Below are positions 1-64,000 of a stretch of 64,000 nucleotides of DNA, one piece after another. The position numbers were made by a program, and so were the translations under genes. The stretch lies in contig NZ_CP007215.2 in assembly GCF_000300455.3 (NCBI RefSeq), positions 1,426,001-1,490,000 on the forward strand, in the 5' to 3' direction. This DNA is from Kosakonia sacchari SP1 (lineage in GTDB: Bacteria; Pseudomonadota; Gammaproteobacteria; Enterobacterales; Enterobacteriaceae). Numbering within the stretch: the stretch's first letter is position 1; every line of letters begins with the position of its first letter. The notes below the pieces were generated by a model. It saw nothing but the letters and a program-made list of their open reading frames with translations. It was not told the origin of the DNA and ran no database searches.

Positions 1-221
1 TGCGGCTTCACCGGCTCAATGCTTCGGGGTCAAGAAATTCGCGCCAGCTCACATCATCAATATAAATACCTGCCTGCTGGCGGCATGGATAAGCCTGGTA
101 TAAAAGGCTTGTGTCTCCTCTTCTTTGCCAATGCTGCCGGTTAAAGAGTGCTCCCTGTTACTGCATTTGTCAGGTTTTGTCAGTACTATCTCTGCGCGAA
201 AAAACAGATAACGAGCAAGTG

Positions 222-608
222 ATGACCCTCTTCTGGTGTGTAGTACCAATATTGCTGTTGTTCTTTGGCAAAGCGTGGAGTTCGGCGAAAATTCGCGAGT
301 TTTACAGTCGTTCACAGCATGCGCTCGAGGCAACTGTTGCCGCTGAGATGGATAATCAGCAGCCTTCATGGATAAACGATGTCGCTCAGCGGGCACAATT
401 TACCGCTTCGCTGAGTGAACTGTGCCTGAAAAAAGAGGTGCCGGACTGGTTTCTGGAGAGCATTACTGGTAACGAAGAGGGAATGGGGTTTCTTACCAGG
501 CATGCCGCGCTGATGGAAACCTTTGGCGCACCATTTTGCGATCAGGTGCAGGCTGCCGCTGAGCTGGTCGACAGCGCCTGGCAACGTTCAAAATTACGCG
601 GCTACTAA
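222..608 (+). CDS. Hypothetical membrane-anchored protein
   Basis: This 128-residue protein is not one I recognise. The chosen ATG is the first one followed by a credible protein start: a hydrophobic stretch (residues about 3-15, rich in V, I, L and F) that looks like a single N-terminal membrane anchor or uncleaved signal. The remainder is soluble, mildly acidic and helical-looking, with two cysteines. A longer reading frame opens at 111, but its first 37 residues are cysteine-rich and look non-coding. No strong Shine-Dalgarno sequence precedes either start. Composition resembles the neighbouring genes. There is no operon partner: the next gene begins 470 bases downstream behind its own control region. 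Function unknown. Confidence 0.5.
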   Translation: MTLFWCVVPILLLFFGKAWSSAKIREFYSRSQHALEATVAAEMDNQQPSWINDVAQRAQFTASLSELCLKKEVPDWFLESITGNEEGMGFLTRHAALMETFGAPFCDQVQAAAELVDSAWQRSKLRGY

Positions 609-869
609 GTGGCAGTGAAATACCCGCCATTTATACCTCGGTTCTCGCCATTGATGGCTCATGCCGGGCATCTGTCTCTTATCCTTTGATTAACGTCGGC
701 CAAATTGCAGTTTAAACGCTGCCGTAAGACAGAATGATGATGCCGCAATTCCGGCCCTGCCAGTCATTTTCTGTTTTCACGTCGTATGCATATCCGCCGC
801 TTTCCACTTTTTAACACGCCACTTTTCCACAACAGGGAAGTGAAACGATAGTTCTTGCTTGAAAATCAA

Positions 870-890
870 GAATGCGTATAGTTCTCATTC
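870..890 (+). promoter_or_regulatory. Possible Fur-type operator in the 609-1077 intergenic region
   Basis: The 469-base gap before the YncE-like gene holds no gene I can support. It contains a 7-1-7 arrangement (TGCGTAT-A-GTTCTCA, 874-888) matching about 9 of 14 positions of the Fur consensus, next to an overlapping palindrome (CTTGAAAATCAAG, 858-870). A Fur site would fit the siderophore receptor downstream, but the match is only moderate. Confidence 0.3.
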
Positions 891-1077
891 TCTTTGGTGT
901 TTGTGGGCGCAGCAAGGATCTTCCCCGCAATAACAGTGAGCGTGAAGGCTGACAGGGAACACTGAAAAGCCGTGACGAGCTGCGCCGGGCCGAATCTGCC
1001 CTTATCAAGCGATCACATATAGATGCGTGGCGTGGGCGCTCGTCTGCCTTGATGACATTAACGGTAAAGGATCTCCC

Positions 1078-2163
1078 ATGAAGATAAACACCTCCGTGCT
1101 GGCTCTGTTGGCGGCTATGGCACTTGCCGGTTGCAGTGCACATAACATCACCAGTGCGCAGCCTGCGGCACCAGCAGCAACACCTGCGGCGGCGCAACTA
1201 CCTGAAAATGTGGTGAAACGCTCTCTTGCCAGCGGCCTGTATGAAATGGCACTCAGCCCGCAAGGCGATGCGTTGTATGTTGCCAGCGCGGAAGGCTTTA
1301 AAGATGTGCAGGGTGGGGTGGTTTACAAACTGGATCCGAAAACGCTAAAAACCCTCGGCGCGACCCACACCGATCTGAAAAACTTTGGCATGGCTATCTC
1401 CCCGGATGGCAAAACCGTGTATGTCACCAATTCGCTGGACGGCGGCGTGAGTGCCATCGATACCAGCAACGGCAAAGTGCTTTCCCGCACGCTGTTCCCG
1501 GAGCGCAACGAGAAAGGCCTGCCCTATGGCGCGCGTGAAATTGTGCTGCATAACGGCAATTTATATATCGGCGCCGTTGCCGATCCTGCGCTGGTATGGG
1601 TGGTTGACGCGAAAACCCTGAAGGTCAAAGCGCGTATCAAAAACGCGGGCAAATGGGTGACCGGCCTGCACTTCTCTGCGCAGACGCAACGTTTGTATGT
1701 GGCGAATGGCGGCGGCGAAATTCTGGTGGTCAACCCGCGCAATAACCGTATCGAGCAACGCTGGAAATCGCTGGGCGACAAACCGGCGCTGCTGTTGAAT
1801 ATCGCTGAAGATGAGGCCACCGGCCGCTTGTTCGTCACCGACAATTCAAAAGCCAAAACCACGCTGGTGCTGGATATTCATAGCGGCAAAATCGTGAAAC
1901 AGCTTGATGGCGATGCGCTGGCGGTGAAATTCAACGCTAAACGCCATGAAATCTATATTACCCAGCGTGAGTCCGGCAAAGTGCTGAGCCTCGATGCAAC
2001 CAGCTATGCCGTCAAACAGCGCTGGGAGCTGCCGCCACATCCGAACAGCCTGCTGCTTTCCGCCGATGGCCAGACGCTGTTTGTCACCGTCAAACAGGCG
2101 TTTAACAAAGATCACTCCACCAACGGCCCGGATAGTGTCGTCAGGATCGATCTGAACAAGTAA
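1078..2163 (+). CDS. YncE-like beta-propeller lipoprotein
   Basis: This 361-residue protein resembles E. coli YncE, a periplasmic seven-bladed propeller. Repeated segments of the type LYVAN, VYVTNS and LFVTDNS with conserved D-x-x-S/T-x-K spacing run along the whole chain. Unlike E. coli YncE, the N-terminus has a lipobox (L-A-G-C, Cys19) followed by Ser, which predicts an outer-membrane lipoprotein facing the periplasm. The start at 1078 gives a proper signal peptide; the longer frame from 1027 puts an unrelated 17-residue extension before it. The gene is 49 bases upstream of a TonB-dependent receptor and probably co-transcribed with it. YncE-family genes often neighbour such receptors, which suggests a helper role in uptake, but no activity can be assigned. 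Confidence 0.8.
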   Translation: MKINTSVLALLAAMALAGCSAHNITSAQPAAPAATPAAAQLPENVVKRSLASGLYEMALSPQGDALYVASAEGFKDVQGGVVYKLDPKTLKTLGATHTDLKNFGMAISPDGKTVYVTNSLDGGVSAIDTSNGKVLSRTLFPERNEKGLPYGAREIVLHNGNLYIGAVADPALVWVVDAKTLKVKARIKNAGKWVTGLHFSAQTQRLYVANGGGEILVVNPRNNRIEQRWKSLGDKPALLLNIAEDEATGRLFVTDNSKAKTTLVLDIHSGKIVKQLDGDALAVKFNAKRHEIYITQRESGKVLSLDATSYAVKQRWELPPHPNSLLLSADGQTLFVTVKQAFNKDHSTNGPDSVVRIDLNK

Positions 2164-2212
2164 TGACGCTGGCCTGGAAACGGGCCATTTCTTTTTATTT
2201 CAATAGCTAATA

Positions 2213-4426
2213 ATGATGAATAACCGCAAAAAACACTCAATACCTTTGCGTAAGACCGTGCTTGCGCTGGCCATTGGCGCGGTCGCGCATAACGCACAGG
2301 CAGCGACGGCTGACGCTAGCGTAAAACCCACGCATGAAGAAACCATTGTCGTGCAGTCCGCCGCCGGCAGTGATTTCAGGCCCGGCGGCAGTGAACTGGT
2401 TCCCGCGTTTCTGGACGGACAAGTGGCGCACGGCGGCCGCCTTGGCGTGCTCGGCGAGCAAAAAGCGATGGATGTGCCGTTTAACGTCATCGGTTACACC
2501 TCGAAGCTGGTGCTGGATCAACAGGCGAAAACCATCGCTGATGTGGTTAGTAATGATGCGGGCGTGCAGGTCGGGCAGGGTTACGGCAACTTTGCCGAAA
2601 CGTACCGTATTCGCGGCTTTCAGCTTGATGGTGACGACATGCTGATGGGCGGTCTGGCGGGCATTGTGCCGCGCCAGATTGTCGATACGCAGATGCTGGA
2701 GCGCGTGGAGATTTTTAAAGGTTCGAATGCGCTGATGAACGGTTCTGCGGGTTCGGGGGTTGGCGGGATGATTAACCTTGAACCGAAACATGCCGACGAC
2801 ACGCCGCTCACCCGCGTGGGTGTTGATTACACCACCCGCTCGCAAGTTGGCGGTTCGCTGGATGTGGGGCGTCGCTACGGTGATAACAACCAGTTTGGCG
2901 TACGCATGAATTTGCTGCATCGAGAAGGGGATGCTGCGGTAGAAGACGATCATCGCCGCACGACTGCGGCGTCAATTGGCCTCGATTATCGTGGCGAGCG
3001 CTTGCGCACGTCGCTGGATCTCGGTTACCAGAACAAAACGGTTCACGGCGGCGAAATGGGCGTCAATATCAGCGCCGTCGACTTTATTCCAGCGCTGCCG
3101 GATACCCGTACAAACTACAGCCAGCGCTGGGCGCACAGCGATATTGAGAACGAATTTGGCCTGGCTCGCGCGGAATACGATCTGACCGATGACTGGACAG
3201 TTTATGGCGCGTTCGGCGGTCAGCATGCTCATGAAGACGGCACCTACGGCGCGCCTAAGCTATTCAATAAAAACGGTGACGCCACCTTCAGCCGCATGGA
3301 TACGGTGCGGATTTCCGACTCCTGGAGTGGCATGGCCGGGTTGCGCGGTAACTTCGATACCGGCTTTGTTTCCCATAAAGTGAACGTCGGTTATTCGGCG
3401 AACATCAAGCGTGACCGCGTGGCCTGGACTCAGTCCGATCAAAAAAATCTGCCGGTGGTGAATATTTATGATCCCTCGGCGATCCCGCTGCCGGACAATT
3501 TAACCCATAGTGGAAACTACAGTGACCCGCTGACAACCGCGCGTTACCGCTCGCAGGGTTATACCCTGAGCGACACGCTCGGCGTATTTGAGGATCGGCT
3601 GCTGTTTACCGTGGGCGCGCGTCACCAGAAATTGTGGGTGCGCAACTACAGCAATGCCACCGGTGCGGAAACCACCACTGCGCGTTATACCCAGGATCGC
3701 TGGATGCCGACTTATGGCGTGGTCTATAAGCCGTGGGATGTTGTCTCTTTCTACGCCAACCATACCGAAGCGTTGCAGCCAGGCGGCGTAGCGCCGAAGA
3801 CAGCGGAAAATCGCTATCAAAGCGTGGGGATTGCGCATTCTAAACAGAACGAAATTGGCGTAAAAACGGACTTTGGACGCATTGGCGGTACGCTGGCGTT
3901 GTTTGAAATCAAAAAGCCGACCGGCATTCTTAACAGCACGACCAATGTTTACGGGCTGGACGGTGAGCAGCGTAACCGTGGCGTGGAGTTGAATCTGTTT
4001 GGGGAGCCGGTGCTCGGCCTGCGCCTGAATGGCAGCGCGACCTGGCTGGATGCGGAGCTGACGAAAACCAAAGATGGCATCAATCAGGGTAACCGACCGA
4101 TTGGTGTGGCGAAATTCTACGGGGTGATGGGGGCCGAGTATGACATCAAACCGGTCGATGGCCTGACCGCCACGGCACGCGTGAACTATACCGGCTCGCA
4201 ATATGTAAACACCGCCAATACCCGCAAACTCGACAGCTACACCACCCTTGATCTTGGCCTGCGCTACCGCATGCAGCTGAATGCGGAGAAAAACGAGATG
4301 GTCTGGCGCGTGGGCGTGGATAACGTCACCAATGAGAAATACTGGGCCAGCGTGGAAGACAACGGCACCTATATTTACCAGGGCGATCCGCGCATCGTGA
4401 AAGTCTCAATGAGTTACGACTTCTGA
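2213..4426 (+). CDS. TonB-dependent siderophore receptor (FcuA/ferrichrome-type)
   Basis: This 737-residue outer-membrane receptor has a signal peptide (cleavage after about N-A-Q-A, residue 31), a TonB box (E-E-T-I-V-V near residue 43), a plug domain (about 75-190) with the motif YRIRGF and VEIFKGSNALMNG, and a 22-strand-type barrel ending in the outer-membrane signature S-M-S-Y-D-F. The plug and barrel resemble the ferrichrome/hydroxamate class such as Yersinia FcuA. The start is one of two adjacent ATGs at 2213 and 2216 and has only a weak ribosome-binding site, consistent with translation as part of the upstream lipoprotein mRNA. It would import a ferric siderophore using TonB-ExbBD energy. 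The exact ligand cannot be read from sequence. Confidence 0.85.
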   Translation: MMNNRKKHSIPLRKTVLALAIGAVAHNAQAATADASVKPTHEETIVVQSAAGSDFRPGGSELVPAFLDGQVAHGGRLGVLGEQKAMDVPFNVIGYTSKLVLDQQAKTIADVVSNDAGVQVGQGYGNFAETYRIRGFQLDGDDMLMGGLAGIVPRQIVDTQMLERVEIFKGSNALMNGSAGSGVGGMINLEPKHADDTPLTRVGVDYTTRSQVGGSLDVGRRYGDNNQFGVRMNLLHREGDAAVEDDHRRTTAASIGLDYRGERLRTSLDLGYQNKTVHGGEMGVNISAVDFIPALPDTRTNYSQRWAHSDIENEFGLARAEYDLTDDWTVYGAFGGQHAHEDGTYGAPKLFNKNGDATFSRMDTVRISDSWSGMAGLRGNFDTGFVSHKVNVGYSANIKRDRVAWTQSDQKNLPVVNIYDPSAIPLPDNLTHSGNYSDPLTTARYRSQGYTLSDTLGVFEDRLLFTVGARHQKLWVRNYSNATGAETTTARYTQDRWMPTYGVVYKPWDVVSFYANHTEALQPGGVAPKTAENRYQSVGIAHSKQNEIGVKTDFGRIGGTLALFEIKKPTGILNSTTNVYGLDGEQRNRGVELNLFGEPVLGLRLNGSATWLDAELTKTKDGINQGNRPIGVAKFYGVMGAEYDIKPVDGLTATARVNYTGSQYVNTANTRKLDSYTTLDLGLRYRMQLNAEKNEMVWRVGVDNVTNEKYWASVEDNGTYIYQGDPRIVKVSMSYDF

Positions 4427-4434
4427 TCGTTGTT

Positions 4435-5331
4435 TTATCCGGCGGGCGTGATGCCCGCCTGTTGCAGGCTGTTCAACACTTCCCGCATTCCCCGGCTCAC
4501 CACTTTATCCTGACGCATCACCAGCGCTAACTGGCGCTGGAGCGGCGGCTGCACCGGTTGTACGCGCAGGCCCTGGCAGTCTTCTGCAGCCTGAACCGCC
4601 ACGCCGGGCACGATGCTGTAACCCAACCCGGCGCGCACCATGCGTTTTATCGCTTCAATACTGCCCAGTTCCATCACCGGCGCGAGGGCGACACCGTCTG
4701 CGCTAAACCACTGTTCAATGAGCAGGCGCGTGCTGCTGCCGGATTCGAAAACAATCAGCGGCAGGGGCGCAAGCGATGCCGGCGTCGGCAATGAAACGCC
4801 GTCAGCGTCTTGTGCAGTGATCACCACAAATTCTTCGGTAAGTAACGGTGAAATCGCCAGATTGCGTCCGTTGGCGGGCAGCGTTACAAGGCCGATATCG
4901 ATACGGTTTTCTTCCACCGCGCGCACGATATCGCTGGTGTTGCCGGTGCGCACCCCGACTGACAGTAGCGGGAACTCGCGATGCAACTTTTGCAGCAGCG
5001 GCGGCAACAGGTGAATACAGGTCGTCGCGCCGGTGCCAATTGTCACGCTGCCGCTAATAGCGTGCTGATGCTGCGCCACGGACTGCACTGCGGCGCTGAC
5101 GGCATTTTCAATCTCCGCACAATGTGCCAGAAAGGTTTCCCCGGCGGCGGTGGCGCGCAGACCGCGCCCGGAACGTTCAATCAGGCGAACGTGCAATGCC
5201 TGTTCAAGCTGGCGGATTTGCAGGCTCACTGCGGGTTGTGAAATGCCTAACACCTCTGCGGCGGCGGTAAAACTTCCCCGGGCGAGCACCAGCTTAAACG
5301 TCGCTAACTGGTCAAAGCTGAAGTGTGGCAT
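4435..5331 (-). CDS. LysR-family transcriptional regulator
   Basis: This 298-residue protein is a LysR-type regulator. The N-terminal winged helix-turn-helix (residues 1-62) contains F-T-A-A-A-E-V-L-G-I-S-Q-P-A-V-S, and the C-terminal part (about 90-290) is a periplasmic-binding-protein-like effector domain with the typical I-D-I-G-L-V and G-L-G-Y-S-I-V-P motifs. Length is normal for the family. It is divergent from an acetyltransferase gene 96 bases away, the classic arrangement of a LysR regulator and its target, so it may control that gene and itself. It converges on the siderophore receptor with an 8-base gap. The effector is unknown. Confidence 0.85.
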   Translation of the reverse strand: MPHFSFDQLATFKLVLARGSFTAAAEVLGISQPAVSLQIRQLEQALHVRLIERSGRGLRATAAGETFLAHCAEIENAVSAAVQSVAQHQHAISGSVTIGTGATTCIHLLPPLLQKLHREFPLLSVGVRTGNTSDIVRAVEENRIDIGLVTLPANGRNLAISPLLTEEFVVITAQDADGVSLPTPASLAPLPLIVFESGSSTRLLIEQWFSADGVALAPVMELGSIEAIKRMVRAGLGYSIVPGVAVQAAEDCQGLRVQPVQPPLQRQLALVMRQDKVVSRGMREVLNSLQQAGITPAG

Positions 5332-5427
5332 GGCAAAGTTTTCCTTATAACAGTGATAAGCGTAGCCTGGTGCCGCGCGGGCGGCATTACCGGTAGCCTG
5401 TAGATATCATCAAACGGGGAACAGTTT

Positions 5428-5952
5428 ATGGAAATTATTGACGCGCAAGAACATCATCTTAGCGCGATTGTGCAGATTTATGCTTATCACGTGACGCACG
5501 GTAACGCCACGTTTGAAACCGAAGCGCCGGACGTGGATGAAATGCGTACGCGGCTGGCGAAAACCCGGTGCAATGGCTTGCCGTGGTATGTCGCCGTGCA
5601 TGACGGGCAGGTTCGGGGTTACTGCTATTTATCGCGCTACCGCGAGCGGCGGGCGTACCAGTACACGCTGGAAGATTCCATCTATGTTGATGACAGTTTC
5701 CGCCAGCAAGGCGCAGGCAAAGCGCTACTCGCTCGTGCGGTGTCCTGGGCGGAGCAAAACGGTTACCGCCAGCTCATCGCCAATGTCGGCAACAGCGAAA
5801 ATGAAGGTTCATTACGCCTGCACAGCCGTGCCGGTTTTGTGGTTATCGGCACGCTGAAAAGCGTCGGCATGAAGCACGGGCGCTGGCTGGATACGGTACT
5901 GATGCAGCGCCCGCTGGGGGAGGGGGATGTGACGCTTCCACTGCCCGGCTAA
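5428..5952 (+). CDS. GNAT acetyltransferase, phosphinothricin/methionine-sulfone type (MnaT/YncA-like)
   Basis: This 174-residue protein belongs to the GNAT superfamily, in the subgroup that includes phosphinothricin acetyltransferase and E. coli MnaT (YncA), which acetylate the alpha-amino group of glutamate-like analogues or methionine. Visible motifs are the substrate-side F-E-T-E-A-P-D, the acetyl-CoA pyrophosphate loop with R-Q-Q-G-A-G-K-A-L-L (about 90-99), and the N-S-E-N-E-G-S-L-R-L-H-S-R-A-G-F segment. The start has a purine-rich GGGGAA region upstream. It is probably controlled by the divergent LysR gene. It could detoxify an amino-acid analogue; the substrate is not predictable. 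Confidence 0.85.
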   Translation: MEIIDAQEHHLSAIVQIYAYHVTHGNATFETEAPDVDEMRTRLAKTRCNGLPWYVAVHDGQVRGYCYLSRYRERRAYQYTLEDSIYVDDSFRQQGAGKALLARAVSWAEQNGYRQLIANVGNSENEGSLRLHSRAGFVVIGTLKSVGMKHGRWLDTVLMQRPLGEGDVTLPLPG

Positions 5953-5975
5953 GCGAGTAGCTCGAGCAAAACGGG

Positions 5976-6263
5976 TTATATCAGGCGACTTTCTGCGATG
6001 CCATACACGGTGTTACGTTCGCGTTTTCCGACAGAGACAACGAACACCACAATCCGTCCATCATTCACCTGGTAGACCAGACGATAGCCTGAAGCGCGCA
6101 ATTTGATTTTGTAGCAATCAGGTAAATGATGGAGTCTGTTCGCTTCAATCCTCGGCGCTTTAAGCACCTGAGCGATTTTCTTCTTAAACTGCTCGCGAAC
6201 AGCGCTGCCTAATTTTCGCCACTCTTTTAACGCACGTTGATCGAAATCCAGTTGATAAACCAT
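5976..6263 (-). CDS. relE: RelE toxin (ribosome-dependent mRNA endonuclease)
   Basis: This 95-residue protein is very similar to E. coli RelE, which cleaves mRNA in the ribosomal A site. The N-terminal L-D-F-D-Q-R-A-L-K-E-W-R-K-L-G and the catalytic K-I-K-L-R-x-S-G-Y-R-L segment (residues about 52-63) plus G-K-R-E-R (about 79-83) are all present, so the active site looks intact. I placed the start at the ATG behind a perfect AAGGAGG; the longer frame to 6338 lacks a ribosome-binding site. It is the distal gene of a relBE operon, but unlike E. coli, where the two genes touch, 61 bases containing a terminator-like hairpin separate it from relB. Confidence 0.93.
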   Translation of the reverse strand: MVYQLDFDQRALKEWRKLGSAVREQFKKKIAQVLKAPRIEANRLHHLPDCYKIKLRASGYRLVYQVNDGRIVVFVVSVGKRERNTVYGIAESRLI

Positions 6264-6281
6264 GCAACCTCCTTGTTTGCC

Positions 6282-6304
6282 AAAAGCGGCCTTTCCCTGG
6301 CCGC
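6282..6304 (-). terminator. Terminator-like hairpin between relB and relE
   Basis: On the minus strand a six-base-pair GC stem (GCGGCC / GGCCGC, loop AGGGAAA) is followed by TTTT and then, 9 bases later, by the relE Shine-Dalgarno sequence. It is placed to cause partial termination after the antitoxin gene, so that less toxin message is made. Its efficiency is an inference. Confidence 0.55.
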
Positions 6305-6324
6305 ATTCATGTTTCAGCGCGTCA

Positions 6325-6564
6325 TCACAAATCGTCAAGCGTCACACGAACCGGTTTTGGATCGCGTAAACGCTCACGCACGATTTCGATCAGTTGCCGA
6401 TCTTCATCATTAAGCAGTGTGCGGTGAAACGGTAGCTTGCCGTTCTCGGCGACATATTCGAGCGTCTGTCGTAAAAGCTCGGAAGGTGTTACGCCAAGTT
6501 TTTCCAGAGCGGCAAAGGAACGCGCTTTTAAATCGTCATCAATACGAACATTCAAATTGCCCAT
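6325..6564 (-). CDS. relB: RelB antitoxin
   Basis: This 79-residue protein matches E. coli RelB across its length: an N-terminal ribbon-helix-helix DNA-binding part (M-G-N-L-N-V-R-I-D-D-D-L-K-A-R-S), a V-T-P-S-E-L-L-R turn, and the C-terminal RelE-binding part ending K-P-V-R-V-T-L-D-D-L. The start is the ATG after AGAGGTAGG; the upstream in-frame codons to 6606 would run through the operator. RelB neutralises RelE and with it represses the operon. A nine-base inverted repeat sits just upstream of the start as the likely binding site. Confidence 0.93.
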   Translation of the reverse strand: MGNLNVRIDDDLKARSFAALEKLGVTPSELLRQTLEYVAENGKLPFHRTLLNDEDRQLIEIVRERLRDPKPVRVTLDDL

Positions 6565-6575
6565 GGACCTACCTC

Positions 6576-6597
6576 TGTCATTACGTTTGTAATGACA
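6576..6597 (-). promoter_or_regulatory. relBE operator (perfect inverted repeat)
   Basis: TGTCATTAC and GTAATGACA form a perfect nine-base inverted repeat with a four-base spacer (GTTT), 12 bases upstream of the relB start. Ribbon-helix-helix antitoxins bind such palindromes, so this is the expected RelB/RelBE autorepression site. Confidence 0.7.
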
Positions 6598-6640
6598 TAA
6601 TGGCAAGGTTAAGACGCTGATGCAACCGCGGCCAGGCTAA

Positions 6641-8050
6641 TCAGGACAATTCTTCTGCCGTCACAATGCGCTCAAACGCGTTCAGTTCCGTCAGCTTGCC
6701 GTGATACCACTGCTCGCAAAATGCGCTGCCTAAATGATCCGCCAGGTAGGCGCATTGGCGAAACGCCTCCAGCGCGGGTTGCTGGAATAACGGCAGATCG
6801 GGCGAGGCGTGGGTGAAGTTGGCCAGCGCGTCATCATCAATACGTTCCAGGCCGTATAACATGCCGGTCAGTAACGTCGCCATCACCAGATAAGGGTTGG
6901 CGTCCGCACCCGCCAGGCGATATTCGATCCGCCGGTTGCGCGCATCAGAGCAGGGAATGCGCAGAGCGGCGTTGCGTTTGTTGTAACCCCAGGAGTGAAA
7001 GAGCGGTTCGTCCAGATTCTTACGCAACCGCCTGAACCCATTAACACCCGGCGCCATGATCGCCAGCGACGCGGGCATCAATTCCAGCATGCCGGCAAGG
7101 GAGAGTCGCACCATTTCATTGGGTGTCTCTGCCGGGCTGGCAAATACATTTTCGCCATTCGTATCATTAAGGCTGACGTGAAAATGCAGGCCATTACCGG
7201 CCAGTTCTGAGAAGGGTTTCGCCATAAAATTGGCCTGATAGCCAAATTTCTCAGCTACGGTACCGGTGAGTTTGCGCAGTGCCAGCACCTGCTCGCAACT
7301 CTCCACGACATTGGATGAATGGCACATATTCAGTTCAAACTGCCCGGCTTCGGCTTCGCTAACGATGCCGGATAAGGGAAGACGCTGCGCTGCCGCCATG
7401 TTTTCCAGTTCCTCAATAAACGCAGAATAGGCCGACGGCACGGCCAGATGAAAACAGCCCTGCGGGCGGTTCTGTTCTGCGGCGGGGTCTACAAGGTAGA
7501 ACTCCATTTCCGCAGCCACCACCGGGTAAAGGCCATGTTGATGAAACTGACGCAGCACATTTTGCAGGATGACTCTGGGCTCCAGCGGCCAGGGTAGATT
7601 ATCGCTGTCGAGCATGGTTAATAATAATTGTGCGTTATGGCGCGGATCGTGCGCGCCTGGGCGTAGCGTGCCGGAAACGGGTAAACATAAATTATCCGGC
7701 TCTTCGTTAATAAGTCTGTCGGGGGAAGTTGTGATTATTTTCCCTTCGCGATCCATGGCGTAGACAGATTGCGGAAAATAACAGCCCTGACTGAGTGAAA
7801 ATAAGTTTTCGACGGCGACTCTTTTTCCCCGGAATGTACCATGAGTATCGTTAAGATAAATATCAACGTGTTTTGTTTCCGGGTGTTCGTTCAGATACGC
7901 TTTGATTTCGTGAGAAAAATTCTGCTGAAGCTGCCTGATTTCCTGATCCACCATCAATGCCGAGCGCGAATGCAGCGGGGTTGAAAATGGGGTAGTGGTA
8001 AAAAAGGTACGGATATTTTTCAGCAGTGGAATAGTCATCAGCGAGTTCAT
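6641..8050 (-). CDS. Glutamine synthetase family protein (gamma-glutamylputrescine synthetase-like)
   Basis: This 469-residue protein belongs to the type I glutamine synthetase superfamily and is closest in length and motifs to PuuA, which ligates glutamate to putrescine using ATP. Visible are the beta-grasp N-domain, the E-M-E-F-Y-L metal site (residue about 183), the N-G-L-H-F-H-V-S segment with the metal histidine, the A-P-G-V-N-G-F-R-R-L ATP region, and R-R-I-E-Y-R-L-A-G-A-D-A-N-P-Y. Unlike puuA in E. coli, no puuD, puuR, puuB or puuC lies nearby, so it may act on another amine. The first 30 residues look like an extra extension and a start further in (around Met33) is possible. The 122 bases upstream hold no gene. 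Confidence 0.8.
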   Translation of the reverse strand: MNSLMTIPLLKNIRTFFTTTPFSTPLHSRSALMVDQEIRQLQQNFSHEIKAYLNEHPETKHVDIYLNDTHGTFRGKRVAVENLFSLSQGCYFPQSVYAMDREGKIITTSPDRLINEEPDNLCLPVSGTLRPGAHDPRHNAQLLLTMLDSDNLPWPLEPRVILQNVLRQFHQHGLYPVVAAEMEFYLVDPAAEQNRPQGCFHLAVPSAYSAFIEELENMAAAQRLPLSGIVSEAEAGQFELNMCHSSNVVESCEQVLALRKLTGTVAEKFGYQANFMAKPFSELAGNGLHFHVSLNDTNGENVFASPAETPNEMVRLSLAGMLELMPASLAIMAPGVNGFRRLRKNLDEPLFHSWGYNKRNAALRIPCSDARNRRIEYRLAGADANPYLVMATLLTGMLYGLERIDDDALANFTHASPDLPLFQQPALEAFRQCAYLADHLGSAFCEQWYHGKLTELNAFERIVTAEELS

Positions 8051-8172
8051 ATTTTTCTTTCTGTCAGGCCTGTTGGCGGTGAACTCAGCATAAAAGAGCG
8101 ATTTTTATTTTGATATAAACGCCGCGTAAAAAGGAAATACGCGGCGATAAAAATAGTATAAAAAAGGCGCGC

Positions 8173-8646
8173 TTAAAGCGTGGAAGGCATTTTTAGCAGC
8201 GGCGAGGGCGAGCTATCCGCGAAATGCGTTTTTACCCAGTCGAGTGTTTTGCGCTGGCCTGGAAAAGTAAGCAATTCGTGGGCGTCAGCAAAGCTGACCC
8301 AGCGGTATTCGCTGTGCTCGTGGTTGAGCGTTATCTCGCAGGCTTCATCGACGTACGCAACAAACACCGGCGCGACGGTGATGGCGTCGCGGTGCGCTTC
8401 GTAAAACTGCTCGCAGCAGTCGGCGGAATAGAGTTCGCTAAGCTGCAAGCCCGTCTCTTCCCGGGCTTCACGCAACGCGGTTTGCCAGGCCGTTTCAGCG
8501 TGTTCGATGCCGCCCGCAATCTGGCACCACTGACCGTTGAGCATGTTACCGCTGCGTTTAAGCAGCAGAACGCGCCAGCCCGCAGCAAAGTTGCACAGCA
8601 CAAACAGGGATATGGAAAAGCAGCGTATCGGGATTTCCTTACTCAT
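8173..8646 (-). CDS. Nudix hydrolase
   Basis: This 157-residue protein contains a complete Nudix box, G-x5-E-x7-R-E-x2-E-E-x-G-L (around residues 47-69), so it should hydrolyse a nucleoside diphosphate linked to another group with a divalent metal. The overall shape resembles NudB-like (dATP or dihydroneopterin triphosphate) pyrophosphohydrolases, but the substrate is not certain. The start is the ATG with GGAG seven bases upstream; the frame extends 11 more codons to 8679 without a better site. It stands alone between the glutamine-synthetase-like gene and a divergent small membrane protein. Confidence 0.85.
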   Translation of the reverse strand: MSKEIPIRCFSISLFVLCNFAAGWRVLLLKRSGNMLNGQWCQIAGGIEHAETAWQTALREAREETGLQLSELYSADCCEQFYEAHRDAITVAPVFVAYVDEACEITLNHEHSEYRWVSFADAHELLTFPGQRKTLDWVKTHFADSSPSPLLKMPSTL

Positions 8647-8804
8647 TGTTTTCTCCGTGTTAATGGCTAAAAGCAGCACGATGAGGTGTCACAAGGGTTT
8701 GTCATGGTTTCGCGCAAATGGCCTTTTTCCTGATTTTTCACAACAACCAGGCAGCAGATCGGTTACACTCGCGGCACAGAAAAGCCACATGACAGGAGGT
8801 TTAT

Positions 8805-9065
8805 ATGCTGGAAAAATTGCGTACCCGCGAGGGGAAAAAATTTATCATTGCGGTGGTGATTGTATTCCTGGTTGCCGTGAGCGTCATTTCGAAAGTGACC
8901 TTCGAGGGCGTTGAAGATCAGTACAATTTGCCGATGGAATCCTGGACGGTAACGATGTTTATCATGCAGGGCGCATGGGTTGCCATCTACAGTCTGATGT
9001 TCACCATCATTGGTTCGCTCCCTTTTGGGTTCTATTTCCTCGGCCCGAAAGACGATCGCGGCTAA
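8805..9065 (+). CDS. DUF2534 small membrane protein (YnaJ-like)
   Basis: This 86-residue protein resembles E. coli YnaJ (DUF2534). It has a short basic N-terminus (R-E-G-K-K-F), a first transmembrane helix (about residues 13-29), an exposed segment with E-D-Q-Y-N-L-P, and a second helix (about 48-80) ending Y-F-L-G-P-K-D-D. The Shine-Dalgarno sequence (CAGGAGGT) is excellent. Function is unknown; E. coli YnaJ is an uncharacterised inner-membrane protein. It is transcribed alone, divergently from the Nudix gene. Confidence 0.85.
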   Translation: MLEKLRTREGKKFIIAVVIVFLVAVSVISKVTFEGVEDQYNLPMESWTVTMFIMQGAWVAIYSLMFTIIGSLPFGFYFLGPKDDRG

Positions 9066-9276
9066 TCCCTCCCGCCCTGGCGTGCTGCCGGGGCTGCCTC
9101 TCTTGCGTTCTTGAGCCTTAATCGAAATCGTGATCTCTCGCGTCCTCAGCGTAAAGCTCTGTTGTAATCCACGGCGACCGACAAGTTAACTGCCACTACA
9201 TTCCCTGGTCCATGCAGGCTGCCGTTTCTCGCTTTAAAAAGCGTTTTTACCGCGCAATAACACTTTCACTAACAAT

Positions 9277-9303
9277 TAAAGATCAAAAAATAACCGCCGA
9301 TAG
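9277..9303 (+). promoter_or_regulatory. Sigma-28 (FliA) promoter for the chemoreceptor gene
   Basis: TAAA (9277-9280), exactly 15 bases, then GCCGATAG (9296-9303) match the enterobacterial flagellar consensus TAAA-N15-GCCGATAA in all but the last base. It lies 65 bases before the chemoreceptor start, which places that gene in the late flagellar regulon. The rest of the 303-base gap (9066-9368) shows nothing else I can support. Confidence 0.85.
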
Positions 9304-9368
9304 AGATCTCACAGGGAGTTCGTGCTGAAAGGAAGATGATGTAAAAGGCTGACTCCAGGAGAGCCGTA

Positions 9369-11309
9369 ATGGCCAGAGAATTTGTGACCAAAAAAATGAG
9401 CACCCGCGCGCAAATGTTGCTGACGGGAGCCATCACCATCACCCTCGGTTTTGTGGTAACCATCGGGGTACTGAGCTGGCAGTCCAGCAGTGAACAAAAA
9501 CACCTCGCCGAACAATATCTGCAAAAAATTGCGGAAAGCCAGGCGCTGACTGTCCAGCAACAGCTGAATTATGCCCGTGATGTGGCGCATAACCTCGGTC
9601 ACAGTATGATTGCCTTGCCAGAAGCCGGGATAACTGACCGCCAGGCGGCAGATAAACTGCTTATCTCCGCCCTGCGCGATAATCCTGACTATCTCTCTAT
9701 CTCGGTTATTTTTGAAGACAACGCTTATGACGGTCGCGATGCCGAGTTCGCGGATAAACCCGATCAGGCACCCAAAGGCCGCTACGCCTTCTTTGTCGAT
9801 CACGATCAATCCGGTAATTTTAAGCTCCACCCGTTAACATCGATCTTTACGCCAGGTCAGGGCGACTACTATCTGCTGCCGCAAAAAAGCCAGAAAGACA
9901 CGTTAATTGAGCCTTACAGCTATGCCTATAACGGTGTGCCGACGCTGCTGACCTCAGTGGCAGCACCGATTGTCAGCGGTGGCAAACTGCATGCCGTTGT
10001 GACATCGGATATCTCGCTGGCCTCATTGCAGCAGAAAGTGAATCAGATTAAGCCGTGGGAAGGGGGCGGCTATGCGGTGCTGCTCTCTACTGCCGGGAAG
10101 GTGATTTCCTACCCGGATAAAAACCTGACCAGCAAGCCGTACCCCGGTAAAACGGATGGCTTTACCAGTAATGTGGTGGAACAAGATGATCCGATCCTCG
10201 GCGAAAAAGCGCTGATTACCTGGCAACCAGTGTCAATCGGCAACAGTACCGATAACTGGTATCTCGGCGTCGTTGCGCCGGTGAGTTCGGTGATGGCGGC
10301 GGCCAACCGTCAACTGACGTACGCCATTGTTCTGGGGGTTATCAGCATTCTGTTGGTGTGTACGCTGCTCGGCCTGATCTTCAGCCGTAAAGTGTTGAAA
10401 CCGATTGGTGGCGAGCCGCTGGAAGGGGCGAATATCGCCCTAGCGGTTGCGGACGGCAAACTCGATAACACCATCCCGGTGAAAGGTAACGATCGCAGCA
10501 GCCTATTCTATGCCCTGCATACCATGCAGGCGCAGCTACGGCAGATTGTCGGGCAGATCAAAGAAGCCAGTGACTCAGTGCGTCAGGGGGCCGGCGAGAT
10601 TGTCAGCGGCAACATTAACCTCTCTTCACGTACTGAACAGCAGGCTGCAGCGCTGGAGCAGACCGCCGCCAGTATGGAGCAGTTTAGCGCCACGGTGAAA
10701 CATAACGCCGCCAACGCCCACCAGGCGACGGCGCTGACCGCCAATGCCACGCAAATTGCCAGCCGGGGTGAAACGCTGGTCGGCCAGGTAGTGGAAACGA
10801 TGGCGAAAATTGACGACAGCGCGAAGAAAATCGGCGATATCACGGCGATCATCAACAGCATCGCTTTCCAGACCAATATCCTGGCGTTGAACGCCGCGGT
10901 AGAGGCGGCGCGTGCTGGTGAACAAGGGCGTGGCTTTGCGGTGGTGGCGTCTGAAGTGCGCAACCTGGCGCAGCGCAGCGCCGATGCGGTCAAAGATATC
11001 GGCGCGTTGATTGAGGAGTCCAGCAAACGCGTCGAAGCCGGGGTGCAGCTGGTGAACGACGCCGGTCACACCATGCAGGAGATGACGCAGGCGGTGAATT
11101 CCGTGCAGACCATCATCAATGAGATTGTCAGCGCCTCGGATGAGCAGGCCAAAGGCATTAGCCAGGTGACAATTGCCGTCAATGAAATGGACGGGGTCAC
11201 GCAACAAAACGCCTCGCTGGTGCAGCAAATGGCTGCGGCAGCAACTTCACTTGAAGATCAGGCGCAGCAACTGGCGCAGACGGTGCATCAGTTCCGCCTC
11301 GAAGCGTAA
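9369..11309 (+). CDS. Methyl-accepting chemotaxis protein with double-Cache sensor
   Basis: This 646-residue chemoreceptor has an N-terminal transmembrane helix (about residues 14-36), a large periplasmic dCache-type sensor (about 40-310), a second transmembrane helix (about 315-338), a HAMP domain, and a cytoplasmic signalling domain. The hairpin tip has the canonical [20 protein letters not shown]. The C-terminus ends F-R-L-E-A, so the CheR/CheB-tethering pentapeptide (N-W-E-T-F type) of Tar and Tsr is missing. The sensor does not show the R-x-W-Y arrangement of amino-acid-binding dCache domains, so the ligand is probably of another class. Expression should depend on FliA from the promoter upstream. 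Confidence 0.9.
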
Positions 11310-11317
11310 CCTCAACA

Positions 11318-11340
11318 GGGAGCCTGGCAACAGGCTCTCT
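11318..11340 (+). terminator. Hairpin after the chemoreceptor gene
   Basis: GAGCCTG and CAGGCTC (loop GCAA) form a seven-base-pair stem 8 bases after the chemoreceptor stop. The following T content (CTGCCTTTCTT) is weak, so termination strength is uncertain. Confidence 0.5.
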
Positions 11341-11347
11341 GCCTTTC

Positions 11348-11734
11348 TTAACTGGCAACCAGTTCGATACGGTTATTATCCGGGTCCAGAATCACGGCTT
11401 CATAAAAACCATCCCCCGTCCATCGCGCAGCGCTGGCTAACCGGCCCTGCTGACGGGCTTTTTCTGCCATCTCATCCACCGCCCCGACATCTCCGACATT
11501 AATTGCAATGTGCGCCCAGCCAACAAATTCTGCGGCGTTCGGCGCATCGGCCAGCTCCGGCACGGTCATGAGTTCAATGGTTGGCCCGTTGTGCAGTGAC
11601 ATAAAATAGGATGCAAAACCGGCGCGGTTTTGACTGACATATTTCTTATTGCTGGTGGCGGAAAAAAAGTCGCGCCAAAATGCGCGCTGTGCGTCGAGAT
11701 GGCGTGTCCAGAGTGCGACATGGGCAATGTTCAA
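11348..11734 (-). CDS. VOC-family (glyoxalase/bleomycin-resistance fold) protein
   Basis: This 128-residue protein shows the paired beta-alpha-beta-beta-beta pattern of the vicinal oxygen chelate family: H-V-A-L-W at the start, I-E-L-M-T near residue 53, W-A-H-I-A-I-N-V near 72, and the terminal L-D-P-D-N-N-R-I-E-L-V. The candidate metal ligands (His5, Glu54, His74, Glu near 124) fit a lactoylglutathione-lyase-like site, but substrates vary widely in this family. The start codon is TTG, supported by GGAGGT four bases upstream; there is no ATG nearby. It is monocistronic and convergent with the chemoreceptor. Confidence 0.8.
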   Translation of the reverse strand: MNIAHVALWTRHLDAQRAFWRDFFSATSNKKYVSQNRAGFASYFMSLHNGPTIELMTVPELADAPNAAEFVGWAHIAINVGDVGAVDEMAEKARQQGRLASAARWTGDGFYEAVILDPDNNRIELVAS

Positions 11735-11831
11735 GGTGACCTCCAGGGCGTAGGGGTTGTTAATTGACAGCGTGATGCATTTGCATGATTATGCTCATTA
11801 TTGCTCGATGTGGATTTTATAAAGAGGATTT

Positions 11832-12602
11832 ATGCTCGATTATGCAGCTTTCCCGGACCAACGACAAGATCTGATCCGCCAGCGTCTTCAGGCGCAGGGA
11901 CGGGTAGTCTGTGCGGAGTTAGCCGTTGAATTGCAGGTTTCTGAGCACACCATTCGCCGCGATTTGCAGGAACTGAGTAAAGCGGGAGTCTGCAAAAAGG
12001 TCTATGGCGGCGCGGTATTGCAACTGGCGACCGCCGGGAGCTTTACGCAAAGAAAAGAGCAGGATCGAGCAACAAAAAGCCTCCTCGCGCAACGCTGCGT
12101 GCAACTGCTTAAACCCGGCACCTGCATCTTTATTGATACCGGTACCACCAACCTTGAGCTGGCGAGAGCACTGCCGCCAGAGTTAAACCTGACAGTAGTG
12201 ACTAACTCACCGGAAATCGCCGCTGTTGCGTGTAAACATCCGCGCTGCGAAGTGATCATGCTGGGGGGGCTGGTGCAGAGCAGCACTGGCGGTTGCGTCG
12301 GCGCACCGGCCATCAGTCAGCTTAACGGGATCATTTTCGATCAGGCGTTTATCGGTGGCTGCGCAATGTCGCCGGAAATGGGGCTGAGTGGATTTGATTA
12401 CGCCGACTGCGAATTTAAAAAGGCGGTGATCGCCCGCAGCAACCAGGTGGTGGTGGCATTAACGGCAAATAAGATCCCGGCCGTCGCCCGTTACATTGTG
12501 GCTGCCAGCCAGCAGATCGATGTGCTGGTGGTCGAAACCGATCTCAGCAAAGCGCTGCATCAATCCTTTCGCGCAGAGGATATTGAGATCCTGACGGTTT
12601 AA
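11832..12602 (+). CDS. DeoR-family transcriptional regulator
   Basis: This 256-residue protein has the DeoR helix-turn-helix at the N-terminus (residues 12-66; V-S-E-H-T-I-R-R-D-L-Q-E-L) and the DeoR C-terminal sugar-phosphate sensor domain (D-T-G-T-T-N-L-E-L near residue 100, G-G-x6-G near 145, D-x-A-F-I-G near 173). Such proteins usually repress sugar or nucleoside catabolism genes and respond to a phosphorylated sugar. No sugar operon is adjacent; pheP begins 107 bases downstream in the same direction, so the target is unknown. AGAGGA precedes the start. Confidence 0.85.
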   Translation: MLDYAAFPDQRQDLIRQRLQAQGRVVCAELAVELQVSEHTIRRDLQELSKAGVCKKVYGGAVLQLATAGSFTQRKEQDRATKSLLAQRCVQLLKPGTCIFIDTGTTNLELARALPPELNLTVVTNSPEIAAVACKHPRCEVIMLGGLVQSSTGGCVGAPAISQLNGIIFDQAFIGGCAMSPEMGLSGFDYADCEFKKAVIARSNQVVVALTANKIPAVARYIVAASQQIDVLVVETDLSKALHQSFRAEDIEILTV

Positions 12603-12677
12603 ACGCAAGTGCACGTTTTGCGCGTTGCCGCTTAGGGTTCATTTCTTGCCAGCCCACAACGGAGATGTTAAAAGGTG

Positions 12678-12703
12678 CCCCTTTAAATGAAACCACAAAG
12701 GGG
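12678..12703 (+). promoter_or_regulatory. Hairpin overlapping the pheP ribosome-binding region
   Basis: CCCCTTT (12678-12684) and AAAGGGG (12697-12703) form a perfect seven-base-pair stem with a 12-base loop. It ends one base before the AAGGA Shine-Dalgarno core of pheP, so it could affect translation initiation. In E. coli pheP is controlled by TyrR; I saw no clear TyrR box in the 107-base gap. Confidence 0.4.
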
Positions 12704-12709
12704 AAGGAC

Positions 12710-14107
12710 GTGAAAAACGCGTCACAGGCAGCGGGAAGCAGCACCGATGCCGCGTCGGAAGCAGGGCCGACACTACAACGAGGTTTAAAAAACCGCCATA
12801 TTCAGCTGATTGCGCTGGGCGGCGCGATTGGCACCGGCCTTTTTCTGGGCATTGGCCCCGCGATTCAGATGGCCGGGCCAGCCGTGTTGCTGGGCTACGG
12901 CATTGCCGGCGTTATCGCTTTTCTGATTATGCGCCAGCTTGGTGAAATGGTGGTTGAAGAGCCGGTGTCCGGTTCATTTTCCCATTTTGCCTATAAATAC
13001 TGGGGGCCGTTCGCGGGCTTTCTTTCTGGCTGGAACTACTGGGCGATGTTTGTGCTGGTGGGAATGGCGGAACTGACCGCCGCCGGTATTTACATGCAGT
13101 ACTGGTTCCCGGACGTGCCAACCTGGATTTGGGCCGCCGCTTTCTTTGTCATCATCAACGCCGTCAACCTCGTTAACGTGCGCTTGTATGGCGAAACCGA
13201 GTTCTGGTTTGCGCTGATTAAAGTGCTGGCGATTATCGGCATGATTGGTTTTGGCTTGTGGATGCTGTTTACCGGCCATGGCGGTGAGCGCGCCAGCTTC
13301 GATAACCTCTGGCGCTATAACGGCTTTTTCGCCACCGGCTGGCACGGGCTTATTCTCGCGCTGGCAGTGATTATGTTCTCTTTTGGCGGCCTGGAGCTGA
13401 TCGGCATTACCGCCGCCGAAGCCAGCGAGCCGCACACCACCATTCCGAAAGCGGTGAACCAGGTCGTGTACCGCATTTTACTCTTCTATATCGGCTCGCT
13501 GGTCGTGCTACTGGCGCTTTATCCGTGGATTGACGTCAAAGCCAACAGCAGCCCGTTTGTGATGATTTTCCACGAACTGGACAGCAATCTGGTGGCATCT
13601 GCGCTCAATTTCGTCATTCTGGTGGCTTCCCTGTCAGTCTATAACAGCGGTGTCTATTCCAATAGCCGTATGCTGTTTGGTTTGTCGGTACAGGGCAACG
13701 CACCGGCGTTTTTAACACGCGTCAGCCGCCGTGGCGTGCCGGTGAATTCCCTGTTCCTCTCAGGAGCTATCACCTCGCTGGTGGTATTGGTTAACTATCT
13801 GCTACCGCAAAAAGCCTTCGCCATGCTGATGGCGCTGGTGGTGGCGACGTTGCTGCTGAACTGGATCATGATTTCGCTGGCGCACCTGAAATTCCGCGCG
13901 GCGATGCGCCGCAAAGGGCGCGATCCGCAGTTTAAAGCGCTGCTCTTCCCGGCGGGCAACTATCTGTGCATTGGCTTCATGCTGATGATCCTGGTTTTGA
14001 TGTGCACGATGGACGATATGCGCCTGTCAGCGGTGTTGCTGCCGGTGTGGATTGTGTTCCTGTTTGTCGCTTTCAAACTGCTGCGTCGCACGCCGAAGCG
14101 CGGGTAA
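12710..14107 (+). CDS. pheP: Phenylalanine-specific permease
   Basis: This 465-residue protein is nearly identical in pattern to E. coli PheP, a 12-helix amino acid/polyamine/organocation transporter that takes up phenylalanine with protons across the inner membrane. The family signature G-G-A-I-G-T-G-L-F-L-G-I-G begins around residue 39, and the L-Y-G-E-T-E-F-W-F-A segment is intact. I chose the GTG at 12710 because V-K-N-A-S aligns with the E. coli start M-K-N-A-S and has GGGGAAGGA upstream; an in-frame ATG at 12665 would add 15 atypical residues. Length is close to the E. coli 458. It stands alone after the DeoR gene. Confidence 0.93.
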   Translation: MKNASQAAGSSTDAASEAGPTLQRGLKNRHIQLIALGGAIGTGLFLGIGPAIQMAGPAVLLGYGIAGVIAFLIMRQLGEMVVEEPVSGSFSHFAYKYWGPFAGFLSGWNYWAMFVLVGMAELTAAGIYMQYWFPDVPTWIWAAAFFVIINAVNLVNVRLYGETEFWFALIKVLAIIGMIGFGLWMLFTGHGGERASFDNLWRYNGFFATGWHGLILALAVIMFSFGGLELIGITAAEASEPHTTIPKAVNQVVYRILLFYIGSLVVLLALYPWIDVKANSSPFVMIFHELDSNLVASALNFVILVASLSVYNSGVYSNSRMLFGLSVQGNAPAFLTRVSRRGVPVNSLFLSGAITSLVVLVNYLLPQKAFAMLMALVVATLLLNWIMISLAHLKFRAAMRRKGRDPQFKALLFPAGNYLCIGFMLMILVLMCTMDDMRLSAVLLPVWIVFLFVAFKLLRRTPKRG

Positions 14108-14128
14108 CTCACACGATTCCCTATCAGA

Positions 14129-14152
14129 TCCGGTGGGCTGCGGCCTGCCGGA
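14129..14152. repeat. REP-like palindrome after pheP
   Basis: TCCGG...CCGGA with a GC-rich interior (GGGCTGCGGCC) 22 bases after pheP resembles the palindromic units found in enterobacterial intergenic regions. A single copy, so assignment is tentative. Confidence 0.35.
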
Positions 14153-14224
14153 CGGGGGATGATGTCTATGTCTAAACTGTGATAGCCTCGGGTCTTATGG
14201 TCAATCGCAGAATATATTGTTGTT

Positions 14225-15205
14225 ATGTCCATTCAGAAAATTGCCAGGATGGCGGGCGTTTCCGTTGCAACGGTTTCACGGGTGTTGAATAACAGCGAAT
14301 CAGTGAAGCCGAAAAATCGCGAACGCGTATTGCAGGCCATCAAGGCGTGCCAGTACCAACCCAACTTATTAGCCCGCCAGTTGCGCACTGCGCGCAGCTC
14401 AATGATTCTGGTGTTGGTCTCTAACATCGCTAACCCGTTTTGCGCCGAAGTGGTGAAGGGCATTGAAGAAGAGGCGGAAAAAAACGGGTATCGCATCCTG
14501 CTGTGTAACTCCGGTGCAGATATAGCGCGCTCGCGCTCAGCGCTCAAATTGCTGTCGGGCAAGATTGTTGACGGCATCATCACCATGGATGCATGTGCGA
14601 AATTGCCGGAACTGGCCACCATGATTGGCGCTGCGCCCTGGGTGCAATGTGCCGAGTACGCCGATAACGGCGACGTCTCCTGCGTCGGCATTAATGATGT
14701 CGACGCCGCCTGCTGCGTGATTGACCGCTTAGTTGAGCGCGGCTGCCAGCGCATTGCCATGATTAACCACGATCTGAGTTATAAATATGCCCGGCTGCGT
14801 GAACGCGGCTATCGGAGCGGTTTACAGGCAAAACACCTGGGCTATGAAAACGTGGCGTACGCCCGCGATTTGAGTTTCAGCGCCGGGAAAACCGCGATGC
14901 AGCACCTGCTAAGTGCGCCGGAACGTCCGGATGCGGTGTTTGCCGTTTCCGATACGCTGGCCGCCGGGGCGCTGCTGGCGATCCATGAAGCCGGGCTGAC
15001 AATGCCGCAGGATATCGCAGTGGTCGGTTTCGATGGCACTGAACTGGCAGAGATGGTTACCCCGCCGCTCAGCACCATTGAGCAACCTTCGCAGGCGATG
15101 GGGCGCGAAGCCGTCCGGCTGTTGCTGAACCGCATTGATAACCCGGACAGCCTGCCAGAAAGCGTAATCATGGACTGGCGTTATATTTCCCGCGCCAGCG
15201 CCTGA
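14225..15205 (+). CDS. LacI-family regulator (CytR-like)
   Basis: This 326-residue protein has the LacI helix-turn-helix at residues 3-22 (I-A-R-M-A-G-V-S-V-A-T-V-S-R-V-L-N), the hinge region with L-A-R-Q-L-R-T, and a periplasmic-binding-protein-like core with A-N-P-F-C-A-E-V-V-K-G-I-E near residue 70 and V-V-G-F-D-G-T-E-L-A near residue 265. It is similar in size and motifs to CytR but is not in the cytR chromosomal neighbourhood, so it is probably a paralogue of unknown target. An intrinsic terminator follows it, separating it from the DMT transporter gene. Confidence 0.85.
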   Translation: MSIQKIARMAGVSVATVSRVLNNSESVKPKNRERVLQAIKACQYQPNLLARQLRTARSSMILVLVSNIANPFCAEVVKGIEEEAEKNGYRILLCNSGADIARSRSALKLLSGKIVDGIITMDACAKLPELATMIGAAPWVQCAEYADNGDVSCVGINDVDAACCVIDRLVERGCQRIAMINHDLSYKYARLRERGYRSGLQAKHLGYENVAYARDLSFSAGKTAMQHLLSAPERPDAVFAVSDTLAAGALLAIHEAGLTMPQDIAVVGFDGTELAEMVTPPLSTIEQPSQAMGREAVRLLLNRIDNPDSLPESVIMDWRYISRASA

Positions 15206-15235
15206 CATTTCAGGCATGATGTCCGTAAAGATTTC

Positions 15236-15259
15236 GCCAGCCGCCGCGCTGGCTTTTTT
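15236..15259 (+). terminator. Intrinsic terminator after the LacI-family gene
   Basis: GCCAGC, a six-base loop (CGCCGC), GCTGGC and a run of six T form a standard rho-independent terminator. Confidence 0.8.
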
Positions 15260-15279
15260 ATTGCTCAGGGAGCCTTGCC

Positions 15280-16149
15280 ATGACCCGGCAACGACAAGCT
15301 GATTTATTTCTGGTTCTGACCACAGTGATCGCCGCCTGCGGGTGGATTTTCTCGCGCGAAGCCATTAGCGGGATGCCGGTTTTCGCCTTCCTTGGGCTGC
15401 GCTTTTTTGGCGCGGCGCTGGTGCTGTTGCCGTTTTGCCGTGGGCAACGCATTGCGCTGGAAAAAGTGCGCCAGGTAGTGATAAGCGGATTATGGATGGC
15501 GCTCAACCTCTGCCTGTGGATCTGGTCGGTGTCGACCACGCCATCGCTGGGCGAGGGGGCATTTATCATGAGCCTGTCGATGCTGTTCGTGCCGCTGGTG
15601 GCCTGGGTGATGCTAAAAAACCGCCCGGCGCGCGCCTACTGGGAATGTTTGCCGGTTGCCATTGTTGGCTTAGCGCTGCTGAGCCTGCACATGCCCATCA
15701 CGTTTCATGCCAGCCAGGGCTGGTTTTTGCTGACGGCGTTCGTGCAGTCGATCTATTTTTGCTACACCAGCCGTTGTGCCAGAGAAGTACCGCTGCTGCC
15801 GCTCACGGCGGTACAACTGGCGATCACCGGCATTGCCGGGCTGGTGATTTCTGCGTTGTTTGAGTCCTGGACGCAACCCTTTACCAGCACCACGGCGATG
15901 TGGCTGGCGGCAAGCATTTTAATTGCCACCAGCCTGCGCTTTGGCTTGCAACTACAAGGGCAAAAATATGCCGCTGTCGCCAGCGCGGCCATCATTATGG
16001 TACTGGAGCCGCTACTGACGGTGATTGCCGCTTCGATTTGGTACGGTGAGCGCTTACCGCTACAAAAAATCCTTGGCGGTGTGTTGATCCTGCTGGCGCA
16101 GATTTGGTTCCGCTGGCGGATGATTACGCGTTTACCGTCAAAGCCGTAA
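15280..16149 (+). CDS. DMT-superfamily (EamA) transporter
   Basis: This 289-residue inner-membrane protein has about ten hydrophobic helices arranged as two EamA repeats, with the second-repeat signature L-E-P-L-L-T-V-I-A-A-S-I-W-Y-G-E near residue 246. Members export or import amino acids, sugars or other metabolites; the substrate is not predictable. It overlaps the 3' end of the convergent PhzF-family gene by 12 bases. Confidence 0.85.
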   Translation: MTRQRQADLFLVLTTVIAACGWIFSREAISGMPVFAFLGLRFFGAALVLLPFCRGQRIALEKVRQVVISGLWMALNLCLWIWSVSTTPSLGEGAFIMSLSMLFVPLVAWVMLKNRPARAYWECLPVAIVGLALLSLHMPITFHASQGWFLLTAFVQSIYFCYTSRCAREVPLLPLTAVQLAITGIAGLVISALFESWTQPFTSTTAMWLAASILIATSLRFGLQLQGQKYAAVASAAIIMVLEPLLTVIAASIWYGERLPLQKILGGVLILLAQIWFRWRMITRLPSKP

Positions 16150-16935
16150 CGTTCCAGCCAGCACCGTATGCGCGCCGCCGCCGATCAGCACGCGTCCCTT
16201 TTCCCTGAGCGCCAGCGCTAAAACGCCGCCGCGCGTTGAGGCCTGGTAGGCGGTAAGCGAGCGCTTACCCAGCCGCGCCGACCAGTAGGCCGCCAGCGCA
16301 CAGTGCGCAGAGCCGGTCACCGGATCCTCATTCACTCCTACCCACGGGGCGAAGTAGCGCGACACGCAATCATACTCATCCTGACCGGGCGCGGTGACTG
16401 CCACGCCGCGGCCTGGTAAGGCGCGAAGCGCCGCAAAAGCAGGTTTGAGTGCGTAAACTAACTGCGCATCCTCGATCACCACCAGTTGTTTCGCGCCGAA
16501 CAAACCGTAACCACGCACCTGTTCATGCGCCAGCCCGAGTGCCTTCAGTAATTCCGCTGGCGCTTCGGGTTCCATTTGCGGTGTCAGTAGCGGGAAATCA
16601 AGCTCAATGCCTTGCGCCACGGCGGTTGCCGTCAGCGGGCCAGAAAGGGTGTGAAAGGTGATAGCATCGCCTTCGGCAAGCCGCCCGTTCTGGCGCAGAA
16701 TATGCGCGGTTGCCAGCGTGCCGTGGCCGCATAAATCAACTTCGGCCTGCGGCGTAAACCAGCGCAGGTTATTGTCCGCAAGGTTTAAAAACGCGGTTTC
16801 GGATACCGCCATCTCTTCGGCTATCTGCTGCATTAACGCAGCTTCCAGCCCCTGCGGTGTAATACATACCGCTGCCGGGTTACCGGAAAAAGGCCGCGTA
16901 CTGAACGCATCCACCTGGTAAATATCAAGTTCCAC
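16138..16935 (-). CDS. PhzF-family isomerase (YddE-like)
   Basis: This 265-residue protein belongs to the PhzF/diaminopimelate-epimerase-fold family. It contains the hallmark F-S-G-N-P-A-A-V near residue 17, the catalytic-glutamate segment V-S-E-T-A-F-L (Glu about 45), D-L-C-G-H-G-T-L-A-T-A near 67, and E-D-P-V-T-G-S-A-H-C-A-L near 209. PhzF itself isomerises a phenazine precursor, but solitary homologues like this one and E. coli YddE have no established substrate. No phenazine genes are present. It is monocistronic, convergent with the DMT transporter gene. Confidence 0.87.
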   Translation of the reverse strand: MELDIYQVDAFSTRPFSGNPAAVCITPQGLEAALMQQIAEEMAVSETAFLNLADNNLRWFTPQAEVDLCGHGTLATAHILRQNGRLAEGDAITFHTLSGPLTATAVAQGIELDFPLLTPQMEPEAPAELLKALGLAHEQVRGYGLFGAKQLVVIEDAQLVYALKPAFAALRALPGRGVAVTAPGQDEYDCVSRYFAPWVGVNEDPVTGSAHCALAAYWSARLGKRSLTAYQASTRGGVLALALREKGRVLIGGGAHTVLAGTLRL

Positions 16936-17001
16936 TACGGCGCTCCCTTTGTTAACAAGGGGATAACATTATCCCCTTTTTACGCCTGCGGATAGCGCTA
17001 A

Positions 17002-18426
17002 TCAGGAGTTAGCCGGGCAGCGCGGCGCCAGTTGATGGCGTGCGCTTACTGCCGCTGCCGCCAGCACCAGCATCATCACCACTTCTGTTGCCAGAAAACC
17101 ACTCAGCGCCGTGCTGTAGTTGCCTTGCGACTGGCCGACAAGATGCAAAAACAACCCACCGAGCACTGCCGGGCCCAGGCCGAGTGTCGCTTGTTGCAAC
17201 GTGCTAAGCAGGGCGCTACCTGCGCCTGCATCCTGAGTGGTGATATCGCGCATGCCAATGCGGTAAAAGCTATTCACAATCAACGCCTGGCCATAGCCAA
17301 TCAGCGCGGTAGACGGCGCAAGTGCCAGCGCACCCACCATTCGCCCGGAGAGCTGCAGGGTAGCAATTAATGCCAGCAGGCCGCTGACCTGGATCATCAG
17401 CCCGGTGAGCAAAATGGTGCGCATGCTATAGCGACCAATCAGTTTTGGCGCATACCAGGCAGAGACAAAATAGGCGACACCCAGCGCGACGAAACTGTTG
17501 CCCGACTGATACGGCGTCATGCCCATTCCGGCTTGCAACGTGAGCGCCATACAGAACATAAAACCCGACCACGCGCTAAAGAACAGCAAGGCAATCAGCA
17601 GCCCGAAACGGATGCTGTGCAGTTTGAGCAAGCGCGGTGGCAACAGCGGCATTAAACCCGCTTGCTGCTGTTTTAATGCGCTTGTACGCATCCACCATGC
17701 CAGCGGAATCAGCGCCAGCAGCGCAGCTTTCGTTTCCCACGGCCAGTGCAATTCCGGACCAAGCGCTAGCGGGAACAGCAGACAGCAGAGGATCATCGCC
17801 AGCGTGACCGTGCCTTGCCAGTCAATGCGCGTGTGCGTTTCGCTCCGGGTTTCCGGCACATAGCGGCGGCTGAGCGCCAGCACTAACAGGCAAATGGGTA
17901 CATTGATAAAAAAGGCGTTACGCCAGCCAAGACCGGCGATATCGGCTGAGACCAGCCAGCCGCCGCCCATCTGCCCGATGATAAACGCCACGCCGCCAAT
18001 ACCGCCGTAGAGGCTGATGGCGCGCGCGTGGGCTGTGCCTTTTAGCGTGACATGCAACGTTGCGAGGATCTGCGGCACAATCAGCGCCGCGCCCATGCCT
18101 TGCAGTGTTCGCGCGCCAAGCAGTGTGGAAACCGAATTTGCCAGCCCGCACAACAGCGAAGCGATACCAAACAGGGCCACGCCCCATAAGAACACCCGCC
18201 TGCGCCCGAAGTTGTCCCCCAGTTTGCTGCCCATCGCCAGACAGACGGCGAAAGCCACGCCGTACAGCGCGACAATCAGCGCCAGCTGCGTGGCAGAGGT
18301 GTGCAGCGAGAGGGTGATGGAATCGAGCGCGACATTGGTAATTGATGTGTCAATCAATGGCAGCATCTGCCCGGTCAGCAGAAGGATCAGGCCTGCCCGG
18401 CCCGGAGAAACAGCAGACGTTTTCAT
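17002..18426 (-). CDS. MFS drug-efflux transporter (DHA2, 14-helix type)
   Basis: This 474-residue protein is a major-facilitator exporter of the 14-helix DHA2 class: D-T-S-I-T-N-V-A-L in helix 1 (motif of the class), G-S-K-L-G-D-N-F-G-R-R-R-V-F between helices 2 and 3 (motif A), and a G-x-x-x-G-P-x-x-G-G-like segment in helix 5. Such pumps exchange protons for hydrophobic or cationic drugs. It is divergent from an XRE-family regulator 108 bases away, with a perfect inverted repeat between them, so it is probably repressed by that protein. Confidence 0.87.
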   Translation of the reverse strand: MKTSAVSPGRAGLILLLTGQMLPLIDTSITNVALDSITLSLHTSATQLALIVALYGVAFAVCLAMGSKLGDNFGRRRVFLWGVALFGIASLLCGLANSVSTLLGARTLQGMGAALIVPQILATLHVTLKGTAHARAISLYGGIGGVAFIIGQMGGGWLVSADIAGLGWRNAFFINVPICLLVLALSRRYVPETRSETHTRIDWQGTVTLAMILCCLLFPLALGPELHWPWETKAALLALIPLAWWMRTSALKQQQAGLMPLLPPRLLKLHSIRFGLLIALLFFSAWSGFMFCMALTLQAGMGMTPYQSGNSFVALGVAYFVSAWYAPKLIGRYSMRTILLTGLMIQVSGLLALIATLQLSGRMVGALALAPSTALIGYGQALIVNSFYRIGMRDITTQDAGAGSALLSTLQQATLGLGPAVLGGLFLHLVGQSQGNYSTALSGFLATEVVMMLVLAAAAVSARHQLAPRCPANS

Positions 18427-18483
18427 GGTAACTCCATTGCGTCATTCATCGGATGGACGTAGCATCGCTTAACAGAAAAACGG

Positions 18484-18509
18484 GTACCAGTTCTTGCCTA
18501 TACTGGTAC
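18484..18509. promoter_or_regulatory. Inverted-repeat operator between MFS and XRE genes
   Basis: GTACCAG (18484-18490) and CTGGTAC (18503-18509) are perfect inverted copies with centres 19 bases apart (12-base spacer), the distance of two helical turns. A -10-like TATACT (18499-18504) lies inside it on the plus strand. It is the best candidate for the XRE regulator's binding site. Confidence 0.55.
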
Positions 18510-18534
18510 TGGCACTACCATGCTGGAGATTGTT

Positions 18535-19407
18535 ATGACGTTGATGGTCGAAAAGCTTCCGGAACTGACGGTGCTGGATGAGAACCGTAAACAGCTTGGT
18601 GCATTTTTGCGTGCGCGGCGGGAAAGCCTCGATCCGCAACGGCTGGGGCTGCCGCGCAGTACGCGCCGGCGTACGCCGGGGCTGCGGCGTGAAGAGGTGG
18701 CGCTGCTGGCAGATGTTGGCGTCACCTGGTACACCTGGCTCGAACAGGGCAGGGACGTCAATCCTTCCGCTACCGTGTTGCAGGCAATTGCTGCGGCTTT
18801 GCAATGCTCGCCAACGGAAACCCGCCATCTGTTTTTGCTTGCCGGGCTAACGCCAACGGAAGCACTGAATACGCCGCAGTGTGAAGGTATCAGTGAAGGC
18901 ACCCGGCGCTTGCTGGACAGCCTGTTGCCGCAACCGGCCAGTATTCAGAAAACCAACTTTGACATTGTGGCGTGGAACGTCGGTTTTGAGCGCCTGATGG
19001 GCGTTAATTTCAGCGAAATCCCCGAAGAAGATCGCAACTGTATTTATCTCTATCTCACCCATCCGCAATGGCGTACCCGGCTTGGCTATGATGAGAGCGT
19101 ATTACAGACCTTTGTTGCCTATTTCCGCGCGGCCATGGCCGAGCACCGGGGCGATGCGGTGTGGGAAGCGAAGCTGGCGCGGTTTTGTGCGGCATCGGCG
19201 GAGTTTGAAGCGTTGTGGCGTAAGCATCTGGACGTGCGCGGCGTGGAAAATAAGATAAAAATCTTTAACCATCCGCAGCTTGGCGAGTTTTCTCTTCAGC
19301 AAATGTACTGGTACTCAGCACCACGTAACGGCTCGCGGTTGCTGGTGTATCTGCCGGTGGATGAAGCCGGTGAAAAGGCGTTGAGCTGGCTGGCGGACAA
19401 CGCTTAA
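18535..19407 (+). CDS. XRE-family regulator with MmyB-like ligand domain
   Basis: This 290-residue protein has an N-terminal helix-turn-helix (about residues 17-80) with the characteristic [29 protein letters not shown], followed by a C-terminal PAS-like MmyB ligand-binding domain (about 100-270). Members commonly regulate adjacent transporters or short-chain dehydrogenases. The ATG at 18535 has GGAG six bases upstream; the frame opens at 18520. Its stop overlaps the convergent YjbR-family gene by four bases. Confidence 0.88.
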
Positions 19408-19769
19408 GGGCGCAGGCGTTTTTGATCTTTGCGTGGCAAGCCGTTGACCACGCGATCCCATGATTCCTGAATCAGGAACGCGAGCAGCGATTCATCGATG
19501 TCGTCGCCTGCGAATATAGAAATCCAGTGTTTTTTGTTCATGTGATACCCCGGCTCAATGCTGGGGTAGATCTGCTGGTTGAGCAGGGATTTTTGCGGCT
19601 CGGCTTTCATCGTCACCATCGGCCTGCCGTGCGCGATGGTGGTCATCATAAAAATCTTCCCGCACACTTTGAACACGTCATGTTCCGGACCAAACGGCCA
19701 GCAATGTTCGGTGAATGGCAGTTCGAGCGCGATACGGTGCGCGCTCGCTTGCAGGGTTTTACTGTCCAT
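19404..19769 (-). CDS. MmcQ/YjbR-family DNA-binding-like protein
   Basis: This 121-residue protein belongs to the MmcQ/YjbR family: [17 protein letters not shown] near residue 24, the K-A-E-P segment and the C-terminal W-I-S-I-x-A-G-D-D-I-D-E. The fold is CyaY-like; a DNA-binding role has been proposed for the family without a known target. The start overlaps the end of the upstream ramR gene by 11 bases, so it is translated from the ramR message. The longer frame to 19916 lies entirely within ramR. Confidence 0.87.
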
Positions 19770-20349
19770 TAATGTCCTCAATCGCCAGCGCACGCCACAT
19801 GGCTTCGAAGCCAAGGCGCTTAAACTCGGTGATGCGAGAAGCGTCCCGGCTGGCGAAGGTGATCGTGGTGTCCGCCATCGACAGGAAAATCGCATCGCCA
19901 AAAGGGGAGTATTCATCGGTCAAAAATACCGGTCGCACCGAACGATGGCATAGCTCATGCAGCTCCGGAAAAATTTCCGCGACTTGCTGGCGGGTTGCGT
20001 CGGTGAGTTTGTCGCTGACGGCAATCTGGCGCACGGCACAGTGACCATTTGGGTGACGGATCCCCCAGTCGATATAGCTGTTCCAGATGCATTGCGTGTG
20101 GTGCCTGGAATCGTTGATTGAGAGATCGATATTCGCCAGCATCGTGCCGCACAGATCGCTTTTCAGATGCAGGTAAAGCGCGTTGAGCAGATCGTCTTTG
20201 GTGGCGAAGTAGCGAAACAGCGTCCCTTCCGCGACACCCGCATTACGGGCGATTAACGCAGTGGAGGCAGCGATCCCCGACTGTGCAATGGCTTCGGTAG
20301 CCGCTTCCAGTAACGCCAGTTTTTTATCTTCACTCTTTGGACGAGCCAC
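19759..20349 (-). CDS. ramR: TetR-family repressor RamR
   Basis: This 196-residue TetR-type regulator has the N-terminal helix-turn-helix (residues 5-50; [18 protein letters not shown]) and an all-helical ligand domain. Its position, divergent from romA-ramA, and its operator identify it as RamR, which represses ramA until bile acids or dyes bind. I chose the GTG at 20349 because [10 protein letters not shown] is the usual start and GAGAGG precedes it; an upstream ATG at 20391 would add 14 residues. Loss of RamR activity is known to raise AcrAB-TolC efflux; I see no truncation here. Confidence 0.9.
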
Positions 20350-20437
20350 TACACTTTTCCTCTCACATTGTAAAAACCACGATTGAAACATGCCCTCTGT
20401 AACGCTGCAACGTCGAATGTCAAAGAAAAAAATGATC

Positions 20438-20483
20438 TTGACGGTTGAGCGTTGTTTTCTATAATGAGTGCTTACTCACTCAT
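20438..20483 (+). promoter_or_regulatory. romA-ramA promoter with RamR operator
   Basis: A strong sigma-70 promoter is visible: TTGACG (20438-20443), 16 bases, TATAAT (20460-20465). Overlapping the -10 and the start point is ATGAGTG-N6-CACTCAT (20464-20483), a perfect seven-base inverted repeat that matches the RamR operator described in Salmonella and Klebsiella. Repressor bound here would block RNA polymerase directly. Confidence 0.88.
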
Positions 20484-20540
20484 AATCAAGTTTAACCAGC
20501 GTCGTATCTACGGAATGGATCGATTTTGTCGGGTCAGGAT

Positions 20541-21641
20541 ATGAAGCGTCTCATTTTCAGCGTGGTTCTTGTTATGCTCGTTGCCTCTGCCGCAAGTTTA
20601 CCTTTTGTTCTGAATGCCGGATTTGGCCAACTCCCGCAGGGCGAACAGCTTACTGAAGTCGAAAAATCACCGCATTATCGTGACGGGAAGTTTCAAAACC
20701 AGTTGCCGACTCCGGGTTTCACCGGAAAGAAAAATATGCTGGCAGCATGGTGGGATTTTCTGGTCACTAAATGCGAGAACGCGCGCCCGCAGCAGCCGTT
20801 ACCGGCGGTGCATACCGATCTCGCCAGCCTGCCGCTTGAGCAGGATACGCTGGTGTGGATGGGGCATTCGTCCTGGTATGTACAACTGGCGGGCAAGCGT
20901 ATTCTGATCGATCCGATTCTGAGTCATTACGCGGCGCCGTTTTCATTTCTCAATAAGGCGTTTGCCGGTAACGATCTCTGGACGGCGCAAAGCATGCCGG
21001 AGATCGATCTGCTGATTATTTCGCACGATCACTATGACCACCTGGATTACGCCACCATCAAGGCGCTGATGCCAAAAATCAAAAAAGTGGTGACGCCGCT
21101 CGGTGTGGGCTCGCACCTGCGCTACTGGGGAATGGATCCGGCAATCATTCATGAAGCCGACTGGCAGCAGAAAGTGGTAATGAGCGACGATTTGGCCGTG
21201 CACGTTTTACCCGCGCGCCACTTTTCCGGGCGCGGTCTGAAACGTAATCAGACATTGTGGGCCAGCTTTATGTTCACTACCGCTACGCAAAACGTTTATT
21301 ACAGCGGCGATAGCGGCTATGGCCCGCATTTCAAAGCGATTGGCGAACAGTTTGGCGTGGTTGATCTGGCGATTATGGAAAATGGCCAGTACGACGAGGA
21401 CTGGAAGTACATACATATGATGCCAGAAGAGAGCGCTCTGGCAGCGCAGGAACTTAATGCTCGCGCGGTTCTGCCGGGCCATGCGGGGCGTTTTGTGTTG
21501 GCAAAACACTCATGGGACGATCCGTACAAACGGCTGGCGGCAGCAAGCCGGGACAAAAGCTATCGCTTATTGACACCGAGGCTGGGCGAACCGGTGCTTG
21601 CGGCTGACACTGCGCAAGTTTTCCGCGCCTGGTGGGAATAA
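20541..21641 (+). CDS. romA: RomA, metallo-beta-lactamase-fold protein
   Basis: This 366-residue protein has an N-terminal signal or membrane anchor (residues 3-20) and a metallo-beta-lactamase fold of the NAPE-PLD/UlaG-like group, with the zinc motif H-D-H-Y-D-H-L-D near residue 160, a G-D-S-G-Y near 257 and a late G-H-A-G. It matches RomA of Enterobacter and Klebsiella, co-transcribed with ramA. Early work linked RomA to reduced outer-membrane porins, but the enzymatic substrate is unknown. The ATG follows CAGGAT; a TTG at 20526 would add five residues. ramA starts 38 bases after its stop. Confidence 0.88.
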   Translation: MKRLIFSVVLVMLVASAASLPFVLNAGFGQLPQGEQLTEVEKSPHYRDGKFQNQLPTPGFTGKKNMLAAWWDFLVTKCENARPQQPLPAVHTDLASLPLEQDTLVWMGHSSWYVQLAGKRILIDPILSHYAAPFSFLNKAFAGNDLWTAQSMPEIDLLIISHDHYDHLDYATIKALMPKIKKVVTPLGVGSHLRYWGMDPAIIHEADWQQKVVMSDDLAVHVLPARHFSGRGLKRNQTLWASFMFTTATQNVYYSGDSGYGPHFKAIGEQFGVVDLAIMENGQYDEDWKYIHMMPEESALAAQELNARAVLPGHAGRFVLAKHSWDDPYKRLAAASRDKSYRLLTPRLGEPVLAADTAQVFRAWWE

Positions 21642-21679
21642 ACCCGTTTATTAATCGAAGAGCAGAGGGGGATCGCAGT

Positions 21680-22021
21680 ATGACTATTTCCGCTCAGGTT
21701 ATCGACACCATCGTCGAGTGGATCGACGACAATCTCCATCAACCGTTACGTATTGATGATATTGCAGCGCATGCGGGCTATTCCAAATGGCATCTGCAAC
21801 GGCTTTTCTTGCACTACAAAGGGGAGAGTCTGGGGCGCTATATTCGCACGCGAAAATTATCTCTTGCTGCGCGTGATTTACGTAATACCGATCAGAGGGT
21901 TTACGATATTTGCCTGAAGTACGGTTTTGATTCGCAGCAGACGTTTACGCGCATCTTTACCCGAACCTTTAATCTGCCGCCGGGTGCATACCGGCGGGAG
22001 AATCATCAGCATACCCATTGA
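21680..22021 (+). CDS. ramA: Transcriptional activator RamA (AraC/XylS family)
   Basis: This 113-residue protein is composed almost entirely of the two AraC-type helix-turn-helix motifs, as in MarA and SoxS: first helix-turn-helix around I-D-D-I-A-A-H-A-G-Y-S-K-W-H-L-Q-R, second around Y-D-I-C-L-K-Y-G-F-D-S-Q-Q-T-F-T-R. RamA activates acrAB, tolC and the micF porin antisense RNA and so raises multidrug resistance. AGAGGGGG lies upstream of the start. An upstream in-frame ATG at 21632 overlaps romA and is unlikely. Transcription comes from the RamR-controlled romA promoter and possibly a proximal one in the 38-base gap. Confidence 0.93.
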   Translation: MTISAQVIDTIVEWIDDNLHQPLRIDDIAAHAGYSKWHLQRLFLHYKGESLGRYIRTRKLSLAARDLRNTDQRVYDICLKYGFDSQQTFTRIFTRTFNLPPGAYRRENHQHTH

Positions 22022-22040
22022 TGGAAAACAGACAAAAAAA

Positions 22041-22063
22041 CGGCCTGCATAAGGCCGTTTTTT
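22041..22063. terminator. Bidirectional terminator between ramA and yfeD
   Basis: CGGCCT, loop GCATA, AGGCCG flanked by A-run on the left and six T on the right can end both the ramA and the yfeD transcripts. Confidence 0.85.
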
Positions 22064-22454
22064 ATTCTGCCAGCGTTTTCTCGATACCTAAACGGCTCAA
22101 GAGCCCGCTAATACCTTCGCGCGCCAGCAGCGTCGAAAGCTGCTTTTGTTCCTCAGCGGTCATGTTTTGCAGCACTTTGATAATCTCATGCAGCGCGCTA
22201 TTTCCACTGGCGTAAACCGGCGCGGGTTCGGCAATAGAATAGGAAGAATTATGATGGCGCATAGAAGGCGTTTTCATAATGAAACTGCGCACCTCTTTCG
22301 TGAGGTGAATCAGCCTGGCGCGACCGCCTTTTACACCGGGTAACGGTTCTGTTTCCCAACCTTGCTGGCGGATCCAACGATTCACCGTTTGTCTGGCGAC
22401 GCCGAGAAACTCCGCTAATTCTTCGGTGGTCATTTTGTTAGGTAATTTCATCAT
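22062..22454 (-). CDS. yfeD: Putative DNA-binding protein YfeD
   Basis: This 130-residue protein matches E. coli YfeD (DUF1323). The N-terminal excisionase-like helix-turn-helix reads T-T-E-E-L-A-E-F-L-G-V-A-R-Q-T-V-N-R-W-I-R, and the C-terminal helix pair ends E-E-Q-K-Q-L-S-T-L-L-A-R-E-G-I-S-G-L-L. It starts one base after the yfeC stop (two adjacent ATGs), so it is co-translated with yfeC, its paralogue. Function is unknown beyond the predicted DNA-binding domain. Confidence 0.88.
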   Translation of the reverse strand: MMKLPNKMTTEELAEFLGVARQTVNRWIRQQGWETEPLPGVKGGRARLIHLTKEVRSFIMKTPSMRHHNSSYSIAEPAPVYASGNSALHEIIKVLQNMTAEEQKQLSTLLAREGISGLLSRLGIEKTLAE

Positions 22455-22455
22455 A

Positions 22456-22815
22456 TTATTTTTGATCGCGGAGCCCCAGACGTTGCAACAAGCCGGTAAT
22501 GCCGTCGCGTAATAAAAGTGAAGAGAGTTGTTTTTGCTCCGCGTCGGTCATCTCTTTTGCCAGCCGGATTAATAATGCCTCGAGTGAGGTATCGCTGGCG
22601 GTAAACGTGGCTTTGGGTTGGTCTTCAGTGCGCTGAGCACTGCGAATAAATGCGCGGACTTGTTCATTTATATGGACCAGACGGGCTTTACCTCCTTGTA
22701 CGCCGGGTTTTGGTGAAGTCACCCAGCCTTCTTTGCGCACCCATTTATTGATGGTTTGTCGGCTATATCCTGTAAGGCTGGCCAACTCTTCTGGCGTCAT
22801 TCGTTCCTTGAGCAT
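22456..22815 (-). CDS. yfeC: Putative DNA-binding protein YfeC
   Basis: This 119-residue protein matches E. coli YfeC in length and in M-T-P-E-E-L-A-S-L-T-G-Y-S-R-Q-T-I-N-K-W-V-R, a MerR/excisionase-like helix-turn-helix. The C-terminal segment (E-Q-K-Q-L-S-S-L-L-L-R-D-G-I-T-G-L-L-Q-R-L-G) is shared with YfeD, so the two arose by tandem duplication. It is the first gene of the pair, divergent from the tRNA-Ala operon. In E. coli YfeC has been reported to influence extracellular DNA; the regulon is unclear. Confidence 0.88.
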   Translation of the reverse strand: MLKERMTPEELASLTGYSRQTINKWVRKEGWVTSPKPGVQGGKARLVHINEQVRAFIRSAQRTEDQPKATFTASDTSLEALLIRLAKEMTDAEQKQLSSLLLRDGITGLLQRLGLRDQK

Positions 22816-22974
22816 GTAATTTCCCGAATTGTTGTAAGGGTAATTAATGGCTTATGTTATAGCACCATTTTACGGGAAAATGTGACATGTTTAACTACTG
22901 GCTGCGAGGGCGTTCGCAATGTCTTTCATTTGCATGCTTTTTCAGCGATTGAATAATGCCGCGCGATTTTGCCG

Positions 22975-23003
22975 TTGACACCTGGCAAGGGAATTCATAT
23001 TAT
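22975..23003 (+). promoter_or_regulatory. Strong sigma-70 promoter of the tRNA-Ala operon
   Basis: A perfect TTGACA, 17-base spacer and TATTAT, followed by a GC-rich discriminator (GCCGCCCG) typical of stringently controlled stable-RNA promoters, lie 32 bases before the first tRNA. Confidence 0.85.
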
Positions 23004-23035
23004 GCCGCCCGTCAACACGACACGCTTTACGCGAT

Positions 23036-23111
<76 letters not shown>

Positions 23112-23151
23112 AATTCCGCACCCAACGGGATTGGCGCATAAAGCACATTGT

Positions 23152-23227
<76 letters not shown>

Positions 23228-23236
23228 AAATTCAAA

Positions 23237-23261
23237 CCCTCGCGTTTACGCGGGGGTTTTT
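23237..23261 (+). terminator. Terminator of the tRNA-Ala operon
   Basis: CCCTCGCG, loop TTTA, CGCGGGGG (one G-T pair), then TTTTTGTTTTT. Confidence 0.88.
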
Positions 23262-23436
23262 GTTTTTATCTTCCTCTTTTATTCAATTCTTTCTGCTATA
23301 CCTAAATAAGCATACGTCCGGTAAGGCGACAGTTATGCTCGGTATTCGAGCTGCTGATAGCTTGATTCGCACTATGAATAAATCTATCATCTCGGCGACT
23401 CTTTTTTGACCAGTTGGGAGCATTTAATTAACGCTG

Positions 23437-25626
23437 ATGAAATACAGTAAATACAGTGCGGTAAGAAAATTCTTTCTTGCGTTAATTTTATGCCTGGTGG
23501 TTATTCCGGTTTCACGATTTATTTCTCCACTCACCCTTGTTGATGACAGTGAAGTTTATCTTGCCTGGTTACCGTTGAGTGCAATGCTGGCAATACTTCT
23601 ATTATTTGGCCGACATGGAATATTACCGATTATCATTGGGTTTGCTCTGATAAATGAGGCTTTTTTTCATCTTCCCCTCGCTGAAGCATTAATGCTTTTA
23701 TTTTGCCAATTATTTTCGGTGTTGCTGATCTGCGGTATTGTTCGTTGGCAGCTGGGCTCTCGCTGGCGTCATGGTCTGCCAAATAAAGATATGGGCGTGC
23801 GTATCCTGTGGTTAGGGTTTATTGCGCCTGTCGGAATAAAAGCATCGATGTATATTGCTGGGGCCTGGTTTAACTATCCAGTTAATTTATCGAATTTTTT
23901 TGGGGCTGGTTCGGTTATTTATTCTATTATTGATGTCCAGAGCCTGATTTGCGCCGCACTCATTTTTACCATGGTTTTTTATTATCCTTTGCGGATGATT
24001 CTTAATCCTCGCTTTGCCCGCGCCTTATGGTTGAGAAGTTTTAAACCGTGTTTCTTCAGGGAAAATAGAGTCTTTACGCTTTGTTGGCTTATTTCGCTTG
24101 CTGCGCTTGTTGCTATTTTGTGCGCTCCATATAAAAGTGATTATATTGCGGGTTATTTGGTGCCGGTTATTTTTATTTTATTCACTTTTGGCATCAGTAG
24201 GTTAAGTTCTACGCTCATTTCATTAACTTGGGGCGTTTCGGCGTTCCTGTTGCTGGCGTACAACGATAATTTTCTTCATGGCGTGCGTTCCGATTACTCG
24301 CTGGCATTTGTGATGTCGGTCCTTATCAGCTTTACCATCTGCATACTTTATATGACGCGTGTTTTTAACCGCAGCGAATGGCTAAAAGGGCGTTGGGAAA
24401 AGCAGGCCATGAGCGATCCATTAACGGGCCTGCCCAACCTGCGCGCACTGGAGCTGCAGATGGCGCAGCAGCCAAATGGTATGGTGTGCTGTCTGCATAT
24501 GAAAAACCTCGAATTCCTCAGCCGCCATTTCGGCATGATGATGCGTGTACATGTCAAACGCAGAGTAACGCGTGAGCTTCAGCCCTTGTTGCAGGAGGGG
24601 GAACGCTTTTTCCAGCTTCCAGGCAGTGAGCTTTTATTGTTACTTGATGGGCCAGAAATCCTGGCGCGTTTGCACCATATGTTGGATTACCTGAACAGCC
24701 GCCGCATTTTCTGGAACAGCGCCGCTCTGGATATTGAGTTTGGGGCCTCCTGGGGCGAGTTGCAGGGTTCGGGCGAAGAACTGCACCAGACGTTGGGCCA
24801 GCTAAGCTGGCTTTCAGAACAGGCAAGTGCGGAGCACCAGGTACTGGCGCTGACAAACAGCCTGCAAGTGGTTACCGATCAAACCACGGAGCGCGTGTTA
24901 CAGCTGAACAAAGTGAAACGCGCGCTCAGTGAAAATGGCATTGTCCTCTATGGGCAGCCGATCGTGAATGACGAAGGGGACGGTTACCAGGAAGTCCTCA
25001 CGCGGCTGGTTGTTGATGGCGAATTTATTACGCCAGATCTTTTTATTCCCGTTATTGCCCAGTTCAATCTTGGCGCACGGTTTGATATGCAGGTTATAGA
25101 ATGTCTGCTCCAGTGGATGCAGGCGCACCCGCAGCCCGGCGATTTGGCGCGTTTTTCGGTGAATTTAATGCCACTCACCCTGATGCAAAAAGAGTTCGCC
25201 GCGCAGTTTCTGGCACTTTTTGCACGCTATGCGGTATTGCCGCAGCAGGTGATCATCGAGATAACGGAAGAGCAGGCTTTCTCCAATTCGGAAATCAGTA
25301 TCCAGAATATTAAGCAGTTGCGAAAGGCGGGATTCAAAATCGCGATTGATGATTTTGGTACCGGCTATGCCAACTTTGAACGTTTGAAAGGACTTCAGGC
25401 CGATATCATCAAAATCGACGGCTGTTTTGTCCGGGATATTTTGCAGGACAAGCAGGATGCAATGATTGTCAAAGCGATATGCGAACTGGCGAAGGCGAAA
25501 TCGCTGACTGTGGTTGCGGAGTATGTGGAGAATCAAGCGCAACGCGAATTGTTGCTGAATGCTGGCGTCGATTACTTGCAGGGATATTTGCTGGGGAAAC
25601 CGCAGCCGCTGGCTAACGCTGAATAA
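23437..25626 (+). CDS. pdeA: Cyclic-di-GMP phosphodiesterase PdeA (YfeA)
   Basis: This 729-residue protein has the same length and place as E. coli PdeA. Residues about 10-300 are a MASE-type membrane sensor of roughly eight helices, residues about 325-470 a degenerate GGDEF domain (the active-site loop reads P-G-S-E-L, so no cyclase activity is expected), and residues about 490-725 an EAL phosphodiesterase domain. In the EAL domain the signature is E-V-L, and the metal motif D-D-F-G-T-G-Y and K-I-D-G are intact, consistent with hydrolysis of c-di-GMP to pGpG. Codon use at the 5' end is more AT-rich than that of its neighbours. It ends in a bidirectional terminator shared with nupC. Confidence 0.93.
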   Translation: MKYSKYSAVRKFFLALILCLVVIPVSRFISPLTLVDDSEVYLAWLPLSAMLAILLLFGRHGILPIIIGFALINEAFFHLPLAEALMLLFCQLFSVLLICGIVRWQLGSRWRHGLPNKDMGVRILWLGFIAPVGIKASMYIAGAWFNYPVNLSNFFGAGSVIYSIIDVQSLICAALIFTMVFYYPLRMILNPRFARALWLRSFKPCFFRENRVFTLCWLISLAALVAILCAPYKSDYIAGYLVPVIFILFTFGISRLSSTLISLTWGVSAFLLLAYNDNFLHGVRSDYSLAFVMSVLISFTICILYMTRVFNRSEWLKGRWEKQAMSDPLTGLPNLRALELQMAQQPNGMVCCLHMKNLEFLSRHFGMMMRVHVKRRVTRELQPLLQEGERFFQLPGSELLLLLDGPEILARLHHMLDYLNSRRIFWNSAALDIEFGASWGELQGSGEELHQTLGQLSWLSEQASAEHQVLALTNSLQVVTDQTTERVLQLNKVKRALSENGIVLYGQPIVNDEGDGYQEVLTRLVVDGEFITPDLFIPVIAQFNLGARFDMQVIECLLQWMQAHPQPGDLARFSVNLMPLTLMQKEFAAQFLALFARYAVLPQQVIIEITEEQAFSNSEISIQNIKQLRKAGFKIAIDDFGTGYANFERLKGLQADIIKIDGCFVRDILQDKQDAMIVKAICELAKAKSLTVVAEYVENQAQRELLLNAGVDYLQGYLLGKPQPLANAE

Positions 25627-25630
25627 AAAA

Positions 25631-25655
25631 AACCGGGGACTTCCCCGGTTTTTTT
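25631..25655. terminator. Bidirectional terminator between pdeA and nupC
   Basis: AACCGGGG, loop ACTT, CCCCGGTT, with eight A on one side and seven T on the other. Confidence 0.92.
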
Positions 25656-25667
25656 AGCCTGTGACGA

Positions 25668-26855
25668 TCAGATAACCAGCGCAGCGATAGCCGCAGACAG
25701 CACGCTCACCAGCGTGGAGCCATACACCAGTTTCAGACCGAAACGGGAAACCACGTTACCTTGTTCTTCATTCAGGCCTTTGATTGCACCGGCGATAATG
25801 CCGATAGACGAGAAGTTCGCGAAGGAGACGAGGAACACGGACAGGATGCCTTCAGAACGCGGAGAGAGGTTCGCCGCGATTTTCTGCAGATCCATCATCG
25901 CCACAAATTCGTTAGAAACCAGTTTGGTCGCCATGATACTGGCAACCTGCAGCGCTTCGTGAGCCGGCACGCCCAGCACCCAGGCAATCGGGTAGAAAAT
26001 GTAGCCCAGAATTCCCTGGAAGGAGATGCCCAGCACGGCGGCGAACAGTGCGTTCAGGCCGGAAATCAGGGCGATAAAACCAATCAGCATTGCAGCAACA
26101 ATAATGGCAACTTTGAAGCCTGCCAGAATGTATTCACCCAGCATTTCAAAGAAGCTCTGGCCTTCGTGCAGCTTCGCCATTTGCAGGTTTTCTTCGCTTT
26201 CATCCACGCGGTACGGGTTGAGAAGCGACAGCACAATAAAGGTACTGAACATGTTCAGCACCAGCGCCGCAACAACATATTTCGGCTGGAGCATTGTCAT
26301 GTACGCGCCGACGATGGACATCGAAACAGTCGACATTGCGGTCGCTGCCATGGTGTACATGCGGTTGCGGGACATTTTGCCGAGAATGTCTTTGTAAGCG
26401 ATGAAGTTTTCAGACTGGCCCAGAATCAGGGAGCTGACAGCGTTAAACGACTCCAGTTTACCCATGCCGTTCACTTTGGACAGCACCGTACCGATGGCGC
26501 GGATAATGATCGGCAGCACACGAATGTGTTGCAAAATACCAATCAGAGCAGAAATGAAGACAATCGGGCACAGCACTTTCAGGAAGAAGAACGCCAGACC
26601 TTCATCATTCATTTTACCGAAGACGAAGTTGGTACCTTCGTTGGCGAAACCGAGCAGTTTTTCGAACATCTCGGAGAAGCCTTTAACGAAGCCAAGGCCA
26701 ATATCCGAGTTCAGGAAGAACCAGGCCAGTAAAACTTCAATCACCAGCAGTTGAATAACAAAACGAATGCGGATCTTCTTGCGATCGCTGCTTACGAGCA
26801 GGGCAAGCAGCGCCACAACAGCAAGCGCCAGGACAAAGTGCAAAACGCGGGACAT
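25668..26855 (-). CDS. nupC: Nucleoside permease NupC
   Basis: This 395-residue inner-membrane protein matches E. coli NupC, a proton-coupled concentrative nucleoside transporter (CNT family) for all nucleosides except guanosine and deoxyguanosine. Visible are the N-terminal membrane helices, the core motif G-Q-S-E-N-F-I-A-Y near residue 142, the [10 protein letters not shown] helix, and the C-terminal N-E-F-V-A and [12 protein letters not shown]. The ATG at 26855 (M-S-R-V-L-H) aligns with the E. coli start; the frame extends 13 codons further. In E. coli it is controlled by CRP and CytR; a CRP-like site is upstream. Confidence 0.95.
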
Positions 26856-26950
26856 ATTTGCTCCAAATATGAGACGGGTAGGAATTTCGTGCACATTCTA
26901 TGTAACAAGGCAAAAGAAAACGAGATCAAACACACACTATATTAATGACC

Positions 26951-26966
26951 TGTGACCAGACTCAAA
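26951..26966 (-). promoter_or_regulatory. Possible CRP site upstream of nupC
   Basis: TGTGA-N6-TCAAA matches nine of ten conserved CRP positions, 96 bases before the nupC start. I could not fit it to an obvious -10 at a standard distance, so it is only a candidate. Confidence 0.4.
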
Positions 26967-27147
26967 ATTAGTGATCCAACATACATTTCTGTTATGTTAA
27001 GTAAAAGCGTGAAAAGTTGCGTCATACTGCTAGACTCTTAACATAACGCTGCGGCAAATGCTGTTGCCGCCGTCACCATCCTTGACATTCAACCCTTCTA
27101 TTGTTTCTGGCTATCAGAGAAATCAGGTAAACCCATTTAAATGAACT

Positions 27148-27162
27148 TGATAATCATTCTCA
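27148..27162 (+). promoter_or_regulatory. Fur box upstream of mntH
   Basis: TGATAAT-C-ATTCTCA matches the 7-1-7 Fur consensus at 13 of 14 positions. E. coli mntH is known to be repressed by Fur at a site in this place. Confidence 0.8.
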
Positions 27163-27176
27163 TTTTGGTAGCATAA

Positions 27177-27196
27177 AACATAGCAAAGGCTATATT
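27177..27196 (+). promoter_or_regulatory. MntR box upstream of mntH
   Basis: AACATAGC-N4-GCTATATT is one base off the inverted-repeat MntR operator of E. coli, and lies 12 bases before the mntH start. With the Fur box it would give repression by manganese and iron. Confidence 0.85.
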
Positions 27197-27208
27197 TAGG
27201 GGCAATAA

Positions 27209-28447
27209 ATGAACAGTAGTCGCGTTGAGAATAGTAATGGGCGTGCAGCGCGCAAGTTACGGTTTGCCTTAATGGGACCGGCGTTTATTGCTGCTATCGG
27301 TTATATCGATCCGGGCAACTTCGCTACCAATATTCAGGCGGGCGCCAGTTTCGGCTACCAACTGCTGTGGGTGGTGGTCTGGGCCAATATCATGGCGATG
27401 TTGATCCAGTTGCTTTCCGCCAAACTGGGGATCGCCACCGGGAAGAACCTCGCAGAGCAGATCCGCGATCACTATCCGCGCCCGCTGGTGTGGTTCTACT
27501 GGGTTCAGGCAGAAATTATCGCTATGGCAACCGATCTGGCTGAGTTTATTGGTGCCGCCATCGGGTTTAAGCTCATCCTCGGTGTTTCGTTACTGCAAGG
27601 TGCGGTGCTCACTGGCGTGGCGACGTTCTTGATTCTGATGTTACAGCGGCGAGGGCAAAAACCGCTGGAGAAAGTAATAGGCGGCCTGCTGCTGTTTGTC
27701 GCCGCGGCTTATATTGTTGAGCTGGTTTTTTCCCAGCCGAAGCTCGCTCAACTGGCGCAAGGCATTGTGATCCCGAGTTTGCCGAGTAGCGAAGCGGTGT
27801 TTCTCGCGGCAGGTGTACTGGGCGCGACCATTATGCCGCACGTCATTTACCTGCACTCGTCTCTGACGCAGCATCTGCACCAGGGTACTCAGCGCGAGCG
27901 TTATTCCGCCACAAAATGGGATGTAGGCATCGCAATGACTATCGCCGGGTTTGTGAATCTGGCGATGATGGCGACAGCGGCTGCGGCGTTCCATTTTAAC
28001 GGGCATACCGGTGTTGCCGATCTCGACCAGGCGTACCTGACGCTGGAGCCATTATTAAGCCATGCGGCAGCGACCATTTTTGGTCTTAGCCTGGTGGCGG
28101 CGGGGCTTTCCTCAACGGTTGTGGGGACGCTGGCCGGGCAGGTGGTAATGCAGGGGTTTGTGCGTTTTCATATTCCCTTGTGGGTGCGGCGCACCATCAC
28201 TATGATGCCGTCGTTTATCGTTATCTGGCTGGGTCTGGATCCGACGAGGATTCTGGTTATGAGTCAGGTACTGCTCAGTTTCGGTATCGCGCTGGCGCTG
28301 GTGCCACTGCTGATTTTCACCAGTAACCACAAATTAATGGGCGAGTTAGTCAACACGACATTCATCAAACGGGTTGGTTGGGTGATTGTGGTGCTGGTGG
28401 TCAGTTTGAATGGCTGGCTGTTAATCGGCAGTGCGGCAGGTCTGTAA
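27209..28447 (+). CDS. mntH: Nramp manganese/iron transporter MntH
   Basis: This 412-residue protein matches E. coli MntH, a proton-coupled importer of Mn(II) and Fe(II) with 11 helices. The metal-binding D-P-G-N-F-A-T-N motif (helix 1, about residue 34) and [11 protein letters not shown] (helix 6, about residue 210) are intact. GGGGCAATAA precedes the ATG. Length and ends agree with E. coli. Transcription is controlled by the Fur and MntR boxes just upstream, and a bidirectional terminator separates it from ypeC. Confidence 0.96.
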
Positions 28448-28460
28448 ATAGCATGAGAAA

Positions 28461-28484
28461 AAGGAGCGCTCGCGCTCCTTTTTT
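28461..28484. terminator. Bidirectional terminator between mntH and ypeC
   Basis: AAGGAGCG, loop CTCG, CGCTCCTT followed by TTTT and preceded by AAAA. Confidence 0.88.
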
Positions 28485-28487
28485 GAA

Positions 28488-28808
28488 TTAGTGGTGATGT
28501 CCCCGGCCATGGCCACGATGATCGTCGCGGTCGCGCCAACCTTCACGGTAACCGCGTTCATACGCGTTCTGTTTGTCCCAGCCGCGATGCCAGCCGCGAT
28601 CATGTTTATACCAGCGGTTGCCGCGCCACTCATAGTTGCGGCCCCAGTAGTCACGGTCGCGCCAGCGGCCGCCGTCCCAGTAGTTACCGTAATTATCGCG
28701 ATCGCCAATTTGTAATTTTACAGATGGCAACAGGGTGATTTCGCCAGCATTTGCGACCAGCGGCGCAGAAGCCATTAACACAGCTGCCAGAATCAGTGAC
28801 CTGAACAT
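28488..28808 (-). CDS. ypeC: DUF2502 periplasmic protein YpeC
   Basis: This 106-residue protein matches E. coli YpeC. A signal peptide (cleavage about A-N-A, residue 21) is followed by G-E-I-T-L-L-P-S and a long region rich in Trp, Arg, Asp and Tyr (repeats of W-R-D-R-D), ending in a His/Gly-rich tail. The start at 28808 aligns with the E. coli M-F-R-S-L; the frame extends five codons further. Its function is unknown; the His-rich tail could bind metal, which would suit its position beside mntH, but this is only inference. Confidence 0.9.
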
Positions 28809-28931
28809 ACTCTTCTCCTTCACGATCGGGCCGAAACGGCCTGTTACAACAATATTACGGGGCGGCCAAACCCCGTATTATTGGCGGAACTCCTAAATCA
28901 TGAATGGCAGCATTTTTTGCTAAATTTGCTG

Positions 28932-31761
<2,830 letters not shown>

Positions 31762-32997
31762 TTACTTGCTGCGCCGGGGGACAATCATCATCGGTTTTCC
31801 GGCCAGCACTAACCAGGCGGGCAGGATCACAATACACAGCAGCGGCAACAAGGTGGTATCCGGTACGACGACGGCCGCCAGGAACAGGCTCAGCCAGCCA
31901 TCGCGCGTCACTACCAGTACCAGCCCTAACACCGCGCAGGATACGGTGACCGCTGCCGGAACGGCATCGACATGTTCATGCAGCATTAAGCCTAATGCCA
32001 CTCCGACAAACACCGCCGGAAATATACGCCCACCGCGAAAACCGCAGGCGGCAGCAATCACCAGTGCGGTGAGCTTCACCAGGGCAAACAGCAGGTAATC
32101 GGTTACGGTATAGGTATGTGCAAAGGCCAGTTGCTGCATCTCATCCAGCCCCTTAAACAGGGTAACGTGGCCGCCAGTCATACCCAGAAGACCAAGCAAA
32201 AAGCCGCCCATTCCCAACGTCAGCACCGGGTTATTCAGGCGATGCATAAAGTGATGCAGACGCGGTAAACACCAGACTGCCACCATTCCCAGCGCAATGG
32301 CGAACAGCGTTACGACCGCACCGCTAAAAATATCAACGATATGCATCTGCGGATAATGAGGAATGGGCAGGGTGAAATGCGGTTGCGAAAAGAGGCTGGT
32401 GGTTAACGCGCCAGCTGCCGCAGCCATTAACGGCGCGAACAGGCGATCCCACAGTGGCACGTCTTCACTGGCCTTCAGGGTTTGCGAGAAGATAAGCGCC
32501 GCCGCCACTGGCGTACCAAACAGTGCGCCGAGCGTGCCGGCGGAGGCAAGAATTGTCCAGTCCAGCGGCGCAACGCGCGGGAAAATGCGTGCGCCAAGTG
32601 CAACAGCAAGGGCGATATTCAGCACCATCACCGGTTGTTCGGGGCCAAGACTTACGCCGCCCGCCAGACTGAGGATCATCGCCAGCGTCAGCCCCGGCAG
32701 CGCGTTGACGGCGACCGGCGAGCCAATCAACGGCACGGTCGCCGGGTCCGGCCCGCCATGACCGGCGCTGAAACGGATAACCAGGCCAACAGCAACGCCG
32801 GTGAGCGTCAACACGACCAGTATCCACACGGGAGAATCCGGTGAGATGCCGAGCCGCCACGGCACGCCGCGCCACAACACGGTTTGCAGCAGGGCGGCGA
32901 TTTTCATCACCAGCGCTAAGATCAGACTCGACGCAACGCCAATAATGAGCGCAGGCAGCGCTAGTAAGAGCAGCGTTCTCGCACGCGGATGGAGCAT
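31762..32997 (-). CDS. yfeO: Chloride-channel-family membrane protein YfeO
   Basis: This 411-residue protein matches E. coli YfeO, a member of the voltage-gated chloride-channel (CLC) family. About ten to twelve hydrophobic helices are present, with the selectivity-filter-like segments G-H-G-G-P-D-P, L-G-P-E-Q-P and G-G-R-I-F-P at the expected spacing. The gating and proton glutamates must be checked by structure, but E-x-P in G-P-E-Q-P is at the CLC position. The start at 32997 (M-L-H-P-R) agrees with the E. coli N-terminus; ten upstream codons are not conserved. It is divergent from glk. Confidence 0.9.
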
Positions 32998-33176
32998 CTT
33001 TTTATCCTTACAACGAAGCCCGGTCACTCAGGATGCAACCGGGCTGAAACCTTTAAGGTAATCTGTAATGAAGATCGATAATCCTGGGGCACTCATGATA
33101 TGGTCGTTGTCGTTACAGCGCCTTGAATTTACAGTGTGCCAAAGATTTATTCTGACTTTAGCGGAGCCGTAAAAGA

Positions 33177-34142
33177 ATGACAAAGTATGCTTTAGTGGGA
33201 GACGTGGGTGGCACGAACGCGCGCTTAGCGTTGTGTGATGTCGATAGCGGTGACATCTCCCGGGCCAAAACCTACTCCGGCCTCGATTACCCAAGCCTGG
33301 AAGACGTGGTGCGTGTCTATCTGAAAGAGCACGACGTCACGGTAGAAGATGGCTGTATCGCCATCGCCTGCCCGATAACCGGTGACTGGGTGGCAATGAC
33401 CAACCACACCTGGGCGTTTTCGATTGCCGAAATGAAGAAAAACCTCGGTTTCGCCCATCTGGAAATCATTAACGATTTCACCGCCGTATCGATGGCGATC
33501 CCGATGCTCAAAGCCGAACACTTGATTCAGTTTGGTGGTTTGGCGCCGGTTGAAGGTAAACCGATCGCCGTTTACGGCGCAGGTACCGGGCTTGGCGTTT
33601 CGCATCTGGTGCATGTGGATAAACGCTGGGTGAGCCTGCCGGGCGAAGGCGGCCATGTCGATTTCGCGCCAAACAGCGAAGAAGAGGGGATTATCCTCGA
33701 AGAGTTACGCGCGGAAATCGGCCACGTTTCCGCTGAACGTGTGCTCTCCGGTCCCGGCCTCGTTAACCTCTATCGCGCGATCGTCAAATCAGATGGTCGC
33801 CTGCCGGAAAATCTGCAACCGAAAGATGTGACTGAACGCGCACTGAAAGACAGTTGCATTGATTGTCGCCGCGCGCTGTCGCTGTTTTGCGTCATTATGG
33901 GGCGCTTTGGCGGCAATCTGGCGCTCAATCTTGGCACGTTCGGCGGCGTTTATATTGCCGGTGGTATTGTGCCGCGCTTCCTCGATTTCTTTACCGCTTC
34001 CGGTTTTCGCGGCGGTTTTGAGGACAAAGGGCGTTTTAAATCCTACGTCCAGGATATTCCGGTGTTTCTAATCGTGCATGATAACCCGGGGCTGTTGGGC
34101 TCTGGCGCGCATCTGCGCCAGACGCTGGGACATATCCTTTAA
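33177..34142 (+). CDS. glk: Glucokinase
   Basis: This 321-residue protein matches E. coli glucokinase, phosphorylating cytoplasmic glucose with ATP. The ATP-binding [11 protein letters not shown] at residue 8, the N-D-F-T-A-V-S sugar site near residue 100 and G-E-G-G-H-V-D-F near 158 are present. Length equals that of E. coli. The start follows GCGGAG. Its last four bases overlap the convergent ypdB gene, so in this genome glk borders ypdB directly, while in E. coli the ypdC and fry genes lie between them. Confidence 0.95.
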
Positions 34143-34867
34143 AGATTCATTAACTGACGAAACTCTTTAACTTTGCTGCGGCTGACGGGCACCTGAAACT
34201 CCAGGTCTCGCAGCCGCAAAATATAGGTATTGTTAAACCAGGGTTCGATCTCGCGGATTTTATCCAGATTAACGCAGTACGAGCGGTGGCAGCGAAAGAA
34301 GTGCGCCGCCGGCAGTTTGCCGCAAAACTCGGTGATGTTCATCGGCATCACATAAGATTCCCGCTTCGTATAGACAAACGTCATTTTCTCATGCGCTTCC
34401 GCATAATAGATATCATGAATACTGGTGACGATAATGCGCTCGTCTTTCACCAGATTAATGGTCGCGTTTTCCCGTGGCTGTGGGCTGGCTACCGGGCCAG
34501 ATTGTTGCTGCCAGGCCGTTTCCAGTTTTTGCAGCATGCTGATGATGCGTGACTCCTGGTACGGTTTCAGAATGTAGTCGAAGGCTTCCAGTTCAAAAGC
34601 TTCCACCGCATGCTCTTTCCAGGCAGTAATAAAGACGATAAACGGCTTATGGGCGAACTGGCTGATATTCTGCGCCAGCAAGACGCCATCCAGAGAAGGG
34701 ATATTGATGTCGAGAAAAATGGCATCGACTTTGTTGTGCTGTAAATACTTCAGCACGTCGAGACCATCGTCGAAGGTGCCGACAATTTCCATCTGGCTAT
34801 GCGCTTTTATAAGCCAGCTCAGCTCCTGTTGCGCCAGGATCTCATCTTCAACAATGATGACTTTCAT
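34139..34867 (-). CDS. ypdB: LytTR response regulator YpdB (pyruvate-responsive)
   Basis: This 242-residue protein matches E. coli YpdB. Residues 1-120 are a receiver domain with the phospho-acceptor Asp53 in F-L-D-I-N-I-P, acidic pocket E-D-E at residues 7-9 and the conserved Lys in L-K-P-Y. Residues about 140-242 are a LytTR DNA-binding domain. In E. coli the YpdA/YpdB pair senses pyruvate and activates yhjX. The start has CAGGAG seven bases upstream. It follows ypdA by 12 bases in one operon. Confidence 0.94.
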
Positions 34868-34879
34868 ACAGCTCTCCTG

Positions 34880-36565
34880 TTAAGGCAACAATGCGGCGGG
34901 AGACGGCTGGCGTTGCACAAAGAACGCGATCTCCGTGCCCGGCGTTAAACGGCGGATATGCAACCCTTCGCCATACAGCAATTTCACGCGCTGGTGAACA
35001 TTCAGCAGGCCAATCTTGTTACCGGGCATCTCATCGGCTTCAACGCGGGCAATCATCTGTGGATCGATGCCGTTGCCCGTATCGCGCACCGCGATACGCA
35101 CGCGGTTGCCGCACTCTTCCACCCTGATGGTGACCACGCCTTTGCCTTTACACGGCTGAATGCCATGCACAATCGCGTTTTCAACCAGCGGCTGGATCAG
35201 CAGGCTCGGGATCACACAACTAACCTCTTCATCGATGTCATAAATCACCGTCAACTTATCGCCAAAACGGGCCTGCTCAATGGCGATATAGTCTTTGATT
35301 TGATAGAGCTCTTTTTTGATATCAATAAGCTCATCATCTTTTAATTCAATGTTATAGCGCAGGTAACGCGACAGATTAAAAATGAGCTGCCGGGCGGTGT
35401 CCGGATTCAGACGAATTGACGACGAGATAGCGTTCAGGGCGTTAAACAGGAAATGCGGGTTGATCTTACTTTGCAGAGCGCGCAGTTCCGCTTTGTTTGC
35501 CATCTCCCGCAGCTGTTCGGCGCGGGAAACTTCCAGTTGGGTCGAGATAATCTGCGATAAGCCAACAGCCATATCCTGTAATGACGAGGTGATCTGGTGC
35601 GCGTGACAGTAATAGATCTTCAGCGTACCGGTCACGATGCCCTGTTCACGCAGCGGGATCACCAGCATTGAGTGGATTTCGGGCGTGCGGTGGGCTTCAT
35701 CATTGTTTTTAATGATAATTTCGCCGGTGTTCATCGCCTGGTGAGTGGTTGGACTGATAATATCGTCGCTGTCGCGGTAATTATTTTCCCCGACGCCAAC
35801 GTAAGCCAGCACATGGTCGGTATTGGTGATCGCCACGGCATCGGCTTTGATATCCCGGCGGATAATGTCACACACTTTACGCAGGGACTCGCTATTCACA
35901 TTCCGGAACAGCGGCAACGTTTTATTGGCAATATCCAGCGCCAGCTTCGCCTGACGACCGGCAATCGCCTCTTTTTCCCCTTCCACGCTTTGCACCAGCA
36001 GCACTATAAAGCCGATACAGACGCTGCCGAGGATCATCGGCACGCCAATTTTAGACACAATATCGAGGCCGAGCGCGGTAGTCGGTGCCCACAGCACCAC
36101 CAACGTCATGGTCAGGCTTTCGCAAATCATGCCGCCGATAATGCCCACGCGCCAGTGCTGCGCTTTCGGAACCTTGCGGTTAATCATCCCCGACATCACG
36201 CCGGCAATAATGCTGGTAATAAAACAGGGGATCGCCGTCACGCCGCCGATATCAATCAGGTAGCGGTGCACCCCGGCAATCACGCCGGTAATAATGCCGA
36301 CCCACGGGCCAAACAAAATCCCGCCGGACATCACCGCGATGATACGCACGTTAACCAGCGAGCCTTCCACCGGTACGCCGGACCAGGTGCTGAACAGGGC
36401 AAACATTGAGAAGATGGCCGTCACACCCAGCAGCTCTTTTGGCGAGTGCGCCGTTTTATGCAGCAGTTCGCGGAACAGGCGGATGCGGATCAAGAAAAAC
36501 AGGCAGATCAGCATGAGCGCCGCTCGGTCAAAAACGGCCAGCAGCATGTCGAATATTTCGTGCAC
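34880..36565 (-). CDS. ypdA: LytS-type sensor histidine kinase YpdA (pyruvate sensor)
   Basis: This 561-residue membrane kinase matches E. coli YpdA over its whole length. A 5TM-type sensor (residues about 1-200) is followed by a GAF domain (about 215-345), the LytS phospho-acceptor segment with [12 protein letters not shown] (His about 374) and the ATPase domain with [10 protein letters not shown] and R-D-T-G-N-G-I. It senses extracellular pyruvate and phosphorylates YpdB. The start codon is GTG (M-H-E-I-F, same start as E. coli); no strong Shine-Dalgarno sequence is visible, so translation may be weak. Confidence 0.94.
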
Positions 36566-36855
36566 GGGGGACTCATATGAATAGCGTCAAAAAGCTATGA
36601 TAAAAAACCCCGGCGCAGATGACCAGCCGCAGTATTCATTCGCTGAATGAGGAAAGACCACTTTTCCAAAAGGGGATTGAAAAGAGTCGAAAGAAATGAT
36701 GCGACAGTGCGCTAACCGTTCAATTTTTAAGGTAATTTTATCTTTATTTTATTGTTAAAATATATGATGGATTTTTCTATAAGAGGATAACTTTGCTTTC
36801 CCTTTCCTAAATTAAACTTCCTCTTTTATGGCGTTGCGTTATTTTTGCGCTTACC

Positions 36856-36876
36856 TCTCGACAGCGAGATTTTTTT
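36856..36876 (+). promoter_or_regulatory. Terminator-like hairpin in the alaC leader
   Basis: In the 390-base gap between ypdA and alaC, TCTCG, loop ACAG, CGAGA and a run of seven T (36870-36876) look like an intrinsic terminator pointing toward alaC, 80 bases before its start. A second hairpin follows (CGCCGC-AAAT-GCGGCG, 36895-36910). This could be a transcription attenuator of alaC or the 3' end of a small RNA starting in the AT-rich stretch around 36720-36800. No promoter could be fixed with confidence, and no gene-like frame is present in the gap. Confidence 0.5.
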
Positions 36877-36955
36877 CGGGCTATGTTCTAAGCACGCCGC
36901 AAATGCGGCGACGTCGCTCGGACGGTCCGGGCGCTAACGTTACTCCGAGGAATCT

Positions 36956-38197
36956 ATGGCTGACTTCAGTCCTGAACGCCGTTTTACGCGTATCGATCGT
37001 CTCCCCCCGTATGTTTTTAATATCACCGCTGAACTGAAAATGGCTGCGCGACGCCGCGGCGAAGACATTATTGATTTCAGTATGGGCAACCCGGATGGCG
37101 CGACGCCACCGCATATCGTTGAGAAACTCTGTACCGTAGCACAACGCCCGGATACGCACGGTTATTCCACGTCGCGCGGCATTCCGCGTCTGCGCCGGGC
37201 GATTTCCCGCTGGTATCAGGATCGTTATCAAGTGGATATCGATCCGGAAACCGAAGCGATTGTCACCATTGGTTCGAAAGAGGGGCTGGCACATCTGATG
37301 CTGGCGACGCTGGATCACGGTGATACCGTGCTGGTGCCGAACCCGAGTTACCCGATTCATATTTACGGTGCGGTGATTGCGGGAGCGCAGGTACGTTCTG
37401 TGCCGCTGGTGGAAGGTGTCGACTTCTTCAATGAACTGGAGCGCGCGATCCGCGAAAGCTACCCGAAGCCGAAAATGATGATTTTAGGCTTCCCGTCTAA
37501 CCCGACGGCACAGTGCGTTGAACTGGAGTTCTTCGAAAAAGTGGTCGCGCTGGCAAAACGCTACGATGTGCTGGTGGTTCACGATCTGGCCTACGCCGAC
37601 ATTGTTTACGATGGCTGGAAAGCGCCGTCGATCATGCAAGTGCCGGGCGCACGCGATGTCGCCGTTGAGTTCTTCACCCTGTCGAAAAGTTACAATATGG
37701 CGGGCTGGCGTATCGGCTTTATGGTCGGTAATTCGGTGCTGGTCAACGCGCTGGCGCGGATTAAAAGTTATCACGATTACGGCACCTTTACGCCGCTACA
37801 GGTGGCTGCGATTGCCGCGTTGGAAGGGGATCAGCAGTGTGTGCGCGATATTGCCGCTCAGTATAAACGCCGTCGCGATGTGCTGGTGAAAGGGTTGCAT
37901 GAAGCGGGCTGGATGGTCGAAATGCCGAAAGCGTCAATGTACGTGTGGGCGAAAATCCCTGAACCGTACGCGGCGATGGGCTCGCTGGAGTTTGCCAAAA
38001 AACTGCTGCAAGAGGCGAAAGTGTGCGTCTCTCCGGGCATCGGCTTTGGTGACTATGGCGATACGCATGTACGCTTTGCGCTGATCGAGAACCGCGATCG
38101 TATCCGCCAGGCGGTGCGCGGTATTAAAGCGATGTTCCGCGCCGATGGGTTACTGCCGGCAGCACAAAAGAGCGCGGCAGAAGATCTGGAACCATAA
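36956..38197 (+). CDS. alaC: Alanine-synthesising glutamate-pyruvate aminotransferase AlaC
   Basis: This 413-residue PLP enzyme matches E. coli AlaC (YfdZ), a class I aminotransferase making alanine from pyruvate and glutamate. The Schiff-base lysine is Lys244 in [24 protein letters not shown] and the C-terminal R-F-A-L phosphate/carboxylate arginine are also seen. GAGGAA precedes the ATG. Transcription may be controlled by the terminator-like leader upstream. Two successive terminator hairpins follow the stop. Confidence 0.95.
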
Positions 38198-38204
38198 CTG
38201 TGCC

Positions 38205-38262
38205 TTGCCCGCCTGATTCGTTGGCGGGCAAAACAAAAAAGGAGCCTTTTGGCTCCTTTTTT
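38205..38262 (+). terminator. Tandem hairpins after alaC
   Basis: The first hairpin is TTGCCCGCC, nine-base loop, GGCGGGCAA (38205-38231). The second, AAAAGGAGCC, loop TTTT, GGCTCCTTTT (38237-38260) followed by T, is a standard bidirectional terminator, serving alaC and the convergent small gene ypdK. Confidence 0.88.
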
Positions 38263-38283
38263 GTACAGCACGATATGCTCAGG

Positions 38284-38355
38284 TTAGATCATCAGGGCGA
38301 ATGTGCCGGCCCACACAATAACCATCACCGAAATGCCCATAAAGAAATATTTCAC
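38284..38355 (-). CDS. ypdK: Small membrane protein YpdK
   Basis: A 23-residue single-helix membrane protein, nearly identical in pattern to E. coli YpdK: start K-Y-F-F-M-G-I-S, then a hydrophobic helix with V-I-V-W-A-G-T-F-A-L-M-I and a TAA stop. The E. coli start aligns with a GTG codon (38353-38355) that has GGAG eight bases upstream; an in-frame ATG two codons earlier (38359-38361) lies too close to the same GGAG. It occupies the same place beside alaC as in E. coli. The function of YpdK is unknown. Confidence 0.85.
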   Translation of the reverse strand: MKYFFMGISVMVIVWAGTFALMI

Positions 38356-38361
38356 GTTCAT

Positions 38362-39102
38362 CGCTCCGCACACCTAAGTATGCATTCATGACCATTCAGG
38401 ACTGAGTATAGAGAGGTGAAACTACGCCACATCGAAAATGAGAATTATCTCTATTTCGGCCACAGCTCCATCTCAGAATTTCGGGTGAATTCCTCACCAA
38501 ACGGGGCTAATGTACGCTTAATTTTTAGGCCTTACAAGGGGCTTTTTTTTATTTAATTTTAGTAACTTACAATGTGTCGGGCTTTGACGACACAATACTT
38601 TCACTGCTAAATAAATTGCTATTGAGCGACGAGAAAAATGGTCTGCTGAAACGGTTCATTTCCGCTTGAATAATAAGGCTAATTTTTTGAAGCGGGTCAC
38701 AGCATCTGCAATTCGATCGGAAAAATGCGCCGCCGTGTTTCTGCGATGAGATGCATAAAAAAGTGAAGGGGAGGGCTAAAAAATAACCCAGCGGAGAAAA
38801 AATTCCGCTGAGGGAAAAGGGCGCTGGGGGAAAATTGTTGAAGAACCCTTGCATATTATCAAAGCCGTGAGATTCCCGGCTGATGAGTGCCGCCTGTTGC
38901 ACATCAAACGGCACAATCCCTGCCTGCTTATTCGCCCGTACATGGCCAACCTCACAAATTGTCTCCCATGCATACCATCCTCCTTTTCCCGTGCAGGCGT
39001 TAGCGTTTACAGCGTCATGATCGTTCACATCAGCAAAAGCGTGATTGCTGGCGCACTATAATAAAATTGTATCTTTTCTGTTAAATCCTGCCTTGCGCGC
39101 AA
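38362..39102. other. AT-rich intergenic stretch without a supportable gene
   Basis: These 741 bases separate backbone (ypdK) from the hut locus. A Fur-like palindrome (TGAGAAT-T-ATCTCTA, about 38440-38454) lies near the ypdK side. A minus-strand frame of 153 codons (38567-39028) is open but has no ribosome-binding site, unusual composition (many Ser, Phe, Cys) and no family I recognise; its N-terminal half looks more protein-like than the rest and might be a decayed gene. No duplicate of the tRNA-Arg 3' end was seen here. Confidence 0.4.
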
Positions 39103-39114
39103 TTGTATAGGCAA
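39103..39114 (+). promoter_or_regulatory. HutC-type operator before the hutU remnant and hutH
   Basis: TTGTATAGGCAA is an imperfect palindrome of the HutC type (consensus near TTGTATATACAA), 46 bases before the start of the hutU remnant. It shares the TGTA...ACA/GCA core with three other sites in the locus. Confidence 0.6.
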
Positions 39115-39160
39115 GTATATATGTTTACACATCAGGACATGTCCTCAGGAGAGAACACCG

Positions 39161-39685
39161 ATGTCGCACATCCTCAACCGCCAGCAGACTTTCCGCGCCC
39201 ACAGCGGTACGGAACTGGATGCGAAAAGCTGGCTCACCGAAGCGCCGTTGTGCATGCTGATGAATAACCCTGATCCCGATGTTTCTAAAAAACCGAACGC
39301 GCCGGTGTTGTATGGCGGCATGGGTCGCAGCCATCTTGATTCTGGTTCGGTGGCAAGCCCGAACCGTGAAACCGAAGCGATGCACAACGGTTCTGACGTC
39401 GTATCCACCTGGTCGTTGCTTAACACTGCCAGCTGCGCGAGCTGTGCCTCGCGTCATCACGGCGGTAGCGTGCGAATGGTTTTTTCCCGGCATGCAGGGG
39501 TGGTGATCGTTTGTGGTGACACAGATGAAGCGGCGGCACGCATTGCGCACGTGCTGCACAACGATCCGGCTACCGGTGTGATTCATCACGCTGACGCCGG
39601 GTATGAGATTGCGATTGAGTGCGCCGCCGCGCAGACGCTCAATCTTCCGATGGTTGCTGCAATGCAGGAGCAGGGCAAAGCATGA
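39161..39685 (+). pseudogene. hutU remnant with large in-frame internal deletion
   Basis: This 174-codon frame is a cut-down urocanase. Residues 1-56 align with residues 1-58 of the intact HutU at 43492-45168 (shared [10 protein letters not shown]-x-M-L-M-N-N) and the rest aligns with HutU from about residue 444 ([17 protein letters not shown]). About 385 residues, including the NAD-binding G-L-G-G-M-G-G-A-Q region and the active-site cysteine region, are gone; the junction is at a Gly-Arg that occurs at both ends. A further four-residue loss and many substitutions (for example S-C-A-S-C-A-S) follow. It cannot be an active urocanase, yet the frame is open and its TGA overlaps the hutH ATG (ATGA), so it may persist because it drives hutH translation. 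Confidence 0.88.
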
Positions 39686-41208
39686 AAAATTTCACTCTTA
39701 TTCCGGGCCAACTCACCCTCGCGCAGCTGCGCGAAATCTACAGCCAGCCTCTTCATCTGTCGCTGGATGATGGCGCGTTTGCGGCCATTAATGAGAGCGT
39801 TGCCTGCGTCAACACGATTATGACGGAAGGCCGCACCGCCTATGGCATCAACACGGGCTTCGGTTTGCTGGCGCAGACGCGTATCGCGACGGAAGATCTG
39901 GAGAATTTGCAACGCTCGCTGGTGCTCTCTCACGCGGCAGGCGTTGGCGAACCGCTGGATGACGCGCTGGTTCGCTTAATTATGGTGTTGAAGATCAACA
40001 GCCTGGCGCGCGGTTTTTCCGGCATTCGCTTGCAGGTGATCCAGATGCTGGTGGCGATGGTTAACGCGGAGGTTTATCCATGGATCCCGGCGAAAGGCTC
40101 GGTGGGCGCGTCCGGTGATCTCGCACCGCTGGCGCATATGTCGCTGACGCTGCTCGGCGAAGGCAAAGCGCGCTGGCAGGGGGAATGGTTACCGGCGAGT
40201 GAAGCGCTGAAAAATGCTGGCCTCGAGCCGATCACGCTGGCGGCGAAAGAGGGGCTGGCGCTGCTGAACGGTACGCAAACGTCCACTGCGTTTGCTTTGC
40301 GCGGCCTGTTTGAAGCCGAAGATCTGTTCGCTTCTGCTGTGGTTTGCGGTGCGTTGACCACTGAGGCGGCGCTCGGTTCGCGTCGTCCCTTCGATGCGCG
40401 TATTCATGACGTTCGCGGCCAACGCGGGCAGATTGACGCGGCGGCGTTATATCGCCATCTCTTAACCGATGACAGCGCCATTTCTCAGTCTCACCACAAC
40501 TGCAATAAAGTGCAGGATCCTTATTCCCTGCGCTGCCAGCCGCAGGTGATGGGCGCATGCCTGACGCAACTGCGTTTTGCTGCAGAAGTGCTGCTAACCG
40601 AAGCGAATGCAGTTTCCGATAACCCGCTGGTTTTCGCCGCTGAAAATGAAGTGATCTCCGGGGGAAATTTCCACGCTGAACCGGTGGCGATGGCGGCAGA
40701 CAATATTGCGCTGGCGATTGCTGAGATTGGCTCGCTGGCGGAGCGCCGTATCGCCCTGCTGATGGACAGTCATATGTCGCAATTGCCGCCGTTCCTGGTG
40801 AAAAACGGCGGTGTTAACTCTGGCTTTATGATTGCTCAGGTCACCGCAGCGGCGCTGGCAAGCGAAAACAAAGCGTTGTCACATCCGCATAGCGTGGACA
40901 GTTTGCCGACCTCGGCAAACCAGGAAGATCACGTCTCGATGGCTCCGGCTGCCGGGCGTCGCCTGTGGGAAATGGCGGCAAATACGCGTGGCGTCATTGC
41001 TGTCGAGTGGCTGGCCGCCTGCCAGGGGTTGGATATGCGCGAAGGCTTAACCAGCAGCCCGTTGCTGGAACAGGCGCGCCATCTGCTGCGCGAACAGGTT
41101 GCGCATTATGAGAAAGATCGTTATTTCGCGCCGGATATTGAACGTGCGATTGCGCTGCTGGCGGAACGCCATCTGACGACATTGCTGCCAGCAATAGTGT
41201 CTGGCTGA
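39682..41208 (+). CDS. hutH: Histidine ammonia-lyase HutH
   Basis: This 508-residue enzyme deaminates histidine to urocanate, the first step of the hut pathway. The MIO cofactor-forming Ala-Ser-Gly is in [14 protein letters not shown], and the catalytic residues in [22 protein letters not shown] and A-N-Q-E-D-H are all canonical. The start overlaps the stop of the hutU remnant by four bases; the frame opens earlier at 39619 inside that remnant. Length is normal (about 510). The promoter and HutC-like operator lie before the remnant. A terminator follows about 200 bases after the stop. Confidence 0.96.
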
Positions 41209-41413
41209 AGAAGATAGGCATTGCTGGTTATTCGGGTGTGGCGGGCTTTACCTTTGAAATTGAATACATTTTTGCTGTTATCAAACGTAAGGTGCACCTG
41301 TAAGCCAGCATAATGTTTTGGTGTCAGGGGCAGGCGTCACGCCAGGAATAGATTAAGTGATAAGCGGTGGCGGGAAATAAAGGCTCAACGACACGGGAAT
41401 GAATCCCGTCATG

Positions 41414-41437
41414 AAGGGATGCTTGCGCATCCCTTTT
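41414..41437 (+). terminator. Terminator downstream of hutH
   Basis: AAGGGATGC, loop TTGC, GCATCCCTT followed by TT, just before the convergent hutG gene. The 205 bases between the hutH stop and this hairpin show nothing else. Confidence 0.75.
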
Positions 41438-41441
41438 AATG

Positions 41442-42242
41442 TTAACGGGACAGTCGTTGCTTACCCCAGTCGAGCGCGGTATTGATCAGGGAAATCAGTA
41501 GCTGGCGGAACGCTTCACTCTTCTCTTCGGAGAAAGCAAAACTCGTCTCATCCATGTAGCAGCACTGCGCCACTTCCAGCTGTATCGCATGGATGTTCTG
41601 TTGCGGTGCGCCGTAATGGCGGGTGATATACCCGCCTTTGAAGCGACCGTTGAGCACTTTCGTGTAGTGCGGAAATGCCTCGCAGCACGCCAGCAATGCG
41701 GCGCTCAGTTCCGGCGCGCAGCTTGCGCCATCGGCAGTACCGAAGTTTAGATCCGGCAGTTTGCCGTCAAACAAACGCGGAACCACCGATTTGATGGAGT
41801 GCGCATCCCACAGGAGCGCGTAGCCGAACGTGTCGCGCAGCCGCGCCAGTTCCTGCGCCAGCGCCTGGTGATAGGGCTGCCACACCGTATGCAAAATAGC
41901 AGTTTTCGTGGCGTCATCCGGCGCTTTACCCGCTTCGAACAGCGGTTCGCCGTCAAAAAAAATGTCCGGGAACAGGCCGGTAGTCGCGGTGTTGTATAAC
42001 GGTTTGTCATCTGCCGGGCGGTTTAAATCCACCACATAGCGGGAATAATTAGCGCTCAGCACGCTGGCACCAAGCTCGCGAATCGGCTGATACAGCAGCG
42101 GGATATGCCAGTCCGTATCCTCCAGACGTCGTGCCCGCGCAGTGAGACCGCTGGCAATTTCCGGCGTCAATTGCGTGCCGGGATGGGGCATACTGACCAA
42201 AAGCGGTAACCGGCCCTGATGTAATTCGAATGCGTTAGTCAT
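41442..42242 (-). CDS. hutG: N-formylglutamate deformylase HutG
   Basis: This 266-residue protein is the N-formylglutamate amidohydrolase type of HutG (PF05013 family), the last step of the five-step histidine pathway giving glutamate and formate. M-P-H-P-G-T near residue 19, L-L-W-D-A-H-S-I near residue 146 and the acidic Q-L-E-V-A-Q near residue 222 resemble the zinc-dependent amidohydrolase site. It is not the arginase-like formiminoglutamase of Klebsiella and Salmonella. The start at 42242 overlaps the hutI stop by eight bases; a longer frame to 42380 lies inside hutI. Confidence 0.92.
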
Positions 42243-43443
42243 GCCAGACTTCCTCCCCCTGATAGATAACCTGTTTTGACAGTGTTCCTCCCAGCCAGTA
42301 GCTGAGTTCTGCCGGATGCGCCACATCCCACGCGACAAAGCTGGCCTCTTTACCCGCCTGGAGCGTGCCGCAGCGTTCACTGATACCTAATGCGCGAGCG
42401 GCATGACAGGTCACTCCCGCCAGCGCTTCTTCAGGCGTCAGACGGAACAACGTGCAGGCCATGTTCATCATCAGGCGCAGCGACAACACGGGCGACGTAC
42501 CGGGGTTCAGATCGCTGGAAATCGCCATCGGCACCTGGTGCTGACGCAGCAGCGCGACCGGTGGCTGCTGGCTCTCGCGTAAAAAGTAAAAAGCCCCCGG
42601 TAGCAGAACGGCAGTGGTGCCGTGCTGCGCCATCAGTACGATATCTTCTTCGCACAAATACTCGAGGTGATCGGCGGAAAGCGCATTGTAGCGGGCAGCC
42701 AGCCCTGCCCCGTGCAGCAGAGAAAGCTGTTCGGCATGCAGTTTTACCGGTAAGCCAAGCTGCTGCGCTTTGCGGAAAACCCGCTCCACTTGCGGCGGTG
42801 AAAAGGCCAGATGTTCACAAAAAGCATCGACCGCATCGACCAGCCCTTGTGCGTGCCAGGCGGGTAGCCAGTGCTGGCAAATCTCGTCGATGTAGTCGTC
42901 AGCGCGCCCCTGATATTCGCCAGGCAAAGCATGCGCTGCCAGGCTGGTGCTGAAGAGAGTGAGCGGCATTTCTGCGCCAAGCGCGCGGATCACCTGCAAC
43001 ATTTTGCTTTCATCGGCAAAGCTGAGGCCATAACCGGATTTGATCTCAAGCGCGGTAACGCCGTCTTTACGCAGCGCGTCAATGCGCTTGCGGGCGCTTT
43101 CCAGCAGTTGTTGCTGGCTGGCGTTGCGGGTGGCATTGACGGTACTGATAATGCCGCCGCCTGCGGCGGCGATTTCCGCATAGCTCGCGCCATTGAGCCG
43201 CATCTCAAACTCCTTGCTGCGATCGCCGCCAAACACACTATGGCTATGGCAATCGATCAACCCGGGTGTAACCAGCCGTCCATGAAGGTCTACTTCACGA
43301 TCGACCATATCGTCCGGCTGCGTTCCTTCTTCGCCCAGCCATGAAATCTGCGGCCCGTCGGTGATCAGCGCACCGTGAGGGATCAGGTTGTATTTGCCCG
43401 CTTCCATAGTGGCAATCTGACAGTGACGCCATAAAATGCGCAT
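42235..43443 (-). CDS. hutI: Imidazolonepropionase HutI
   Basis: This 402-residue amidohydrolase opens the ring of imidazolone-5-propionate to N-formimino-glutamate. The metal ligands are in [16 protein letters not shown] and S-S-D-L-N-P-G, and K-S-G-Y-G-L is conserved. GGGAG is too close to the ATG at 43449 but seven bases from the ATG at 43443, so I chose the latter (M-R-I-L-W). It overlaps hutG and follows hutU by 48 bases in one hutU-hutI-hutG operon. Confidence 0.95.
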
Positions 43444-43491
43444 CCGCATTCTCCCGTCATGGTCGGCGCAGCAATCACCGCGCCGCCAGTT

Positions 43492-45168
43492 TTACTTTGC
43501 AATCATCGGTAAGTTGAGGCCGTGCTCTTTGGCACAGGCGATAGCTGAATCATAGCCTGCATCGGCATGGCGCATCACGCCCGTCGCCGGATCGTTATGC
43601 AGTACGCGGGCAATACGCTCTGCCGCTTCATCCGTACCATCACAGACGATAACCATCCCCGAATGCTGCGAGAAGCCCATGCCGACGCCTCCGCCGTGGT
43701 GCAGAGAAACCCAGGTTGCGCCGCTGGCGGTATTGAGCAACGCATTCAGCAAAGGCCAGTCGGAAACTGCATCGGAGCCATCTTTCATCGCTTCGGTTTC
43801 GCGGTTCGGGCTGGCAACGGAGCCGGAGTCCAGGTGATCGCGGCCAATGACAATCGGTGCGGAGACTTCGCCGCGACGCACCATTTCGTTAAACGCCAGC
43901 CCCAGGCGTGCGCGCTGCCCAAGACCAACCCAGCAGATTCGCGCAGGTAAGCCCTGGAAACTGATGCGCTCTTTCGCCATATCCAGCCAGCGGTGCAGAT
44001 GCGCATCATCCGCGATCAGCTCTTTTACCTTTTCATCGGTGCGATAGATATCTTCCGCATCACCGGAGAGCGCGGCCCAGCGGAATGGCCCGATACCGCG
44101 ACAGAACAGCGGGCGAATATAGGCGGGCACAAAACCCGGGAAATCGAAGGCGTTACTGACGCCCATCTCTTTCGCCATCTGGCGAATATTGTTGCCATAG
44201 TCGAAGGTCGGAATGCCCTGCTGTTGGAAGGCGAGCATTGCTTTAACGTGCTCGGCCATGGAGGCTTTCGCCGCCTGAGTCACCACGGCCGGTTCACTCT
44301 TCGCACGTTCGCGATACGCTTCCCACTGCCAGCCAATCGGCAAATAGCCGTTCAGCGGATCGTGGGCGCTGGTTTGATCGGTCACAAGATCGGGGCGAAC
44401 ACCGCGTTTAACCAGTTCCGGTAAGACTTCTGCCGCATTGCCGTGCAGCGCCACCGAGATGGCTTTGCCTTCGCGGGTATAGCGTTCAATACGCGCCAGC
44501 GCATCGTCCAGATCCGTTGCCTGCTCATCCACATACCCGGTACGCAGGCGGAAATCGATGCGCGATTGCTGGCACTCAATGTTCAGCGAGCAGGCGCCCG
44601 CCAGCGTGGCGGCCAGCGGCTGCGCACCGCCCATGCCGCCCAGACCTGCGGTCAGCACCCAGCGGCCGACCAGTGAACCGTTATAGTGCTGGCGACCCGC
44701 TTCGACAAAGGTTTCATACGTACCCTGAACGATCCCCTGGCTGCCGATATAGATCCAGGAGCCGGCGGTCATCTGGCCGTACATCGCCAGCCCTTTAGCG
44801 TCCAGCTCGTTAAAGTGCTCCCAGTTAGCCCAGTGGGGAACCAGGTTGGAGTTGGCGATCAGTACGCGCGGTGCGTTACTGTGGGTTTTAAACACGCCGA
44901 CCGGTTTACCGGACTGCACCAGCAGCGTTTCGTCATCGTTGAGCTGCTTTAGCGCTTCAACCATTTTGTCAAAGCACTCCCAATTACGCGCTGCCCGTCC
45001 AATTCCTCCATAAACCACCAGCTCTTTCGGGTTTTCCGCGACGTCGGGATCAAGGTTGTTCATCAGCATGCGCAGCGGCGCTTCGGTCAGCCAGCTTTTC
45101 GCATTCAATGTCGTGCCGCGTGGCGCTCTGATCTCAACATCACGATAACGGGATAATTCACTACTCAT
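43492..45168 (-). CDS. hutU: Urocanate hydratase HutU
   Basis: This 558-residue enzyme hydrates urocanate to imidazolone propionate with tightly bound NAD as electrophile. The NAD-binding [11 protein letters not shown] near residue 176, the [15 protein letters not shown] start and the C-terminal D-A-G-Y-D-S-A are intact, and length is standard. It is the only functional urocanase in the window and the template for the remnant at 39161. It heads the hutUIG operon, with a HutC-type palindrome 68 bases upstream. Confidence 0.96.
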
Positions 45169-45235
45169 GCGGTTTACCTTCTCTGTTTGATAGCGGAATA
45201 AATGCTTTCTGACGTTGCGATGCTGTTGTACACGT

Positions 45236-45249
45236 CTTGTATATACATG
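45236..45249 (-). promoter_or_regulatory. HutC-type operator upstream of hutU
   Basis: CTTGTATATACATG is a near-perfect palindrome matching the HutC consensus, 68 bases before the hutU start. A half-similar TTGTACAC lies just beside it at about 45226. It is in the 484-base gap 45169-45652, which otherwise holds only AT-rich promoter sequence for hutU and for the divergent transporter operon. Confidence 0.75.
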
Positions 45250-45571
45250 ATAAGCACATATGGTGCCACTTTAATCGAATTATTTATTTCACATACAAAA
45301 CAATGTGTTGTTATTGATGTGTTTTTTCCTGGTACTGAAGGAAAGGGTTTTGATGCACTCTTCTGCACTGTTATTGTGCCAGATGGTGCTGAAATGCGCG
45401 TTTTTAGTGCGTGTCTGCGCTGTTTTAAAGCGAGCAGACTGGGAAAGTAAGCAGGGCTAATCCGCTCTGTTACGCTGGTTTTATTAATGAAAATTTTATA
45501 TATGTTTGTTTTAACGGTTTTTTATTTAAATCACGAATGTTGCGATTACGTTATGGCACATGGCTTGCTAG

Positions 45572-45583
45572 TTGTACATACAA
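45572..45583 (+). promoter_or_regulatory. HutC-type operator upstream of the ABC transporter operon
   Basis: TTGTACATACAA is an exact palindrome (TTGTA-CA-TACAA) of the same type as the hutU and hutF sites, 69 bases before the ATPase gene. It ties the transporter and lyase genes to the HutC regulon. Confidence 0.7.
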
Positions 45584-45652
45584 GGATATACAAAGAGTAT
45601 TTTTGTATTGCCGTCACAACAGAATGGCAAACGATGACCATAAGGCGTAACG

Positions 45653-46750
45653 ATGATTACTTTCAACAATGTGACCAAGCATTATCACGACGGTACCGTC
45701 GTGGTCGATGGCCTGAACCTTGTCGCGCCAGGAGGCAAAATTACTGTGCTGGTGGGGCCGTCGGGTTGTGGGAAAACCACCTCATTACGCATGATCAACC
45801 GGCTGGTGGAGCCCTCTTCCGGGACGATTTTGCTCAATGGTGAATCCACCGCTCAGATGGATGTTGTGCAGCTGCGCCGCCGTATTGGTTACGTGATCCA
45901 GAATGCCGGATTGTTCCCGCATAAAACTATCATCGATAACATTGCCACTACCGCCATCCTTAATGGTGCGGCGAAAAGCAAAGCCAGGGCCAGAGCGGCA
46001 GAATTACTGGAAGTGGTCGGCCTGGCGCCGCAACTGGCGAAACGCTATCCGTGGCAACTCTCCGGCGGACAACAGCAGCGCGTCGGCGTGGCGCGTGCGC
46101 TGGCTGCCGACCCGGAATTTATGCTGATGGACGAACCCTTCAGCGCCGTTGACCCCGTGGTGCGTGAACAGTTGCAGGAAGAGTTTCTGCGCATTCAGAA
46201 AGAGGTCAGCAAGACCATCATTATGGTCACGCACGATATTGATGAAGCAATGAAACTGGGTGATTGCGTTGCGGTGCTGAAACCTGGTGGCAAGCTGGCG
46301 CAACTGGCGACGCCGGGCGAACTGCTGAATGCGCCGCAGAGCGAATTTGTTGCTGACTTCATTGGCCGCGACCGCGGTTATCGCAAACTCAGTTTCCACA
46401 CTTCCGCACCGCTGACGGCGTTACAGGCGGAACCGATCATTGAAATGGGCGCGACTCTTGCGCAGGCACGCAATATCAGCACACAGCGTTGGTTGCTGGT
46501 GACGCAGCAGGGCAGAGCCTGCGGCTGGTTTGACACGCATCAGCAGGTAACGGTGATAGCGCCGGAAAACGTGAACCTTGGCGCGACGTTTTCTCCGCAG
46601 GGCGGCACGCTGCGCCAGTTGCTGGATTCGGCGCTCAGTTCTCCCTGCCATCGTGCCGTGGTGGTCGATGAACAGCTTGCCCCGCTGGGATCGCTGGCGC
46701 TGGACAATGTGCTGGATGCCTGCAAGTCGCTGACGCAGGAGGCGCTATGA
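45653..46750 (+). CDS. ABC transporter ATPase, quaternary-amine uptake type (OpuCA/OsmV-like)
   Basis: This 365-residue ATPase has Walker A G-P-S-G-C-G-K-T-T (residue about 35), signature L-S-G-G-Q-Q-Q-R-V (about 138), Walker B L-M-D-E-P-F and the switch histidine in V-T-H-D. The C-terminal 120 residues look like the CBS-domain pair seen in OpuCA and ProV, which transport glycine betaine and related compounds. It is the first of four transporter genes and overlaps the first permease by four bases (ATGA). The operon lies between hutU and hutD behind a HutC-like operator, so its substrate is probably linked to histidine. Confidence 0.9.
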   Translation: MITFNNVTKHYHDGTVVVDGLNLVAPGGKITVLVGPSGCGKTTSLRMINRLVEPSSGTILLNGESTAQMDVVQLRRRIGYVIQNAGLFPHKTIIDNIATTAILNGAAKSKARARAAELLEVVGLAPQLAKRYPWQLSGGQQQRVGVARALAADPEFMLMDEPFSAVDPVVREQLQEEFLRIQKEVSKTIIMVTHDIDEAMKLGDCVAVLKPGGKLAQLATPGELLNAPQSEFVADFIGRDRGYRKLSFHTSAPLTALQAEPIIEMGATLAQARNISTQRWLLVTQQGRACGWFDTHQQVTVIAPENVNLGATFSPQGGTLRQLLDSALSSPCHRAVVVDEQLAPLGSLALDNVLDACKSLTQEAL

Positions 46751-47391
46751 GATTTGACTGGCTGTGGGGGCAAAGCGACAGGATCCTCAGCTTGCTGCTC
46801 TGGCACTGCTATTTGTCGATTATGCCGATCCTGATTGGCCTGCTGCTGGCGATCCCGGTGGGTTGGGCGGTGAACAACCTGCCAAAAGTGAAAAGTATCA
46901 TCCTGAACCTGTTCGGCCTGCTGTACACCATTCCGTCGCTGGCGCTGTTCGTCCTGTTGCCGCCGCTGCTGAATACGCAAATTCTCGACCCAATTAACGT
47001 GGTTGTGGCGCTGACTATCTACAGCTTTGCGCTGCTGGTCAGAACCGTGTGCGACGGTCTGGATTCCGTCGCCGAAGATACCCGGCAGTCTGCTTTTGCG
47101 CTGGGGTACAAGCCGCTACAGCAATTTTTGCAGATCGACCTGCCGCTTGCCGTACCGGTGATCGGCTCCGGGCTGCGTGTAGCTGTGGTTTCGAATGTCA
47201 GCATCGTGTCAGTTGCCGCGCTGATTGGCGCGCCGCAGTTAGGTTCGCTGTTTACCCAGGGGTTTCAGCTTCAGTTCCTCACCCCGATTATCGCCGGGAT
47301 TGTGCTGTGCATCGCGCTGGCCTTCATTCTCGATTGCCTGGTGGTGGCGATAACCCGCTCTTTAAGCCGCTGGCAACCGCAAAGGGGATAA
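46747..47391 (+). CDS. ABC transporter permease (OpuCB-like), first
   Basis: This 214-residue protein has about five to six membrane helices and the permease EAA-type loop around Q-S-A-F-A-L-G-Y-K-P-L-Q-Q-F (residues about 115-128) that contacts the ATPase, in the style of OpuCB/YehW. It is translationally coupled to the ATPase gene (four-base overlap) and separated from the next permease gene by three bases. With its partner it should form the channel of a quaternary-amine-type importer. Confidence 0.9.
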   Translation: MRFDWLWGQSDRILSLLLWHCYLSIMPILIGLLLAIPVGWAVNNLPKVKSIILNLFGLLYTIPSLALFVLLPPLLNTQILDPINVVVALTIYSFALLVRTVCDGLDSVAEDTRQSAFALGYKPLQQFLQIDLPLAVPVIGSGLRVAVVSNVSIVSVAALIGAPQLGSLFTQGFQLQFLTPIIAGIVLCIALAFILDCLVVAITRSLSRWQPQRG

Positions 47392-47394
47392 CTG

Positions 47395-48075
47395 ATGAAT
47401 GAATGGTTTTTCGATCCCAGCCACTGGTTCGGAGACGACGGCATTGTGCCGCTGCTGTTGCAGCATATCGGTTACAGCGCGGCGGCGCTGGCGATTGCCG
47501 TCGCCATTGCGTTTCCGGTCGGCTGCTACACCGGGCATACAGGGAAAGGGGAAGCGCTGCTGATTGGCACCACCAATGCCCTGCGTTCGTTGCCCTCTTT
47601 TGGTCTGATTATTTTGCTGGTGATCCTGCTGGCGGGTTATTTCGAATCAGATTTGGCCTTTGTTTTTCCCTGCATCATCGTGCTGGTAGTGCTGGCGCTG
47701 CCGCCCGTGGCGCTGGGTGTACATGCGGGTATCCGTTCTGTCGATCCCAGCGTGCATGACGCGGCAAAAGGGATTGGTCTGACACCGCTTCAGGTGCTGT
47801 TGCAGGTTGAGTTGCCCTGCGCAATGCCGCTGATCCTCTCCGGGATCCGCAGTGCCGCGCTGCAAATTGTCTCCACAGCGACCATTGCGGCATATGTTTC
47901 ACTCGGCGGCCTGGGGCGATTGATTATCGACGGGCGTGCTGCCAACGACTTTGCACAGATGACTGCCGGGGCCCTCCTCGTCGCGCTGCTGGCATTGATC
48001 ATTGATCTCTTTTTTTCGCTTTCAGGGAAAGTCGTGGTTTCACCGGGCATCACCCGGAAAACCAAAAACCAGTGA
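47395..48075 (+). CDS. ABC transporter permease (OpuCD-like), second
   Basis: This 226-residue permease is a paralogue of the preceding one, with helices about 25-45, 60-80, 85-105, 145-165 and 190-210 and the EAA loop D-A-A-K-G-I-G-L-T-P-L-Q-V-L. The P-S-F-G-L-I-I segment in the second helix is shared with the OpuC/Osm permeases. The substrate-binding gene starts 33 bases downstream. Confidence 0.9.
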   Translation: MNEWFFDPSHWFGDDGIVPLLLQHIGYSAAALAIAVAIAFPVGCYTGHTGKGEALLIGTTNALRSLPSFGLIILLVILLAGYFESDLAFVFPCIIVLVVLALPPVALGVHAGIRSVDPSVHDAAKGIGLTPLQVLLQVELPCAMPLILSGIRSAALQIVSTATIAAYVSLGGLGRLIIDGRAANDFAQMTAGALLVALLALIIDLFFSLSGKVVVSPGITRKTKNQ

Positions 48076-48108
48076 TGTTGAGTCCTTTAATTACAGAAGG
48101 TTAATAAG

Positions 48109-48990
48109 ATGATTAAGAAACGCTATTTAACGTTGTTCAGTGCCGCGCTGCTGTCTGTCGCTTCTTCTGTCTGGGCTGCGGATGCCGGCCAGAAAGTGAT
48201 TATTGGTTCGGCGGATTTTCCGGAAAACCAGTTGCTGGCGACCATTTACGCCGGGGCGCTGGAAGCGCAAAACATTCCAGTCGAGAAAAAACTCAACATT
48301 GGTAGCCGTGAAGTCTATATCCCGGCGCTGCTCGATGGTTCCATCACCGTGATCCCTGAGTACAGCGGCGCGCTGTTAAGCTATCTGGATGCGAAAAACG
48401 ACGCGCACAGTTCGGAAGATGTGGCGAAAGCGCTGGCCGCTAAGCTGCCGGAAAAAGTGAAAATGCTGAACACGTCCACGGCGCAAAACAGCGATGTACT
48501 GGCGGTAACGAAGAAAACCGCCGACAAATACAAACTGAAAACCATCGACGATCTGAAACCTGTCGCCGGGCAGTTAGTGCTTGGCGGCCCGGCGGAGTGG
48601 AAAACTCGTCATGAAGGCGTTCCCGGCCTGCGTGAAGTTTACGGTCTGAATTTCAAAACCTTCAAAGTGCTGGATGTTGCTGGCCCGCTGACGCTGACAG
48701 CGCTGAAAAATAACCAGATTCAAGTAGCTGACCTGACCTCCACTACACCGGAAATCAAAAAAGATCACCTGGTTGCGCTGGAAGATCCGAAACACCTGTT
48801 TGCCGCGCAGAACATTGTGCCCATTATCGCCAGCAGCACACTGAACCCGACCATTGAAAGCACGCTGAACAAAATCTCCGCGCAGCTCACCACCGAAGAT
48901 CTGATCGCCATGAACGAGCAGCTTGCTGAGTTCGCCAGCATTGATGATGTGGCGCACCAGTGGCTGGTTAAACACCAACTGAGCAAGTAA
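48109..48990 (+). CDS. ABC transporter substrate-binding protein (OpuAC/OpuCC family)
   Basis: This 293-residue protein has a cleavable signal peptide (S-S-V-W-A-A-D, cleavage about residue 24) and the OpuAC-family fold: G-S-A-D-F-P-E-N-Q-L-L near residue 33, P-E-Y-S-G-A-L-L near residue 83, A-D-L-T-S-T-T-P-E-I near residue 208. P-E-Y-S/T-G is characteristic of binders of trimethylammonium compounds such as choline, glycine betaine and, in the EgtU branch, ergothioneine. AGAAGG precedes the start. The exact ligand is not known. Confidence 0.9.
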   Translation: MIKKRYLTLFSAALLSVASSVWAADAGQKVIIGSADFPENQLLATIYAGALEAQNIPVEKKLNIGSREVYIPALLDGSITVIPEYSGALLSYLDAKNDAHSSEDVAKALAAKLPEKVKMLNTSTAQNSDVLAVTKKTADKYKLKTIDDLKPVAGQLVLGGPAEWKTRHEGVPGLREVYGLNFKTFKVLDVAGPLTLTALKNNQIQVADLTSTTPEIKKDHLVALEDPKHLFAAQNIVPIIASSTLNPTIESTLNKISAQLTTEDLIAMNEQLAEFASIDDVAHQWLVKHQLSK

Positions 48991-49004
48991 GGAACGGCTG
49001 CGAG

Positions 49005-50564
49005 ATGACGACAACAATCCGTTCTTCCATGCCGCATATGGATGCGGTCACCTTAGGCACGGATGCCACGACCATTGATGAGCTGGTGCGCATTGCCGAT
49101 GGCGCTCAGGTTGTTCTGGCTGATGATGCGCTGGCGCAAATGGATAAGGTCAGCGGGTACATTCGTAAGGCGATTGCTGACGGGAAGGTGATTTATGGTC
49201 TGACAACCGGCGTGGGAGACCTGGTGACCGAGCGTCTCTCTGCGGATCAAATTGCCAGCGTGCAACTCAATATGCTGCGCAGTCACGCCTGCGGGATGGG
49301 ACCGGATTTGTCGGTGCGGGAAGTGCGGGCGATGATGGCGGTGATGCTGAAATCGCTGTTGCAGGGCTACAGCGGCGTCAGCTCTGAACTGGCGCAGCGT
49401 ATGTGTCTGATGCTGAACCGGCAGGTGACGCCATGGTCGCCTGCCAGCGGTTCCGTGGGGTATCTGATTGCTACTGCACATATCGGCTTATCGTTGTTTG
49501 GCGAAGGGCAGTGCTGGTATCAGGGCGAGCTGTTGCCTTCCGCCGACGCGCTGGCGAAAGCAGGCATTGCGCCACGTATTCCCGGCCCGCGCGAAGGACA
49601 CGCGCTGATCAGCGGCACGTATGAAATTACCGCACTGGCTTGTCTGGCAGTGCAGGATTTCGAGCAGTTGCTGCCGGTCGCGGATATGGCAGGCGGCATG
49701 TGTCTCGAAGCGCTGAAAGGCAATACCCGCGGCTATGACGCGCGTCTGCACGCCCTGCGTCCGCATGACGGGCAACAAGAAACAGCGCGCATTTTGCGCC
49801 GTTTACTGCGCGGCAGCGAGATCCTCCAGCATTACCGCGACTACCGGGTGCAGGACGCGCTCAGCTTACGCTGCATCCCGCAAATCCATGGCGCGGTGCG
49901 CGATCAACTGGCGCATTGCCGTCATATCGTTACCACCGAACTCAATTCGGTGACCGACAACCCGGTGTTTTTGATTGAAGACGATGCGCTGGTGATTTTG
50001 CCTGGCGGCAACGGTCACGGTGCGCCGCTGGCGCTGGCACTCGATGCGCTGGCGGTGGCTATTGCGCAACTGAGCACCGCGTCGCAGGCGCGTTCTGACC
50101 GTATTACTAACGTGCATCTTAGCGGCTTACCGGCGTTTCTGGTCGGTAAAAGCGGAGCCAATTCCGGGATGATGATCCCGCCGTATGTCGCCGCCGCGCT
50201 CGCCGGGGATAATCGCAGCCTGGCGGCACCCGCCAGCGTACATACGGTTTCCACCTGTGCCGGGCAGGAAGACCATATCAGCATGGGCGTCTCCTCGGCG
50301 CGAAAAGCGATGCAGGCGGTGGCAAATGCGGTGGATATTGTGGCGATTGAACTGCTGTGCGCTTGTCAGGCGATTGAATTTCACCGCCCGCTGCGTGCTT
50401 CGGTAGGTACGGAACTGACGCTGTCTCAGGTACGCCAGCAGGTCGCGTTTCGTGAAACCGATACGCCGCTGTACACGGATATGCATGCCGTCCGGGATCT
50501 GATTGCTGATGGGGAGCTGAGCCGCCAGCTTACTTTACTGATAAAGGAGGGGGCTGATGAGTGA
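49005..50564 (+). CDS. Divergent HutH-family lyase lacking canonical MIO context
   Basis: This 519-residue protein belongs to the aromatic amino acid ammonia-lyase superfamily but departs from HutH at its active site. The HutH segment [14 protein letters not shown] is replaced by G-S-V-G-Y-L-I-A-T-A-H; a stray Ala-Ser-Gly (147-149) lies just before it, three residues out of register. The L-N-G-T-Q asparagine is Ser (L-I-S-G-T-Y) and the tyrosine of Q-D-P-Y-S-L-R-C is Leu (Q-D-A-L-S-L-R-C). Retained are Y-G-L-T-T-G, R-S-H-A-C-G and Q-E-D-H. Ergothionase, which removes trimethylamine from ergothioneine, is a HutH relative that I recall does not need MIO. With a betaine-type ABC transporter in the same operon, a trimethylamine-lyase on hercynine or ergothioneine is my leading guess. 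The start is 14 bases after the binding-protein stop. Confidence 0.8.
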   Translation: MTTTIRSSMPHMDAVTLGTDATTIDELVRIADGAQVVLADDALAQMDKVSGYIRKAIADGKVIYGLTTGVGDLVTERLSADQIASVQLNMLRSHACGMGPDLSVREVRAMMAVMLKSLLQGYSGVSSELAQRMCLMLNRQVTPWSPASGSVGYLIATAHIGLSLFGEGQCWYQGELLPSADALAKAGIAPRIPGPREGHALISGTYEITALACLAVQDFEQLLPVADMAGGMCLEALKGNTRGYDARLHALRPHDGQQETARILRRLLRGSEILQHYRDYRVQDALSLRCIPQIHGAVRDQLAHCRHIVTTELNSVTDNPVFLIEDDALVILPGGNGHGAPLALALDALAVAIAQLSTASQARSDRITNVHLSGLPAFLVGKSGANSGMMIPPYVAAALAGDNRSLAAPASVHTVSTCAGQEDHISMGVSSARKAMQAVANAVDIVAIELLCACQAIEFHRPLRASVGTELTLSQVRQQVAFRETDTPLYTDMHAVRDLIADGELSRQLTLLIKEGADE

Positions 50565-50957
50565 AACTAATCGTCTGCTTAAGGGAAAATGGAGACTGGA
50601 TGTGTCGCGCGTATAGGTGGGCACGTGGCACGCTTCGCGATTATCTGGCACACGCAGCGGCTGTGGCGTACGCGAGGGAAATGGCGGGCAATGCTGCTTT
50701 GCTCAAGACGTATCAATGGCAAAGAGGTGCGCCTGGCAGTGCTGGTTCAGTCTGATAAACAGCAAGCGCAGGCGTTAAGCTGCGCGTGCCAAATCAACAA
50801 AGCCGCGCCGCTGGCATCCGTAATGTTCATAAAAGCTGTACTGGCCCGCGACGAAATGCCGCTGCGCGCGGATGGGGTTTATGAGCGGTTAATTGCCGAT
50901 GATGACGAGGGCTGGCGGCGTTTCAGAAGGTCGACGCCGCAGTTTAGCCGGTGTTAA
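50557..50957 (+). pseudogene. Frameshifted small gene after the lyase
   Basis: A start codon at 50557 has a near-perfect AAGGAGG six bases upstream and overlaps the lyase stop (ATGAGTGA). Its frame (M-S-E-T-N-R-L-L-K-G-K-W-R-L-D-V-S-R-V) ends in TAG after 19 codons, but a second frame continues from there for about 115 codons (K-W-R-A-M-L-L-C-S-R-R-I-N-G-K-E-V-R-L-A and onward to 50957), looking coding. A one-base change near 50610 would join them into a protein of about 130 residues that I do not recognise. It is either a pseudogene, a sequencing error or a frameshifted gene. The last 14 bases overlap hutD. Confidence 0.45.
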
Positions 50958-51507
50958 CGGATGTTAGCGTCACGCAGGCGAAAAGCGTGTCGCTGCCTGC
51001 GTTGACGGTAACCATCGCCGGGTTATCGATTAGCAGGCTGTCGTAATGATGCAGGGTATGGCATTCGCCTCCGACGATGACGTCAAGACGATTTCCGGCA
51101 TTGAACAGCAGCATTGTTCCCTGCTGATGTTGCCATGTGCCATCGCGCTCCCAGCATACCGTTGCCTGGGTGGTTTCACGGCGGTAAATCACGTTGAAAT
51201 CGAGCAACGGCCCGCCGACAACCTCGCAGAATACCTGGCTGTCGCCGTTAAAATCCGTCGCCTGAAACGGTGGAATTAACGCGCTACGCTGGTCATCAAT
51301 TGTCAGGAACATGCCTTCGCCTTCCAGCACGCTGATGCTTCGCAGGTAACCGGAGAAACATGAAAACGCCCCGTCTTCGCGGATCGTCGCAACCGATATG
51401 CGCCAGTCATACTGCTCGCTGGCGGGAAAACGACACACTTCGCGGGTGACGCCCTGGCCATTTTTCCAGCGCATCTCGGCGTAGCCGCTATAAGGCAGCA
51501 GCCTCAT
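50944..51507 (-). CDS. hutD: HutD family protein
   Basis: This 187-residue protein is HutD, a cupin-fold protein conserved in hut loci of proteobacteria. Its bicupin pattern can be seen in W-K-N-G-Q-G-V-T-R-E near residue 14 and W-R-I-S-V-A-T-I near residue 35. It is not an enzyme of the pathway; in Pseudomonas it was proposed to limit hut expression. Its start overlaps the hutC stop by four bases, so it is the second gene of a hutC-hutD operon. Confidence 0.9.
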   Translation of the reverse strand: MRLLPYSGYAEMRWKNGQGVTREVCRFPASEQYDWRISVATIREDGAFSCFSGYLRSISVLEGEGMFLTIDDQRSALIPPFQATDFNGDSQVFCEVVGGPLLDFNVIYRRETTQATVCWERDGTWQHQQGTMLLFNAGNRLDVIVGGECHTLHHYDSLLIDNPAMVTVNAGSDTLFACVTLTSVNTG

Positions 51508-52265
51508 TTGCGCATGCTTCCTTCCAGGCGGTAACGCGAACCCGGATAGACCAGGCGCACGCTGGTGACGATTTTCTTGTCCTGACGACCGGTCCAGGTG
51601 CGGCGGTTCACTTGCAGGCAGGGGGTGTGCTCATCTATTTCCAGGTAAACGCACTCGCTGCGGGGCACGTTCACCGCCTCGATAATATGCTCGCCTTCGA
51701 CAATCGGTGCGATGGACGAGAGATAGGCATTCGGGGTGATACGGGTGAAATCCTGTTGCAAATAGTCTGGCACAATCAGTGCATTCACCAGCCTGTCTTC
51801 CAGCATCACCGGAACGCCATCTTCATAATGGCAAATCAACGAATGGAACAGGCGACTGCCTTTCGGCAGATTAAAAGCCAGCGCTTGCTGCGCATCTGCA
51901 TGCTGCTGGGTCAGCTCCAGCACTCTGGCATGATGGCGATGGCCGCGGCTGGCAATCTCATCGGCAATGTTGTTGATTTCCAGCAATGCAGACTGCCCGC
52001 GGACTTCGGCGACAAAGGTGCCAACGCCCTGCATACGCACCAGCAGCCCTTCGGCGGTCAGTTCACGCAGTGCGCGGTTAATGGTCATCCGGCTGTAGCC
52101 AAACTGGCTGACCAGTTCGCTTTCGGACGGCACACGGTAGTTCACCGGCCAGGCGCCGCTGTGAATGTTGGTTTTAATCATGCTCTTCACCCTTTCATAG
52201 AAAGGGGCGGGCTGATCGAGACGTGTCTCGCCTGCGGCTGCTTTAAAAATATCGCTTTGCTCCAT
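51504..52265 (-). CDS. hutC: Histidine utilisation repressor HutC (GntR family)
   Basis: This 253-residue repressor has a GntR winged helix-turn-helix (residues 20-90; P-S-E-S-E-L-V-S-Q-F-G-Y-S-R-M-T-I-N-R-A-L) and a UTRA ligand-binding domain (about 105-245). HutC represses the hut genes until urocanate binds. GGAAAGGG precedes the ATG. It is divergent from hutF, with a palindromic site (ATGTATATACAT) between them that suggests autoregulation. Confidence 0.94.
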   Translation of the reverse strand: MEQSDIFKAAAGETRLDQPAPFYERVKSMIKTNIHSGAWPVNYRVPSESELVSQFGYSRMTINRALRELTAEGLLVRMQGVGTFVAEVRGQSALLEINNIADEIASRGHRHHARVLELTQQHADAQQALAFNLPKGSRLFHSLICHYEDGVPVMLEDRLVNALIVPDYLQQDFTRITPNAYLSSIAPIVEGEHIIEAVNVPRSECVYLEIDEHTPCLQVNRRTWTGRQDKKIVTSVRLVYPGSRYRLEGSMRK

Positions 52266-52333
52266 TAACCCTTTCCTCGGCCGGATGACCGTTGAAGTTT
52301 ACTCTACGCACTTTTGGATGTATATATATAAGC

Positions 52334-52345
52334 ATGTATATACAT
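52334..52345. promoter_or_regulatory. HutC-type operator between hutC and hutF
   Basis: ATGTATATACAT is a perfect 12-base palindrome with the TGTATATACA core shared by the hutU site. It lies 30 bases before the hutF start and should serve both divergent promoters. A run of alternating TA precedes it. Confidence 0.7.
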
Positions 52346-52375
52346 ATCAAATAACGCCAGGCGGTGAGGGGATAT

Positions 52376-53743
52376 ATGACGGTATATTTCGCGGCAAAAG
52401 CATTGTTGCCGCAGGGCTGGGCGGAGAATGTTCGCATTACGGTTTCCCCGCAGGGCATCATCACCGCGCTCGAAAGCGGTAGTCAGCCAGACGACACGAC
52501 GATTCGTCTGGAAGGTTTTTTGGTGCCGGGCATGCCAAACCTGCATTCGCACGCTTTTCAGCGTGCAATGGCCGGGCTAACCGAAGTGGTGGGCGATCCG
52601 GCAGACAGCTTCTGGACATGGCGCGATTTGATGTACCGGCTGGTGGATAAAATCACCCCCGAACAGCTGGAAATCATTGCCAGTTATCTGTACATCGAAA
52701 TGCTGAAGGCGGGTTATACCTCCGTTGCCGAATTTCACTATTTGCACCACGATCGTGGCGGAAAACCTTACGCACAGCCAGCCGAACTGGCGTTGCGTAT
52801 TTCGCAGGCGGCGAAAACGGCGGGTATTGGCCTGACATTACTGCCGGTGCTATATAGTTTCTCTGGTTTTGGCGGGCAGCCAGCGACCGCCGGGCAGAGC
52901 CGCTTTATTCACGATACGGAAAGTTATCTGGCACTGCATAATACACTGACTTCCCAGCTTGCTGCTGAGCCGATGCAGCGTACCGGGCTGTGCTTCCACT
53001 CGCTGCGAGCCGTTACGCCGGAACAGATGCAGAACGTGCTTAAGGCCTGTCCGCAAAAGCAGCCGGTACATATTCATATTGCCGAGCAGCAAAAAGAGGT
53101 TGATGACTGCGTGGCCTGGTCTGGATTGCGTCCGGTAGAGTGGCTTTATCAGCATATGCCGGTGGATGAGCAGTGGTGTCTGATCCATGCCACGCACATT
53201 ACGTCGCAGGAAACCCACCAGATTGCCGCTTCCGGCGCAGTGGCGGGTCTTTGCCTGACGACTGAAGCCAATCTTGGCGATGGTATTTTTCCGGGGCCGG
53301 ACTATCTTGCGCAGCAGGGGCGTTGGGGAATTGGCTCCGACAGCCATATCAGCGTCAGTGTCAGCGAGGATTTGCGCTGGTTTGAGTACGGGCAACGATT
53401 ACACAAACGGCGGCGCAACTTACTGTCTTTGCCGGATGAACCCTATGTAGGAAATGTGCTGTATCAGGGGGCATTGCAGGGTGGACGCCGTGCGCTGGGG
53501 CAGGCGATTGGTCAACTGGCGCCAGGCGATCGTGCGGATATGCTGTTGCTCGACAGCCGCGATCCCTTCCTGGCTGCCGCAGGCGATCGTGACCGTCTGA
53601 ACCGCTGGATTTTCGCCTGTTCGACAAACCCGATAAAAAGAGTGATGACAGGAGGGCGCTGGGTGATTGAAGAGGGGCGTCACGCGCAGGAAGAGCAGGT
53701 GACCTCCGCGTTTATTAAGGTCATGCAGCAACTGATGGCGTAA
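52376..53743 (+). CDS. hutF: Formimidoylglutamate deiminase HutF
   Basis: This 455-residue amidohydrolase deiminates N-formimino-L-glutamate to N-formyl-L-glutamate and ammonia, the step that distinguishes the five-step route. The zinc site is seen as L-H-S-H-A-F-Q near residue 60, H-I-A-E-Q near residue 233, H-A-T-H near residue 268 and G-S-D-S-H near residue 320. The ATG at 52376 has GAGGGG six bases upstream; the frame extends four codons further with GTG. The gene stands alone, divergent from hutC, and supplies the substrate of HutG. Confidence 0.94.
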   Translation: MTVYFAAKALLPQGWAENVRITVSPQGIITALESGSQPDDTTIRLEGFLVPGMPNLHSHAFQRAMAGLTEVVGDPADSFWTWRDLMYRLVDKITPEQLEIIASYLYIEMLKAGYTSVAEFHYLHHDRGGKPYAQPAELALRISQAAKTAGIGLTLLPVLYSFSGFGGQPATAGQSRFIHDTESYLALHNTLTSQLAAEPMQRTGLCFHSLRAVTPEQMQNVLKACPQKQPVHIHIAEQQKEVDDCVAWSGLRPVEWLYQHMPVDEQWCLIHATHITSQETHQIAASGAVAGLCLTTEANLGDGIFPGPDYLAQQGRWGIGSDSHISVSVSEDLRWFEYGQRLHKRRRNLLSLPDEPYVGNVLYQGALQGGRRALGQAIGQLAPGDRADMLLLDSRDPFLAAAGDRDRLNRWIFACSTNPIKRVMTGGRWVIEEGRHAQEEQVTSAFIKVMQQLMA

Positions 53744-53863
53744 TACTAACCAGCAGGTTGTGGATAAGAAACAATGGCGATGGGTAGACGGAGAAAGTTA
53801 TTTAACTTACTGAATTTGTAAGAAAATAACGACGTTGACCGATGTTCGCAGGAAGCGGGATAT

Positions 53864-53935
53864 TGTCCCCTGCAGGAATCGAACCTGCAACTAGCCCTTA
53901 GGAGGGGCTCGTTATATCCATTTAACTAAGGGGAC
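53864..53935 (-). tRNA. argW: tRNA-Arg (CCT), no encoded CCA
   Basis: On the minus strand, GTCCCCT pairs with AGGGGAC, the anticodon loop carries CCT (G-C-T-C-C-T-A-A-type loop), and the T-arm reads GGTTCGATTC. The body matches E. coli argW. After the discriminator A comes ATATCCC, so CCA is not encoded, unlike in E. coli; the ends must be completed by the CCA-adding enzyme. The gene's 3' end faces the hut locus. In E. coli argW is a phage integration site. Confidence 0.94.
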
Positions 53936-54010
53936 AAAGCGGCGGGAGTATAACGTTATTTACGTCTCGCGTTAAGCTCACAGGCCGCCAAGTGATTAAA
54001 CTGTCGCCGT

Positions 54011-54952
54011 TTATGCCTCTTTTTCTGTGCCGTCACGTTTCTGTTTTTGCTCGTCGGCGCGGGCTTTTGCTTCGGCTTTACGCGCATTGATCATATCGTT
54101 ACGGATCTGCGCGTGACTGAGCAGGGCAAAAATAAAGGTGCCGCCGCAAATATTCCCGGCCAGTGTCGGCAGGGCGAAAGGCCAGATAAATTCGCTCCAG
54201 GGCAGCGTACCGTTAAACACCAGATAGAAAATCTCCACCGCGCCGACCACGATATGCGTGGTGTCCGCCAGTGCGATAAGCCAGGTCATTAAAATGATCA
54301 CCACAATTTTCGCTGCGCCAGCCGATGGGAACATCCACACCATAGTAGCGATGATCCAGCCAGAGATAATGGCGTTAGAGAACATCTCCAGCGGCGTGTT
54401 CTTCATCACCTCCATGCCAATTTTGACAAAAGCGTCGCGCGTGGCTTCATCGAATATGGGCATATACTCGAACGCCCAGGCAGCAATAGCTGTACCCACC
54501 AGATTCCCCAGTAACACCACGCTCCATAAGCGCGTCATCAGGCCAAAGTTAACCCAACTGGGTTTCTGCATTACTGGCAATACGGCCGTGACGGTGTTTT
54601 CGGTAAACAGCTGCTGGCGCGCCATGATGACAATAATAAAGCCAAAGGTGTAACCGAGGTTCTCCAGCAGAAAACCGCCGGGAACGCCGTCGAGCTGTAC
54701 GTGGAAAATCCCCTTTGCCAGCAGCGACGCGCTCATCGATAAGCCCGCCGCAATCGCTGACCAGAACAGCGCCATCGCGTCGCGTTCCAGCTCTTTTTCG
54801 CCGTCCTGGCGAATATGTTCATGAATTGCCATCGCACGTGAGGGCAGGCGCTCTTCATCAAGTTCTATTTTCTTCCCACTTTTCTTCTCGTCGCTCTCCA
54901 CTTGTATGTCATCGCTGTGTTTGTCGAGTTTCTCTTCTTTAATATTGTCCAC
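54011..54952 (-). CDS. yfdC: FNT-family inner-membrane channel YfdC
   Basis: This 313-residue protein matches E. coli YfdC, a formate/nitrite transporter family member of unknown substrate. A charged N-terminal region (residues 1-60) is followed by six membrane helices with the FNT motifs L-F-T-E-N-T-V-T-A-V near residue 125 and G-N-I-C-G-G-T-F near residue 265, and a charged coiled C-terminal tail. I chose the GTG at 54952 since V-D-N aligns with the E. coli M-D-N start; an ATG at 54979 would add nine residues. It is 75 bases from argW as in E. coli. Confidence 0.92.
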   Translation of the reverse strand: MDNIKEEKLDKHSDDIQVESDEKKSGKKIELDEERLPSRAMAIHEHIRQDGEKELERDAMALFWSAIAAGLSMSASLLAKGIFHVQLDGVPGGFLLENLGYTFGFIIVIMARQQLFTENTVTAVLPVMQKPSWVNFGLMTRLWSVVLLGNLVGTAIAAWAFEYMPIFDEATRDAFVKIGMEVMKNTPLEMFSNAIISGWIIATMVWMFPSAGAAKIVVIILMTWLIALADTTHIVVGAVEIFYLVFNGTLPWSEFIWPFALPTLAGNICGGTFIFALLSHAQIRNDMINARKAEAKARADEQKQKRDGTEKEA

Positions 54953-55257
54953 GATGGCCTCGCTTGGTAATGGCGGCAAAATTTAAGCGTAGCGGTTTTC
55001 ACGCTTATTCCGTGACGGCATCGTCCTAAATTGCGCGAAAAGCAATAATGGCAATACGATATTGAGGAAGTTTGTATAGAATTGTTAACGAGCCGTAAAG
55101 GTGAGTTCGGTTAGTCTGAGTGAGTTTTGTTCGCCGCATGGACATCAGAATATGTGCTGATACAATGCGTTGCGCATTGTCTGCGCAAAACGGATTTCCG
55201 CGTTTGCGTTATTCAAAATGGCATTCAGCGATGACCATTTTCTTCAGGGAGACACCT

Positions 55258-56013
55258 ATGAAATTCCGCCTGTCGGCGCTTGCGCTGGCTACCACTGTGC
55301 TGGTCGGTTGTGCCAGTTCCGGTAAAGATTCGCAGGGACGTTCAGACCCGCTGGAAGGGTTCAACCGCACCATGTACAGCTTCAACTTCAATGTGCTGGA
55401 TCCGTATGTTGTCAGGCCAGTTGCCGTTGTCTGGCGTGATTACGTGCCGCAGCCAGCGCGTAATGGCTTGAGCAATTTCACCAGCAACCTTGAAGAACCG
55501 GCGGTAATGGTGAACTTCTTCTTACAAGGCGATCCGTATCAGGGGATGGTTCACTTTACGCGCTTCTTCCTGAACACCCTGCTGGGGATGGGCGGTTTGA
55601 TGGATGTCGCTGGTGCGGCGAACCCGAAATTGCAACGCGTTGAACCGCACCGCTTTGGTAGCACGCTGGGGCATTACGGCATGGGTTACGGCCCGTATAT
55701 GCAACTGCCGTTCTATGGCAGTTTCACGCTGCGTGAAGACGGTGGTGATATGGCCGATACGCTCTATCCGGTGCTGTCGTGGCTTACATGGCCGCTGTCG
55801 GTGGGCAAATGGACGGTGGAAGGTATCGAATCGCGCGCGCAACTGCTGGATTCAGACGGTCTGCTGCGCCAGTCTTCCGATCCGTATATTCTGGTGCGTG
55901 AAGCCTACTTCCAGCGCCACGACTTTATCGCCAACGGTGGTAAGCTGAAACCGCAGGAAAACCCGAACGCGCAGGCGATCGAGGGTGATTTGAAAGACAT
56001 CGACTCGCAATAA
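55258..56013 (+). CDS. mlaA: Outer-membrane phospholipid-retrieval lipoprotein MlaA
   Basis: This 251-residue protein matches E. coli MlaA (VacJ), which removes mislocalised phospholipids from the outer leaflet of the outer membrane with OmpF/OmpC and hands them to MlaC. The lipobox is L-V-G-C (Cys18), followed by the conserved D-P-L-E-G-F-N-R-x-M-Y-x-F-N and R-F-x-x-N-x-x-x-G. GGGAGA precedes the ATG; a longer frame to 55120 has no matching N-terminus. Its 3' end is followed by a terminator shared with fadL. Confidence 0.96.
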   Translation: MKFRLSALALATTVLVGCASSGKDSQGRSDPLEGFNRTMYSFNFNVLDPYVVRPVAVVWRDYVPQPARNGLSNFTSNLEEPAVMVNFFLQGDPYQGMVHFTRFFLNTLLGMGGLMDVAGAANPKLQRVEPHRFGSTLGHYGMGYGPYMQLPFYGSFTLREDGGDMADTLYPVLSWLTWPLSVGKWTVEGIESRAQLLDSDGLLRQSSDPYILVREAYFQRHDFIANGGKLKPQENPNAQAIEGDLKDIDSQ

Positions 56014-56024
56014 GCACAGCAAAT

Positions 56025-56056
56025 AAAAAAGGTGAGCACGGCGCTCACCTTTTTTT
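56025..56056. terminator. Bidirectional terminator between mlaA and fadL
   Basis: GGTGAGC, loop ACGGC, GCTCACC flanked by AAAAAA and TTTTTTT. Confidence 0.92.
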
Positions 56057-56071
56057 ATGTCTGATGGTTTA

Positions 56072-57433
56072 TCAGAATGCGTAGTTGAAGTTCGCGCCGT
56101 ACAGCCATGCACGACCTTCAGAGCTGAAGGTGTACGGGCCTTCGGTGAATTTCACTTTCTGACCGTGCATATAAGAAACGCCGACGTCGACGGACGCATC
56201 TTTATTAAATGCGTAGGTCGCACCGGTACTCAGCCACAGACGGTCCTGATCCGGGATGGAGATGGAGCGTTTGTCTGCCGGAACCGGGCTATCATCGAAG
56301 GCGATACCGGCACGGAAGGTCCAGTTATCATCCATATAATAGGTAGTACCCAGCGCGATACGGTAGGCGTCTTTAAAGCTCTCATCTTTATAGAACAGTG
56401 TCTGGCCGTTGTTGCCGGTCGCTTTCAGCTCCTGGAACTGGCTCCAACTGGTGTAAGTCAGGCTATAGTGAACGGCCCACTGCGGATCAACGCGGTTATA
56501 ACCCGACACTTCCCACATTTCCGGCAGATGCAATGAAAGCGAACCGTTGGTGGTGGAACCGCCGGTGCCATATGGCAAGCCCAGACCCAGTGCCGCATTG
56601 ATCGGGTTCAGCGTCGCGGGCAGGCTGCTCTTGTAATCGCCGTCGAAGTCGACTTTTACTTCAGAGCGATAGGTTAATGCGTAACGGTTGTTTTTATCCA
56701 GCTCGTAGAGAATACCGGCGTTCCAGCCAAAGCCCCACTCATCACCTTTCAGATGGGCGATTTGCGTATCGCGGCTAATACGGCCAGCCTGCGCGGCGAG
56801 TTGCTGTGCATCCTGTGCTGACAGACGGCCCGACTGCACCAGCCCAGGCAGACCTGCGCCGATGATTTGTGGCAGGTCACCCGCGTAGCGCTCAACTTTC
56901 GCTTTGGCATAAACGGCGTCGAAACCGAGGCCGAAACTCCAGTGGCTATCCAGACGGTACGCGCCGCTCAGGTTGAGGTTCAGCGTTTCGAGGTCGGTTT
57001 TACCGCCCATTGAACCGGCTGCATAGTTGTTGTTGAACTCGGTGGCCAGCCCGTAGTTAGAGGTTACAGACGCACCCCAGCCAAATTGATCGTTAATCGG
57101 TGCCACGAAGTGCAGGTTCGGTATCCACGCGGTCGGGGCGATGTTGTCCTGGCTGGCATTGTTACCAATCGCAGAGCGGCCCGTCACGTTAACATCCGGA
57201 TCGACAAACACCGCGCCACCAGAGAAGGTCGGGCGATCGAACATGGTGATCAGCGCCGGGTTACGGCTGACGTTGCCTGCGTCATCAGCGATGGCACCTT
57301 CACCGGAATAAGCTCGGCCAAGGCCAGAGGATGAAAACTCGTTGAGTTGAAAGCCTGCGGACCAGGCCTGGGTAGAAACGATTGCCACTGCGACTGCCAA
57401 CGCAGACTTGGTAAATCGGGTTTTCTGGCTCAT
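56072..57433 (-). CDS. fadL: Long-chain fatty acid transporter FadL
   Basis: This 453-residue outer-membrane barrel matches E. coli FadL. The signal peptide ends at W-S-A, the mature protein starts [18 protein letters not shown] (the N-terminal hatch), and N-P-A-L-I-T-M-F is conserved. It ends Y-A-F as expected of a barrel. It differs from E. coli in an extra loop near residues 180-220. The ATG at 57433 (M-S-Q-K) aligns with E. coli. Two FadR-type sites lie upstream. Confidence 0.95.
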
Positions 57434-57529
57434 GACCATAACCTCATTCGAAATCGATTTATTTTTATACAAACTTTGTTACGCGGGGTAACAGGAGCGC
57501 GAAGTGTAGGGTCTGAGGTACATCTGAGA

Positions 57530-57563
57530 AATCAGACCAGTGGCGAGAGTATAGGTCTGACCA
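57530..57563 (-). promoter_or_regulatory. FadR operators of fadL
   Basis: Two sites upstream of fadL match the FadR core TGGTCNGACCA: one at 57553-57563 (AGGTCTGACCA), whose flank forms TATACT, a likely -10 on the minus strand, and one at 57530-57540 (imperfect). E. coli fadL also has two FadR sites. The rest of the 378-base gap (57434-57811) shows the promoter of yfcZ and no gene. Confidence 0.75.
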
Positions 57564-57811
57564 GAGGAAATGTTGCAAGTATGTATATAAGTTTTTTCAA
57601 TTGTGATCTTCGAAACGGGATCTGCGCAGCAAAATTGCCCCCGGTGTTAATCAGTCGATTAGATGATTTTTGTTTTAGATCATTTTTAAGTGTGATTTCG
57701 GTCACTTATCACCGCTTGCGGAATTAACGACTGGAGCCACATTCCCTCGCGGCGTAAAATATGTGCAACGTTTATCTGGCACCTTGGGTGCGAATTCAGA
57801 GGAAATCTACC

Positions 57812-58096
57812 ATGAGTAAATGCAGTGCTGATGAAACCCCGGTTTGCTGCTGTATGGATGTTGGCACCATTATGGACAACTCCGACTGCACCGCCTCTTA
57901 CAGCCGCGTGTTCGCTAACCGCGCCGATGCTGACGAAACCCTGGCTGCGCTGAGCGCCAGAGCCCGCAGCGTGGAATCCGATCCTTGCCAAATCACCTCC
58001 ACGTTTACGGAAGTGGCCGACGGTGTGCGCCTGGATATCGATTTTGTCTTCGCTTGCGAAGCCGAAACGCTGATTTTCCAGCTCGGTCTGCGTTAA
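57812..58096 (+). CDS. yfcZ: DUF406 family protein YfcZ
   Basis: This 94-residue protein matches E. coli YfcZ: a cysteine-rich N-terminus (M-S-K-C-S-A-D-E-T-P-V-C-C-C-M-D-V-G-T) followed by a small alpha-beta domain (V-F-A-N-R-A-D-A-D). The Cys cluster could bind metal, but no function is known. CAGAGGA lies ten bases upstream of the ATG; the longer frame to 57761 is not conserved. A terminator follows the stop. Confidence 0.9.
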   Translation: MSKCSADETPVCCCMDVGTIMDNSDCTASYSRVFANRADADETLAALSARARSVESDPCQITSTFTEVADGVRLDIDFVFACEAETLIFQLGLR

Positions 58097-58106
58097 TTAT
58101 CCCGCC

Positions 58107-58133
58107 AACGCTCCCATCCAGCGGGAGCGTTTT
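58107..58133 (+). terminator. Terminator after yfcZ
   Basis: AACGCTCCC, loop ATCCAGC, GGGAGCGTT and a short T run. Confidence 0.85.
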
Positions 58134-58214
58134 GTTAAGTATCTCTGTGCCTTAGCTCCCATTTTTTTCTCCCTCCCATTGGCTAAATGTAAAAAATTGG
58201 TTAAGACTGTTATC

Positions 58215-58225
58215 AGGTCAGACCA
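58215..58225 (+). promoter_or_regulatory. FadR operator of fadIJ
   Basis: AGGTCAGACCA matches the FadR consensus except the first base, 34 bases before the fadI start, as expected for the fatty-acid-inducible fadIJ operon. Confidence 0.75.
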
Positions 58226-58258
58226 CTTAATGCATTACGCTGTTAACAGGGGAGTGTT

Positions 58259-59566
58259 ATGAAGGCATTACCGCTTGTCACCCGCCAGGGTGACCGCATT
58301 GCCATTGTCAGTGGGTTACGTACCCCTTTTGCCCGCCAGGCGACCGTCTTTCACGGTGTGCCGGCCATCGATCTTGGCAAAATGGTGGTGGGAGAGATGC
58401 TGGCACGCAGCGAAATTCCCCCCGAAGTGATTGAGCAACTGGTTTTTGGCCAGGTGGTTCAAATGCCCGAAGCGCCGAATATTGCGCGCGAAATTGTGCT
58501 TGGCACCGGCATGAGTGTGCATACCGATGCTTACAGCGTAAGCCGCGCCTGCGCGACCAGCTTCCAGGCGGTGGCGAATGTCACCGAAAGCCTGCTGGCG
58601 GGCACCATTCGTGCAGGTATCGCCGGTGGCGCAGACTCATCTTCAGTGCTGCCAATTGGCGTCAGCAAAAAACTGGCGCGAGCGCTGGTGGATGCCAATA
58701 AAGCGCGCAGCATGGGGCAAAAACTGAAACTCTTCTCGCGCCTGCGTCTGCGTGACCTGCTGCCGGTTCCTCCGGCGGTGGCGGAATATTCCACCGGCTT
58801 ACGCATGGGCGACACCGCGGAACAGATGGCAAAAACCTACGGTATCAGCCGTGAGCAGCAGGATGCGCTGGCGCACCGCTCACACCAGCTTGCCGCCCAG
58901 GCCTGGGCAGAAGGCAAATTGGCAGAAGAGGTGATGACCGCTTACACACCGCCATTTCGTGACCCGGTCGAAAAAGATAACAACGTACGTACAAATTCGA
59001 GCCTGGCGGATTATGCAAAACTGCGTCCGGCGTTTGATCGCCAACACGGTACGGTGACGGCGGCCAACAGTACGCCGCTTACCGATGGCGCTGCGGCGGT
59101 GATCCTGATGACCGAATCCCGCGCCAAAGAGCTGGGGCTGGTACCGTTGGGATACCTGCGTAGTTATGCGTTTACCGCGATTGATGTGCGTGAAGATATG
59201 CTGCTTGGCCCGGCGTGGGCAACGCCGCTGGCGCTGGAGCGAGCCGGGTTATCAATGGCGGATTTAACCCTGCTTGATATGCATGAAGCCTTTGCCGCGC
59301 AAACCCTGAGTAACCTGAAGCTGATGGCCAGCGAACGTTTTGCCCGTGAAGTGCTGGGGCGTTCACAGGCGACCGGCGAAGTGGATGACAGTAAATTTAA
59401 CGTGCTTGGCGGCTCTATCGCTTATGGGCATCCGTTTGCCGCTACCGGCGCGCGTATGATCACCCAAACCCTGCATGAGCTGCGCCGTCGTGGTGGCGGT
59501 TTTGGTCTGGTGACGGCCTGTGCCGCAGGTGGTCTGGGCGCAGCAATGGTTCTGGAGGCAGAGTAA
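58259..59566 (+). CDS. fadI: 3-ketoacyl-CoA thiolase FadI
   Basis: This 435-residue thiolase matches E. coli FadI, the thiolase subunit of the second fatty-acid oxidation complex, active with anaerobic beta-oxidation. The nucleophile is Cys98 in S-R-A-C-A-T-S, and the C-terminal C-A-A-G-G-L-G and [10 protein letters not shown] complete the site. GGGGAG precedes the ATG. Its TAA overlaps the fadJ ATG by one base. FadR should repress it. Confidence 0.95.
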
Positions 59567-61713
59567 TGACCACAACATCGGCATTTACCCTTAATGTGCG
59601 TCCCGACAATGTGGCGGTAGTCGCTATTGATGTACCGAATGAGAAGATGAACACGCTGAAAGCGGAGTTCGCGACCGACGTGCGCGCCATCCTCAAACAG
59701 ATCCGCGATAACAAAGCGTTGCGCGGCGTGGTGTTTATCTCAGCAAAACCGGACAATTTTATTGCGGGCGCGGATATCAATATGATCGCCCGCTGTCAGA
59801 CGGCGAAAGAGGCCGAAGATCTTGCCCGTCAGGGGCAGCAGTTAATGGCGGAAATCCATGCGCTGCCGATCCCGGTCGTTGCTGCGATTAATGGCCCTTG
59901 CCTCGGCGGTGGGCTGGAACTGGCGCTGGCGTGCCATCGCCGGATTTGTACGAACGATGCCAAAACGGTGCTGGGATTACCGGAAGTGCAGTTGGGCTTG
60001 CTTCCCGGCTCTGGCGGTACACAGCGCTTACCGCGCCTGATTGGCGTGAGTACCGCGCTGGAGATGATCCTCACCGGTAAGCAGTTACGGCCACGGCAGG
60101 CATTAAAAGTGGGGCTGGTTGACGATGTGGTTCCGCCTTCCATTTTGCTGGACGCCGCCGTCGGGCTGGTTTCGCAGGGGCGTCCTGCCAGCCGTCATTT
60201 ACCGGTGCGCGAACGCATTCTTGCCGGGCCGCTTGGCCGCACTTTATTGTTCCGCATGGTGGCGAAGCAAACGGAGCAGAAAATCCAGGGGAATTACCCT
60301 GCCGCGTCGCGCATTCTCTCGGTGATTGAAACCGGTCTTGCCCAGGGGCGCAGCAGCGGTTATGACGCCGAAGCACGCGCGTTTGGCCAACTGGCGATGA
60401 CGCCGCAATCGCAGGCGCTGCGGCATCTCTTCTTTACCAGTACCGATATCAAAAAAGATCCTGGCAGCGCCGTCGAACCCGGCCCGCTTAACAGTGTGGG
60501 AGTGCTGGGCGGTGGGTTGATGGGCGGCGGTATCGCGTTTGTCACGGCCAGCAAAGGGGGGGTGCCGGTTCGCATTAAAGATATTAATGCGAAGGGCATT
60601 AACCATGCGCTGAAATACAGTTGGCAACAACTGGATAAAAAAGTGCGCCGTCGTTACCTGAAACCCGCCGAGCGCGACAGCCAGATGGCGAAGATCTCCG
60701 GTTCGCTCGATTATCGTGGCTTCGCCCACCGCGATCTGGTGATTGAAGCGGTGTTTGAGGATTTAGCGTTGAAGCAGAAAATGGTGGGTGAAGTTGAAGC
60801 CAACTGCGCAGCGCATACCATTTTCGCGTCCAATACCTCGTCTTTACCGATCGGCGATATTGCTGCGAATGCGACGCGTCCGGAAAAAGTCATCGGATTA
60901 CATTTTTTTAGCCCGGTGGAAAAAATGCCGCTGGTGGAGGTGATTCCCCATGCAGGCACCGATGAGCAGACCATTGCCACAACGGTGAAACTGGCAAAAA
61001 AACAGGGCAAAACACCCATTGTGGTGGCCGATAAAGCGGGTTTTTACGTTAACCGCATCCTCGCGCCTTATATTAATGAAGCGATGCGTCTGTTAAGCGA
61101 AGGGCAACGCATTGAAACAATCGATCAGGCGCTGGTGAAATTCGGTTTTCCTGTGGGCCCCATCCAGTTGCTGGATGAAGTGGGGATCGATACCGGCACC
61201 AAAATTATCCCTGTGCTGGAAGCCGCATACGGGGAACGTTTTAGCGCGCCTGCAAGTGTGGTTAACGCAATCTTGAATGATGATCGCAAAGGCAGAAAAA
61301 ATGAGCGCGGTTTCTATCTTTACCCGGCGAAAGGGCGTAAAAGCAAAAAGCAGCCAGACCCATCGATCTACCGCTTAATCGGTGTTTCAGATGGCACACA
61401 GTTACCGTCTCAGCAGATAGCAGAACGGTGCGTGATGTTGATGCTGAACGAAGCGGCTCGCTGCTTTGATGAACAGGTGATTCGCAGTGCGCGCGATGGT
61501 GACGTTGGCGCCGTGTTTGGTATCGGTTTCCCACCGTTTTTGGGGGGGCCATTCCACTATATGGATGCGCTGGGCGTAAGCGAAGTGGTGGCGACACTAC
61601 AGCGGTTACAGGCGCAGTATGGCGAGCGTTTTGCACCTTGCGAGCCGCTGTTACGCATGGCGGAACAAGGTGTAACTTTCTGGCCGATAAAAGAAACTGA
61701 ACGTTTCAGTTAG
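59566..61713 (+). CDS. fadJ: Multifunctional fatty-acid oxidation protein FadJ
   Basis: This 715-residue protein matches E. coli FadJ. The N-terminal half is an enoyl-CoA hydratase (crotonase fold, A-G-A-D-I-N and [17 protein letters not shown]) and the C-terminal half a 3-hydroxyacyl-CoA dehydrogenase with the NAD site [13 protein letters not shown] near residue 308, the catalytic His in G-L-H-F-F-S-P and the E-V-I pair. It works with FadI. The one-base overlap with fadI means coupled translation. Confidence 0.95.
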
Positions 61714-61922
61714 TGTCTAAAAAAGTAATTCTGTTATACCTCATGGGCTTTACGGTTATTTAATAAACAGTGATTGACTATACTTGCGCCATTGAGGTAA
61801 AAAACAGCGTTTCATTCAACGAATGGATCAGGCACAATGCCCGGCCATTAATATTTTCCGCTGTCGCGAAATGATTTTGCTGTGAAAGTATTAATGATTC
61901 TGGTTAACAAAAGCGGTGCAAT

Positions 61923-62408
61923 ATGCAAGTTTTTATCATGCGTCACGGCGACGCTGCCCTCGATGCAGCCAGTGACTCGGTTCGTCCCTTAACCCCTTGT
62001 GGCTGTGACGAAACTCGTCAAATGGCAACATGGTTGAAAGGCCAAAAAGTGGATATTGAACGTGTTCTGGTCAGCCCTTTTTTACGTGCTGAACAGACGC
62101 TGGATAAGGTAGGGGAGTGTATGAACCTGCCTGACAACGTGGATGTCCTGCCGGAACTGACGCCTTGTGGCGATATCGGCCTGGTCAGCGCCTATTTACA
62201 GGCGCTGGCGAATGAAGGTACTTCCGCCGTGCTGGTGATTTCTCACCTGCCGTTGGTCGGATACCTGGTGTCCGAACTCTGCCCGGGTGAAGCGCCGCCG
62301 ATGTTTACCACTTCCGCCATCGCCAGCGTCACGCTGGATGGAGACGGTAAAGGTGTCTTTAACTGGCAAATGAGTCCCTGCAACCTGAAGATGCCAAAAG
62401 CTATCTGA
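61923..62408 (+). CDS. sixA: Phosphohistidine phosphatase SixA
   Basis: This 161-residue protein matches E. coli SixA, which removes phosphate from the histidine-phosphotransfer domain of ArcB and of PtsN-system proteins. The catalytic R-H-G is at residues 7-9 (His8), with the second histidine in V-I-S-H-L-P. Length equals that of E. coli. It is monocistronic; the 209-base gap before it holds an AT-rich promoter region with no other gene. Confidence 0.95.
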   Translation: MQVFIMRHGDAALDAASDSVRPLTPCGCDETRQMATWLKGQKVDIERVLVSPFLRAEQTLDKVGECMNLPDNVDVLPELTPCGDIGLVSAYLQALANEGTSAVLVISHLPLVGYLVSELCPGEAPPMFTTSAIASVTLDGDGKGVFNWQMSPCNLKMPKAI

Positions 62409-62430
62409 TTCGCCGGACCATGAAAGATAA

Positions 62431-62453
62431 AGAGCCGCATAATGCGGCTCTTG
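62431..62453. terminator. Hairpin between sixA and smrB
   Basis: AGAGCCGC, loop ATAAT, GCGGCTCT; both flanks are weakly U-rich (TTGTCGTTT on the right). Confidence 0.65.
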
Positions 62454-62464
62454 TCGTTTCCGCT

Positions 62465-63016
62465 TCAGGACAACTCCGGTGGCTGCCACTCTTCCACCTC
62501 TATAAGCACCAGTATCGCCGCATCGCCGCCATATTCTTTCGGGGCCTGGTGAAACGCCATCACATGCGGATGCTGCGCCAGCCATAACGGTGTTTGCTGT
62601 TTGAGAATATGTTTGCCGTGGCCGTGCATCACGCAGGCGCAAAACACATGTTCTCGACGGCAGGCGGCAATCAACGCTCCCAGTTCCTGCTTCGCCTGAA
62701 GCTGGGTTAAACCGTGCAGATCAAGAAACAGTTCCGGAGCATAATCGCCACGGCGGATCTTTTTCAGCTCAAAATGGCTGACATCGTTGCGCACATATTT
62801 TACCGGGCCTTCGGTGTTTAACAGCGGCTGGAACTCATCAGAAAAATAGTGGCTGTTATCGGCCTGCTCCTGCAACAACCGTTTCTCCGGCACTTCAGTG
62901 ATTTTTTTTCGCGCCGGGCGATGAACCACGGTATCCTGCTTAATCTGGCGTGTACCGGTCATCAGTTGCCGGAACAGCGCCTGTTCCTCCTCGCTAAGCG
63001 ATGGTTTCTTTTTCAT
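62465..63016 (-). CDS. smrB: Ribosome-rescue endonuclease SmrB
   Basis: This 183-residue protein matches E. coli SmrB (YfcN), which cuts mRNA between collided ribosomes. The Smr domain motif is F-L-D-L-H-G-L-T near residue 95, followed by the catalytic H-G-H-G-K loop (C-V-M-H-G-H-G-K) near residue 130; the long N-terminal extension carries the ribosome-binding helix. It is divergent from prmB. The start has GAAAGAAAAGA upstream, which is only a weak ribosome-binding site. Confidence 0.94.
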
Positions 63017-63182
63017 CTGCGCATCTCATCTTTTCTTTCTTTCAGTGTACCCGACTCATTGCGCCAGCGGTGCAGCAAAATGCATTTTTACCCCGCGCAG
63101 GCGCGTGAGAATGCTGATTTATCGCCGTCTTCATGGCAAACTAGCCGCCGAAATTAATGCGAGCATGCGCCTGGGGGATACC

Positions 63183-64000
63183 ATGGATAAAATTTTCGTC
63201 GACGAAGCAGTGAACGAGCTGCACACCATTCAGGACATGTTGCGCTGGTCGGTCAGCCGATTTAGCGCCGCCAATATCTGGTACGGTCATGGCACCGACA
63301 ACCCGTGGGACGAAGCGGTGCAACTGGTGTTGCCAACGCTCTACCTTCCGCTGGATATCCCGGAAGATATGCGCACCGCGCGCCTGACCTCCAGCGAGCG
63401 TCACCGCATTGTTGAGCGCGTGATCCGCCGCGTTAACGAACGTATTCCGGTGGCTTACCTCACCAATAAAGCCTGGTTTTGCGGCCACGAATTTTATGTT
63501 GATGAGCGCGTGCTGGTGCCGCGTTCGCCGATTGGCGAGCTAATTAATAACCGTTTTGCCGGGCTTATCGATGAACAGCCGAAGCACATTCTTGATATGT
63601 GTACCGGTAGCGGCTGTATCGCGATTGCCTGTGCTTATGCCTTTCCCGAAGCGGAAGTGGACGCCGTCGATATCTCCACGGACGCGCTGGCGGTCACCGA
63701 GCACAACATCGAAGAGCACGGGCTTATTCATCACGTGACGCCAATCCGCTCTGACGTCTTCCGCGACTTGCCGAAAGTGCAGTACGACCTGATTGTGACC
63801 AACCCGCCGTACGTTGACGAAGAAGATATGGCCGATCTGCCTTCCGAGTATCGCCACGAGCCGGAGCTTGGCCTGGCTTCCGGCAGCGATGGCCTGAAAC
63901 TGACGCGCCGCATCCTCGCCTGTGCGCCGGATTACCTCTCTGACAACGGCATCCTGATTTGTGAAGTGGGTAACAGCATGGTACATCTGATGGAACAATA
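63183..64000 (+). CDS. prmB: 50S ribosomal protein L3 glutamine methyltransferase PrmB (partial)
   Basis: The first 272 codons of PrmB (YfcB) are present; the gene runs off the window at 64000. The start [13 protein letters not shown] and the whole length match E. coli PrmB. The SAM motif I is [10 protein letters not shown] and the catalytic motif is N-P-P-Y. It methylates glutamine 150 of ribosomal protein L3. About 38 residues are missing at the C-terminus compared with E. coli. Confidence 0.96.

Follow-up and report, generated by a model that had tools for sequence, protein, structure and literature searches.

Described systems related to the locus

Two described systems combine features of the locus studied here. 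Ergothionase, known from Treponema denticola (6S7J) and Burkholderia sp. HME13, eliminates trimethylamine from a histidine betaine, according to the accessible text of the source (PMC13405746), and has the HutH fold without MIO. The HutXWV importer has a part in the histidine uptake of P. fluorescens, as described in the accessible text of PMC8871633. In the Pseudomonas HutXWV-HutH1 system, as in a rhizobial hutXWV-lyase operon (G458), an ABC importer and a MIO-less HutH relative lie together in a hut locus; the MIO loss of HutH1 is not mentioned in the accessible parts of the literature on HutXWV-HutH1. Here, we analyzed a window of 64,000 nucleotides from the plant-associated bacterium Kosakonia sacchari SP1, this being the whole stretch examined, in which an importer and a MIO-less HutH relative are likewise placed within a hut locus. 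These genes probably feed a modified histidine, most likely a histidine betaine, into the hut pathway.

An importer-lyase operon with HutC-type sites lies within the hut locus

As seen in Table 1, five codirectional open reading frames (45653-50564), separated by gaps of -4, +3, +33, and +14 bp, have a layout consistent with one operon, flanked by the divergent gene hutU and by hutD-hutC (50944-52265, minus strand). The presence of four OpuC/OsmU-type importer genes and a HutH-family lyase gene inside the hut locus, as proposed by an earlier sequence-only reading, was confirmed by the open reading frames and by the Pfam and NCBIfam searches. That reading had overlooked the absence of the MIO triad from the lyase and the remnants of CoA-transferase and enoyl-CoA hydratase genes in the gap between the lyase gene and hutD.

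TABLE 1 Features of the hut locus, in positions of the window
Feature	Coordinates	Strand	Evidence
hutH, ordinary histidase with MIO triad	39688..41208 (start inferred)	+	TIGR01225 733 bits
hutG, N-formylglutamate deformylase	41442..42254 (start approximate)	-	ORF; 74% to annotated hutG of Klebsiella plasmid
hutI, imidazolonepropionase	42235..43449	-	ORF; 73% to annotated imidazolonepropionase of Klebsiella plasmid
hutU, genuine urocanate hydratase	43492..45168	-	TIGR01228 1014 bits; thiourocanate hydratase model 690 bits vs cut-off 930
HutC-type palindrome in hutU promoter	45238..45247	.	Sequence count
HutC-type palindrome TGTACATACA upstream of importer-lyase operon	45573..45582	.	Sequence count; same place in relatives
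ABC importer ATP-binding subunit	45653..46750	+	365 aa; Pfam ABC_tran 118 bits; best NCBIfam proV-type 290 bits, under cut-off 327
ABC importer permease 1	46747..47391	+	214 aa; Pfam BPD_transp_1 64 bits
ABC importer permease 2	47395..48075	+	226 aa; Pfam BPD_transp_1 78 bits
OpuAC-family solute-binding protein	48109..48990	+	293 aa; Pfam OpuAC 166 bits; EgtUC nearest solved relative, 102 bits
HutH-family lyase without MIO triad; proposed amine-eliminating, urocanate-forming lyase	49005..50564	+	519 aa; Pfam Lyase_aromatic 546 bits
Remnant, start of type III CoA-transferase gene	50557..50646	+	tblastn with K. sacchari and relatives, 47-53% over 30-34 aa, E 5e-4 to 2e-3
Remnant, C-terminal half of enoyl-CoA hydratase gene	50622..50948	+	tblastn 51% over 123 aa, E 1e-28
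hutD	50944..51507	-	Pfam HutD 153 bits
hutC, repressor	51504..52265	-	TIGR02018 299 bits, cut-off 220
HutC-type palindrome between hutC and hutF	52335..52344	.	Sequence count
hutF, formimidoylglutamate deiminase	52364..53743	+	TIGR02022 679 bits, cut-off 413

The sequence TGTANNTACA occurs three times in the 64 kb, at the promoters of hutU, the importer-lyase operon, and hutC/hutF; 0.40 copies were expected from shuffling, and three copies were reached in 1 of 100 shuffles. The HutC-like palindrome reported earlier upstream of the operon was thus one of three copies, all of them at promoters of hut genes or of the operon, and its position supports predicted control of the operon by HutC. HutC-type sites and HutC-family regulators are also present at loci lacking an adjacent hutU. 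No HutC-type site was found in 9 of the 27 loci with a lyase of the window's type (window-type loci), which counts against the explanation preferred below.

The lyase has lost the MIO triad and belongs to a widespread clade

In an alignment of the window lyase and eight orthologues (GSVGY---LIATAH), the MIO-forming Ala-Ser-Gly is deleted, and the triad is absent from every complete window-type member. The lyase shares the fold and most non-MIO motifs of the histidine ammonia-lyase (HAL) HutH, keeping its motifs with Tyr, His, Gln, Arg, and Glu and thus several residues of the HAL active site; all complete window-type members have the Glu of the QEDH motif typical of HAL. The residues at the positions that we take, in part, to be HAL Tyr280, Phe329, and Asn195 are Leu, Gly, and Ser. 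With 508.4 bits, the lyase falls below the equivalog cut-off of TIGR01225 (hutH; 539.15), a model that is indecisive by itself because the MIO-less L142 and L137-type proteins pass its cut-off. The missing triad supports the earlier assignment of the lyase as a HutH relative other than a MIO histidase, and it contradicts the alternative raised with it, a HutH2 deaminating histidine by means of MIO. We infer that the living enzyme uses non-MIO chemistry. The AF2 model (pLDDT 90.5) adopts the HAL fold and fits both HAL (Z 46.6 to 7tqr; Z 44.8 to P. putida HAL) and ergothionase (Z 43.1); the fold comparison was therefore rejected as evidence on the substrate.

The tree comprised 63 rows picked as a subset of the lyase-family open reading frames; L134, which is in pieces, and an odd HutH-family gene (L130, 3879-5354) were left out. 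The window lyase (group W) falls in a MIO-less clade that is widespread and to which the HutH1 encoded beside hutXWV in Pseudomonas also belongs. The branch uniting the MIO-less groups W, P, N, and B has a support of 87/88, suggesting that a single loss of MIO across them is likely. Ergothionase stands apart; the E group (100/100) consists of 6s7j, which is a long branch, and four proteins from Rhizobium, so the window lyase does not group with the T. denticola enzyme. Both lack MIO within a HutH fold, but they are 28% identical by structure, their MIO deletions differ (SSIGEGDITTLSH), and the QKT segment of two aligned ergothionase-type proteins is PYV in the window lyase, whose partner hydratase, unlike that of the ergothionase system, is HutU. 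Pseudomonas HutH1 is a sister branch, 40 to 43% identical to the window lyase; its HutX is ProX-type (best match 7yle), whereas the window binding protein is OpuC/EgtU-type. The long open reading frames in L217 and L132 had raised the possibility of a HutF-lyase fusion, which was dropped, as Pfam shows the lyase domain only.

The binding protein resembles EgtU without its aromatic cage

EgtU of S. pneumoniae is nearest to the window binding protein in sequence and fold (31% identity), and EgtUC was the best Foldseek match of the AF2 model (pLDDT 90.1). The fit to EgtUC is only marginally better than that to choline, acetylcholine, or nicotine sensor proteins, and the fold was therefore rejected as substrate evidence. 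The positions of EgtU Glu375 and Arg379 are retained, but the cage and thione contacts are replaced (F293Y, Y341D, Y419T, Y443Q, K242A, I243D, and G244F). None of the 20 proteins compared, the window protein and 19 relatives, has the EgtU aromatic cage: Gln replaces Tyr443 in all 20, the Tyr341 position holds Asp in 18 proteins and Val in the other 2, and the Tyr419 position is aromatic in only 4. The pocket is instead polar and acidic, with Asp at 243 and 341, Asp or Asn at 339, Arg at 275, and Gln at 443. The expectation that an OpuC-type fold would bring trimethylammonium binding was consequently not upheld; what stands of the proposed kinship with EgtU is that EgtUC is the closest solved structure. 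The missing aromatic cage counts against hercynine as the ligand. The Paenibacillus versions do have EgtU-like cage residues. The OsmF/YehZ model NF049931 gave 86.7 bits, versus a cut-off of 400.

The operon is conserved with hut genes after loss of a CoA module

Judging by the tblastn matches, the lyase-hutD gap contains remnants of a deleted CoA-transferase/enoyl-CoA hydratase module. In 16 of the 27 window-type loci, the lyase gene is followed by a CoA-transferase gene, accompanied by genes for a hydratase and a dehydrogenase; this module has no obvious use with hercynine and the hut pathway, and the module in relatives is not accounted for by a hercynine substrate. The island on the Klebsiella plasmid has no such module. 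As measured by dN/dS (0.02 to 0.09 for the window versus G005, G008, and K. sacchari), the importer-lyase operon is under strong purifying selection even though the module has been deleted, so the module was rejected as essential in the window genome.

The importer and lyase genes are coinherited in nearly all window-type loci examined. No hutH adjoins the island in five of the eight Kosakonia genomes that bear it, nor on a K. pneumoniae plasmid, and 4 of the 30 genomes checked have hutU and no MIO-type histidase. Among genomes encoding a MIO-less lyase, all 25 that could be searched had a HutU scoring above its cut-off. In Actinobacteria (L135 and L136) and Paenibacillus (L137, L138, and L141), the lyase gene lies beside or in line with hutU, and HutU was genuine in all three loci tested (L135, L136, and L137). 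Draft assemblies are among those counted for orthologues and genomes, G424 and G425 duplicate G008 and G010, the motif was readable in 58 of 59 loci (the exception being L100), and the genome of L132 was outside the genome-wide search. Beside Bacillus-type lyases, trimethylamine methyltransferase or corrinoid genes were looked for, and the neighbors were instead arginase-family, glutamate dehydrogenase, malic enzyme, HutD, and FAD oxidoreductase genes, giving no support for trimethylamine use among these candidates.

Proposed function and alternatives

Taken together, the MIO-less lyase, the HutC-type promoter site, and the islands and genomes without a MIO-type histidase suggest that urocanate is the most likely product of the lyase, formed from a histidine that can lose its amine without MIO. 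The gene order, the loss of the triad, the HutC-type sites, the genuine HutU, the selection on the operon, and its coinheritance with hut genes can be read from sequence; urocanate as the product is our inference, and the choice of hercynine, the best candidate substrate, is the weakest step. By a narrow balance of probability, we favor the operon as a second, HutC-controlled entrance to histidine utilization by which hercynine would be imported and cleaved without MIO to urocanate. In this scheme, the cargo of the importer would be a histidine modified at N-alpha, with hercynine (N-alpha-trimethylhistidine) the most likely, and the lyase would remove the beta proton and expel the amine, trimethylamine in the case of hercynine. 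We propose that MIO would be dispensable because electrophilic activation is not required for a quaternary amine to leave. Urocanate would proceed to glutamate via HutU, HutI, HutF, and HutG and would relieve repression by HutC.

The earlier proposal that the operon imports hercynine or ergothioneine is thereby narrowed: hercynine, although itself conjectural, fits better with the non-MIO lyase, the genuine HutU, and the hut islands and genomes having only MIO-less HutH members. Ergothioneine or a 2-thio derivative, cleaved by a divergent ergothionase, is suggested by EgtUC as the nearest solved binding protein, by the fact that ergothionase is likewise a MIO-less HutH relative, and by two Pantoea loci in which the lyase is paired with an S-methyl-thiourocanate-hydratase-like gene, a pairing that also counts against the favored explanation. 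We consider this substrate improbable, since the locus has a genuine HutU and a family-model search of the Kosakonia sacchari SP1 genome gave no thiourocanate hydratase above cut-off; moreover, the lyase clade and MIO deletion are distinct from those of ergothionase, and thione-contact positions 242 to 244 are not retained in the binding protein. In four Rhizobium loci, the window-type lyase gene has an ergothionase-type gene as its neighbor, suggesting that the two enzymes do not do the same job. The same entrance could serve another cargo, a non-quaternary N-alpha-substituted histidine (e.g., a dimethylated or acid-bearing conjugate), yielding urocanate and a leaving group degraded by the CoA-transferase/hydratase/dehydrogenase module of relatives. 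The polar, acidic pocket agrees with this idea, and a second product needing CoA activation is made plausible by the CoA module, which is in line with the lyase gene at 16 of the 27 window-type loci. It is nevertheless unlikely, though to be taken seriously: the importer and lyase remain strongly selected in the window lineage, which lost the module, the Klebsiella plasmid island lacks it, and non-quaternary amines are the usual substrates of MIO.

The same module, comprising CoA-transferase, enoyl-CoA hydratase, and 3-hydroxyacyl-CoA dehydrogenase, would be expected for arylacrylate side chains if the lyase acted on other aromatic amino acid betaines (e.g., tryptophan betaine), with the hut neighborhood incidental. 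We hold this to be decidedly improbable, given the HAL-type QEDH Glu in all complete members, the HutC-type sites and regulators even where hutU is not adjacent, and the dispensability of the module. An importer of histidine or urocanate working with a second, histidine-deaminating histidase (HutH2) would parallel the role of HutXWV in P. fluorescens, as far as given in the accessible text (PMC8871633), and family models do call the lyase histidase-like; the lack of the triad from every complete window-type member and the presence of a good MIO-type hutH 8 kb from the lyase gene make it very improbable. Finally, the view that the operon serves osmoprotectant uptake and that the lyase is an unrelated passenger, in keeping with the OpuC/OsmU family of the importer, is hardly credible in view of the HutC-type site at the promoter, the joint inheritance of importer and lyase, and the OsmF score of 87 bits against 400.

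Implications for the family

Hercynine is an abundant fungal and actinobacterial metabolite, and no bacterial route for its degradation was found in the open-access literature searched; the hercynine entrance proposed here would, if true, provide one. Extending it to the whole MIO-deleted HutH-like clade is more tentative, and we rate it somewhat below an even chance. The clade, including the Pseudomonas HutH1 beside HutXWV and the rhizobial hutXWV-linked lyases, would then consist of urocanate-forming histidine betaine lyases and not of histidases, an overlooked second entrance in plant, soil, and nectar bacteria that is carried without hutH on Klebsiella plasmids. This would explain the dispensability of HutH1 on histidine and the puzzling second "histidases" of Pseudomonas, and many proteins annotated as histidine ammonia-lyase would need reassignment. 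A further source of trimethylamine would be named, and the island, present at at least 80% of its length in 163 of 72,556 plasmid records, would gain a function. Overall, if these proposals are true, they show how the cofactor of a MIO enzyme can be lost once the leaving group can do without it, in an event apparently separate from that in ergothionase.

Importer-lyase operon and its hut neighborhood

The window lies in a 4.90-Mb, single-contig genome of the genus Kosakonia. The sequence-only reading had placed an ABC importer and a HutH-family lyase as one block in the hut locus, with a HutC-like palindrome upstream. Both points were borne out, the layout by ORFs, Pfam, and the flanking hutU and hutD, and the palindrome by the presence of TGTANNTACA at the operon promoter. 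The truncated hutU is probably a leftover of the canonical enterobacterial hutUH after the island hutU took over.

Features of the importer-lyase operon and the surrounding hut genes (window coordinates)
Feature	Position	Strand	Evidence
Truncated hutU copy, directly before hutH	39161-39685		ORF
Ordinary hutH, MIO triad intact	~39688-41208		ORF and alignment
hutU-hutI-hutG, divergent from the operon	41442-45168		ORFs and profile scores
Importer-lyase operon, five genes (ATPase, two permeases, OpuAC-family binding protein, aromatic-amino-acid-lyase-family protein)	45653-50564	+	ORFs and Pfam
CoA module remnants: start of type III CoA-transferase and end of enoyl-CoA hydratase	50557-50948		
hutD-hutC	50944-52265	-	ORFs and profile scores
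hutF	52364-53743	+	ORFs and profile scores

The operon was present in 8 of 15 Kosakonia genomes, the window counted. The island adjoins a hutH in G000, G005, and G008. In five genomes (G003, G004, G006, G009, and G010), the 20 kb around the operon has hutG, hutI, hutU, the operon, hutD, hutC, and hutF; no hutH was found there, and hutH lies 0.9 Mb off or on another contig. A Klebsiella pneumoniae IncFIB plasmid (L192, 5075-18349) carries the same gene set and all three palindromes, along with a gene annotated as a cytosine permease, and hutH was not found in this island either. At least 80% of the plasmid island occurred in one place in 163 of 72,556 plasmid records, and any match to it in 275 (199 of them Klebsiella); 2 of 5,426 Escherichia coli genomes held at least 80% of it. 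In some plasmid records, genes under this island bear the annotations histidine ammonia-lyase and 8-oxoguanine deaminase.

The lyase lacks the MIO triad

At the place of the Ala-Ser-Gly triad that forms the MIO cofactor of histidase (HutH/HAL), the window lyase reads GSVGY---LIATAH in the alignment, three residues being missing relative to HutH; the deletion recurs in all eight orthologues, seven of them from Kosakonia genomes and one from G018. The HAL Tyr, His, Gln, Arg, and Glu motifs are retained (YGLTTG, RSHACG, VQDALSLR, and GQEDH), and Ser, Leu, and Gly stand at the HAL Asn195, Tyr280, and Phe329 positions, respectively. Y280, F329, and D145 appear as HAL mutants in titles of structure entries. 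The predicted structure was a confident HAL fold (mean pLDDT, 90.5), with Z-scores of 46.6 to Thermoplasma HAL, 44.8 to Pseudomonas putida HAL, and 43.1 to ergothionase. Judged from the alignment, the window lyase is predicted with high confidence to be no histidase, and the alternative that it deaminates histidine by means of MIO is contradicted by the absence of the triad from the protein and all eight orthologues.

In the scan of named genomes, the loci examined were the best 80 of 564 confirmed matches, and they held 108 lyase-family ORFs: 33 with the MIO triad; 26 window-type, 25 Pseudomonas-HutH1-type, 13 Bacillus-type, and 4 Paenibacillus-type, all MIO-less; 4 ergothionase-type; and 3 fragments or odd sequences. 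The four MIO-less groups have an identical three-residue deletion at the MIO place, whereas ergothionase lost the triad by a different one, SSIGEGDITTLSH. In a tree built from 63 selected rows, every group formed one side of a branch, with the MIO-less groups joined at 87/88, ordinary HutH at 93/81, and the ergothionase group (the Treponema denticola structure 6s7j and four Rhizobium proteins) set apart at 100/100. The window lyase appears in this tree as a member of a distinct clade. Three of the 58 readable best-match loci in a class-wide sample of 369 genomes were MIO-less, namely, that of the window and the two read in genome G420.

An odd HutH-family gene of Promicromonospora (L130, 3879-5354) reads ASIGT-GDLGALAG at the MIO place, matching neither deletion. 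In L142 and L144 (~8.5 to 13 kb), an MFS transporter gene, with no ABC importer, precedes a Bacillus-type lyase, followed in L144 by hutG-like, hutU, and hutI genes. HutXWV importer genes precede a HutH1-type MIO-less lyase in L161 (7226-11542) and L216, in Pseudomonas and a Rhizobiaceae genome; the annotated histidases of these loci are probably not histidases.

Probable partnership with HutU and HutC-type control

Of the genomes with a MIO-less lyase, 25 could be searched (22 with window-type, 2 with Paenibacillus-type, and 1 with Bacillus-type lyases), and HutU scored above its model cut-off in every one, compared with 4 of 14 controls. In one of these 25 genomes, G447, all matches were weaker (best, 650 bits) and could be HutU relatives. 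The hutU gene sits between the binding-protein gene and the lyase in Microbacterium and in a Bifidobacteriaceae MAG, and three Paenibacillus or Bacillus loci run permease-permease-binding protein-ATPase-lyase-hutU-hutI. An arginase-family gene follows hutI in locus L137. HutU from L135, L136, and L137 reached 886 to 998 bits on the hutU model and stayed under the cut-off on both thiourocanate models.

Whole-genome searches found MIO-type HutH in 26 of 30 genomes having MIO-less lyases. It was not found in Rosenbergiella epipactidis, Paenibacillus eucommiae, Acetobacter okinawensis, and the Bifidobacteriaceae MAG (drafts, the MAG being small), in which all HutH-family matches at E 1e-60 or better were MIO-less. 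HutU is present in all four. Urocanate import would be another reason to retain hutU without hutH.

The HutC-type palindrome TGTANNTACA occurs three times in the 64-kb window, at the promoters of hutU, the importer-lyase operon, and hutC/hutF. Such a palindrome lies near the operon or lyase start in 18 of 27 window-type loci and was not found there in the other 9. In Rouxiella, Serratia inhibens, and Acerihabitans, with no adjacent hutU, it is the sole such site in ~21 kb. Regulators beside the operon exceed the HutC cut-off of 220 bits in Rouxiella (293) and Rhizobium (244 and 230). The importer-lyase operon thus appears to be tied to the hut pathway. Urocanate is described as relieving HutC (PMC8871633).

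Binding protein and candidate substrates

Among solved structures, the window binding protein was nearest to EgtUC of the ergothioneine importer EgtU (102 bits), which was also its best Foldseek match. Among 20 aligned window-type proteins, the Glu375 and Arg379 positions are retained in all and the Tyr443 position is Gln in all; Tyr341 is replaced by Asp (18 proteins) or Val (2) and Phe293 by Tyr, and position 419 holds Thr (14), Leu (2), Phe (3), or Tyr (1). The earlier step from an OpuC-type binder to trimethylammonium recognition is thus not supported, the EgtU aromatic cage being largely replaced. Since these residues are replaced, the window-type pocket would either hold trimethylammonium through acidic side chains and different aromatic residues or take a nonquaternary ligand. 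The Paenibacillus-type binding protein retains EgtU-like cage residues (Tyr293, Asn339, Tyr341, Phe419, and Tyr443), and the Pseudomonas-type partner is a ProX-like HutX, in which five Trp fall on Trp positions of 7yle, a betaine-type protein, in the alignment.

Ergothioneine is an unlikely substrate in the window genome, because no thiourocanate hydratase scored above the cut-off in the profile search (best, 690 bits versus 930), the EgtU thione contacts are not retained in the binding protein, and four Rhizobium loci (L124, L125, L126, and L129) carry both lyases. In these, an ergothionase-type gene lies ~8 kb from a window-type lyase, which suggests separate jobs for the two; that of L124 (604-2103) has 6s7j as its best solved match and a partial EgtU-like binding-protein gene beside it. 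The earlier preference for hercynine over ergothioneine is upheld by the genuine HutU, together with the lack of a thiourocanate hydratase above the cut-off and of the thione contacts. Two Pantoea loci (L131 and L140, ~1 to 11.5 kb) look like a 2-thio-histidine catabolic cluster: upstream of their importer-lyase genes stand an S-methyl-thiourocanate-hydratase-like gene (best on that model, at 791 bits for a truncated protein; cut-off, 880), a molybdopterin oxidoreductase, an amidohydrolase, and an M20 peptidase. Given this hydratase-like neighbor, relatives of the operon may take 2-thio compounds.

A type III CoA-transferase gene follows the lyase in 16 of 27 window-type loci, joined by enoyl-CoA hydratase in 15 and 3-hydroxyacyl-CoA dehydrogenase in 13, by the ORF calls used. 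The module is intact in K. sacchari, Cedecea, Klebsiella indica, Rouxiella, Serratia, Burkholderia, and Rhizobium relatives; G005 and G008, like the window, keep only the transferase start and hydratase end. Despite this loss, the five operon genes gave dN/dS values of 0.022 to 0.089 when the window was compared with G005, G008, and K. sacchari, and therefore the operon works without the module.

The lack of MIO, the retained HAL-type imidazole Glu, the urocanate-linked regulation, and the genuine HutU point toward a substrate derived from histidine, with an amine that already leaves readily, and toward urocanate as product. Hercynine (histidine betaine) is the simplest compound meeting these demands, and it is favored by the recurrent partners, the cage-keeping Paenibacillus-type protein and the ProX-like HutX. 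The replaced cage of the window-type binding proteins, the CoA module of relatives, and the hydratase-like gene of the Pantoea loci fit it poorly. A bacterial hercynine-to-urocanate route was not found in the published literature searched (mostly open access, with few subscription papers). Overall, the lyase quite probably makes urocanate for the hut pathway, with hercynine as the leading substrate, to which we give even chances.
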